Positions 1 to 30,690 of a stretch of 30,690 bases of DNA are shown in pieces. The first letter of the stretch is position 1; every line of letters begins with the position of its first letter. The stretch covers positions 1 through 30,690 of IMG/VR virus record IMGVR_UViG_3300006916_000031, one strand, 5' to 3'. The notes beneath the pieces are model-generated. The model saw only the letters and a program-made list of their open reading frames with translations, searched no databases and was not told the DNA's origin. Source of the DNA: a virus. The position numbers and the translations under genes are program-made.

Positions 1-123
1 AAAATTGTTGATGGAGCAGTTACAGCTGTCAAACAAGGTACAGGCTTATACCCTATCTACTCTAAGCTTTACACAACTACGGGTGGTAGTACTAGCGAAA
101 CTATTACAGTTAGCGGCCTACAA
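1..123. repeat. Terminal direct repeat (copy 1), circular-assembly overlap
   Basis: These 123 bases are identical to 30568-30690. The repeat lies inside a coding sequence and keeps its frame, so joining the ends gives one intact gene. It is best read as the overlap left by assembling a circular or circularly permuted molecule, not as a physical terminal repeat. Confidence 0.9.
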
Positions 124-285
124 ACCACTGATATTGTTATTGCTGATATGAATGATCATGGTGCTACACCTGTGTCTTGTAATGAAAGACGCGTTAGTGC
201 TGCAGATACAATATATTTACAATTCTCTGCTGATCCAGGTAATGATCACAAGATGAATATTATTGTATTTCGTCCACTGAACTAA
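1..285 (+). CDS. Head-fibre/decoration-like protein, third tandem paralogue (3' part)
   Basis: This is the 3' part of a gene whose 5' part lies at the other end of the window (30235-30690). The first 123 bases duplicate the end of the window in the same reading frame, so the joined product is 205 aa. The visible C-terminal domain (LYTTTGGST, DPGNDHKMNIIVF) matches the C-terminal domains of the two genes upstream on the circle (28893-29627 and 29681-30223). A short repeat-like linker (DGAVTAV) precedes it, as in trimeric phage fibres. The position directly after the major capsid gene suggests a head fibre or decoration protein. Function is inferred from context and repeat architecture only. 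Confidence 0.85.
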   Translation, partial: KIVDGAVTAVKQGTGLYPIYSKLYTTTGGSTSETITVSGLQTTDIVIADMNDHGATPVSCNERRVSAADTIYLQFSADPGNDHKMNIIVFRPLN

Positions 286-292
286 TAGGTAT

Positions 293-307
293 GGGGCATT
301 TTGCCCC
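293..307 (+). terminator. GC-rich hairpin after the third decoration-like gene
   Basis: GGGGCA and TGCCCC flank a 3-nt loop, 7 nt after the stop codon at 283-285. No T-tract follows (TAACC), so it is at best an attenuator or mRNA-stabilising stem. A similar GGGGC/GCCCC hairpin follows the first paralogue (29637-29656). Confidence 0.45.
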
Positions 308-333
308 TAACCTACACCTCAAGGAAGAGGAAC

Positions 334-897
334 ATGGCAACTAAGCTAGAAATTATCAATAAAACTCTAAATTATTTAGGTCAGCCTTCTGTAAATACTT
401 TAGATACAGGTGATGATGTTATTAATGCATTGTCAAATCTTTATGAATCAGAAAAAAAAGATTTGCTAGCTAGTACTGCATGGAGTTTCGCTAAAAAATG
501 GGATTATTTAGTGCAAACTACAAATACACCTATCGATGAAACTTATAAATACGAATATAATCTGCCTACTGACTACATAACGATGCGTCAGATATACCCT
601 TTTTCAAATTATGAAATATTAAGCGGAAAGGTACTTTATAGTAATATTGGTAGCAAACTAAAAATACAATATATTTATGATGTAGATGCATCACAATTCC
701 CGCCCTATTTCACAAAACTAATGGCATATGCATTGGCTGCTGAAGGTGCAATGCTTGTGACACAAAATGTCAACCTAGCACAATTATGGTCACAGAAATA
801 TACGACACAAAAAGCAATAGCACAAAACAGAGATGCTACTGCTCAGCCATCACAGACGATAGCTCATAACCCAATTTATAGTTCTCATTGGACTTAG
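334..897 (+). CDS. Tail tubular protein A-like (T7 gp11-type gatekeeper/adaptor)
   Basis: The 187-aa product opens with MATKLEIINKTLNYLGQ and continues with an N-terminal helical region (ALSNLYESEKKDLLASTAWSFAK). This is the signature of the podovirus tail tubular A family, which forms a 12-mer ring between portal and nozzle. Length agrees with the family. The ATG at 334 is chosen because AAGGAAGAGG lies just upstream; a TTG at 301 in the same frame sits inside a hairpin and has no good ribosome site. It is followed after 9 nt by the tail nozzle gene, the usual podovirus order. The family call is from sequence pattern, without a search. Confidence 0.85.
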   Translation: MATKLEIINKTLNYLGQPSVNTLDTGDDVINALSNLYESEKKDLLASTAWSFAKKWDYLVQTTNTPIDETYKYEYNLPTDYITMRQIYPFSNYEILSGKVLYSNIGSKLKIQYIYDVDASQFPPYFTKLMAYALAAEGAMLVTQNVNLAQLWSQKYTTQKAIAQNRDATAQPSQTIAHNPIYSSHWT

Positions 898-906
898 GGG
901 GTTAAA

Positions 907-2976
907 ATGGGAGTAATCGTAACAAATCATGATTTTACGCATGGTGAGCTTGATCCGCTATTGTATGCAAGATCTGACTTACAATTATACAACAAATCAG
1001 CACAAAAAATTGAAAACCTAGTTGTGATGCCCGGTGGTTCAGTAGGATCTAGGTTTGGGACTACTTTTGTTAAAAATCATACTGCTAACCCTGACCCAGT
1101 ATATAAGTTATTTGGATGGAAAACTTCAAACGCAGCATATTTGATTGTAGTTGATCAAAGCACTTTTGAGGTTTATATAACTTCTGACTTTAGTACAAGC
1201 ACATCAATCAATCATTCATTTAGCCCGGATAAAGTTAAAGGGGCACAAAACCAAAATGAGTTTATAATTTGCTCACAAGAAGCACAACCTATAATAATAT
1301 CTCTTGATGCCAGCAATAATGTAACGCATAATTATTTCACATTCTCTAATCCTCCTACTTATGAATTTGATGTTAACTATAATGATTCTGTTTTCACATT
1401 ATCTGAAGTAACTATAACACCACCTGACGCAACTAGCAGCTCATACCCTACCCTGACTATCGAAACGATGGGTTCGTTTGGTGGTTTCACCGCCAATTTT
1501 GTTGGTGGTAAATTTTCTTCTTTAGGTCCAAGCACAGGTGATCAAATTGGTGTAGCTGTTATTACAGAATATGTTAGTTCTACAGAGGTTAAAGTACGTA
1601 TCGATAATGAGTTTGCAGCTATAACACCAGCACCTGCAACAGGCCCTAAGGGCAGATTCAATGGTAATCAAAGTAACTTAACCGAAACTGCTTACAATAG
1701 TACACGCGGATGGCCAGCCTGTGTAACATTCTATCAAAACCGACTTATATTTGCTGGTGGTGATCACTTGCCACAGTCGTTATTTATGAGTGTTATTGGT
1801 GACTTTACTAATTTTGATACTGGTAGTGGCCTAGATTCAGATGCTATTGCATTCACAATTGGATCGTCACAGAATGAAAAAATTCTAAACTTAGTTTCTT
1901 CCAGATCTTTACAGGTATTCACCGATACAAGTGAATTTGCTACAAATATATGGTCTTCTGGTGCATTGACACCATCAAATGTGGAACTAAGACTACAAAC
2001 TTCAAACGGTAGTAAGAATGTTACACCTGCTATTTTAGATAATCAGACTGTCTACGTAAAAAAAGGCGGAAAAGCCATTATGGCTTTTGGAAATAATGAT
2101 AGCTCTACAGGCTATATTTCATCTGACATATCTATAATGAGCAGCCATTTAATACAAAACCCAAGAACACTCTATGCTTATACAGAAAATGATGCATATG
2201 ATTCAAACATGCTATTTTGTATAAATTTTGATAGATCACTAGTTATATATCAAAGCATGTCTGAACAAAATGTTTCTGCGTGGACTCAAATAAAACGAGA
2301 AAATACACTCTGGGATGATGTAGCCTTTGTCGATGGTGACGTTTACTTTATCGTTACAGAAACACGTGGAACAAGCCAATTTGGATATGGATATACACAT
2401 ATAGAAAAGCTATCATGGGATATAACACTTGATAAAGCATATCAAAAAACTATATCAACTAGCACTAGTTCACAAACTGTTTCCATGGATAATGTTTTTA
2501 ATAAAGCCGTGAATGATGTCGTTTCATTTGTAGCTGTGGATGAAAACGATCAACAAATCTATATTGGTGATTTTACAGTAGATAGCTCAAATAATGTTGA
2601 AATACCACCTTTGAATGTTAGTGGTGATTATTATTTTGGTTATAAGTTCAAACAGAAACTACAAACTATGCCTGCACACATCGTATCACAAGCTGGTGAC
2701 ACACTTTATACTAAAAAAAGAATTAGTAAGATCTATGTGCATTATTACAATTCAATGACTTTTACGGTAAATGGCAAACAAATCCCAATGAGGCGTTTGG
2801 ATAACACTACCGTTACTTCAGGCGAATCATCTTTCATGTATACTTATACAAGCACTGGCGTATTTGAAACGCCTAGCATCACATTAGGATGGAGCCATAC
2901 TACATATGTAACATGTGAGCAAAATGATCCACTACCGATCAATATATTAGGTATAGCAGTAGAACTAACAACTTAA
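907..2976 (+). CDS. Tail tubular protein B-like (T7 gp12-type tail nozzle)
   Basis: A 689-aa protein. Its first 60 residues carry the family hallmark: NHDFTHGELDPLLYARSDL, then a conserved stretch on non-tail residues (KIENLVVMPGGSVGSRFGTTFV). This N-terminal pattern is typical of podovirus tail nozzle proteins, which form a hexamer below the adaptor ring. Much of the rest is predicted beta-rich by eye, with many Ser/Thr/Asn residues. The ribosome site is GGGGGTTAAA before the ATG, and it follows the tail tubular A gene by 9 nt. Length fits the family. Function is inferred from pattern plus gene order. Confidence 0.85.
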   Translation: MGVIVTNHDFTHGELDPLLYARSDLQLYNKSAQKIENLVVMPGGSVGSRFGTTFVKNHTANPDPVYKLFGWKTSNAAYLIVVDQSTFEVYITSDFSTSTSINHSFSPDKVKGAQNQNEFIICSQEAQPIIISLDASNNVTHNYFTFSNPPTYEFDVNYNDSVFTLSEVTITPPDATSSSYPTLTIETMGSFGGFTANFVGGKFSSLGPSTGDQIGVAVITEYVSSTEVKVRIDNEFAAITPAPATGPKGRFNGNQSNLTETAYNSTRGWPACVTFYQNRLIFAGGDHLPQSLFMSVIGDFTNFDTGSGLDSDAIAFTIGSSQNEKILNLVSSRSLQVFTDTSEFATNIWSSGALTPSNVELRLQTSNGSKNVTPAILDNQTVYVKKGGKAIMAFGNNDSSTGYISSDISIMSSHLIQNPRTLYAYTENDAYDSNMLFCINFDRSLVIYQSMSEQNVSAWTQIKRENTLWDDVAFVDGDVYFIVTETRGTSQFGYGYTHIEKLSWDITLDKAYQKTISTSTSSQTVSMDNVFNKAVNDVVSFVAVDENDQQIYIGDFTVDSSNNVEIPPLNVSGDYYFGYKFKQKLQTMPAHIVSQAGDTLYTKKRISKIYVHYYNSMTFTVNGKQIPMRRLDNTTVTSGESSFMYTYTSTGVFETPSITLGWSHTTYVTCEQNDPLPINILGIAVELTT

Positions 2977-2985
2977 GGAAGAGTT

Positions 2986-3552
2986 ATGGCAGGTGCAGAT
3001 TTCGGAGTAATTGCAGCCATAGGCGCAGGTGCAGGTATTGCAGGTCAAGCAATGCAAGCACATGAAGAAAGCATAGAAGAACAACAGCAGGAGGCCTCTT
3101 TACGCCTACAAGAAAGCCAAACCAAGGCTAAAGCTGCGCAAGATCAAATATCTCGTGATAAACAGCTACAACAAGTACAAGCTTCTCAAAAGGCTCGTGC
3201 TGTTGCACAAGGCATGTCTTTATCAAGTGGTACCTATAATTCATTGGCTGACGCTAGTTACAATGCATTTGCTGAAGATACCAACATCGCAAATTTAAAT
3301 CTAAGTAATCAAGAAGCTGAAATAAACCAAAGAATGGATGCTGCACAATCTGAATACCATAGTCAATTATGGGGGAATGTCTTTTCAAGTGTTGGTGACA
3401 TTTCAAACCTAATGAGCTTTGAACACCATCATGGCGGATCTAATAGTGGTTCGAATGATACAAATAATACATTCGATAACTCAATTGATCAGACATACTC
3501 ACCCGAGGGCGACTATGAATACTACTTAAGACACACTGTGGAGTGGGAATAA
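2986..3552 (+). CDS. Internal virion / ejection protein (gp14-like)
   Basis: The 188-aa product has a Gly/Ala-rich hydrophobic N-terminus (FGVIAAIGAGAGIAGQAM). A long Gln/Glu/Ala-rich helical region follows (about residues 25-130, coiled-coil-like), then a His/Ser/Asn/Asp-rich tail. This layout matches small podovirus internal core proteins that are ejected and reach the cell envelope. It lies directly after the nozzle gene, where T7-like phages place gene 14. AAGGAAGAG precedes the ATG. Its stop overlaps the next start (TAATG). Sequence in this family is weakly conserved, so the call rests mostly on composition and synteny. Confidence 0.7.
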   Translation: MAGADFGVIAAIGAGAGIAGQAMQAHEESIEEQQQEASLRLQESQTKAKAAQDQISRDKQLQQVQASQKARAVAQGMSLSSGTYNSLADASYNAFAEDTNIANLNLSNQEAEINQRMDAAQSEYHSQLWGNVFSSVGDISNLMSFEHHHGGSNSGSNDTNNTFDNSIDQTYSPEGDYEYYLRHTVEWE

Positions 3553-6011
3553 TGAGAGATTATCCAGAATACAATCCTAGCGTTGGTGTTGGAGTTAGTT
3601 CTGGCAACTCAGCTATGGCTCAAGCTAATGAACAACGTGCCAATTTATATGGTAATTTAGCTCAAAAAGCATTCGGAGTAGCACAAGCTAATGTTGACCA
3701 AAAGGAGATGCAAGAAGGTAAAGAGGACGCTGCAAAGCAAGGTTTAGGTTGGTCACCAAAATCTAGCCTTACAGAGGCTGGAAGAGCATATAACCAAGAA
3801 GGTCAGCAGGTAGCACGAAATGTAGCATCATCACAAGTATTGAATCAGATGAATGCTATTTATAATCAGGTTATGAATAAACCGATTACAATCGATCCTA
3901 AAACAGGTGCTGCACAAAACATGACTGATTTTACTAATGCAGCAAATCAGTACTATCAGAACATAGAAAATACTATCGATCCTAAAATGAAGCCTTACAT
4001 GGATCAAATATTCAATAGCTCAATGACTTCGTACGGCTCAAGAATTGCAAATCGTGTAGGTTCCTACATGAAAGCACAAACTATAGCTAATTATATTAAC
4101 ACAGCTAATCAATTATCTAATCATGCTGGTAATCTGATGGCTCAAGCATATGCAACAACAGATCCTAAAATAAGAGCACAGTTACAAAGAAATGCTTTTG
4201 ATATTTTACAGAGTGCTAATCAACAATCATCTATGTTAGGTGACCCTATTAAATCTGGAAACATGCAGAGAGAACACAAAGAAAACTTTCTGAATGCATC
4301 TGTTGTTGGTCGAATGAAAGGTTTGATGCAGCAGTATAACAATGCTACTGATCCTGCTGATAAACAAGCATTAGCACAACAAATACAACAATTTCCAGAG
4401 AACTTCGCTAATGATGAAGGTATGCAGAAAGTATATGGGCAAGTAAGCTTAGACGATAATATGTCTGCTATCAGTCAAGAGCGTATGACGCGCACATTAA
4501 ATAGAATGTCAGCACAATTTGGTCATGCACTCAAAGCAAATACTAATCAGATGCAATTACAGATGAAAAATGCAGTTATTTCTGTTGGTAATGGTTCACC
4601 AGTACCTAAAGATTTAATGGCTCAAGTGCAGTCTGAATATCCTAAACTTTACCCAGAATTCAATGATAAGATACAGACCGCTTCTTTAACTAATTCAATG
4701 TATCAAGATTATGTCTCACGTGGAATAGGATCGATACAAGGATTTATTAGCAAATATAATGATCCACATCAAACACTTTCTATTCCTGGTGTTGATTCTA
4801 CTGTGCAACAAAATGTAAAAACACAGCTTATCAAACAGTTTGGTAGCTATGTCAAACAAGTAAAAAATGACCCCTACTCAACAGTATCTAATACTGCACC
4901 AGCTAAAACATATATGTCACAGCAGCTGAATAGCTTGAATCCAAACAAAACAGGTGAAACACTGAGTAGTACACAGCTGCAAACAGAACTAAGCCAATCT
5001 GTTTCTAATCCTATGGTTAATTTTGAATCAGCAAGATCACCTCAAGTTTCTGAAGCATTGAATAACTATAATACTCATATACAGCAACTACAGAGCTCAC
5101 ATGGTATTAGTAGCCAATATCAAACAATGATTAGCGCTGATCAAGCTAAAACGATCGTAAATAACCTTAGTAATATGGACCCAGTACAACGCATACAAGC
5201 ATTAACCACTGCTGAGGGTAACTATGGTAACCACTGGGGATCCGTACAAAGAGCATTATTGAACGCAAAACTACCCTACGATGATCTAATATCTGCACGT
5301 ATTTTAAGCAACACAAGCAATAATAGTATTGTTAGCGATATGATGAATGGTCATGATATTTTACGACAAGAAGGTGCTAAAAAAGCATATACTGATCTAG
5401 GTACCACATATAAAGATGCTAGGCAACAAATTATAAGTGCAATGCCTCATGATTTCATCAGTAATTTACAAAGTAACCCTGGGTCACAATCATCACAATT
5501 TGTTAACGGTATAATCAATTCAATTCTTAATTTATCAGTTGCTAGACTGCAAAAAAGTAATCAAACATGGGCTACTCCAATGGTTGGTGGTCATTTTACG
5601 CCCTCTAATGTTACACAACAATCCATTGATGATGTAATGAATAGTCTTTACCAAAATGGCGCTAAAGATGGAATACGGGTGCCTTATAAAGTCATTACTA
5701 AAAATCCATCTGGTGGCTATACACCTACGGATATTAACTATAGTACAGTAAAAACCATGATGGCTTACTATAAGAATAAAGCTACTACACAAGCTATGGT
5801 AGATGATAAATCAGTAGATGTACGTAAGGCATTATCAAATGCAAAATGGGTTAACTCGCCTAGTAATGAGGGTTTGCAGTTGGTCCAATCTAATGGTAAA
5901 CCATTCTATTATAAAAATGGTAAACCCTACTCTTTTACATTCGAAACAGCAGCTAACCCAGGATCAATACCTGGTGACTACAATGAATATGCAGAACGAA
6001 GAGGTATTTGA
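3552..6011 (+). CDS. Large internal virion / ejection protein (gp15-like)
   Basis: An 819-aa, Gln/Asn/Ser-rich, largely helical protein without recognised catalytic motifs. It is second in a run of four virion-core-type genes, the place held in T7-like phages by gene 15, whose product forms the periplasmic ejection channel. The ATG at 3552 overlaps the preceding stop by one base (TAATG), with GGAG at 3540-3543. An in-frame GTG three codons earlier is less likely. Its end overlaps the next start (TGATG). Function is by position and composition, not by a specific motif. Confidence 0.65.
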   Translation: MRDYPEYNPSVGVGVSSGNSAMAQANEQRANLYGNLAQKAFGVAQANVDQKEMQEGKEDAAKQGLGWSPKSSLTEAGRAYNQEGQQVARNVASSQVLNQMNAIYNQVMNKPITIDPKTGAAQNMTDFTNAANQYYQNIENTIDPKMKPYMDQIFNSSMTSYGSRIANRVGSYMKAQTIANYINTANQLSNHAGNLMAQAYATTDPKIRAQLQRNAFDILQSANQQSSMLGDPIKSGNMQREHKENFLNASVVGRMKGLMQQYNNATDPADKQALAQQIQQFPENFANDEGMQKVYGQVSLDDNMSAISQERMTRTLNRMSAQFGHALKANTNQMQLQMKNAVISVGNGSPVPKDLMAQVQSEYPKLYPEFNDKIQTASLTNSMYQDYVSRGIGSIQGFISKYNDPHQTLSIPGVDSTVQQNVKTQLIKQFGSYVKQVKNDPYSTVSNTAPAKTYMSQQLNSLNPNKTGETLSSTQLQTELSQSVSNPMVNFESARSPQVSEALNNYNTHIQQLQSSHGISSQYQTMISADQAKTIVNNLSNMDPVQRIQALTTAEGNYGNHWGSVQRALLNAKLPYDDLISARILSNTSNNSIVSDMMNGHDILRQEGAKKAYTDLGTTYKDARQQIISAMPHDFISNLQSNPGSQSSQFVNGIINSILNLSVARLQKSNQTWATPMVGGHFTPSNVTQQSIDDVMNSLYQNGAKDGIRVPYKVITKNPSGGYTPTDINYSTVKTMMAYYKNKATTQAMVDDKSVDVRKALSNAKWVNSPSNEGLQLVQSNGKPFYYKNGKPYSFTFETAANPGSIPGDYNEYAERRGI

Positions 6012-7831
6012 TGCGACCTGATAATCAGCCTGTACAAAATGATGATCTTTCTAGCACAGGTATTGGCAATACAAATAATTCGTATAGTGGACTAGTTAGT
6101 ACTGGAACCGATCAAACTGCTAATCCTAGTGATTTAGTTGGAACACAAGACCAAACGTCTGAGTTAAAAGGCTTAGGAGCTAATCTAGCTTTAGGTATGC
6201 CGTTACAATATGCTGGAGATATACTATCCAGAGAGCGAGAGCTGTTTTATGGTGAAAATGAATATAAGCAATCACTACAACAACAAGAGAATTTAAAAAA
6301 TTCATTGCAACAAACTGCAAATGCATTGCCAACGGATGACCAACATTGGTATAGCACAGGAGCAGCAAGGTTTGTAGGTAGCTTATTTGACCCACTAACT
6401 ATAGCTTCAGGTGGTCTAGCTGAGGTAGGATTAAAAGCAGCAGTACCGTCTATAGCGCGTATCTTAGAAACGGATGCTGGTGAAACACTAGGTACTCGTA
6501 TCCTTAAAAGTGCGGTCAAAGGTACAGTTTCAGGATTTGCTGGGGCCAATATATCGAGTGGTGTTCAAGCTGCTGTAGAATATGGATCACCTGATCATAT
6601 AACAATGAATGATTACTTGAGCAACCTCATCAATTGGTCAGCTATGGGAGCTATACATGGCGTAGCAAGCCCTATACTAAATGATATATGGAAGAATGTT
6701 AGCGGTAAGTACGAACCCAAAACATTAACAGATGATGCCGTTAGCATGCAAAATGATAGCCCTATCAAAGAAGAGGCAGCAAAAGCACAGGCTGATACAG
6801 CAATCACACAAGCGAATGCTGGAAAAAAAGTTAATGTCGCAGCTCAAATATTAGCTGAACAAAACAGAGCTATTGACGAAGTCAATGCAAAGCAAGCTTT
6901 ATACGAACAATTGCCTGAAGACAAAAAGGCCAATATCCCCTCGCCTATCAAGCAGCTTGAAGATAATGTTACGCAAGCCAAAGCTAATCTTGATGACTCT
7001 GAGGGCAACATCAAGCAAATATTGAATAATATCAGTGATGAATATGATGCACTAGATAGCGATAAGCTCAAAAATGAAGCATTATCTACACCTTTACCTA
7101 GACTTGTTGAATCTATTTCTAAAATAACCGCCACAGATGGCTTGTCTGATGAAACTACAGATCAATTGAATCAGCTCAAAGACAGTCTAAAATCAAGCTC
7201 ATATAGCTTTGGACCAGCTCAAACCATATACGACGCGTTGAAACTCGACCGTCCGTATTTAGTACCTAAAGAAGATCGGGATATGATAGCTAGTCTACAT
7301 GACCCTATTAATGAAGCTGATATGATTGATCAAATGTCTAAAGAAAATTATTCACAAGATAATCAAGATGTACTGAATAATCGTACAACTGCTATTCGAT
7401 CCAATAATACACCTGTTAAATCGATGCCTCTTTACAGCGATCACCTACCTGCTCTCAATGATGCATTAGATGATTTTGCAAACAGGCAACTTGATGTTAA
7501 GAATGCACAAGATAACTTAGAATATAAAACAGCAGAAAAAAATGACTTGACCGGACCTGTTAATGAGATGGCACAAAGCGTTATAAATGATACACATAAC
7601 ATCGACGAAGAGGCAAATATACCGAGTGTTGAAGATACTATTAATGACAGCTTCCCTTATGAAAATCATGAGCCAACATTGGGAGACCTACAAGCAACCA
7701 TAAACAGATACCTAGATCAAGGTCTATTAACTCAAGACGAAATTGATAGCATGACACCTAATATTAATGATGACCATGATGGTAAATTTTTAGATATAGT
7801 TAGTAAATGTCTTTTGGAGAATAATGAATGA
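6011..7831 (+). CDS. Internal virion / ejection protein with hydrophobic N-terminal third
   Basis: The 606-aa product starts with a polar segment. A Gly/Ala-rich region at about residues 110-225 follows (GAARFVGSLFDPLTIASGG, KGTVSGFAGANISSGVQAA, WSAMGAIHGVASPI), resembling membrane-active segments of phage ejection proteins. A long charged helical region comes after that. No lysozyme or transglycosylase motif was found. The ATG at 6011 overlaps the previous stop (TGATG) and has GAAGAGG upstream. It ends in an ATGA overlap with the next gene, so this gene and the 856-aa gene may together correspond to one gp16-type protein of other phages. That is inference. Confidence 0.65.
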   Translation: MRPDNQPVQNDDLSSTGIGNTNNSYSGLVSTGTDQTANPSDLVGTQDQTSELKGLGANLALGMPLQYAGDILSRERELFYGENEYKQSLQQQENLKNSLQQTANALPTDDQHWYSTGAARFVGSLFDPLTIASGGLAEVGLKAAVPSIARILETDAGETLGTRILKSAVKGTVSGFAGANISSGVQAAVEYGSPDHITMNDYLSNLINWSAMGAIHGVASPILNDIWKNVSGKYEPKTLTDDAVSMQNDSPIKEEAAKAQADTAITQANAGKKVNVAAQILAEQNRAIDEVNAKQALYEQLPEDKKANIPSPIKQLEDNVTQAKANLDDSEGNIKQILNNISDEYDALDSDKLKNEALSTPLPRLVESISKITATDGLSDETTDQLNQLKDSLKSSSYSFGPAQTIYDALKLDRPYLVPKEDRDMIASLHDPINEADMIDQMSKENYSQDNQDVLNNRTTAIRSNNTPVKSMPLYSDHLPALNDALDDFANRQLDVKNAQDNLEYKTAEKNDLTGPVNEMAQSVINDTHNIDEEANIPSVEDTINDSFPYENHEPTLGDLQATINRYLDQGLLTQDEIDSMTPNINDDHDGKFLDIVSKCLLENNE

Positions 7832-10398
7832 GTCGGACCTTAAAAAATAACCGTAGCATAAAAACCACCAAGTGTATTGATAGTATATTTCAACGAATGG
7901 AAAACGGTACAATAGAAAAAATCCATGGCATAACTATGCGAATGACCAAAGATGATCTTAAAGTTGTTTTAAACCAGGTCAAAAGAGAGGCTCGGAATTA
8001 CCTATTAAAAAATAAAGGAAACAGCCTTGCTCAAGCGCTTGACCATGCCGCCGAAACTGTGAAAGAAAACCTCAAGCTTAATAAGGAAAATGTCGATAAA
8101 CAAGTAAAGCAAGACATTATCGCATATGCTGAAAATAAGCGACTTGCTAAGGCAAACAACTACGACCCAAAAAAAGTGATAAGTATATATGGATCAGGTA
8201 GAGAGCATATAGGTGAAGGTGTCAGGTATGGTAATTTTGACACATCAAACAAATCATTTTATTCACAACTCACTAATGTAAAAGGCGCCATTGTCCCTGA
8301 GCTTGAAAAGCTTAAATATGCTGAAGGAAAAAATGCCATTCACTATTTGGGTGATAGCAAAAATCAAAGAAACGTAGTTGACCAAGTTTTAAAAGATGAA
8401 TTCAAAGATGACTACTCAGGAAAAGTTGCCCGCGTCATAAAAAAATACAATGATGATGCTTTAAAGTTGCTAAGGAAATGGGGGATCAATACACAAGAGC
8501 TTTTAGGCCGTGTTTCAAAGCAATATCATGATGTTTTGCGTATTCTTAATCCAAAGGGTCTACGAAAAGCAATGAGGCAAGAAGCAGAGAAACGAGGTCT
8601 TAATTATTCAAGCCTATCATCTTCTGAAGAAACTGCTTTACGAAATGATGTGGCCTTTAACAAATGGCATGATTTCATAAAGCCTAGACTTGACCAAAGG
8701 TTATCATTATTGGGTGTTGATTGGTCTAATGACAGCGAAGTCAGGGATGCTTTAAGAGAGAGCTTTAATAAAATTATTACCCCAAGACCTGCTGCTACAA
8801 CTGCCTATAGTTTAGCAAATCGATTAAGTCGAAATGAACGACATTTGTTTTATAAAAACGGCGACAGTTGGGTTGATTATCAAGAAAAATATGGCGCTGG
8901 TAATGTTATGGATAGTATCTTACGCGATGCCAAGTCTACTGCAAGAAACCTTGCTATGATGAAACACTATGGCGCTAATCCTATGCAAACAGTTAATCGC
9001 ACCATCAATGATATGCTCAATTATCATCCTGAAGGACATATGCCCGCAGTAAAGGCTGCTAATGTGATTAGGCGCAATGTTAAGTATCTTATGGGCGAAT
9101 ACAACGCAGATGCTCCTACAAAATTACAATCTGTTATCAATGGCATTAAAACAGGTTTCACTTTGACAAAAATGGGCCTGCCTATTTTTAGCGTTTGGGG
9201 TGATACTGCAAACAAGTGGCGCTTTTTAACTAGTGAGCTTGGCGAAACGCCTGTTAATAAAATAATCAACCTGGTAAAAACATTCACGCCATCTACTGAA
9301 AATGAAAAGGAATTTTATCGTCAACTTGGTGTAATGACTCAACACTTTACTTCTGCCCATCGATTTAGTACAGAAAATTTAGGCATAGATGGGTGGAACA
9401 GTCGTGCTATTAATCTTGAAATGAAACTTAATTGGCTAAAATGGTGGGACGGCTTGATGCAAAAATCAAATTTTGCAGGTATTGGCAATAATATGGCCAG
9501 CAATGCTCACCTGCCATTTGATCAACTTCCCCCTAAGGTCAATACATTTCTTAAAAAATATAACTTTAATGCTGACGAATGGGATCTTTGGCGCAAAGGC
9601 CAAACTAAACTTGCTGATGATAACAGCTACCTTATGCCAGATTACGTACTTGATGCGCCCGATGAAGATTTCAAAAAGTTACAGCTTAATAAAGACCAGC
9701 TATATAATAAAATTTTATGCATGTATCATGATTCATATCGCTTCACAGTGCCTGGTTTTGACCTACAAGATAGGTCGCTCATGGAAGCGCATACCGGGCA
9801 TAATGCTTCCGTTAAAGCAGCAGCTGGACTTTTGCTGCAGTTTAAATCATATATGGCAGGTTATACCAGAAAAGTATTAAAGCGCGATATTGATCTATCA
9901 AAAACGAAACTGGGAGCGGCTGGAAACATTGCTCGTTCTTTAATACCTGTCATTGGTGCTGCTGCAATGGGTCAGTATGCTAAATCAGCTTTGCTCAATA
10001 GAAAACCTGATCACGAAGAAATATGGATTAACGCCATACTCGGCTCAATGGGCATGATAGGTGACGGTATATCTGCCCTTTCCGGAACGGCTAATGATTT
10101 AGGCTCATTTATTATTGGTCCGTCTTGGGGTCCATTAAGCACGCTACAACAATACACGAAAGCTGTACTTGGCAAAAATCATGACTTTGGTGATGGATAT
10201 AGAGAAAAAAGACTAGCGGCTATTACTATGGGTTTGTTAAAATCTAAAAACATACCGTTTCTTAATACACCTATTGGGCAATTTTTGATGTCATATGGTG
10301 GCGCAAAAGCTTGGATGGACTTTTTGCAACCTGGAAGCTATGAATCACAGATGTCACAACTACACAGCAGATACGGGGTCACACCTATAGTACAATAA
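7828..10398 (+). CDS. Very large internal virion / ejection protein (gp16-like C-terminal type)
   Basis: The 856-aa product has a basic, helical N-terminal half. Its C-terminal half contains segments familiar from large phage ejection proteins: ASNAHLPFDQLPPKV followed by NADEWDLWRKGQ, then hydrophobic Gly/Ala stretches (RSLIPVIGAAAMGQYA, AILGSMGMIGDGISALSG, IIGPSWGPLSTLQQY) near residues 700-770. It begins in a 4-nt ATGA overlap with the preceding gene, so translation is probably coupled. It is the last and largest of the ejection-type genes before the tail fibre. Recognition is by pattern memory and context. Confidence 0.65.
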   Translation: MSRTLKNNRSIKTTKCIDSIFQRMENGTIEKIHGITMRMTKDDLKVVLNQVKREARNYLLKNKGNSLAQALDHAAETVKENLKLNKENVDKQVKQDIIAYAENKRLAKANNYDPKKVISIYGSGREHIGEGVRYGNFDTSNKSFYSQLTNVKGAIVPELEKLKYAEGKNAIHYLGDSKNQRNVVDQVLKDEFKDDYSGKVARVIKKYNDDALKLLRKWGINTQELLGRVSKQYHDVLRILNPKGLRKAMRQEAEKRGLNYSSLSSSEETALRNDVAFNKWHDFIKPRLDQRLSLLGVDWSNDSEVRDALRESFNKIITPRPAATTAYSLANRLSRNERHLFYKNGDSWVDYQEKYGAGNVMDSILRDAKSTARNLAMMKHYGANPMQTVNRTINDMLNYHPEGHMPAVKAANVIRRNVKYLMGEYNADAPTKLQSVINGIKTGFTLTKMGLPIFSVWGDTANKWRFLTSELGETPVNKIINLVKTFTPSTENEKEFYRQLGVMTQHFTSAHRFSTENLGIDGWNSRAINLEMKLNWLKWWDGLMQKSNFAGIGNNMASNAHLPFDQLPPKVNTFLKKYNFNADEWDLWRKGQTKLADDNSYLMPDYVLDAPDEDFKKLQLNKDQLYNKILCMYHDSYRFTVPGFDLQDRSLMEAHTGHNASVKAAAGLLLQFKSYMAGYTRKVLKRDIDLSKTKLGAAGNIARSLIPVIGAAAMGQYAKSALLNRKPDHEEIWINAILGSMGMIGDGISALSGTANDLGSFIIGPSWGPLSTLQQYTKAVLGKNHDFGDGYREKRLAAITMGLLKSKNIPFLNTPIGQFLMSYGGAKAWMDFLQPGSYESQMSQLHSRYGVTPIVQ

Positions 10399-10425
10399 AT
10401 TAACAAGACTCAAGGAGGAGTTATT

Positions 10426-11541
10426 ATGTCTACTACACCTGCAGAACAGGTTGCTTACTCGTTTGTAACTGCAAATAGTGCAGTTACGTATAGCATACCA
10501 CAATGGATTATACAAAAATCAGATATTGCTGTGTATTTTGGTACCACTCTACAAAGTGCTAGTAATTATACAACTACTAATATAACTGATGCATCATATA
10601 CACTGACATTTTCTACTGCACCTGCAGATGGAACAACTGTGTTCATATTTAGAACAACCGTTATAACCCAGCCTACTGATTACTCTGCTGGAGAAGCGGT
10701 AACTAGCACAGATCTTAATAGCACAAATGATCAAGTATTTTTGCAAGCTGTTGATGCTGACTATCGACTAAAAAACCTTAGCTTACAATATGACAAAACC
10801 TTACTAACCACATCCGGTACCATTACAGATGCAATGCTGGATTTTCCTGTGCCTACAACACCAGGAACTGGCGAATCAAACTATGTAATGGCTTGGACTG
10901 GTACAAAATGGGTTAGTGAGCAAAACAATCAATCTGGTGTAAGTGCTGCTGAATTAGAGGCTGCTTTAGCCGATTCAACTGCAGGATCAGAAGGTTCATC
11001 TAAAATTGGATATAGCGGTGACGCAAGCACCGTTGAGGGTCAATTGGATATTTTCAGAGAGACTGCTACAGGTGAGAATGCCAGTGGTTCTACCTATATA
11101 ACAGCATGGAATTTTAGAACTTCACAATCTCAGAGTGTACAAGCTATATTTAATGCTCTAATGAAAAATGCTACAAGTGCCACAAATAGTGGTGCATATT
11201 ATTTAAGTTATTGGGACGGTGATGGTAATGAAACAATACAACAAGCATTAGACTCTAGGCGTGCATACGGCATTGGTGATTTCATTGCTGGCTTACCTTT
11301 TGAAAATCCACAGACTGGGTCATGGTTAACAATTAAAGCGTCAGATACCATTGGATCAGCAGCATCTACTGCTACTAAGAAAAGTGATGATTATCAAGCA
11401 CTATACGTATACATGAAAGTGCATTATGAAGGTGAGACCGAGGCTAATGCAACTGCAGCATTTACTGCTAATACTGTGCTTCAGCCATCAGCTATGACTA
11501 GTAACCCAGTTGCTGGTGTTAATACTTGGCGGTATGCATGA
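10426..11541 (+). CDS. Tail fibre protein with T7-type N-terminal anchor
   Basis: A 371-aa protein. Residues 1-130 look like the conserved T7 gp17-type fibre anchor: IPQWIIQKSDIAVYFG, then YTLTFSTAPADGTTVFIFR, TDYSAGEAVTSTDLN and a helical stretch around LQAVDADYRLKNLSLQYD. This domain attaches fibres to the tail tubular ring. The remainder is Ser/Thr/Gly-rich and probably host-specific. AAGGAGGAG gives a strong ribosome site. No chaperone or assembly protein follows; the next gene is lytic and overlaps by 4 nt (ATGA). The anchor assignment is strong; the receptor-binding role is inferred. Confidence 0.85.
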   Translation: MSTTPAEQVAYSFVTANSAVTYSIPQWIIQKSDIAVYFGTTLQSASNYTTTNITDASYTLTFSTAPADGTTVFIFRTTVITQPTDYSAGEAVTSTDLNSTNDQVFLQAVDADYRLKNLSLQYDKTLLTTSGTITDAMLDFPVPTTPGTGESNYVMAWTGTKWVSEQNNQSGVSAAELEAALADSTAGSEGSSKIGYSGDASTVEGQLDIFRETATGENASGSTYITAWNFRTSQSQSVQAIFNALMKNATSATNSGAYYLSYWDGDGNETIQQALDSRRAYGIGDFIAGLPFENPQTGSWLTIKASDTIGSAASTATKKSDDYQALYVYMKVHYEGETEANATAAFTANTVLQPSAMTSNPVAGVNTWRYA

Positions 11542-12026
11542 TAAATCGCTTACAGCTAGAAAAGTACATCATCAAGCCTACCCTTCAAGATATTGATATG
11601 TATTCTGAGAATGCTATGTATTTGTTAATTATCACCATGGCTATAGAAAGCAGACTCGGGACATTTGTTAAACAAATAGGTGGTGGGCCAGCTGTAGGCC
11701 CTTACCAAATGGAGATTGCCACCTATAATGATAATTGGGAAAATAATCTGCGATTTAGAGATGGTTTACGCAAAAATCTACTACTTGCCACGGGGCATGC
11801 TGTCCCTCCTGAGGCTGAAAATATGGTTTGGGACTGGAAGCTAGCAACAGCAATGGCTCGCATACACTATTCAAGGTTCAAAGAGCCAATACCAGAGATG
11901 CATGATTTTGATAGCTTAGTAGAATATTATTACAAATACTGGGGCCCAAATCGTAAAAAAACATCAATCTATGAGGCAAAGCAACGCGCTATGCGTGTTT
12001 TATTTGGGAGTGCGAACGATGTTTAA
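11538..12026 (+). CDS. Lysozyme-like / transglycosylase-type endolysin
   Basis: The 162-aa product contains MAIESRLGTFVKQ followed by GGGPAVGPYQMEI. This Glu-Ser then Gly-Pro-Tyr-Gln-Met pattern resembles the catalytic Glu and G-x-x-Q motif of soluble lytic transglycosylase/lysozyme-like folds. Later comes FDSLVEYYYKYWGP, an aromatic-rich helix. It has no signal peptide, so it would depend on the holin encoded next. The ATG at 11538 overlaps the tail-fibre stop (ATGA); a TTG four codons earlier is less likely. It overlaps the holin gene by 8 nt. A virion-associated muralytic role cannot be excluded. Confidence 0.7.
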   Translation: MINRLQLEKYIIKPTLQDIDMYSENAMYLLIITMAIESRLGTFVKQIGGGPAVGPYQMEIATYNDNWENNLRFRDGLRKNLLLATGHAVPPEAENMVWDWKLATAMARIHYSRFKEPIPEMHDFDSLVEYYYKYWGPNRKKTSIYEAKQRAMRVLFGSANDV

Positions 12027-12465
12027 GAAGATACTTAGCACAGTAGCACCCGTACTAGGTGGTCTTATAGGAGGCCCTATGGGTTCTATAGCGACGAAAG
12101 CCATTACCTCAGTACTATTGCCTAATGCTAGCAATCCGTCTGATGATGAGCTTGAAATTGCTCTCAAAGGTGCATCAGCTGATCAGATAGCACAAATAAA
12201 ACGTATCGATGCTGAATATAAGCTAGAATTAGAACGCATCAATGTCGATGATAGGAAAAATGCACGTCAGCGTGAAGTTGATACACAGGATAAAACACCA
12301 CGTAACATCATTTACATTCTCACCCTTGGTTTTTTTCTTACACTGCTGATAACATACTATTATCCAACATTTACAGAGTCGATCAAATTTCTCACAGACA
12401 CACTATGTGATGTATGGTTAATGGCTATGGGATATCTGTTTGGTTCACTAAGGAGCAAAAAATGA
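12019..12465 (+). CDS. Holin (3TM holin-like)
   Basis: A 148-aa membrane protein. A Gly-rich hydrophobic N-terminal segment (VAPVLGGLIGGPMGSIATKAI) is followed by a charged helical middle (IAQIKRIDAEYKLELERINVDD). Two C-terminal membrane segments come last (IIYILTLGFFLTLLITYYY and VWLMAMGYLFGSL), ending in basic RSKK. This is the layout of the 3TM holin family, which opens the inner membrane for endolysin. The ATG at 12019 lies 8 nt inside the endolysin gene, with TGGGAGTG upstream; a start at 11971 would overlap far more. Confidence 0.85.
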   Translation: MFKKILSTVAPVLGGLIGGPMGSIATKAITSVLLPNASNPSDDELEIALKGASADQIAQIKRIDAEYKLELERINVDDRKNARQREVDTQDKTPRNIIYILTLGFFLTLLITYYYPTFTESIKFLTDTLCDVWLMAMGYLFGSLRSKK

Positions 12466-12542
12466 TATGTATAGTGCCCTACATAATGGGACTTGTGCTA
12501 ATTCTTTCAATTCTAGCTATTTATATCTTAATGAAGATATAG
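12462..12542 (+). CDS. 26-aa membrane peptide at the end of the lysis cassette
   Basis: A 26-codon open frame (MICIVPYIMGLVLILSILAI...) is nearly all hydrophobic, one membrane helix ending MKI. The ribosome site AAGGAG sits just upstream, and the ATG overlaps the holin stop (ATGA), so it is probably translated. Its last 15 bases overlap the end of the convergent 45-aa gene on the other strand. A small lysis accessory peptide is possible, but no family was recognised. Confidence 0.5.
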   Translation: MICIVPYIMGLVLILSILAIYILMKI

Positions 12543-12665
12543 GCCTAAATAAATAGGCCATGCAAATATACCCATAATTGCTTGGAATAAATCAGCATTA
12601 GTATAACCTAACGTAAACAACCAGCCAACTAGCCATAAGCTTGGAAAGTTTATATTTATGACCAT
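12528..12665 (-). CDS. 45-aa small membrane protein after scaffold gene
   Basis: This frame encodes 45 residues with two hydrophobic stretches: LWLVGWLFTLGY, and then AIMGIFAWPIYLGLYL. The WLVGWLFTLG/WPIYLG pattern resembles small membrane proteins common in phages, of unknown function. The ATG lies 6 nt after the scaffold stop and is preceded by TTAGGGTG, a modest ribosome site. It is the last gene of the leftward block and meets the rightward lysis block tail to tail with a 15-bp overlap. It also fills the otherwise empty gap between the two blocks. Confidence 0.6.
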   Translation of the reverse strand: MVININFPSLWLVGWLFTLGYTNADLFQAIMGIFAWPIYLGLYLH

Positions 12666-12671
12666 CACACC

Positions 12672-13544
12672 CTAACCATAAAATTTTTGGTATCTATCTC
12701 TCATTTGTTCACGTGCTAATTGCTTTTGTGGACCTTCTGGCATTTGCTCTACTTTCCAATTCAATTCACGTAATGAATCTTTAGTGTCATGCACGATATT
12801 CGACATAGATGGTACAGCTGATGTTTTAGCGTTGCCTATGATTGCGTTGAATGCAGGGATCATAGAAGCATCTAAGGCATCCACTAGATTGTTCAGCGCT
12901 GTTGGATCAACACCCTTCATATTACCAGCAATATGTAAATTCTCGATAAATAAATCTTTAGTTTGCTTATCAAGTGATTCAAGCTCTTCAGCTTGCTGTT
13001 TTTCAATAGCTTCATTTATCACCGTAGCGCGTTGCTCTTGGGCATTCACAAGATAATTAGCGGCTTTTTCCATTTGCTGTTGAAATACCTCTTGATTCAT
13101 ACCTGCTTCTTTACAGATATTGACGAAATCCTGAAAGTATGGATCTTTAGAATCAAACTCAAATCCTGCTTCTTCAAGTCTCTCATTCGGTGTAAATTCA
13201 TAACCATCTTCTGGAGATCCTGAAAAACCTTTCAACTTATCCGTGAGCTCTTGAATCTTTCTGCTACTAGATTTTTGGAGCTCAGGGTAAGCTTTAGCTT
13301 GCTCACGAATGGCGCTTTCAACATCCTCATTGGTAAAGGTTGTTCTATTTAACCATTCTGGAACATCATTAGATACTTCGGCTACCTTATCATCTGCGTT
13401 CTGATCGATTTGGGGGATATTGGCAGTTGTGTCAGTAGCCGAAGCTGATAGCTCATTGTGGGAAGAGCTAACCTGGTTTGACCCCGTTTCTGGAGCCGAA
13501 AAAGTTGGTTGCACACTTGATTCTACACTAGAAAAATCATCCAT
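12672..13544 (-). CDS. Capsid scaffolding protein
   Basis: The 290-aa product is acidic and low-complexity at the N-terminus (Ser/Asp/Glu/Thr-rich, residues 1-60), followed by helical, Gln/Glu-rich segments. It ends in a basic helix (KQLAREQMRDRYQKFYG). This composition and the basic C-terminal helix are typical of podovirus scaffolding proteins, which fill the procapsid and bind capsid subunits through the C-terminus. The start overlaps the preceding stop by one base (TAATG), with GGGGG upstream. It is near the portal gene as usual, but the major capsid gene does not follow; that lies on the opposite strand at 28 kb. Confidence 0.8.
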   Translation of the reverse strand: MDDFSSVESSVQPTFSAPETGSNQVSSSHNELSASATDTTANIPQIDQNADDKVAEVSNDVPEWLNRTTFTNEDVESAIREQAKAYPELQKSSSRKIQELTDKLKGFSGSPEDGYEFTPNERLEEAGFEFDSKDPYFQDFVNICKEAGMNQEVFQQQMEKAANYLVNAQEQRATVINEAIEKQQAEELESLDKQTKDLFIENLHIAGNMKGVDPTALNNLVDALDASMIPAFNAIIGNAKTSAVPSMSNIVHDTKDSLRELNWKVEQMPEGPQKQLAREQMRDRYQKFYG

Positions 13545-13822
13545 TATTTACCCCCTATATTTTGCTTGTGTGATGCAATCATTTGTAAAATGTTTTTAAA
13601 TGGCTGTTGTGTACCCATAAAAAACTTTAAATCTGTTCTTTGTTCATCCGTAAGTGGCATTAACATGGTTGCTACGTAATACTTAAGCCACTCTTTACCG
13701 TCTGAATTCAATTCAAATACTTTAAATGTCAATTCATTCAAATATTTAATATGGTTTTCTTGTTCTTTCCTTAATGTCTGTACATTTGTTATGCTTTCAA
13801 TGTTTTCATCGAAATCAAGCAT
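13544..13822 (-). CDS. Hypothetical protein between portal and scaffold
   Basis: A 92-aa acidic N-terminal/helical protein (MLDFDENIESITNVQTLRKE...) ending in a Lys/Gly tail. It is not recognised as a known family. It lies between the portal and scaffold genes, just after the portal stop and overlapping the scaffold start by one base. A head-assembly role is therefore likely but unproven. AGGAG lies about 10 nt before the ATG. Confidence 0.75.
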   Translation of the reverse strand: MLDFDENIESITNVQTLRKEQENHIKYLNELTFKVFELNSDGKEWLKYYVATMLMPLTDEQRTDLKFFMGTQQPFKNILQMIASHKQNIGGK

Positions 13823-13826
13823 ATAA

Positions 13827-15440
13827 TCATACTCCTACAAATTGTTGTGCTTGTGGTTGTTGAGGTAGTGATGCAGGACTTGGTTGCATACCAGCAGGTT
13901 GTTGTGGTTGCTGACCCATTAGCTGTAGAACTGCTTGTAGCATTCTTTTCTTACCTAAAGCATCTCTTTGTATATCAAAGCTAACGCCATATTTTTTCAT
14001 AACAAAACTAGGTACCTCAATCGAATTCATACCGAAAATAACACCATACTCCCCTATTTGTGGTCCAAGTATTTGCTGTATTACTGCAGATGCATCAACC
14101 ACCTTTTGGACTTCTTCTCGGCGTGCCATATCTTGTACTGGTGAGTTAAACTCAACCGCAATATGGTCACCATCAATAGTCGGTGCTGGTACCATCCCAA
14201 GCTTAAATAAAATGTGCCAACACACTTTAAATAGAGGCTGGTTGAGTTCGTATTGCAATCTGTTGTACATAGCCTGATTCTGTTTTATGTACTCCTGATT
14301 ACGTATATTTGCCTCAGTAGCAGTTTGGGATGGGTCCCCAACAGTCGGTGTATCGCCTATTGGATTCAAGTTCAATGATTGTTGGATCGTGGCGATCAAC
14401 TCTTGGCGTAGAGCCATCATTTCATTAGCATTCGATGTAATACCTAGTTGCGATATCGAATTTTGTATGCCATTTGGTTGAACAGGTACGATTGACCCTG
14501 GGTTGAGCCTTACTGTGAATGGATTTAACTCAGAGCCACTAGCTACCATAAATATCGGGTTAGCATTGAAACTAGCTGCACGTAGTAAATACTCTTTGGT
14601 TAGGTTTAGCTCTTTGATAACTGGTAGTAAATCATAAATAACACCTCTTCCAAAAACCTCACCTGCAATTACTTTTGGTCTAAACACAATCCAAGGTGAA
14701 TATGACCTTTCTTCGTAAACCAAATAATCATTTCTATCTTTAACCATGACAAAGTAGCAATATTGCTTACCAGGTTTAGCCTCAGGATTAAAAACTGTAC
14801 CTTCGATTAACTCAATTTCTTCTGCAGGGTTTTTGTCTAATTTTTGCACCATATCATTAGTGAGCTTAGCATGTGGCCATGTTTGTGGTAGTACTGATAT
14901 GGCCATTTTGAATGTTCTGTAAACATTTTGTATAGTTGTATCCGGTCCTTCTTCAACACAAACCTCATGTAGTGGTACAGCTGTAAACTTGAAAGGATTA
15001 TTACGATCACCTTCGTTAACTAACAACACCCCCGTGGAAATGCCCATTTCCATAATGCATTGGTAAGCAGCCATTTGAAAATTAGATTGATTTAATTTGT
15101 CAAAGAATAAATTGGTATATTTTTCGCACTGTTGTTCTGCTTCATTTATATCTATCTTAGCTTTACCTTCTTTTACTAGCTTACCTGGTATTACTTTAGC
15201 CCAGTTTTTAACACCAAATAGCAAGCTCTGTAAGTTAGCAGCATACTTATTTAGACCGATTTGTGCTGTTGAGTCATATAAATGTTGTGTTTTGCTTTGG
15301 CCAGGTACCTGACTTTTGACGGTGAACATAGCACGATTAGGCATCGTCAACTCATAGCACTTCTGCAAGTTAGAGTACCATTGTTCTGCCCTTGATTTTG
15401 CTTTTTCGTATCTATCCTTGATACGCTTTGGATCGATCAT
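13827..15440 (-). CDS. Portal protein (T7-type head-tail connector)
   Basis: A 537-aa protein with the T7-like connector pattern. The N-terminus is helical (RIKDRYEKAKSRAEQWYSNL), followed by YELTMPNRAMF and LYDSTAQIGLNKYAANLQSLL. A central YSPWIVFRP...GEVFGRGVIYDLLPVIKELN block is then followed by SQTATEANIRNQEY. The C-terminal tail is Gln/Pro-rich (about residues 505-537). The dodecameric portal is the DNA gate and the terminase and tail docking site. AAGGATG precedes the ATG. It is unusual that the portal and scaffold genes are leftward while the capsid and tail genes are rightward. Confidence 0.9.
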   Translation of the reverse strand: MIDPKRIKDRYEKAKSRAEQWYSNLQKCYELTMPNRAMFTVKSQVPGQSKTQHLYDSTAQIGLNKYAANLQSLLFGVKNWAKVIPGKLVKEGKAKIDINEAEQQCEKYTNLFFDKLNQSNFQMAAYQCIMEMGISTGVLLVNEGDRNNPFKFTAVPLHEVCVEEGPDTTIQNVYRTFKMAISVLPQTWPHAKLTNDMVQKLDKNPAEEIELIEGTVFNPEAKPGKQYCYFVMVKDRNDYLVYEERSYSPWIVFRPKVIAGEVFGRGVIYDLLPVIKELNLTKEYLLRAASFNANPIFMVASGSELNPFTVRLNPGSIVPVQPNGIQNSISQLGITSNANEMMALRQELIATIQQSLNLNPIGDTPTVGDPSQTATEANIRNQEYIKQNQAMYNRLQYELNQPLFKVCWHILFKLGMVPAPTIDGDHIAVEFNSPVQDMARREEVQKVVDASAVIQQILGPQIGEYGVIFGMNSIEVPSFVMKKYGVSFDIQRDALGKKRMLQAVLQLMGQQPQQPAGMQPSPASLPQQPQAQQFVGV

Positions 15441-15458
15441 GTGTACATCCTTGTACGA

Positions 15459-15647
15459 TTAACCTAATGTGCTATTTCCACCACTACCTGAAAAACCTGA
15501 CCCTCCTCGCATACGCCTCATGTTTTCCAGTGCTTGCTCTTGTGTTTTTTGGTTCTGTAGCTGTTCTTGCGCTTGTAATTTTTTGTTTTCAGCTTCTGTT
15601 TCTTGTTCCTGCTGTTGCAAAGCTGGATCTACACCATCACCACCCAT
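15459..15647 (-). CDS. Small Gln-rich hypothetical protein before portal
   Basis: The 62-aa product is a Gln/Glu coiled-coil-like helix (residues 8-50, ALQQQEQETEAENKK...) with a Gly/Ser-rich C-terminus (MRGGSGFSGSGGNS). The ATG at 15647 is preferred over one 7 codons earlier because GGAGG sits at the right distance. It also starts one base after the stop of the upstream gene, suggesting coupled translation. Function is unknown; its position next to the portal suggests a head or connector accessory role. Confidence 0.65.
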   Translation of the reverse strand: MGGDGVDPALQQQEQETEAENKKLQAQEQLQNQKTQEQALENMRRMRGGSGFSGSGGNSTLG

Positions 15648-15648
15648 A

Positions 15649-16017
15649 CTATACCTCCGTGTATTCATAGGTTTTTTTGATATACTTATAAAGCTGATAT
15701 GGTGTAAGCACCAAATGAGCCTTAATACCTAAAAAGTTTTTGACGAATGTGACACAATAATTAGGCGTCAGCACCCCCGGTAAAACCCGCGTGATTACCT
15801 TATCCGCACGATATTTCACCTTTAAAATATGTCCCCCAAGTCTTTTACAAGCTATGATATATTTCTCAACTGCTTTAGCATCGAGCATATGTGTATCAAT
15901 AGTGTTAACTTTAAAATCTAGTGCAACACCAGTACCATCATCCATTACCAATAAAACCACGCAATGTTGAAATCCAGGTTTTAAAAGATATTGCATCCAT
16001 GCTAATTTAATAGGCAT
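15649..16017 (-). CDS. Cys/His papain-like (NlpC/P60-type fold?) phage protein
   Basis: A 122-aa protein with a hydrophobic helix followed by GFQHCVVLLVMDDG, then a second Cys region, LTPNYCVTFVKNFLGI, and a C-terminal TPYQLYKYI. Many phages carry such a protein near the terminase and portal genes. The His-Cys and later Cys-Val-x-x-Val-Lys motifs suggest a permuted papain/NlpC-like fold. No enzymatic role is established here. Starting at 16017 gives a 16-nt overlap with the upstream gene; an in-frame ATG at 16146 would overlap it by 145 nt and has only a weak ribosome site, but is possible. Confidence 0.6.
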   Translation of the reverse strand: MPIKLAWMQYLLKPGFQHCVVLLVMDDGTGVALDFKVNTIDTHMLDAKAVEKYIIACKRLGGHILKVKYRADKVITRVLPGVLTPNYCVTFVKNFLGIKAHLVLTPYQLYKYIKKTYEYTEV

Positions 16018-16274
16018 AAAGCAGACATATGCTTTTCGATATCCTCTCGTGTTACATTTGCGTAAGGCTTTTCTGTAGCTGATGATGTCGAAAAATCGCT
16101 TAACAGGAGCGAATACAACTTCATTCCACGTTCTGACTCTTTGCATAACAAATCCATTTGTTTACGTAGGTCACCTTCATCTTCGGCAATTAGGAACTCA
16201 ATCCTATCACTAGTTTTATCTTGAATTTTTCGTTCAAGCTTAGCTAATGATCGCCTTAGACTCAATGCACTCAA
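16002..16274 (-). CDS. Hypothetical helical protein with TTG start
   Basis: The 90-aa charged helical product (SLRRSLAKLERKIQDKTSDR...) is not recognised. No suitable ATG exists near the start. The TTG overlaps the stop of the preceding 49-aa gene in a 4-nt TTGA arrangement, which fits translational coupling, and AAGG is about 10 nt upstream. It overlaps the following gene slightly. Confidence 0.6.
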   Translation of the reverse strand: MSALSLRRSLAKLERKIQDKTSDRIEFLIAEDEGDLRKQMDLLCKESERGMKLYSLLLSDFSTSSATEKPYANVTREDIEKHMSALCLLN

Positions 16275-16420
16275 TACTTATATACCTTTTTCTTAGCAGC
16301 CTGTTGACCAGCACCTAATTTGATATCTGAAACTGCCGGATGTGTTGTCACATCCTCTTGCTTAGGCTTTTTGCTCTCTTCATGTTGCATTTTGATACGT
16401 TTGGCTAATGACATTGACAT
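16271..16420 (-). CDS. 49-aa basic hypothetical protein
   Basis: A short frame, MSMSLAKRIKMQHEESKKPK and onward, ending KKKVYKY. It is rich in Lys and Gln and probably soluble. It has a strong ribosome site (GAGGAG, 7 nt before ATG) and ends in a TTGA overlap with the next gene. It lies within the string of tiny genes between the small terminase and the portal. Function is unknown. Confidence 0.65.
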   Translation of the reverse strand: MSMSLAKRIKMQHEESKKPKQEDVTTHPAVSDIKLGAGQQAAKKKVYKY

Positions 16421-16432
16421 TTCAATACTCCT

Positions 16433-16657
16433 CTATTCAGATTTTGTTGCTTTTTTAGCTTTAGACTTCGGCTTAAACTTAGCACTCCACTCTTTTATGA
16501 GCTCAGCGCGTGGATAAACACTCTCTAAAACATCAATACGCAATCCATCCGCATAAACTGTATACTTTGAGTCATTTTTGCGCAATAAAGGCTTATCAGC
16601 ACTAATAGCAACAACCCTGGTCAAGTCAATAACATGTGTTACTAAATCCACTAACAT
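16433..16657 (-). CDS. Hypothetical protein, 74 aa
   Basis: The product starts MLVDLVTHVIDLTRVVAISA and ends in a Lys-rich tail (KFKPKSKAKKATKSE). GGGAG is 6-7 nt before the ATG. It is not recognised. Its place in the leftward late operon and its basic tail suggest a small accessory protein, but no role can be assigned. Confidence 0.7.
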   Translation of the reverse strand: MLVDLVTHVIDLTRVVAISADKPLLRKNDSKYTVYADGLRIDVLESVYPRAELIKEWSAKFKPKSKAKKATKSE

Positions 16658-16666
16658 AATAACTCC

Positions 16667-16825
16667 CTATTTGCCGTGAACGATACGATTAGCTAATGAG
16701 CGTGCTGCTGATGGACTACCCATCAAGCCACCCAACATTTTCTGTAACTGACTATCATTTGATTTTTTTGCGATGTCTATCGCTTTTCTGACTTTGTTGA
16801 TGTCCACTTTCCCTGTGGTTGCCAT
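16667..16825 (-). CDS. 52-aa hypothetical protein overlapping the upstream gene
   Basis: The frame MATTGKVDINKVRKAIDIAK...HGK has an excellent ribosome site (AAGGAG, 6 nt from ATG). It overlaps the 3' end of the upstream 68-aa gene by 71 nt in a different frame and ends just before the next gene. A Gly/Leu-rich segment (MLGGLMGSPSAARSLANRI) could be a short amphipathic helix. Function is unknown. Confidence 0.65.
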   Translation of the reverse strand: MATTGKVDINKVRKAIDIAKKSNDSQLQKMLGGLMGSPSAARSLANRIVHGK

Positions 16826-16961
16826 AAGTCGCTCCTTCGATTAAAGCTTTGATATCAGCGTCATCCATGCGCTTGTACATTAAGTTACCAGACTTATTGA
16901 ATAAACACAAGTATTTACCATCATCTACTAGTTTTATTTGATAATCTTCTCGATTCGACAT
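16755..16961 (-). CDS. 68-aa hypothetical protein
   Basis: The product MSNREDYQIKLVDDGKYLCL...TYGNH is compact and probably folded over about the first 48 residues. A polar, basic tail (QQSQKSDRHRKKIK) follows, encoded where the gene overlaps the next one by 71 nt. AAAGGAG is well placed before the ATG. It is not recognised. The tail may be a by-product of the overlap. Confidence 0.65.
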   Translation of the reverse strand: MSNREDYQIKLVDDGKYLCLFNKSGNLMYKRMDDADIKALIEGATYGNHRESGHQQSQKSDRHRKKIK

Positions 16962-16976
16962 GATTACTCCTTTTAA

Positions 16977-17246
16977 TCACCACTTAACCTTATCAGCCCA
17001 ATAAGCTGCACTCATTTTACCTTTTTTTATGTTCTCAGCATGCCGAGCTTTGAAAGACTTCTGCCTATTTTTCTCTGATTCAGTACGTGGCGATGAACCA
17101 GCACCTTTTACTCCTTGCTGGCCAAAACGTATCAATTTGACTGTATCACCTTCCCGTGCTAATACAGCATGTGATTTCGTTGGATGATTAGGTGTTTTTT
17201 TAGGCTTATTAAAACCGACAAATCGCTCACCACGGTATTCGATCAT
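16977..17246 (-). CDS. Conserved small phage protein (YRGE...KSHAVLA...FGQQGV type)
   Basis: An 89-aa basic protein of a widely distributed phage family: MIEYRGERFVGFNKPKKTP, then KSHAVLAREGDTVKLIRFGQQGV, then SFKARHAENI and SAAYWADKVKW at the C-terminus. The family is common in podoviruses and other tailed phages and its role is unknown to me. The ATG at 17246 is chosen because AAGGACTAAAA sits directly before it; an upstream ATG at 17261 overlaps this ribosome site. It lies between the small terminase and the portal, so a packaging or head role is plausible. Confidence 0.8.
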   Translation of the reverse strand: MIEYRGERFVGFNKPKKTPNHPTKSHAVLAREGDTVKLIRFGQQGVKGAGSSPRTESEKNRQKSFKARHAENIKKGKMSAAYWADKVKW

Positions 17247-17331
17247 TTTTAGTCCTTCCATAGAATGTTAAATCAGTCGTGTCTGCATTAAGATTTTTAA
17301 GCTCTCTCTCTAATTGCTCACGTAGTGTCAT
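17227..17331 (-). CDS. Possible 34-aa peptide after small terminase
   Basis: This short frame (MTLREQLERELKNLNADT..., ending YGRTKNDRIPW) starts 15 nt after the small terminase stop. It fills the gap before the next gene and overlaps it by 20 nt. Its ribosome site is weak (GGA, about 7 nt upstream). The sequence looks protein-like, but it could be chance. Confidence 0.4.
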   Translation of the reverse strand: MTLREQLERELKNLNADTTDLTFYGRTKNDRIPW

Positions 17332-17346
17332 ATGATATCCGTATTT

Positions 17347-17925
17347 TTATTTGGCACCATGCTCCAATTGGTCAAGCCTAAGCATGATTTGTGGCAATAA
17401 TGTAACCTCTTGCTTAGTTTTAATCAAGTGAATGAGCTTTGTAGCATCGTCTGGTGATACTTGCTTATCAGATATAGATTTAAAAATGGCTGTGATATTT
17501 TCTTCGTCGGTATTTTTCTCGTCAAAACCCGGGCAGTCAATTGGAGATGTTTCGGAGCAATTGTGACGGCGCTTGTATTGGCTTTCAAATGCAAGAAAAC
17601 CAAAACTACGATTATCATAGTTATCACGAATCAAATCATCATCGTAAGCTTTGGCTAATTCCTGGCCTTTTTTATGGGCGTCCATAAATTCTGGTATTTC
17701 GTGTGTCCATTTGTAATAGGTCGACTTAGCAATACCAACATCGAGACAAGATTGACCTATCGTATTACCATTAGCTCTACTGGCTAATAAGTCGATAACA
17801 AGCTCTTCGGAATAGCGTGTTGGCCTACCAACTTTAGTAACTGCATTGATAAAGCGTTTTTTAGCACGTGAATCCATCACATTTTTTGCAGCTTCATCAA
17901 CATAATTATGGGTAATTACTTCCAT
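17347..17925 (-). CDS. terS: Terminase small subunit
   Basis: A 192-aa protein. Residues 32-100 carry the typical small-terminase helix-turn-helix pattern: GRPTRYSEELVIDLLASRA, then GQSCLDVGIAKSTYYKW, then IPEFMDAHKKGQELAKAY. The C-terminal region is helical and would form the oligomerisation and TerL-contact part. It recognises phage DNA and stimulates the large terminase. AGAGG is well placed before the ATG. It lies 9 nt after the RusA-like gene. Its partner TerL is about 9 kb away, on the same strand but in a separate unit. Confidence 0.8.
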   Translation of the reverse strand: MEVITHNYVDEAAKNVMDSRAKKRFINAVTKVGRPTRYSEELVIDLLASRANGNTIGQSCLDVGIAKSTYYKWTHEIPEFMDAHKKGQELAKAYDDDLIRDNYDNRSFGFLAFESQYKRRHNCSETSPIDCPGFDEKNTDEENITAIFKSISDKQVSPDDATKLIHLIKTKQEVTLLPQIMLRLDQLEHGAK

Positions 17926-17934
17926 GTTAATCCT

Positions 17935-18327
17935 CTATAATTTGTAAATACTGGCCTCAACACGTGGATTTTCACGATCTACGCCACCGTATTGGCATTT
18001 AACCTCAACAACTGTATCGGTATCATCTGATTTGATACAGTTATATTCTGTTAGTGCATCTTGAAAAAATTTGTCGATTACGACAATAACGTTCATCAAA
18101 TCACGTTTTCTCTTGTCAGGTGCATAGTAAATATACGATATTTGTATTTTTTGATCAAATGTGAAATTTAATTGGCTATATATGGTTTGTTTGAACTGTT
18201 TTTTGAGTGTGTTTGATATGAGATAGTGCCAGTTACGGTACTGGTTGAGGTTTAGATGGTATTTTTTTCTACCTTTATGTAAAAATATGGGTAGGTAGAT
18301 TCGTTTGCATTCCGTTGCTGTAATCAT
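17935..18327 (-). CDS. rusA: RusA-like Holliday junction resolvase
   Basis: The 130-aa product has the RusA-type opening (YLPIFLHKGRKKYHLNLNQYRNWHYL), a YAPDKRKRDLMNV block and IKSDDTDTVVEV. RusA cuts four-way junctions and, in phages, helps clear branches before packaging. The ATG at 18327 is chosen because an in-frame ATG at 18366 lies inside the -35 box of the promoter; the transcript would begin about 4 nt before this ATG, so it may be leaderless. By alignment from memory, one catalytic Asp of the D-L-D-N motif is Met here (DLMN) and the nearby Lys is Val. Resolvase activity is therefore uncertain. Confidence 0.7.
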   Translation of the reverse strand: MITATECKRIYLPIFLHKGRKKYHLNLNQYRNWHYLISNTLKKQFKQTIYSQLNFTFDQKIQISYIYYAPDKRKRDLMNVIVVIDKFFQDALTEYNCIKSDDTDTVVEVKCQYGGVDRENPRVEASIYKL

Positions 18328-18337
18328 GATAAGTATG

Positions 18338-18366
18338 ATTATAGCACATTTTTGTTTAAAAGTCAA
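18338..18366 (-). promoter_or_regulatory. Strong extended -10 sigma-70 promoter for the leftward late block
   Basis: On the minus strand, TTGACT (18366-18361) is separated by exactly 17 nt from TATAAT (18343-18338), and TGC directly precedes the -10, making it extended. A start near 18331 would lie about 4 nt before the RusA-like ATG. It should drive the whole leftward block to 12.5 kb. Confidence 0.75.
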
Positions 18367-18441
18367 TCAAACTGATTTTTCTATCATTAAATTGCTCGAA
18401 AATATATATCTATGAGCAAGCTTGCGTCAATCTCATAAAAA

Positions 18442-18828
18442 TTATTCATTTATCATATATCCTAGCAGTGGATCAGATAATTCATTCATGAACAAGTTAT
18501 ATATTTTTTTAAAATCTGCATATTTTAGATCAAAAGGATAATTGCTTATAAATGTATTAAATTCAAGTCTGATCTTACATAAAATATCACGACAACATTT
18601 GGGTGCTCTTTCCATTAGTAAATCAACAAGATCTTTCAAGCATTTATTCTTTGCAGTCGTATGTGATGATGGGTCATAAACACCACACTCGTTAATGTTA
18701 TTTCCATTCTGAAGTATATCTATCAAACTGAAACATTCTTCATCTGTTAAATAAATACCACGAACTATGTGCTTATTATACTCACGGAATCCGCTAATAT
18801 TACTTGGTAGTTGTTGAAATTGTCTCAT
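18442..18828 (-). CDS. Hypothetical protein, 128 aa
   Basis: The product (MRQFQQLPSNISGFREYNKH..., ending DPLLGYMINE) is soluble and helical, with several Cys residues (about 5) in the middle (APKCCRDILCKIR). It is not recognised. It is the last gene of the leftward replication block and is followed by the promoter of the late block. AGGT lies before the ATG. Confidence 0.7.
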   Translation of the reverse strand: MRQFQQLPSNISGFREYNKHIVRGIYLTDEECFSLIDILQNGNNINECGVYDPSSHTTAKNKCLKDLVDLLMERAPKCCRDILCKIRLEFNTFISNYPFDLKYADFKKIYNLFMNELSDPLLGYMINE

Positions 18829-18833
18829 AAATG

Positions 18834-19067
18834 TTACCTACCAAAAAAATAAATCAAAAATGCCACCACAAGGCAAGCAAGTACATTTACAAAAAATTTT
18901 AATTTGCTCATTTCAACCTGTAATTCAACAATATGCATACAAGTAGCTTTGACTATACCAGCATGCTTATCATCACTTACAATTTGATCAATATCATCAA
19001 ATATTTGCTTTTGAGCATCACGTGCCCTTGCTTTTGCATCGCGAACAGCTTTAGTTTCAAAAAACAT
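18834..19067 (-). CDS. Small tail-anchored membrane protein, 77 aa
   Basis: A charged helical N-terminal 55 residues (ETKAVRDAKARARDAQKQIFDD...) is followed by one C-terminal membrane helix (FFVNVLACLVVAFLIYFFG). This would place the N-terminal coiled-coil-like part in the cytoplasm. It follows the P-like gene and has a strong ribosome site (AGGGGG). A membrane anchor for replication, or an early host-takeover factor, is possible; no family was recognised. Confidence 0.7.
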   Translation of the reverse strand: MFFETKAVRDAKARARDAQKQIFDDIDQIVSDDKHAGIVKATCMHIVELQVEMSKLKFFVNVLACLVVAFLIYFFGR

Positions 19068-19075
19068 TATACCCC

Positions 19076-19585
19076 CTACTCAACTTTTTTAATTATTTTG
19101 TTAAAAAATGACCTCATTTCATCAGGCATTGGCACTGATTTTGGTTGTTCTTGATGCAATTCCACAATTTTGCTCTCTTCCTTGGTTCTACGCTTCATAT
19201 TTCTACACAAAAGGTTGAATTGTATGACATTCGGCGGAAATTTAGCATGCTCTGTCGAATTTATTAGGTCTTTTAACACATTTTGTATGATTTTCAAATC
19301 ATAATTTTGCAAAACACTCATCCACATTCTACGCATATCCGTATAATCCGATTCTGAGCCATTTAAGAGGCTTTTCCATGATCCCTGGTACATATGCCTA
19401 AAAGTGTTAAAAACCGTGTCACAGCGCTCTGTAAGCTCTTCTGGTGCAGGTTTAGTTGAGGACGTCAAGGGCGCAAGGGTCAATGCCTGCTTGACGTGAC
19501 ATTTGGGCATAGATTGTATCGAGGTCACGTTTGGGAACATGCTTTGCACGTTGGAGTTGTTCAAAGGCTTGTTTGAGGTCGTCAT
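19076..19585 (-). CDS. Replication protein P-like helicase loader
   Basis: The 169-aa product has a variable N-terminus, then a pattern like lambda P-type loaders from about residue 50: LTERCDTVFNTFRHMYQGSW, then RRMWMSVLQNYDLKIIQNVLKDLIN and FPPNVIQFNLLCRNM. Such proteins deliver the host replicative helicase to the initiator at the origin. The ATG at 19585 is preferred (GAGGA, 8 nt upstream), giving a 134-nt overlap with the initiator gene in another frame. Alternative starts at 19540 or 19510 shorten the overlap but lack a ribosome site. Pairing with the O-like gene supports the call. Confidence 0.7.
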   Translation of the reverse strand: MTTSNKPLNNSNVQSMFPNVTSIQSMPKCHVKQALTLAPLTSSTKPAPEELTERCDTVFNTFRHMYQGSWKSLLNGSESDYTDMRRMWMSVLQNYDLKIIQNVLKDLINSTEHAKFPPNVIQFNLLCRNMKRRTKEESKIVELHQEQPKSVPMPDEMRSFFNKIIKKVE

Positions 19586-20555
19586 AAGTTTTTTCCTCGT
19601 CTGGGTCTAGGTTATCCAAAAACGTCCTGCAGAAGGGCACATACTGCGTTTGAAGTGTTTTCTTGATGGCAGTATGGGCATAGAAATCCTTATCAACTAA
19701 TTCAAATGCTATTTTTTGATCAAAACACCAGAATAGGTACTGGTGGCATATACGTGTGAAACAAACTCGACGTTGCTCTTCAGTGAGCTTGTAGTATTTC
19801 TGCATGGCTGCTTTTTTTCTTTCTCTGCGTTTGGCAAATAATGTGTGATAAAAATCCCATAAATGTTCGAATGACATTTTGCCTAAAACAGGTATTTCTT
19901 TTGGCTTAGTAAACTGTGTGTTTTTTATACAAGTTTGAGTAAAAATCGCCAGTATATGTATGTAAATATATTCTACTACTATATGTATATTATAGAGTGT
20001 TCGGACATTTTGTCCGTACAGAACCGGTTTTTGCGAATCCTGTACGGACATTTTGTCCTTACAGAAAATCTTATCTTGGTCAAAATTAATACTGTAAGGT
20101 ATGTGAAATTTTTCATCTTCCATGACTTCTCCGATCGGTTCGATTGGGTATTTTGCGTTTTTTCTATACTCTTCCCATTTAGATTGAAAATCTTTGACTA
20201 ACTCATCATAGTTGAGCCCTATGTATCTGACCTTATTGCATTTTTCAGCACGCTCATACTTCATTTGTATAATATTTAGCTTTTCAAAATAAACTAGGTG
20301 TCTTTGTATAGATTTACTGCTTAAAAATGGTAAGGTTCTAAAAAAATCTTCATTGGAGTGATAGAACCAAATGAAGCCATTTTTATCTGATTCTTCTCCC
20401 ATCTTGATTTTCAATCCGGTAAGGTAGTGTATTTGTGACAAAATGATTGCAGCGTTAATACCATAAACACATGCATGCGCAACAGAAAACCACCTGCCAT
20501 GTTTATTCTCAATGAAACCTGCAAGAAATAATTTACGTTCTGGACTTTTCGCCAT
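19452..20555 (-). CDS. Replication initiator (lambda O-like, winged-helix)
   Basis: A 367-aa protein. The N-terminal part has the winged-helix layout of phage and plasmid initiators: GINAAIILSQIHYLTG, then FFRTLPFLSSKSIQRHLVYFEKLN, then NKVRYIGLNYDELV. The C-terminal part is basic and helical and probably contacts the P-like partner. Two GGACAAAATGTCC elements and an AT-rich tract in the middle of the gene look like an internal origin, as in lambda O. The ATG at 20555 has GGGG at a 6-nt spacing; a TTG at 20621 in the same frame coincides with a -35-like box. No polymerase is encoded, so host replication enzymes would be used. Confidence 0.75.
   Translation of the reverse strand: MAKSPERKLFLAGFIENKHGRWFSVAHACVYGINAAIILSQIHYLTGLKIKMGEESDKNGFIWFYHSNEDFFRTLPFLSSKSIQRHLVYFEKLNIIQMKYERAEKCNKVRYIGLNYDELVKDFQSKWEEYRKNAKYPIEPIGEVMEDEKFHIPYSINFDQDKIFCKDKMSVQDSQKPVLYGQNVRTLYNIHIVVEYIYIHILAIFTQTCIKNTQFTKPKEIPVLGKMSFEHLWDFYHTLFAKRRERKKAAMQKYYKLTEEQRRVCFTRICHQYLFWCFDQKIAFELVDKDFYAHTAIKKTLQTQYVPFCRTFLDNLDPDEEKTYDDLKQAFEQLQRAKHVPKRDLDTIYAQMSRQAGIDPCALDVLN
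19931..20064. other. Candidate replication origin inside the initiator gene
   Basis: Two 20-bp direct repeats with one mismatch lie at 20002-20021 and 20045-20064. Each contains the palindromic core GGACATTTTGTCC, and the copies are 43 bp apart (about four helical turns). Adjacent is a very AT-rich tract (19931-19997, TATGTATGTAAATATATTC and similar) suited to unwinding. The lambda origin has the same layout inside gene O. The role is inferred. Confidence 0.6.
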
Positions 20556-20591
20556 TAAATGCCCCGAATAGGGCGCAGCAATATGAATATT

Positions 20592-20621
20592 TTCATAAGG
20601 GTAGCCTAAATGTATCGTCAA
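20592..20621 (-). promoter_or_regulatory. Candidate promoter for initiator gene
   Basis: On the minus strand, TTGACG (20621-20616) and TATGAA (20597-20592) are separated by 18 nt. The -35 matches consensus at five of six positions, the -10 at four of six. The transcript would start about 30 nt before the ATG at 20555. Confidence 0.45.
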
Positions 20622-20641
20622 AAATAAAATAACATCATGGT

Positions 20642-20670
20642 TTTACATTTACAAGAAAAAAACTTATAAT
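20642..20670 (+). promoter_or_regulatory. Sigma-70 promoter for the YdaS-like gene
   Basis: TTTACA (20642-20647) and a perfect TATAAT (20665-20670) are separated by 17 nt. A start near 20677 would lie about 17 nt before the regulator's ATG, with AGG in between. It is divergent from the initiator promoter. Confidence 0.7.
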
Positions 20671-20693
20671 GTTACCAAAATAGGCGACCAAAT

Positions 20694-20912
20694 ATGGGCA
20701 ATATGGCATACCAAACATCCATCATAGAAAAAACCATCAAAATAGAAGGCAGCGGTGTTAAATTAGCTGAAATTCTTGGGGTTGATAGAAGACAAATCTC
20801 CAGGTGGAAACTGGGCAAGAGACACATACCTATTAAGCATTGCGTTACCTTATCTAACCGATATGAATTTGTTGATTTAGAAAAGTTAATAAAATGTCGC
20901 CATTTTAGTTGA
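20694..20912 (+). CDS. YdaS/Cro-like helix-turn-helix regulator
   Basis: The 72-aa product carries a compact helix-turn-helix: EGSGVKLAEILGVDRRQISRW, then KLGKRHIPIKHCVTLSNRYEF. This matches the YdaS-type Cro-like fold of lambdoid prophages, including the conserved W and the helix ending in a C-x-x-L-S-x-R-Y-x-F block. It probably binds operators in the divergent region between it and the initiator gene. A second in-frame ATG at 20703 is possible. No YdaT or CI-type partner is present. Whether it controls lysogeny or only gene timing cannot be told. Confidence 0.75.
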   Translation: MGNMAYQTSIIEKTIKIEGSGVKLAEILGVDRRQISRWKLGKRHIPIKHCVTLSNRYEFVDLEKLIKCRHFS

Positions 20913-20937
20913 CATTCATTTTTCCTTGGTTTATATT
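20909..20937 (+). promoter_or_regulatory. Consensus-like sigma-70 promoter for the early rightward block
   Basis: A perfect TTGACA (20909-20914) and TATATT (20932-20937) are separated by 17 nt. It begins within the last codons of the YdaS-like gene. Transcripts starting near 20944 would begin at the 7-bp inverted repeat described next. Confidence 0.75.
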
Positions 20938-20944
20938 GAAAACA

Positions 20945-20968
20945 TACTAGCTATGACGATTGCTAGTA
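20945..20968 (+). promoter_or_regulatory. Inverted repeat at the predicted transcript start
   Basis: TACTAGC (20945-20951) and GCTAGTA (20962-20968) form a perfect 7-bp inverted repeat with a 10-nt spacer, at the predicted start of the transcript. It may be a 5' stem protecting the mRNA or an operator for the adjacent regulator. Confidence 0.5.
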
Positions 20969-20993
20969 ACTATAAACAAACAAGGAAAGAAAT

Positions 20994-21485
20994 ATGCAAA
21001 ACTATTACGATATACAATCTTTACCAACCATGCCAGAACGTGCACTTCAACCTGAAGATGTTTACGGTGACATGTCTTTTTTCATTAACGAACCTGTTCA
21101 CTTTGAAGACTTAGAATCAGAGGAACAAGCTGAGTTAGCTTACAAATATAATACAGCTGATCCAGACTTGTTTTTAGAGGCTGTGGCTGAATCTGATGAT
21201 TACGAAGAATTCTTTGACTGTGTTTTAAATGCTAATAAAACTATTGGTTTAATGGATTTAGAAACTATCAAATCACATAATAAATCACATTATCAAGCTT
21301 TACGTAACCTTCAAGAAATATGCCACAGAATACTTATTCCATACGCTCAAGATCAAATACAAGAAAATTTACTAGATAGTGTTGAAGATAATGTATTAGG
21401 CTTTACCGCTGGTGATATATCACACAAAGCTATTATGAATATTAGAAACCGTCGTAACCGTCAAGTTTTAGGAGGTGTAGCATGA
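20994..21485 (+). CDS. Hypothetical acidic protein, 163 aa
   Basis: The product (MQNYYDIQSLPTMPERALQP...) is strongly acidic in the first 80 residues (EDLESEEQAELAYKY, ESDDYEEFFDCV) and has a short basic C-terminus (IRNRRNRQVLGG). It is not recognised; the acidity could suggest a DNA-mimic or a binding protein, which is speculation. The leader TAAACAAACAAGGAAA before the ATG also precedes the 56-aa gene at 21729, and both proteins start MQN. It is the first gene after the strong promoter at 20909. Confidence 0.75.
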   Translation: MQNYYDIQSLPTMPERALQPEDVYGDMSFFINEPVHFEDLESEEQAELAYKYNTADPDLFLEAVAESDDYEEFFDCVLNANKTIGLMDLETIKSHNKSHYQALRNLQEICHRILIPYAQDQIQENLLDSVEDNVLGFTAGDISHKAIMNIRNRRNRQVLGGVA

Positions 21486-21649
21486 TACACGCACATGTTG
21501 ATAACCTAGAATCAATATTCGATGAGCAAGATACAATTAAAGATAGTTCATTTCACCAGTCAGATCGTGACTTGGTGAGCATGATGCAGGGTAATGAATA
21601 TAATAACATGTCATTTGCTAAGAAATACATGCATTATAATGATTATTAA
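21482..21649 (+). CDS. 55-aa acidic hypothetical protein
   Basis: The frame MIHAHVDNLESIFDEQDTIK..., ending KYMHYNDY, overlaps the preceding stop (ATGA) and has an excellent ribosome site (GGAGGTG). It is probably soluble and mostly polar. No family was recognised. A stem-loop follows 6 nt after the stop. Confidence 0.7.
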   Translation: MIHAHVDNLESIFDEQDTIKDSSFHQSDRDLVSMMQGNEYNNMSFAKKYMHYNDY

Positions 21650-21655
21650 AAAAAT

Positions 21656-21678
21656 AAGCCCTGTGACTAGCAGGGCTT
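21656..21678. terminator. Perfect 8-bp stem-loop, T-tract on the minus strand side
   Basis: AAGCCCTG and CAGGGCTT flank a 7-nt loop. Reading rightward there is no T-tract after it, but on the minus strand a run of T follows directly. It may stop leftward (antisense) transcription or act as an RNA-processing stem for the rightward transcript. Confidence 0.5.
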
Positions 21679-21728
21679 AGATGACGATATAGCTTCTTAT
21701 GAAACTTTAAACAAACAAGGAAATACTT

Positions 21729-21899
21729 ATGCAAAACAATATTAACCTCGATAACAGTATTATTTCACAGTGTGAGACATCAGTCAATAGTATTGTGAGA
21801 TATATGCCCAATAAATTCATGGAAGACCAAGTCGATTACAAACAAAAGTCGAAAGACTTACAGTTTCGTAATCGCAGATGGTACCAATTTTGGGTTTAA
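21729..21899 (+). CDS. 56-aa hypothetical protein
   Basis: The product (MQNNINLDNSIISQCETSVN..., ending RNRRWYQFWV) has an aromatic/basic C-terminus. The leader has the same 16 nt, TAAACAAACAAGGAAA, as the gene at 20994, with the start at similar spacing. It is not recognised. It fills the gap before the exonuclease gene. Confidence 0.65.
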   Translation: MQNNINLDNSIISQCETSVNSIVRYMPNKFMEDQVDYKQKSKDLQFRNRRWYQFWV

Positions 21900-21915
21900 A
21901 CACAAGGAAGTAGAG

Positions 21916-22755
21916 ATGATAGATAAAGAATTTATTGAACAACGCCGTAGTGGTATTGGTGGTACTGATGCTGCTGCTATTTGTAGAGCTAATCCGTTTA
22001 AATGCCCTGTACAGATATACTTAGAGAAGATTGGTGAAGCAGAACTTGAACATGAAAACATGTATATGTGGCTAGGCAAAGCATTAGAGCCAAATCTTAA
22101 AGTAAAATATGAGGAGTTGTACGGCTATAAAGTCGAAGAGCAGGGCATGATTCGCCATCACACATACTCATACTTGATGGCGCATGTTGATGGTATTGTT
22201 AAAGATAGCCATATTGTTGAATTTAAAACAAGCAGCAATGCCGACAAGTGGGCACCTGAAACAGAAGATTATGCTTCTATGCATGATGTACCGTTAGCTT
22301 ATTATTATCAAATACAGCATTATATGATGGTTACTGGTATGGATGAAGCACATATTTTTGTATTTATTTATGGGTTTAAAATGGAAACACGTTTATACAA
22401 ATTCAAAAGAGACCAGCTATTTATAGTCAAAATGCGCTGTAGGCTGATGGACTTTTGGGTTAACAATGTTATGAAGATGGAACCCCCTAAGGCGATGACT
22501 CGGGATGAGGTAGCGATACTTCATCCTGAGCCAGAGTCTAAAAAGCGTGTTCAAGCTTCTAAGGTTGATCTTGATAAAGCTAACGAGCTAGCTGAAATTA
22601 AGTCTAAGATGAACAACTTAAAAAAGTTAGAAAAGGCGTGCAAGGACCAGCTGGCCTCATCACTTCAAGACGGAGAAGAACTAGTCACTGAAGATGTTGT
22701 CATAGCCAGCTTTAGATGCAATAAAAATGGCACAAGAACACTATTAGTCAAATAA
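21916..22755 (+). CDS. YqaJ-type viral recombinase exonuclease
   Basis: A 279-aa protein with the YqaJ/lambda-exonuclease fold motifs: RRSGIGGTDAAAI (11-22), E58 in GKALEPN, D92 in AHVDG, E102-x-K104 in VEFKT, and the YYQIQHYMMVTG helix (130-141). These are the metal-binding and catalytic residues of the PD-(D/E)XK family. It would resect DNA ends 5' to 3' and hand the strand to the RecT protein encoded 0.4 kb downstream. ACAAGGAAG precedes the ATG. The C-terminal region is a helical, Lys-rich tail. Confident call. Confidence 0.88.
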   Translation: MIDKEFIEQRRSGIGGTDAAAICRANPFKCPVQIYLEKIGEAELEHENMYMWLGKALEPNLKVKYEELYGYKVEEQGMIRHHTYSYLMAHVDGIVKDSHIVEFKTSSNADKWAPETEDYASMHDVPLAYYYQIQHYMMVTGMDEAHIFVFIYGFKMETRLYKFKRDQLFIVKMRCRLMDFWVNNVMKMEPPKAMTRDEVAILHPEPESKKRVQASKVDLDKANELAEIKSKMNNLKKLEKACKDQLASSLQDGEELVTEDVVIASFRCNKNGTRTLLVK

Positions 22756-22765
22756 GGAAAAAATC

Positions 22766-23029
22766 ATGCTTACCGGAAAACAAAATAAACTTATAAAATA
22801 TATGATTGATACAACTGGTGGATGGGTAACATTTCGTAATTCAATTATAGACAATGAGGTTAAATGGGTTGTTGATATAGAATGGAACATTGACTGTCCA
22901 ATGCAAGATGACAGGTTGACAGATGATTTTCATTTTGCAGTGTCAAATATATTTTATGATGACACTTTAGATGGTGCTCTGCATAAGGCTGTACATTTTG
23001 TTATAGCAAAAACTATTATAGAGGAGTAA
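22766..23029 (+). CDS. Hypothetical protein, 87 aa
   Basis: The product (MLTGKQNKLIKYMIDTTGGW...) is acidic with several Trp residues (VTFRNSIIDNEVKWVVDIEW). It is not recognised. It sits between the exonuclease and RecT genes and has AAGGAAAAA upstream of the ATG. Its location suggests a role in the recombination module. Confidence 0.7.
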   Translation: MLTGKQNKLIKYMIDTTGGWVTFRNSIIDNEVKWVVDIEWNIDCPMQDDRLTDDFHFAVSNIFYDDTLDGALHKAVHFVIAKTIIEE

Positions 23030-23032
23030 ATA

Positions 23033-23164
23033 ATGGATCAACAAGTTAATAACAAACTACAATATTTATCTGAAGCAGCGTATGAGCTGTATAAAATTAC
23101 AGATCGACTAAACCATAAAATAAAATTAATAGAACTAGCAATAAAGGAGTTGGCTAATGACTAA
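23033..23164 (+). CDS. 43-aa hypothetical helical protein
   Basis: The frame MDQQVNNKLQYLSEAAYELY...ELAND is a single amphipathic helix by composition. The ribosome site GAGGAG is good, it begins just after the upstream gene, and it ends in an 8-nt overlap with the RecT start. That packing supports translation. Function is unknown. Confidence 0.65.
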   Translation: MDQQVNNKLQYLSEAAYELYKITDRLNHKIKLIELAIKELAND

Positions 23165-23912
23165 TCAACTACAAGTATCAAAAGGAACTAGCTTTGTACC
23201 AACAACTATTCAAGAAGCAGAACATGTTGTCAATGCAATATGTAGTTCATCATTAGTGCCACAACAATACCGTGGTAAGAAAGGTGAGGCATTAGCTGCT
23301 GTTATTTATGGCGCTGAGATTGGCTTATCGCCATTACAAGCAATGCAAAGCATAGCTGTTATTAATGGTAAACCATCAGTATATGGAGATGCATTAATTG
23401 CTTTAGTGCAAGCACATCCTATGTACGAATCAATACAAGAAAGTATCGAGAATACAAAGGATGGTTTAACAGCTGTATGCACGGTAAAGAGAAAAGGTTC
23501 ACCAGAACATACAGTAAGGTTCTCTGAAACTGATGCAAAACTAGCAGGGAAGTGGGGATCTACTGGACCATGGAAACAATACCCAAAGCGTATGCTGCAG
23601 ATGCGTGCACGAGGATTTGCTTGCCGTGATCAGTTTGCCGATGCTTTGAAAGGTTTAATCATTCGTGAAGAAGCTCAAGATTACGAGATTATTAACGTAA
23701 CACCTAAAGCAAATAAACCACATGAATCAACTGTAGTTGCTGAGCAAGATACTAATGAAGATGCTATGTTTGTAGAGTATAAACAAATGATTAATACCTG
23801 TGATTCTGAAGACTCACTTAAAGCACTTGGTGAAGATATTAAAGACTTACCAGATGAAACTAAAGAAAAGCTTAAGCCTATTTATGTAGACAAGCTTAAA
23901 ACATTTAACTAA
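23157..23912 (+). CDS. recT: RecT-family single-strand annealing protein
   Basis: The 251-aa product has the RecT core: a helix (EAEHVVNAICSSSLVP), YRGKKGEALAAVIYGAEIGLSPLQAMQSIAVINGKPSVYG and GDALIALVQAHP, then the DAKLAGKWGSTGPW and YPKRMLQMRARGFACRDQFAD motifs. It would anneal complementary strands during recombination and replication with the YqaJ exonuclease. The C-terminal 60 residues are acidic and look like a partner-binding tail. AAGGAG is upstream of the ATG. No full-length family irregularity is evident. Confidence 0.88.
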   Translation: MTNQLQVSKGTSFVPTTIQEAEHVVNAICSSSLVPQQYRGKKGEALAAVIYGAEIGLSPLQAMQSIAVINGKPSVYGDALIALVQAHPMYESIQESIENTKDGLTAVCTVKRKGSPEHTVRFSETDAKLAGKWGSTGPWKQYPKRMLQMRARGFACRDQFADALKGLIIREEAQDYEIINVTPKANKPHESTVVAEQDTNEDAMFVEYKQMINTCDSEDSLKALGEDIKDLPDETKEKLKPIYVDKLKTFN

Positions 23913-23928
23913 TCCTGGGGGGGATAGG

Positions 23929-24108
23929 ATGACACATACTGACCATATGGAGGCAATATACAATATTTTAACTGACTTAGGTTACGATCATGTCGTAGCT
24001 AGAGATTACTGCATGGGCTTGACGTCAGATAACATTGTATATTCTTACAAAAAAATACTTGAATTGTGGGAAACAAAAACAACAAGCAGAGGAGCTTATC
24101 ATGGATGA
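23929..24108 (+). CDS. 59-aa hypothetical protein
   Basis: The frame MTHTDHMEAIYNILTDLGYD...GAYHG is packed between the RecT and SSB-like genes and overlaps the latter by 8 nt. A run of seven G, five nt before ATG, is the likely ribosome site. It is not recognised. Confidence 0.6.
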   Translation: MTHTDHMEAIYNILTDLGYDHVVARDYCMGLTSDNIVYSYKKILELWETKTTSRGAYHG

Positions 24109-24547
24109 TAAAATAAAATTCGAAAATCACGATCTCAGCCAGCCAGTGAATTTTACAATATTAAATGAAATGGAAATGGTCATGGGTAAGAAATCAACGC
24201 CCGCTATTAAGCTGGGTATGAAGTGTACCAATGATGAAGGACACGAGTTCGATCGTTGGGTTAATCATGTATTATGGGGAACTGAAGCAAGTACACCTTA
24301 TACGACTGATTTTCTCAGCAAGATAAATAAAGACATAAAAATACATTGGGATGGCGATACATGGTCTGGCTATGATGCTTCTATGCAAGCATTCAAGTTT
24401 GCAAAAGGTCGATGCACCTTAAAAACTAAAGTTGTTGGCGAAACAACTTATTACAATATTGACCAGATACTACCATACCAAGAAATTCCTGCAAAACAGG
24501 AGCAACCAAAAGAAAATACGATTACTGACGAAGACATACCATTTTAA
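24101..24547 (+). CDS. Single-stranded DNA-binding-like protein
   Basis: The 148-aa product has a beta-rich body ([44 protein letters not shown]). It ends in the acidic tip TDEDIPF, almost identical to the DDDIPF tail of bacterial SSB proteins, through which SSB recruits repair and replication partners. It follows the YqaJ and RecT genes, the usual place for a phage SSB. The ATG at 24101 has GAGGAG upstream; an in-frame ATG at 24035 is less well supported. The body does not match SSB closely, so it may belong to a separate phage SSB family. Confidence 0.7.
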
Positions 24548-24563
24548 AAACAAGGAGAATTAC

Positions 24564-24758
24564 ATGCTAGTACTAACAAGAAGAATCGACGAATGCTTTA
24601 TGATCGGTGATGATGTACAAATAAAAATATTAGGAGTGAAGGGGAGTCAAGTACGAATTGGAATCATCGCACCTAAAGACGTTCAGGTGCACCGCTTAGA
24701 AATATATAATCGAATCATGAATGAAAATAAAAAAGGGTTAAGGATCGTGAATCCGTAA
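24564..24758 (+). CDS. csrA: CsrA/RsmA-type RNA-binding translational regulator
   Basis: A 64-aa protein with the canonical CsrA sequence: [20 protein letters not shown], then [21 protein letters not shown] and EIYNRI. The RNA-contacting N-terminal LTRR and the VHR segment are both present, so RNA binding is likely. CsrA dimers bind GGA in stem-loops near ribosome sites and repress or stabilise mRNAs. This is normally a chromosomal gene; a phage copy could rewire host metabolism or control phage translation. Its own leader contains ACAAGGAG. It ends in a terminator-like hairpin. The identification is strong; the target is unknown. Confidence 0.92.
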
Positions 24759-24761
24759 CCC
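24735..24761 (+). terminator. Hairpin at the csrA stop codon, possible bidirectional terminator
   Basis: GGGTTA (24735-24740) pairs with TAACCC (24756-24761), with an inner GGAT/ATCC stem and a 5-nt loop; the csrA stop lies in the stem. Rightward, CCTTTGTT follows; on the minus strand a run of six T follows. It sits between csrA and the next promoter. Confidence 0.6.
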
Positions 24762-24763
24762 CT

Positions 24764-24792
24764 TTGTTACATGCTAGTATAACATGTATAAT
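24764..24792 (+). promoter_or_regulatory. Sigma-70 promoter for the 175-aa gene
   Basis: TTGTTA (24764-24769) and a perfect TATAAT (24787-24792) are separated by 17 nt. An inverted repeat, AGTATAA (24776-24782) and TTATACT (24792-24798), overlaps the -10 box and could be an operator. A start near 24799 would give a leader of about 22 nt. Confidence 0.7.
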
Positions 24793-24820
24793 TATACTGA
24801 TTTGATCAACAGGGGGCAAT

Positions 24821-25348
24821 ATGCAGTATATGGAAAAAATAGATCCCAGTATAAATAAAATGGATTGGGGTGAAGGTGAATGGCAACATGAACCTGATAA
24901 AATACAATTTTTAGATGAAAAAACAGGGTACCCTTGCCTAATTGTACGAAATAATTATGGGGCTTTATGCGGTTATGTTGGTATATCACCTGGTCATAAG
25001 CATTATGGTGAAGATTTATCTAGCTACGATAAAGCAGATAGTTTGGAAGTACATGGTGGTATAACCTTTGCATCTGGCTGTCAGGAAGGAAATAGTGATT
25101 TTGGTGTGTGTCACTTGGTTGATGATGGCGAAGAAGATAATGTATGGTGGATAGGTTTTGATTGTGCACATTTAGGTGATTTAGAACCAAATAAATATGG
25201 AAGAAAAAGATCAATAGTAAAACCAATATTAGATGCTGCGTGTCCGGAATTTTTATTGCGTAATAGTAGTGATCAGTATAGAAATATTGAATATGTCAAA
25301 AATGAAATAAAAAATCTCGCATGTCAGTTAAAACTGTGTGAGGCATAA
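24821..25348 (+). CDS. Conserved hypothetical phage protein (LCGYVGISPGH...VHGGITFA type)
   Basis: The 175-aa product contains RNNYGALCGYVGISPGHKHYG, then VHGGITFASGC, VWWIGFDCAH and a C-terminal helix (YVKNEIKNLACQL). This pattern is seen in many phage and some bacterial hypothetical proteins; no function is known to me. Conserved Cys and His residues (for example GFDCAH, LCGYVG) suggest a metal site or enzyme. It has its own strong promoter, AGGGGG upstream of the ATG and a following terminator, so it is an independent transcription unit. Confidence 0.75.
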   Translation: MQYMEKIDPSINKMDWGEGEWQHEPDKIQFLDEKTGYPCLIVRNNYGALCGYVGISPGHKHYGEDLSSYDKADSLEVHGGITFASGCQEGNSDFGVCHLVDDGEEDNVWWIGFDCAHLGDLEPNKYGRKRSIVKPILDAACPEFLLRNSSDQYRNIEYVKNEIKNLACQLKLCEA

Positions 25349-25391
25349 AATGACTTTGCAATCATACATAAATAATGACAAATAATAACAA

Positions 25392-25413
25392 CCCGATAAG
25401 CAAAATTATCGGG
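25392..25413 (+). terminator. Rho-independent-like terminator
   Basis: CCCGATAA and TTATCGGG flank a 6-nt loop, followed by CTTTGT. The 8-bp perfect stem lies about 45 nt after the 175-aa gene's stop. The T-tract is short, so termination may be partial. Confidence 0.6.
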
Positions 25414-25429
25414 CTTTGTAGGTGCTATT

Positions 25430-25480
25430 ATGAAATATAAAGCATTTGAAGAATGGTGCGACAATAAGGTTTATAAATGA
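25430..25480 (+). CDS. Possible 16-aa leader-type peptide
   Basis: MKYKAFEEWCDNKVYK follows the terminator, has AGGTG before the ATG, and overlaps the next start (ATGA). It may be a coupling peptide or a remnant of a larger gene. No database support is available here. Confidence 0.3.
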   Translation: MKYKAFEEWCDNKVYK

Positions 25481-25638
25481 TTAAATTAAGAGATTATATT
25501 GAGAGTTTAAATTTTGATGAAAAAAAAGATGTGGTTATGAACACTTTGGTTGTCGATGACGATATTTATGTTGTAGACTATTATACTGGAAGCAAAATCA
25601 CAATTAATCACAAACTACCATTCAAAGAAAATAAATGA
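25477..25638 (+). CDS. 53-aa hypothetical protein
   Basis: The frame MIKLRDYIESLNFDEKKDVV...KENK starts in an ATGA overlap with a preceding 16-codon frame, has AAGG at a suitable distance, and contains a beta-like middle (VVDDDIYVVDYYTGSKITI). It is not recognised. Confidence 0.55.
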   Translation: MIKLRDYIESLNFDEKKDVVMNTLVVDDDIYVVDYYTGSKITINHKLPFKENK

Positions 25639-25701
25639 CTGCAAACAAGTGGACCACATGGCGCGAAGAGTACTAAAAAAATATCGCAAAAGGGGGAAGG
25701 G

Positions 25702-26187
25702 ATGAAAAATAGATTAGATTATTTAGTAAAAACAATATTACGCTATACTATGCTAGGCACTGTTCCTAATTGTTGGTATCAATATTCCCCTTTTAGTGAA
25801 AATATAGAAAAAAACGATATAAGTTATATATGCATAATATTAGACCCTTCATATGATGAAGAGCATTATGGTTGTTTTGGTACTGTAGAAATTGTAGGCG
25901 ATGATTTATATTTCGAAGAAGATAGATTAGGTCACATATGTATAAATTACTGCATCGAAGAATACTATGATCATGATAAATTAATTAATTTTCTTTCAAT
26001 GATTGTAAAAGAATTGAAAGAAAACCTCATCAAAAACAAAAAAATAAATTTTTACCAATATCCTATGGCTGATTATATTATCATAGATGATCAACTATAT
26101 AGCTTAGAAAAAATAGAACGAAATGATGCTATAAATGATTGTCTTAATCTACGAGAACAAATGGAAAAAATTGACAAGGAGTCTTAA
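25702..26187 (+). CDS. Hypothetical acidic protein, 161 aa
   Basis: The product starts MKNRLDYLVKTILRYTMLGT and is acidic overall (LDPSYDEEHYGCFGTVEIV, DDLYFEEDRLGH). It ends in a helical charged segment (LNLREQMEKIDKES). No family was recognised. It has AGGGGGAAGG immediately before the ATG and lies near the end of the early block, a usual location for host-takeover or anti-defence genes, though no motif supports either. Confidence 0.7.
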   Translation: MKNRLDYLVKTILRYTMLGTVPNCWYQYSPFSENIEKNDISYICIILDPSYDEEHYGCFGTVEIVGDDLYFEEDRLGHICINYCIEEYYDHDKLINFLSMIVKELKENLIKNKKINFYQYPMADYIIIDDQLYSLEKIERNDAINDCLNLREQMEKIDKES

Positions 26188-26209
26188 CATGAAACTAAAG
26201 AGGTAAAAT

Positions 26210-26347
26210 ATGACACATGCAGAAATGATGCAAAATGCAATGCAAAAAAATGAACGAGAATATGTAAATAGCAGAATATATAACGATAAAGGTGAGGAGC
26301 TTACTCAAGAACAAAAAGAGCGGTACTGGAGGTATTTGAATGGGTAA
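26210..26347 (+). CDS. 45-aa hypothetical protein at the end of the early block
   Basis: The frame MTHAEMMQNAMQKNEREYVN...RYWRYLNG is charged and helical, with AGAGG before the ATG. It is the last rightward gene before the convergent terminase. A 5-codon frame (MKLKR) just upstream contains its ribosome site. Unrecognised. Confidence 0.6.
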   Translation: MTHAEMMQNAMQKNEREYVNSRIYNDKGEELTQEQKERYWRYLNG

Positions 26348-26353
26348 CAGCAT

Positions 26354-27715
26354 TTAAATAAGTGGATCTTGGCAGGCAAGATTAGTAATTGCCTGCCCTA
26401 TTCCAGTGAATGAATTTAACAAACCTTGATGCTTAGCTAAAGCAACTAACATAAATGCATCCGTACCATGGTTTCCCCAGCTGTCAGCTACTTTGCCTGG
26501 TTGGCCATCTTTTTTCTCAATAGCATGATAATTCATAATGCAATCAAGTAGCCTTTGTACTTTTGGCTGATGAAAATAATAGTTTTTGAATTGTGTGCGC
26601 GACATTTCAATATTATCGATATCGGTTCTAGGTCTGCCAACCCTTATAAAGTTTATGCCTAACCTACTCGCTTTATCTTGTCTTGTTTGCCCGTCTGAAA
26701 GTTCACGTTGACGTATATCATGTGGAGCAAAATGTTTTCCAAATACTACACCATTTTTATCTCGCCAATCATGTAGGTAGTTTATGTAATGTTCGAAGCC
26801 ATGGTTATTGTTTTCGTAATAATCAATAAAATGTACATTGCCATTTTCCATGAACTGAACCATACAAATAGCCATTTTATCGTTAATACCTAAATCCCAG
26901 AATGTATGCACAGGCACTTCAGGACTAATATTTAGCCTTGTTATCCGGTTTTCTTGTGTAGCCCTGTTAAGATAGCGGACGAAATAGGAGTTTTCCAGTG
27001 CAACATCCCAATCCAAAAAGTACTCTTGCCTGATTTTCTCGATTGACATTGTACTTTTTGCCGTTTCAATCATTTCATCTGTAACCGCCCTAGTACCATC
27101 ATCAAGAAATAACTCAGTAGCTGTGAGTTCACTGTAGTACCATTGTGGATCACTTTTAACACGGTTACGAAGCCTATAACCATGATTATGACCACGTGGT
27201 GTTCCATTAATGATAATAAAGCCACCGGTTTCTAGCACGATAGGCATAAAATATTCCAAACAAGCTGGATCTTGAATCGGATATTCTGAAAAAATCATGC
27301 CAGCAGATGAGATACCAACATAATTATCAGATCTAGCAGCACTTAAAAGCTGAATGGTTGACCCATTGATGAGCGTGATCATCATTTTGTTGTTATCTTT
27401 TTTCTTGATTAGCTCTTCAGGAATATGGTCAAGTGTGTTATTACCGTCTTTATCGATACCATGCCAGATAACTTTTTCTGCCTGACCTTTTTCTGGAAAA
27501 ATAATATGGTAGTTACCTACCCTGTATAGAGCCATACAAACGAGTAGATTAAAGCATGATTTATCTTTGCCTGCGCGTCTACTCCAATAGATACAGGCAT
27601 ATTTTAATTTATCAACCAAAAAGGCCTCAAAGAGGCCCTTCTGATATTCACGCAAGGTGAATTTATGGGGTAAGAAATGTATTTCTTTATTAGCTAATAA
27701 GCTCAATAGAACCAT
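26354..27715 (-). CDS. terL: Terminase large subunit
   Basis: A 453-aa packaging motor. The ATPase domain has a TerL-type Walker A variant at residues 45-52 (SRRAGKDK) and a Walker B-like strand GMIFSEYPI near residue 135. The nuclease domain carries WDLGINDK, KHFAPHDIR and a C-terminal NHGTDAFMLVA, supplying the metal-binding acidic residues. The ATG at 27715 is preferred; an in-frame GTG at 27748 gives 464 aa but lacks a ribosome site. It is alone on the minus strand, next to the capsid leader and far from its small subunit. It converges with the early rightward block. Confidence 0.9.
   Translation of the reverse strand: MVLLSLLANKEIHFLPHKFTLREYQKGLFEAFLVDKLKYACIYWSRRAGKDKSCFNLLVCMALYRVGNYHIIFPEKGQAEKVIWHGIDKDGNNTLDHIPEELIKKKDNNKMMITLINGSTIQLLSAARSDNYVGISSAGMIFSEYPIQDPACLEYFMPIVLETGGFIIINGTPRGHNHGYRLRNRVKSDPQWYYSELTATELFLDDGTRAVTDEMIETAKSTMSIEKIRQEYFLDWDVALENSYFVRYLNRATQENRITRLNISPEVPVHTFWDLGINDKMAICMVQFMENGNVHFIDYYENNNHGFEHYINYLHDWRDKNGVVFGKHFAPHDIRQRELSDGQTRQDKASRLGINFIRVGRPRTDIDNIEMSRTQFKNYYFHQPKVQRLLDCIMNYHAIEKKDGQPGKVADSWGNHGTDAFMLVALAKHQGLLNSFTGIGQAITNLACQDPLI
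26371..26397. other. Long perfect hairpin inside the 3' end of the terminase gene
   Basis: GGCAGGCAA and TTGCCTGCC (9 bp) flank a 9-nt loop, inside codons for the TerL C-terminus and 24 nt after the convergent gene's stop. No T-tract follows on either strand. It may act as a bidirectional transcription boundary. Confidence 0.4.
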
Positions 27716-28023
27716 CCTTGGTAATCTCTCTATGATTATGGAGTTCACTATACGTCATCTAAGCCCGAAAGCATATAGACAAAAAGAGAGAAGCTATCCC
27801 TTAGCTACATATATTGTATAATAAGTTGCTGGAAAACACAATATATTGACTAGTTGACATATTATTGTACATGCGTTAAGGTCGAATTATCAGATGGAAC
27901 CTCAATGGATGAGGACAACTATCTTTAATTAATTAAAGATGGTGATTATCAAGGACCGGATCGACTATTCGATAACCTTATTTTAGTTACCTGAAGGAAT
28001 AAAACTAAAGTAAGGAGACTCTA
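27716..28023. promoter_or_regulatory. Divergent intergenic region and structured capsid leader
   Basis: This stretch of about 300 nt separates terL (leftward) from the capsid gene (rightward). TTGACT (27846-27851) and TTGACA (27854-27859) resemble -35 boxes, but no good -10 lies 16-18 nt further on. Four inverted repeats follow: CCTCA/TGAGG (27900-27914), a perfect 20-bp palindrome (27921-27940), ATCGA/TCGAT (27960-27973) and TTTAGTT/AACTAAA (27982-28009). Only a 12-codon frame (27894) lies between. The capsid ribosome site, TAAGGAG, follows directly. Confidence 0.55.
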
Positions 28024-28863
28024 ATGGGAGATCTAAGTACTGTTGCAATTCAGCAGTTTAATGATTCATTTATCAATCAATACGACGCCAACATGGTTCT
28101 AGGTGGCGGTCGCACAACGCAGATAATTCATGGCGCCCTTGGATCGAGCTATAAGTGGCCTATTCAAGGCAGTATCACTATGCAAAAACGTGGTGGTTAT
28201 GGTTCATTAGTACCACTAGTACAGCCAGATTACGAACGTATTATTACAACATTTGATGATTATGCAGTTGGTGTTCCAGTTGATGAACATGAACAAGCAT
28301 TATTAAACATTGATGTTGTTGGTACTCTACCTAAAAAACTAGCTATGTCAACTGGTCGTATGGTTGACCAAATTATTATTGATGCTCTTGTTGCTGCATC
28401 TGTACCAGCAGAAAATAGCATTGCTGCAGGCTCCACTAATCTGACTTTAGATAAAATTCGTGCTGTAGCTGCAGCTTTCAAAAAAAATAATGTTCCTGAA
28501 AATGATCGTTTCTTGTTAATCACTGGTGATCAACGTGATTCATTGCTATCAGACGACAAAGTACTAAACACTTTATACGTTAATAACCGCAACCTGTTAA
28601 CAGGTCAAATCGACATGTTATTAGGTTTTAATATTATCTGTATTGGAGATCGCGAAGAAGGTGGTTTACCAATTGATAGTAGTAGCGTACGTACCTGTTT
28701 AGCTTGGCAAAAAGATAGCATGGGTTATGTAGAATCTATTGCTCCACGTACACAACTTGATTACCAATCACGCAGTTTATCACATCAAGCAACTGCTGAC
28801 TTTAGAAGTGGCGCCTCTAATCTACTACCGAAAGGTGTAGCGAAAATTTTCTGCGCTGAATAA
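28024..28863 (+). CDS. Major capsid protein
   Basis: The 279-aa product starts MGDLSTVAIQQFNDSFINQY. The region SSYKWPIQGSITMQKRGGYG followed by DDYAVGVPVDEHEQAL, and the later helix and strand pattern (TLDKIRAVAAAFKKNNVPEN, RFLLITGDQRDSLL, LLGFNIICIGDR), match podovirus-type HK97-fold capsid proteins. It builds the icosahedral head around the scaffold encoded on the opposite strand at 13 kb. TAAGGAG precedes the ATG. The protein is short compared with T7 gp10 but within the range of small capsid proteins. It is followed by three head-fibre/decoration-like genes. Confidence 0.85.
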   Translation: MGDLSTVAIQQFNDSFINQYDANMVLGGGRTTQIIHGALGSSYKWPIQGSITMQKRGGYGSLVPLVQPDYERIITTFDDYAVGVPVDEHEQALLNIDVVGTLPKKLAMSTGRMVDQIIIDALVAASVPAENSIAAGSTNLTLDKIRAVAAAFKKNNVPENDRFLLITGDQRDSLLSDDKVLNTLYVNNRNLLTGQIDMLLGFNIICIGDREEGGLPIDSSSVRTCLAWQKDSMGYVESIAPRTQLDYQSRSLSHQATADFRSGASNLLPKGVAKIFCAE

Positions 28864-28892
28864 ACGAAACCATAACAAATAAGGATATTATT

Positions 28893-29627
28893 ATGGCATT
28901 TTCAAGTGTAAAACTATCACGTATCTCCGGTGGTGCATCTGCTGCTAACGGCGTAACAGTCTATTGTTATAAAGATACCGCAACAGATAACTTAGCAACT
29001 ATTTCTGGTTCTGGTTATTTTAACGGTGTTACTAACATTAGAGTCGGTGACATTATCTTTGTGGAAGGTAGTGATGGCCGTGATGTTTACTCTGTTACTG
29101 CAACAGGTACTGTAACTGTTGAAGAATACAATACCTCAACTACTACGGTTGCAGACGGCAGCATCACTACAGCTAAATTAGCTAACGATGCGGTTACTGC
29201 TGATAAATTAGCCAATAACTCAGTAGATACATCTGCTCTACAAGCAAATGCTGTGACAGAAGGCAAATTAGCAACTGCTGTTTCTAATAAATTGCTTGCT
29301 GTTGATGCTGTTGATAGCACTCACATTGCTGCCAATGCCGTTGATACAGCTGCCATTGCTAATGGTGCTGTGACTGGTGTAAAAATGGCTACTGGTTTAT
29401 TGCCTCTTAGTAAGCAATTATATACTACTACTGGTGGTTCTGCAAGTGAAGACGTGTCAATTGGTGGTGTTTCAGCTACTGATATCGTGTTGGCAACTTT
29501 ACACACAGTGGGATCAACTCCACGTCAGTTAGATCGTGCAGTATGTGCAGCTGGTAAGGTAACACTACATTTTAGCGATGATCCTTCAAATGATCATAAA
29601 GTTAACTTATTAGTTTACCGTCCATAA
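28893..29627 (+). CDS. Head-fibre/decoration-like protein, first tandem paralogue
   Basis: A 244-aa protein. An N-terminal beta domain (MAFSSVKLSRISGG..., with SGSGYFNGVTNIRVGD and IFVEGSD) comes first. A repeat region of about 80 residues follows, with units such as AVTADKLANN, AVTEGKLAT and AVDSTHIAAN. A C-terminal domain comes last (LYTTTGGSASEDVSIGG..., DDPSNDHKVNLLVYRP). The repeats look like those of trimeric phage fibres. This paralogue has the longest repeat region of the three. It follows the capsid gene by 29 nt, so a role on the capsid surface is probable but unproven. AAGGATA is the ribosome site. Confidence 0.8.
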   Translation: MAFSSVKLSRISGGASAANGVTVYCYKDTATDNLATISGSGYFNGVTNIRVGDIIFVEGSDGRDVYSVTATGTVTVEEYNTSTTTVADGSITTAKLANDAVTADKLANNSVDTSALQANAVTEGKLATAVSNKLLAVDAVDSTHIAANAVDTAAIANGAVTGVKMATGLLPLSKQLYTTTGGSASEDVSIGGVSATDIVLATLHTVGSTPRQLDRAVCAAGKVTLHFSDDPSNDHKVNLLVYRP

Positions 29628-29636
29628 TTATTTATG

Positions 29637-29656
29637 GGGCTATTTATTTAGCCCCT
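29637..29656 (+). terminator. Terminator-like hairpin after the first decoration-like gene
   Basis: GGGGCTA and TAGCCCC (7 bp) flank a 6-nt loop and are followed by TTTATATC. It lies 10 nt after the stop and would reduce, but probably not stop, read-through into the next genes, giving more capsid and first-paralogue mRNA than downstream mRNA. Confidence 0.65.
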
Positions 29657-29680
29657 TTATATCTTAAAGGAGTAAGATAA

Positions 29681-30223
29681 ATGGCTTTTTCAAGAGACGG
29701 GTTTGCCCGTGTTTCCGCAGGTACATACGATGATTCAGTAGTTATCTATGCATATGATAGTGATGATTCATTAGCAACAGTTATGACTAGCGGTTATTTT
29801 AATGATGCTGTCGAAATTGGTGGTAGTGACGTTATATTTGTTACTGCTGGTGGAGACTCAAAAATATTAATTACGTCAGTTTCCGGAACTACTGTAACAA
29901 CTGCATTATTTGATGATGGTTCAGTTGCAGATGGGAGTATTACGACTGCAATGCTAGCTGATGATGCCGTCACAATGGCTAAAGCAGCCTTCCCTGTTGT
30001 TGTCTACAATTCTAAATTCACAACAGTTGCAGGCAGTGCAACACAAACTATTACAGGAACATTTACAGCTTCTGATAGTACTGTACAAGCTACATTGCTA
30101 CAAGTTGGTGCCACACCTCGTACTATCACAACTGCAAAAGTCAATGACGGTAGCATTACAATCGTTATGGATGGCGATCCTTCCACTGATCACATAATCA
30201 ATGTAACTGTAACTAAAGGATAA
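29681..30223 (+). CDS. Head-fibre/decoration-like protein, second tandem paralogue
   Basis: A 180-aa protein. It shares the N-terminal domain (MAFSRDGFARVSAGTYDD..., SGYFNDAVEIGGSDVIFV) with both neighbours and the C-terminal pattern (SATQTITGTF, VGATPRTI, DPSTDHIINVTV). The repeat linker is short, DGSITTAMLADDAVTMAK. AAAGGAG lies before the ATG. Repeat number thus varies between paralogues while the end domains are kept. Function inferred as for its neighbours. Confidence 0.8.
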   Translation: MAFSRDGFARVSAGTYDDSVVIYAYDSDDSLATVMTSGYFNDAVEIGGSDVIFVTAGGDSKILITSVSGTTVTTALFDDGSVADGSITTAMLADDAVTMAKAAFPVVVYNSKFTTVAGSATQTITGTFTASDSTVQATLLQVGATPRTITTAKVNDGSITIVMDGDPSTDHIINVTVTKG

Positions 30224-30234
30224 GGAGATCTAAT

Positions 30235-30690
30235 ATGGCGTTTAACGCAAGCACATGGGGTAGAATGTCTGCCGGTGTTTATGATGGTTCTGTTGTTTTG
30301 TTTACATATAGTACCAGTGATTCTTTAGCAACAGTAACAACTGCAGGCTATTTTGACAATGCCTCTGAAGTTGGTGGCGATGATGCTATTTTGGTTTCTA
30401 CAAGTGATAGTTTCAAATTGTTGAAAACATCATTATCTGGAACTACTTTGACAGCAAGTGTTGTTGATGATGGTAATACATTAGCTGATGATTCTATTGA
30501 TTCACAACATTATGTTGACGGCAGCATTGATGCTGTTCATTTATCAAGCAATTCTGTTACTACAGATAAAATTGTTGATGGAGCAGTTACAGCTGTCAAA
30601 CAAGGTACAGGCTTATACCCTATCTACTCTAAGCTTTACACAACTACGGGTGGTAGTACTAGCGAAACTATTACAGTTAGCGGCCTACAA
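30235..30690 (+). CDS. Head-fibre/decoration-like protein, third tandem paralogue (5' part)
   Basis: The first 152 codons of a 205-aa product that continues from base 124 after circular joining. The N-terminal domain (MAFNASTWGRMSAGVYDG..., AGYFDNASEVGGDDAILV) is clearly related to the other two paralogues. The linker has repeat-like units (DDSIDSQHYVDGSIDAVHLSS, NSVTTDKIVDGAVTAV). Ribosome site AAGGAG is at a good distance. No terminator separates it from the second paralogue. Confidence 0.85.
   Translation, partial: MAFNASTWGRMSAGVYDGSVVLFTYSTSDSLATVTTAGYFDNASEVGGDDAILVSTSDSFKLLKTSLSGTTLTASVVDDGNTLADDSIDSQHYVDGSIDAVHLSSNSVTTDKIVDGAVTAVKQGTGLYPIYSKLYTTTGGSTSETITVSGLQ
30568..30690. repeat. 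Terminal direct repeat (copy 2)
   Basis: Identical to bases 1-123. See the first copy; the pair marks a circular contig. Confidence 0.9.

Follow-up and report, generated by a model that had tools for sequence, protein, structure and literature searches.

Introduction

In plasmids with RepA_N initiators, semi-palindromic iterons converge on a poly-A tract that lies inside the rep gene itself (PMC7145576, PMC5703833). The origin of pSK41 is located centrally within rep, and the part of the gene that contains it encodes a dispensable linker (PMC5703833, PMC7145576). A related case is the Rep protein of pPR9, an initiator of the pSK41 type whose N-terminal domain is a phage-like HTH_36 domain. 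Its C-terminal domain is retained, and its N-terminal DNA-binding domain differs jointly with the origin (PMC5703833). In lambdoid phages the iterons are imperfect inverted repeats that are bound by dimers of the O protein (PMC7466680). For the Francisella phage KIRK a lambda-like origin was proposed on sequence grounds, with repeats inside the gene fhv_0043 (PMC7924643). For most phages it is not known where replication starts. Here, we describe a locus in the virus record IMGVR_UViG_3300006916_000031 and compare it with these systems. The whole stretch of DNA that was analyzed, 30,690 nucleotides in length, is referred to as the window.

Results

Two palindromes lie next to an AT-rich tract inside the initiator gene

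The initiator gene of the window contains two 23-bp quasi-palindromes, TGTTCGGACATTTTGTCCGTACA (iteron B) and TGTACGGACATTTTGTCCTTACA (iteron A), that are 43 bp apart from start to start and identical at 24 of 26 positions when compared over 26 nt (Table 1). Both have the sense-strand core GGACAAAATGTCC in common, and their consensus TGTACGGACA-TTT-TGTCCGTACA forms an inverted repeat of 23 bp, each arm being 10 bp long. No further copy of the exact core was found anywhere in the 30,690-base record. When codons were swapped among synonymous positions of the same gene, none of 500 shuffles yielded a pair of 26-mers within 100 nt that matched at 24 of 26 positions, and 6 of 1000 codon-shuffled controls contained an exact direct repeat of 14 nt within the same distance. 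The adjoining tract is 78% AT, more than any other 60-nt stretch of the gene; it is not the richest of the genome, where 347 of 30,630 windows are equally rich. The window shares with RepA_N origins the arrangement of semi-palindromic iterons that converge on a poly-A tract within the initiator gene. Halfway between the iterons lies the A-tract sequence GCAAAAACC. Since the iterons of relatives are spaced by 22-23 or 42-46 bp and this sequence occupies the midpoint between A and B, it is possibly a decayed third iteron, a role that is inferred from sequence alone. A preliminary description of the window had reported near-identical repeats with a palindromic core at 19931-20064, 43 bp apart, next to an AT-rich tract within the initiator ORF, and had noted that there are two iterons with a core unlike that of lambda. 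These points all held, with the repeats now measured as 23-bp sites and a possible third site added.

Table 1. Positions of the features of the putative origin region in the window.
Feature	Position	Strand	Remarks
Iteron A	20041-20063	minus	core 20046-20058, sense TGTAAGGACAAAATGTCCGTACA
Iteron B	19998-20020	minus	core 20003-20015, sense TGTACGGACAAAATGTCCGAACA
AT-rich tract	19934-19993	minus	located 3' of both iterons (sense strand); possible unwinding element
Possible decayed third site	20026-20034	minus	sense GCAAAAACC, midpoint of iterons A and B
Stretch coding for predicted disordered linker	19974-20135	minus	residues 141-194, pLDDT <50; includes both iterons
Winged-helix (wH) replication initiator	19455-20555	minus	367 aa from likely ATG at 20555; whole ORF 19452-20621
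wH DNA-binding domain	20151-20483	minus	residues 25-135; AlphaFold2 model, Foldseek PDB matches
Predicted recognition helix	20280-20318	minus	residues 80-92, SKSIQRHLVYFEK
Specificity position x2, K81	20313-20315	minus	model and mutual-information ranking
Specificity position x3, Q84	20304-20306	minus	model and mutual-information ranking
Helicase-loader gene	19076-19585	minus	Inhibitor_G39P PF11417, 28.8 bits, cut-off 22

The initiator is a DnaD-like winged-helix protein

Profile searches matched the initiator to PHROG 6493 (E=4.5e-10), PHROG 11233 (E=2e-8) and PHROG 428 (E=7e-5). No Pfam or NCBIfam family was matched, the models for lambda O and RepA_N (PF06970) included. In an alignment of initiator relatives, 32 of the 33 members matched PHROG 6493. 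By the profile match of its N-terminal domain, the protein is a wH initiator of PHROG 6493 (DnaD-like). It is a divergent member with ~17-27% identity to most others of the family; a search with the N-terminal part only found no closer relatives, and a sequence search of the PDB gave no useful match. AlphaFold2 modeled the wH domain with a pLDDT of ~90, placed a helix at residues 80-92 and predicted the adjoining linker to be disordered, while the model of the C-terminal domain was poor. The best Foldseek matches in the PDB were the RepA_N plasmid initiators 4pql and 4pt7 and the Rep-DNA complex 5kbj, at modest scores (E=0.008-0.03; target TM 0.54 at E=0.008). The predicted fold is thus nearest to the RepA_N plasmid initiators, although the match is a modest one.

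The next gene after the initiator encodes the helicase loader. Apart from its Inhibitor_G39P domain, the product matches PHROG 2289 and the P-like PHROG 109, the latter weakly (E=0.0012). The cumulative GC skew has its minimum near 19-21 kb. Since the genes change from leftward to rightward at the same place, the skew tracks gene orientation and was rejected as independent evidence for an origin. With respect to the preliminary description, the proposed O-like nature of the initiator failed, given that there is no lambda O match in Pfam or NCBIfam and the protein is DnaD-like instead. The P-like partner gene held in part, with Inhibitor_G39P above the cut-off and only a weak P-like match, and the skew minimum that was to be looked for is there but confounded.

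Further features of the window were recorded. A RecE-like exonuclease (YqaJ), a RecT annealing protein and a RusA-like resolvase are encoded at 21916-23912 (plus) and 17935-18366 (minus), a full recombination set on both sides of the origin region. A phage-encoded CsrA-family regulator (PF02599, E=1e-22) is found at 24564-24758 (plus). A 38-nt direct repeat (AACTATAAACAAACAAGGAAAGAAATATGCAAAACTAT; 20968-21005 and 21703-21740, 87% identical) extends, at each of two early positions, from the leader into the first codons and is perhaps a shared translational or regulatory leader. Portal and terminase (13827-15440, 26354-27748) are nearest to those of Vibrio and other marine phages, with 30-37% identity.

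The paired core recurs in unrelated initiator genes and is selected as DNA

The exact paired core was present in 24 IMG/VR contigs, and a scan for GGACA-NNN-TGTCC pairs with a free center returned at least 120 contig stretches. Nearly all exact-core pairs lie in wH-type initiator-like genes, usually ~300-450 nt from the start. All three codon phases and both orientations are represented, and the 13-mer core is translated as DKMS, GQNV, TKCP, DILS, GHFV or TFCP accordingly. Among the 89 distinct ORFs with a pair, PHROG 270 ("replication initiation protein") accounts for 41 and other initiation families for many others; the commonest Pfam domain is HTH_36 (20/89). The free-center sites are distributed over the codon phases as 99/49/99 across 91 distinct ORFs, and 58 of these genes contain sites in at least two phases.

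These distributions bear on the possibility that the repeats are kept as peptide repeats of the initiator linker. In favor of this explanation, the repeats are translated and DKMS- and GQNV-like peptides recur in relatives. Against it, the cores A and B of the window lie in codon phases 0 and 2 of the minus-strand ORF and encode different peptides, more than half of the genes use at least two phases, and the linker is predicted to be disordered. Because sites occupy all codon phases, often several per gene, the core repeats are selected as DNA and not as peptide, and the peptide explanation is all but excluded.

The exact pair also sits in bacterial chromosomes outside initiator genes, namely in Rhodocyclaceae, Alphaproteobacteria and Clostridia. 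The core alone is hence not diagnostic, and its use as a marker of origins was rejected. In Rhodocyclaceae (Dechloromonas, Azonexus; five loci) an exact GGACAAAATGTCC pair with 29-bp spacing lies directly upstream of an apparent formate-dehydrogenase-type operon and resembles a regulator site unrelated to phage origins. In Rhizobiales and Thalassospira (nine loci and further Thalassospira loci) the pair is spaced by 22-24 or 42-43 bp; it is apparently intergenic, perhaps adjoining a two-component histidine-kinase gene, and it is conserved but unexplained. Clostridia MAGs (seven loci and others) contain several scattered intergenic copies of GGACATTTTGTCC that form part of longer repeats (GGGGACGTTTC...); these may be a MITE-like element.

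A control palindrome, CCTGANNNTCAGG (CCTGA-NNN-TCAGG), was found in 18 contigs. It was rejected as a clean negative, since five of these loci resemble replication genes with iterons of their own, and for this reason the analysis relied instead on codon shuffles and on the C-terminal gene part as controls. In the five loci the control motif forms tandem in-gene repeats that encode PENQ, PEIQ or PDFQ; the genes look like other helix-turn-helix replication genes and probably represent another specificity class. The core sequence of the window was in no paper of the open-access literature that we searched, a search that left out subscription papers and preprints.

Initiators collected by protein similarity carry the same type of site

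A profile of the wH domain recovered 167 unique initiators from all fetched loci, which included the protein-similarity collections and named phages. In 87 of them, at least two sites of one NNNCA-NNN-TGNNN family lie at nt 240-560 of the gene. The expectation from codon shuffles is 0.0, and in the C-terminal gene part such sites were seen in 1 of 129. Among the loci that had been fetched without use of the motif, 73 of 153 carry such pairs. Many of the apparently negative initiators hold degenerate, asymmetric copies that the strict finder missed, for example L286, L266 and L317. Within the family, the spacing is mostly 22-23 bp or about double (42-46), the center is mostly AAA or AAT, and the arms vary in a compensatory fashion between lineages, with GGA, GGT, GGC, GCT, GAT, GTT, TAT, TGT, ACC or GTG as outer triplet. 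In a motif-blind survey of HTH_36-type initiators in host genomes, iterons were detected in 2 of 40 and the family could not be resolved; the corresponding alignment was too divergent to serve as a search query. Palindromes of the type AACAG-N5-CTGTT were seen close to the NNNCA-NNN-TGNNN iterons in four initiator genes.

The nearest relative, locus L252, is 59% identical over residues 173-389. The AT tract is retained in this locus, as is a pair of palindromes with similar spacing. The palindromes themselves follow a CCGCA...TGCGG pattern, however, and their spacer is probably 5 bases long, where that of the window has 3. At residues identical in both proteins, the codons are conserved at 16 of 18 positions in the AT tract and at 62 of 98 elsewhere (downstream; Fisher p=0.026). 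What is conserved is the architecture together with a protein-matched sequence and not a fixed set of letters; this is shown for the sequence, whereas binding is inferred. Because the wH domain of L252 lies beyond the contig end, the co-variation of helix and arms could not be tested in this closest pair. The search for repeats in relatives that the preliminary description had proposed was thus positive, with palindromic iterons at the corresponding place, although the letters of the nearest relative differ.

The outer arm triplet follows two residues of the predicted recognition helix

In the helix motif FWS-x1-x2-T-I-x3-R, x2 and x3 lie four and seven places after the F. For three subsets, we ranked the wH columns by their mutual information with the inner two of the variable arm bases, using 2000 permutations. 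The x2 column ranked first in all subsets (z=8.9 for all sequences, 6.4 for the motif-blind set and 7.6 at 65% dereplication), none of the 2000 permutations being as strong, and x3 ranked second or third. Initiators that have the same x2 and x3 at <45% wH identity share their triplet in 16 of 19 pairs, compared to 69 of 386 pairs otherwise. A leave-one-out prediction of the triplet from donors <70% identical was right in 29 of 36 cases. All 12 representatives with K or R at x2 have G as arm base 2. A wider set, selected by motif and extending to further wH families, comprises 45 distinct helices, of which 43 have K or R at x2; this result is weaker, since the baseline for other wH families is unknown. 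The permutations ignore the tree, and the safeguard against this consists of the cross-lineage pairs and the set at 65% dereplication. Most GGA representatives were found by motif, which inflates their share, though this alone cannot create the helix association. With the reservation that the statistics ignore kinship, the arm triplet is associated with the residues x2 and x3 across lineages. The window, with K81 and Q84, carries GGA like two other loci with K and Q at these positions, and its arms therefore fit the GGA class predicted by this residue pair. We found no paper on such an arm/helix code in the open-access literature, with subscription papers and preprints again outside the search.

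This association has to be weighed against three further explanations. First, the palindromes might be operators for the initiator or for another phage regulator, such as the product of 20694-20912, and act in transcription rather than replication. The sites are palindromic and dimer-sized, and that Cro/CII/YdaS-like product is encoded divergently and close to the initiator gene. Initiators often autoregulate. On the other hand, the sites lie ~500 nt inside the gene and not at a promoter, no exact copy exists upstream, the site sequence in relatives follows the initiator's own recognition helix, and the array itself, with iterons repeating every 22-23 bp next to an AT-rich tract, resembles an origin. 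We regard the operator explanation as very unlikely.

Second, the palindromes could form single-stranded hairpins or cruciforms for priming or termination. They are inverted repeats, the compensatory arm changes from lineage to lineage would fit hairpins as well, and cruciforms have been discussed for lambdoid origins (PMC7466680). This explanation leaves the tracking of two helix residues by the arm bases unexplained, as well as the 22-23-bp phasing and the constant CA-NNN-TG center, and there is very little to recommend it. Third, a widely conserved host protein might bind the core and be borrowed by the phage, as the same paired core is present in intergenic regions of several bacterial groups. 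Yet, the arms differ in step with the phage helix even where the hosts are similar (GGT, GCT, GAT, GTT and GGC in one protein-similarity set), and the sites lie inside initiator genes whatever the host. A host protein is likewise a very improbable reader of these sites.

Discussion

The stretch is very likely (probability about 0.88) a phage replication origin inside its own initiator gene, with the palindromes as binding sites of the initiator, although there are no binding or replication data. We consider the palindromes to be most likely the initiator's own sites, because the arm triplet tracks the helix residues and K81/Q84 of the window fits GGA. The anatomy, the recurrence in unrelated initiator genes, the selection at the DNA level and the association of arms and helix have been demonstrated. 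That the window has only two clear iterons remains a caveat. The lambda-like in-gene origin of the preliminary description is supported as by far the best reading, again without replication data.

How such an origin would operate can be sketched. The wH domain would bind each 23-bp palindrome as a dimer, with the recognition helix reading the outer arm bases around an A-tract center. K81 and Q84 would read GGA, and the invariant R85 perhaps contacts the constant CA/TG. Once formed, this complex may melt the AT-rich tract alongside, and the replicative helicase would be recruited through the initiator's C-terminal part and the neighboring G39P/P-type loader. Binding, dimer stoichiometry, melting, helicase loading and the direction of replication are all inferred.

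If this reading is true, the origins of a large group of O-like/DnaD-like phages could be located and sorted by specificity from their sequences. The pairing of protein and site within one gene would provide natural data for decoding DNA recognition by winged helices, and there would be a testable reason for joint changes of initiator N-terminal domain and origin, as in pPR9. A bolder reading, which we favor by a narrow margin, holds that a large class of wH initiators in phages of several bacterial phyla has an in-gene NNNCA-NNN-TGNNN origin and a two-residue code. In this code, for example, K with S, Q, E or K would specify GGA, K with R or S with K GGT, S with R GTT, A with R GCT, and D with K GTG; the GGACA site of the window would be the K/Q case. 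Reader and site lie in one gene, and therefore the location of the origin, its specificity class and the compatibility of co-infecting phages would become predictable from sequence alone.

Among described phages, those with a PHROG 6493/428/11233 "DnaD-like helicase loader / replication initiation protein" are the family to which the window belongs by sequence. Named members have sites of their own in the initiator gene: Staphylococcus phage G30_01 contains four copies of GCTCAAAATGAGC, Bacillus phage BhaS-171 two copies of GGTCAAAATGACC, and Hafnia phage yong2 GGACA-type sites. The existing annotations of members that we have seen carry no mark on the repeats. Phage KIRK resembles the window in that the repeats lie in a replication gene adjoining an Inhibitor_G39P gene. 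Its initiator and its repeats are different, and the relevant sections of its description contain no cross-phage motif or specificity rule (PMC7924643).

The lambda and Stx-phage ori in O (PMC7466680) shares with the window the in-gene position, the AT-rich tract beside the iterons and the loader gene that follows. In contrast, the initiator of the window is in no Pfam O family, the lambdoid iteron ATCCCTCAAAACGAGGGA is unrelated, and two clear 23-bp sites 43 bp apart compare with four iterons of 18-19 bp. The RepA_N plasmid origins (pSK41, pTZ2162) and the RepA of the satellite PLE are similar in having a wH N-terminal domain that dimerizes on iterons (PMC5703833, PMC7145576), as is inferred for the window, and RepA_N proteins provide the closest solved folds, at modest scores. 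They differ in that the window initiator has no PF06970 sequence match and is a phage gene beside a G39P-type loader, and in that the window has GGACA-NNN-TGTCC arms and two clear sites instead of four. pPR9 differs in being a plasmid; its joint change of N-terminal domain and origin is what the arm/helix code predicts. By analogy, the origin of the window would likely work as lambda ori does with O and as the RepA_N origins do, but in a different initiator family.
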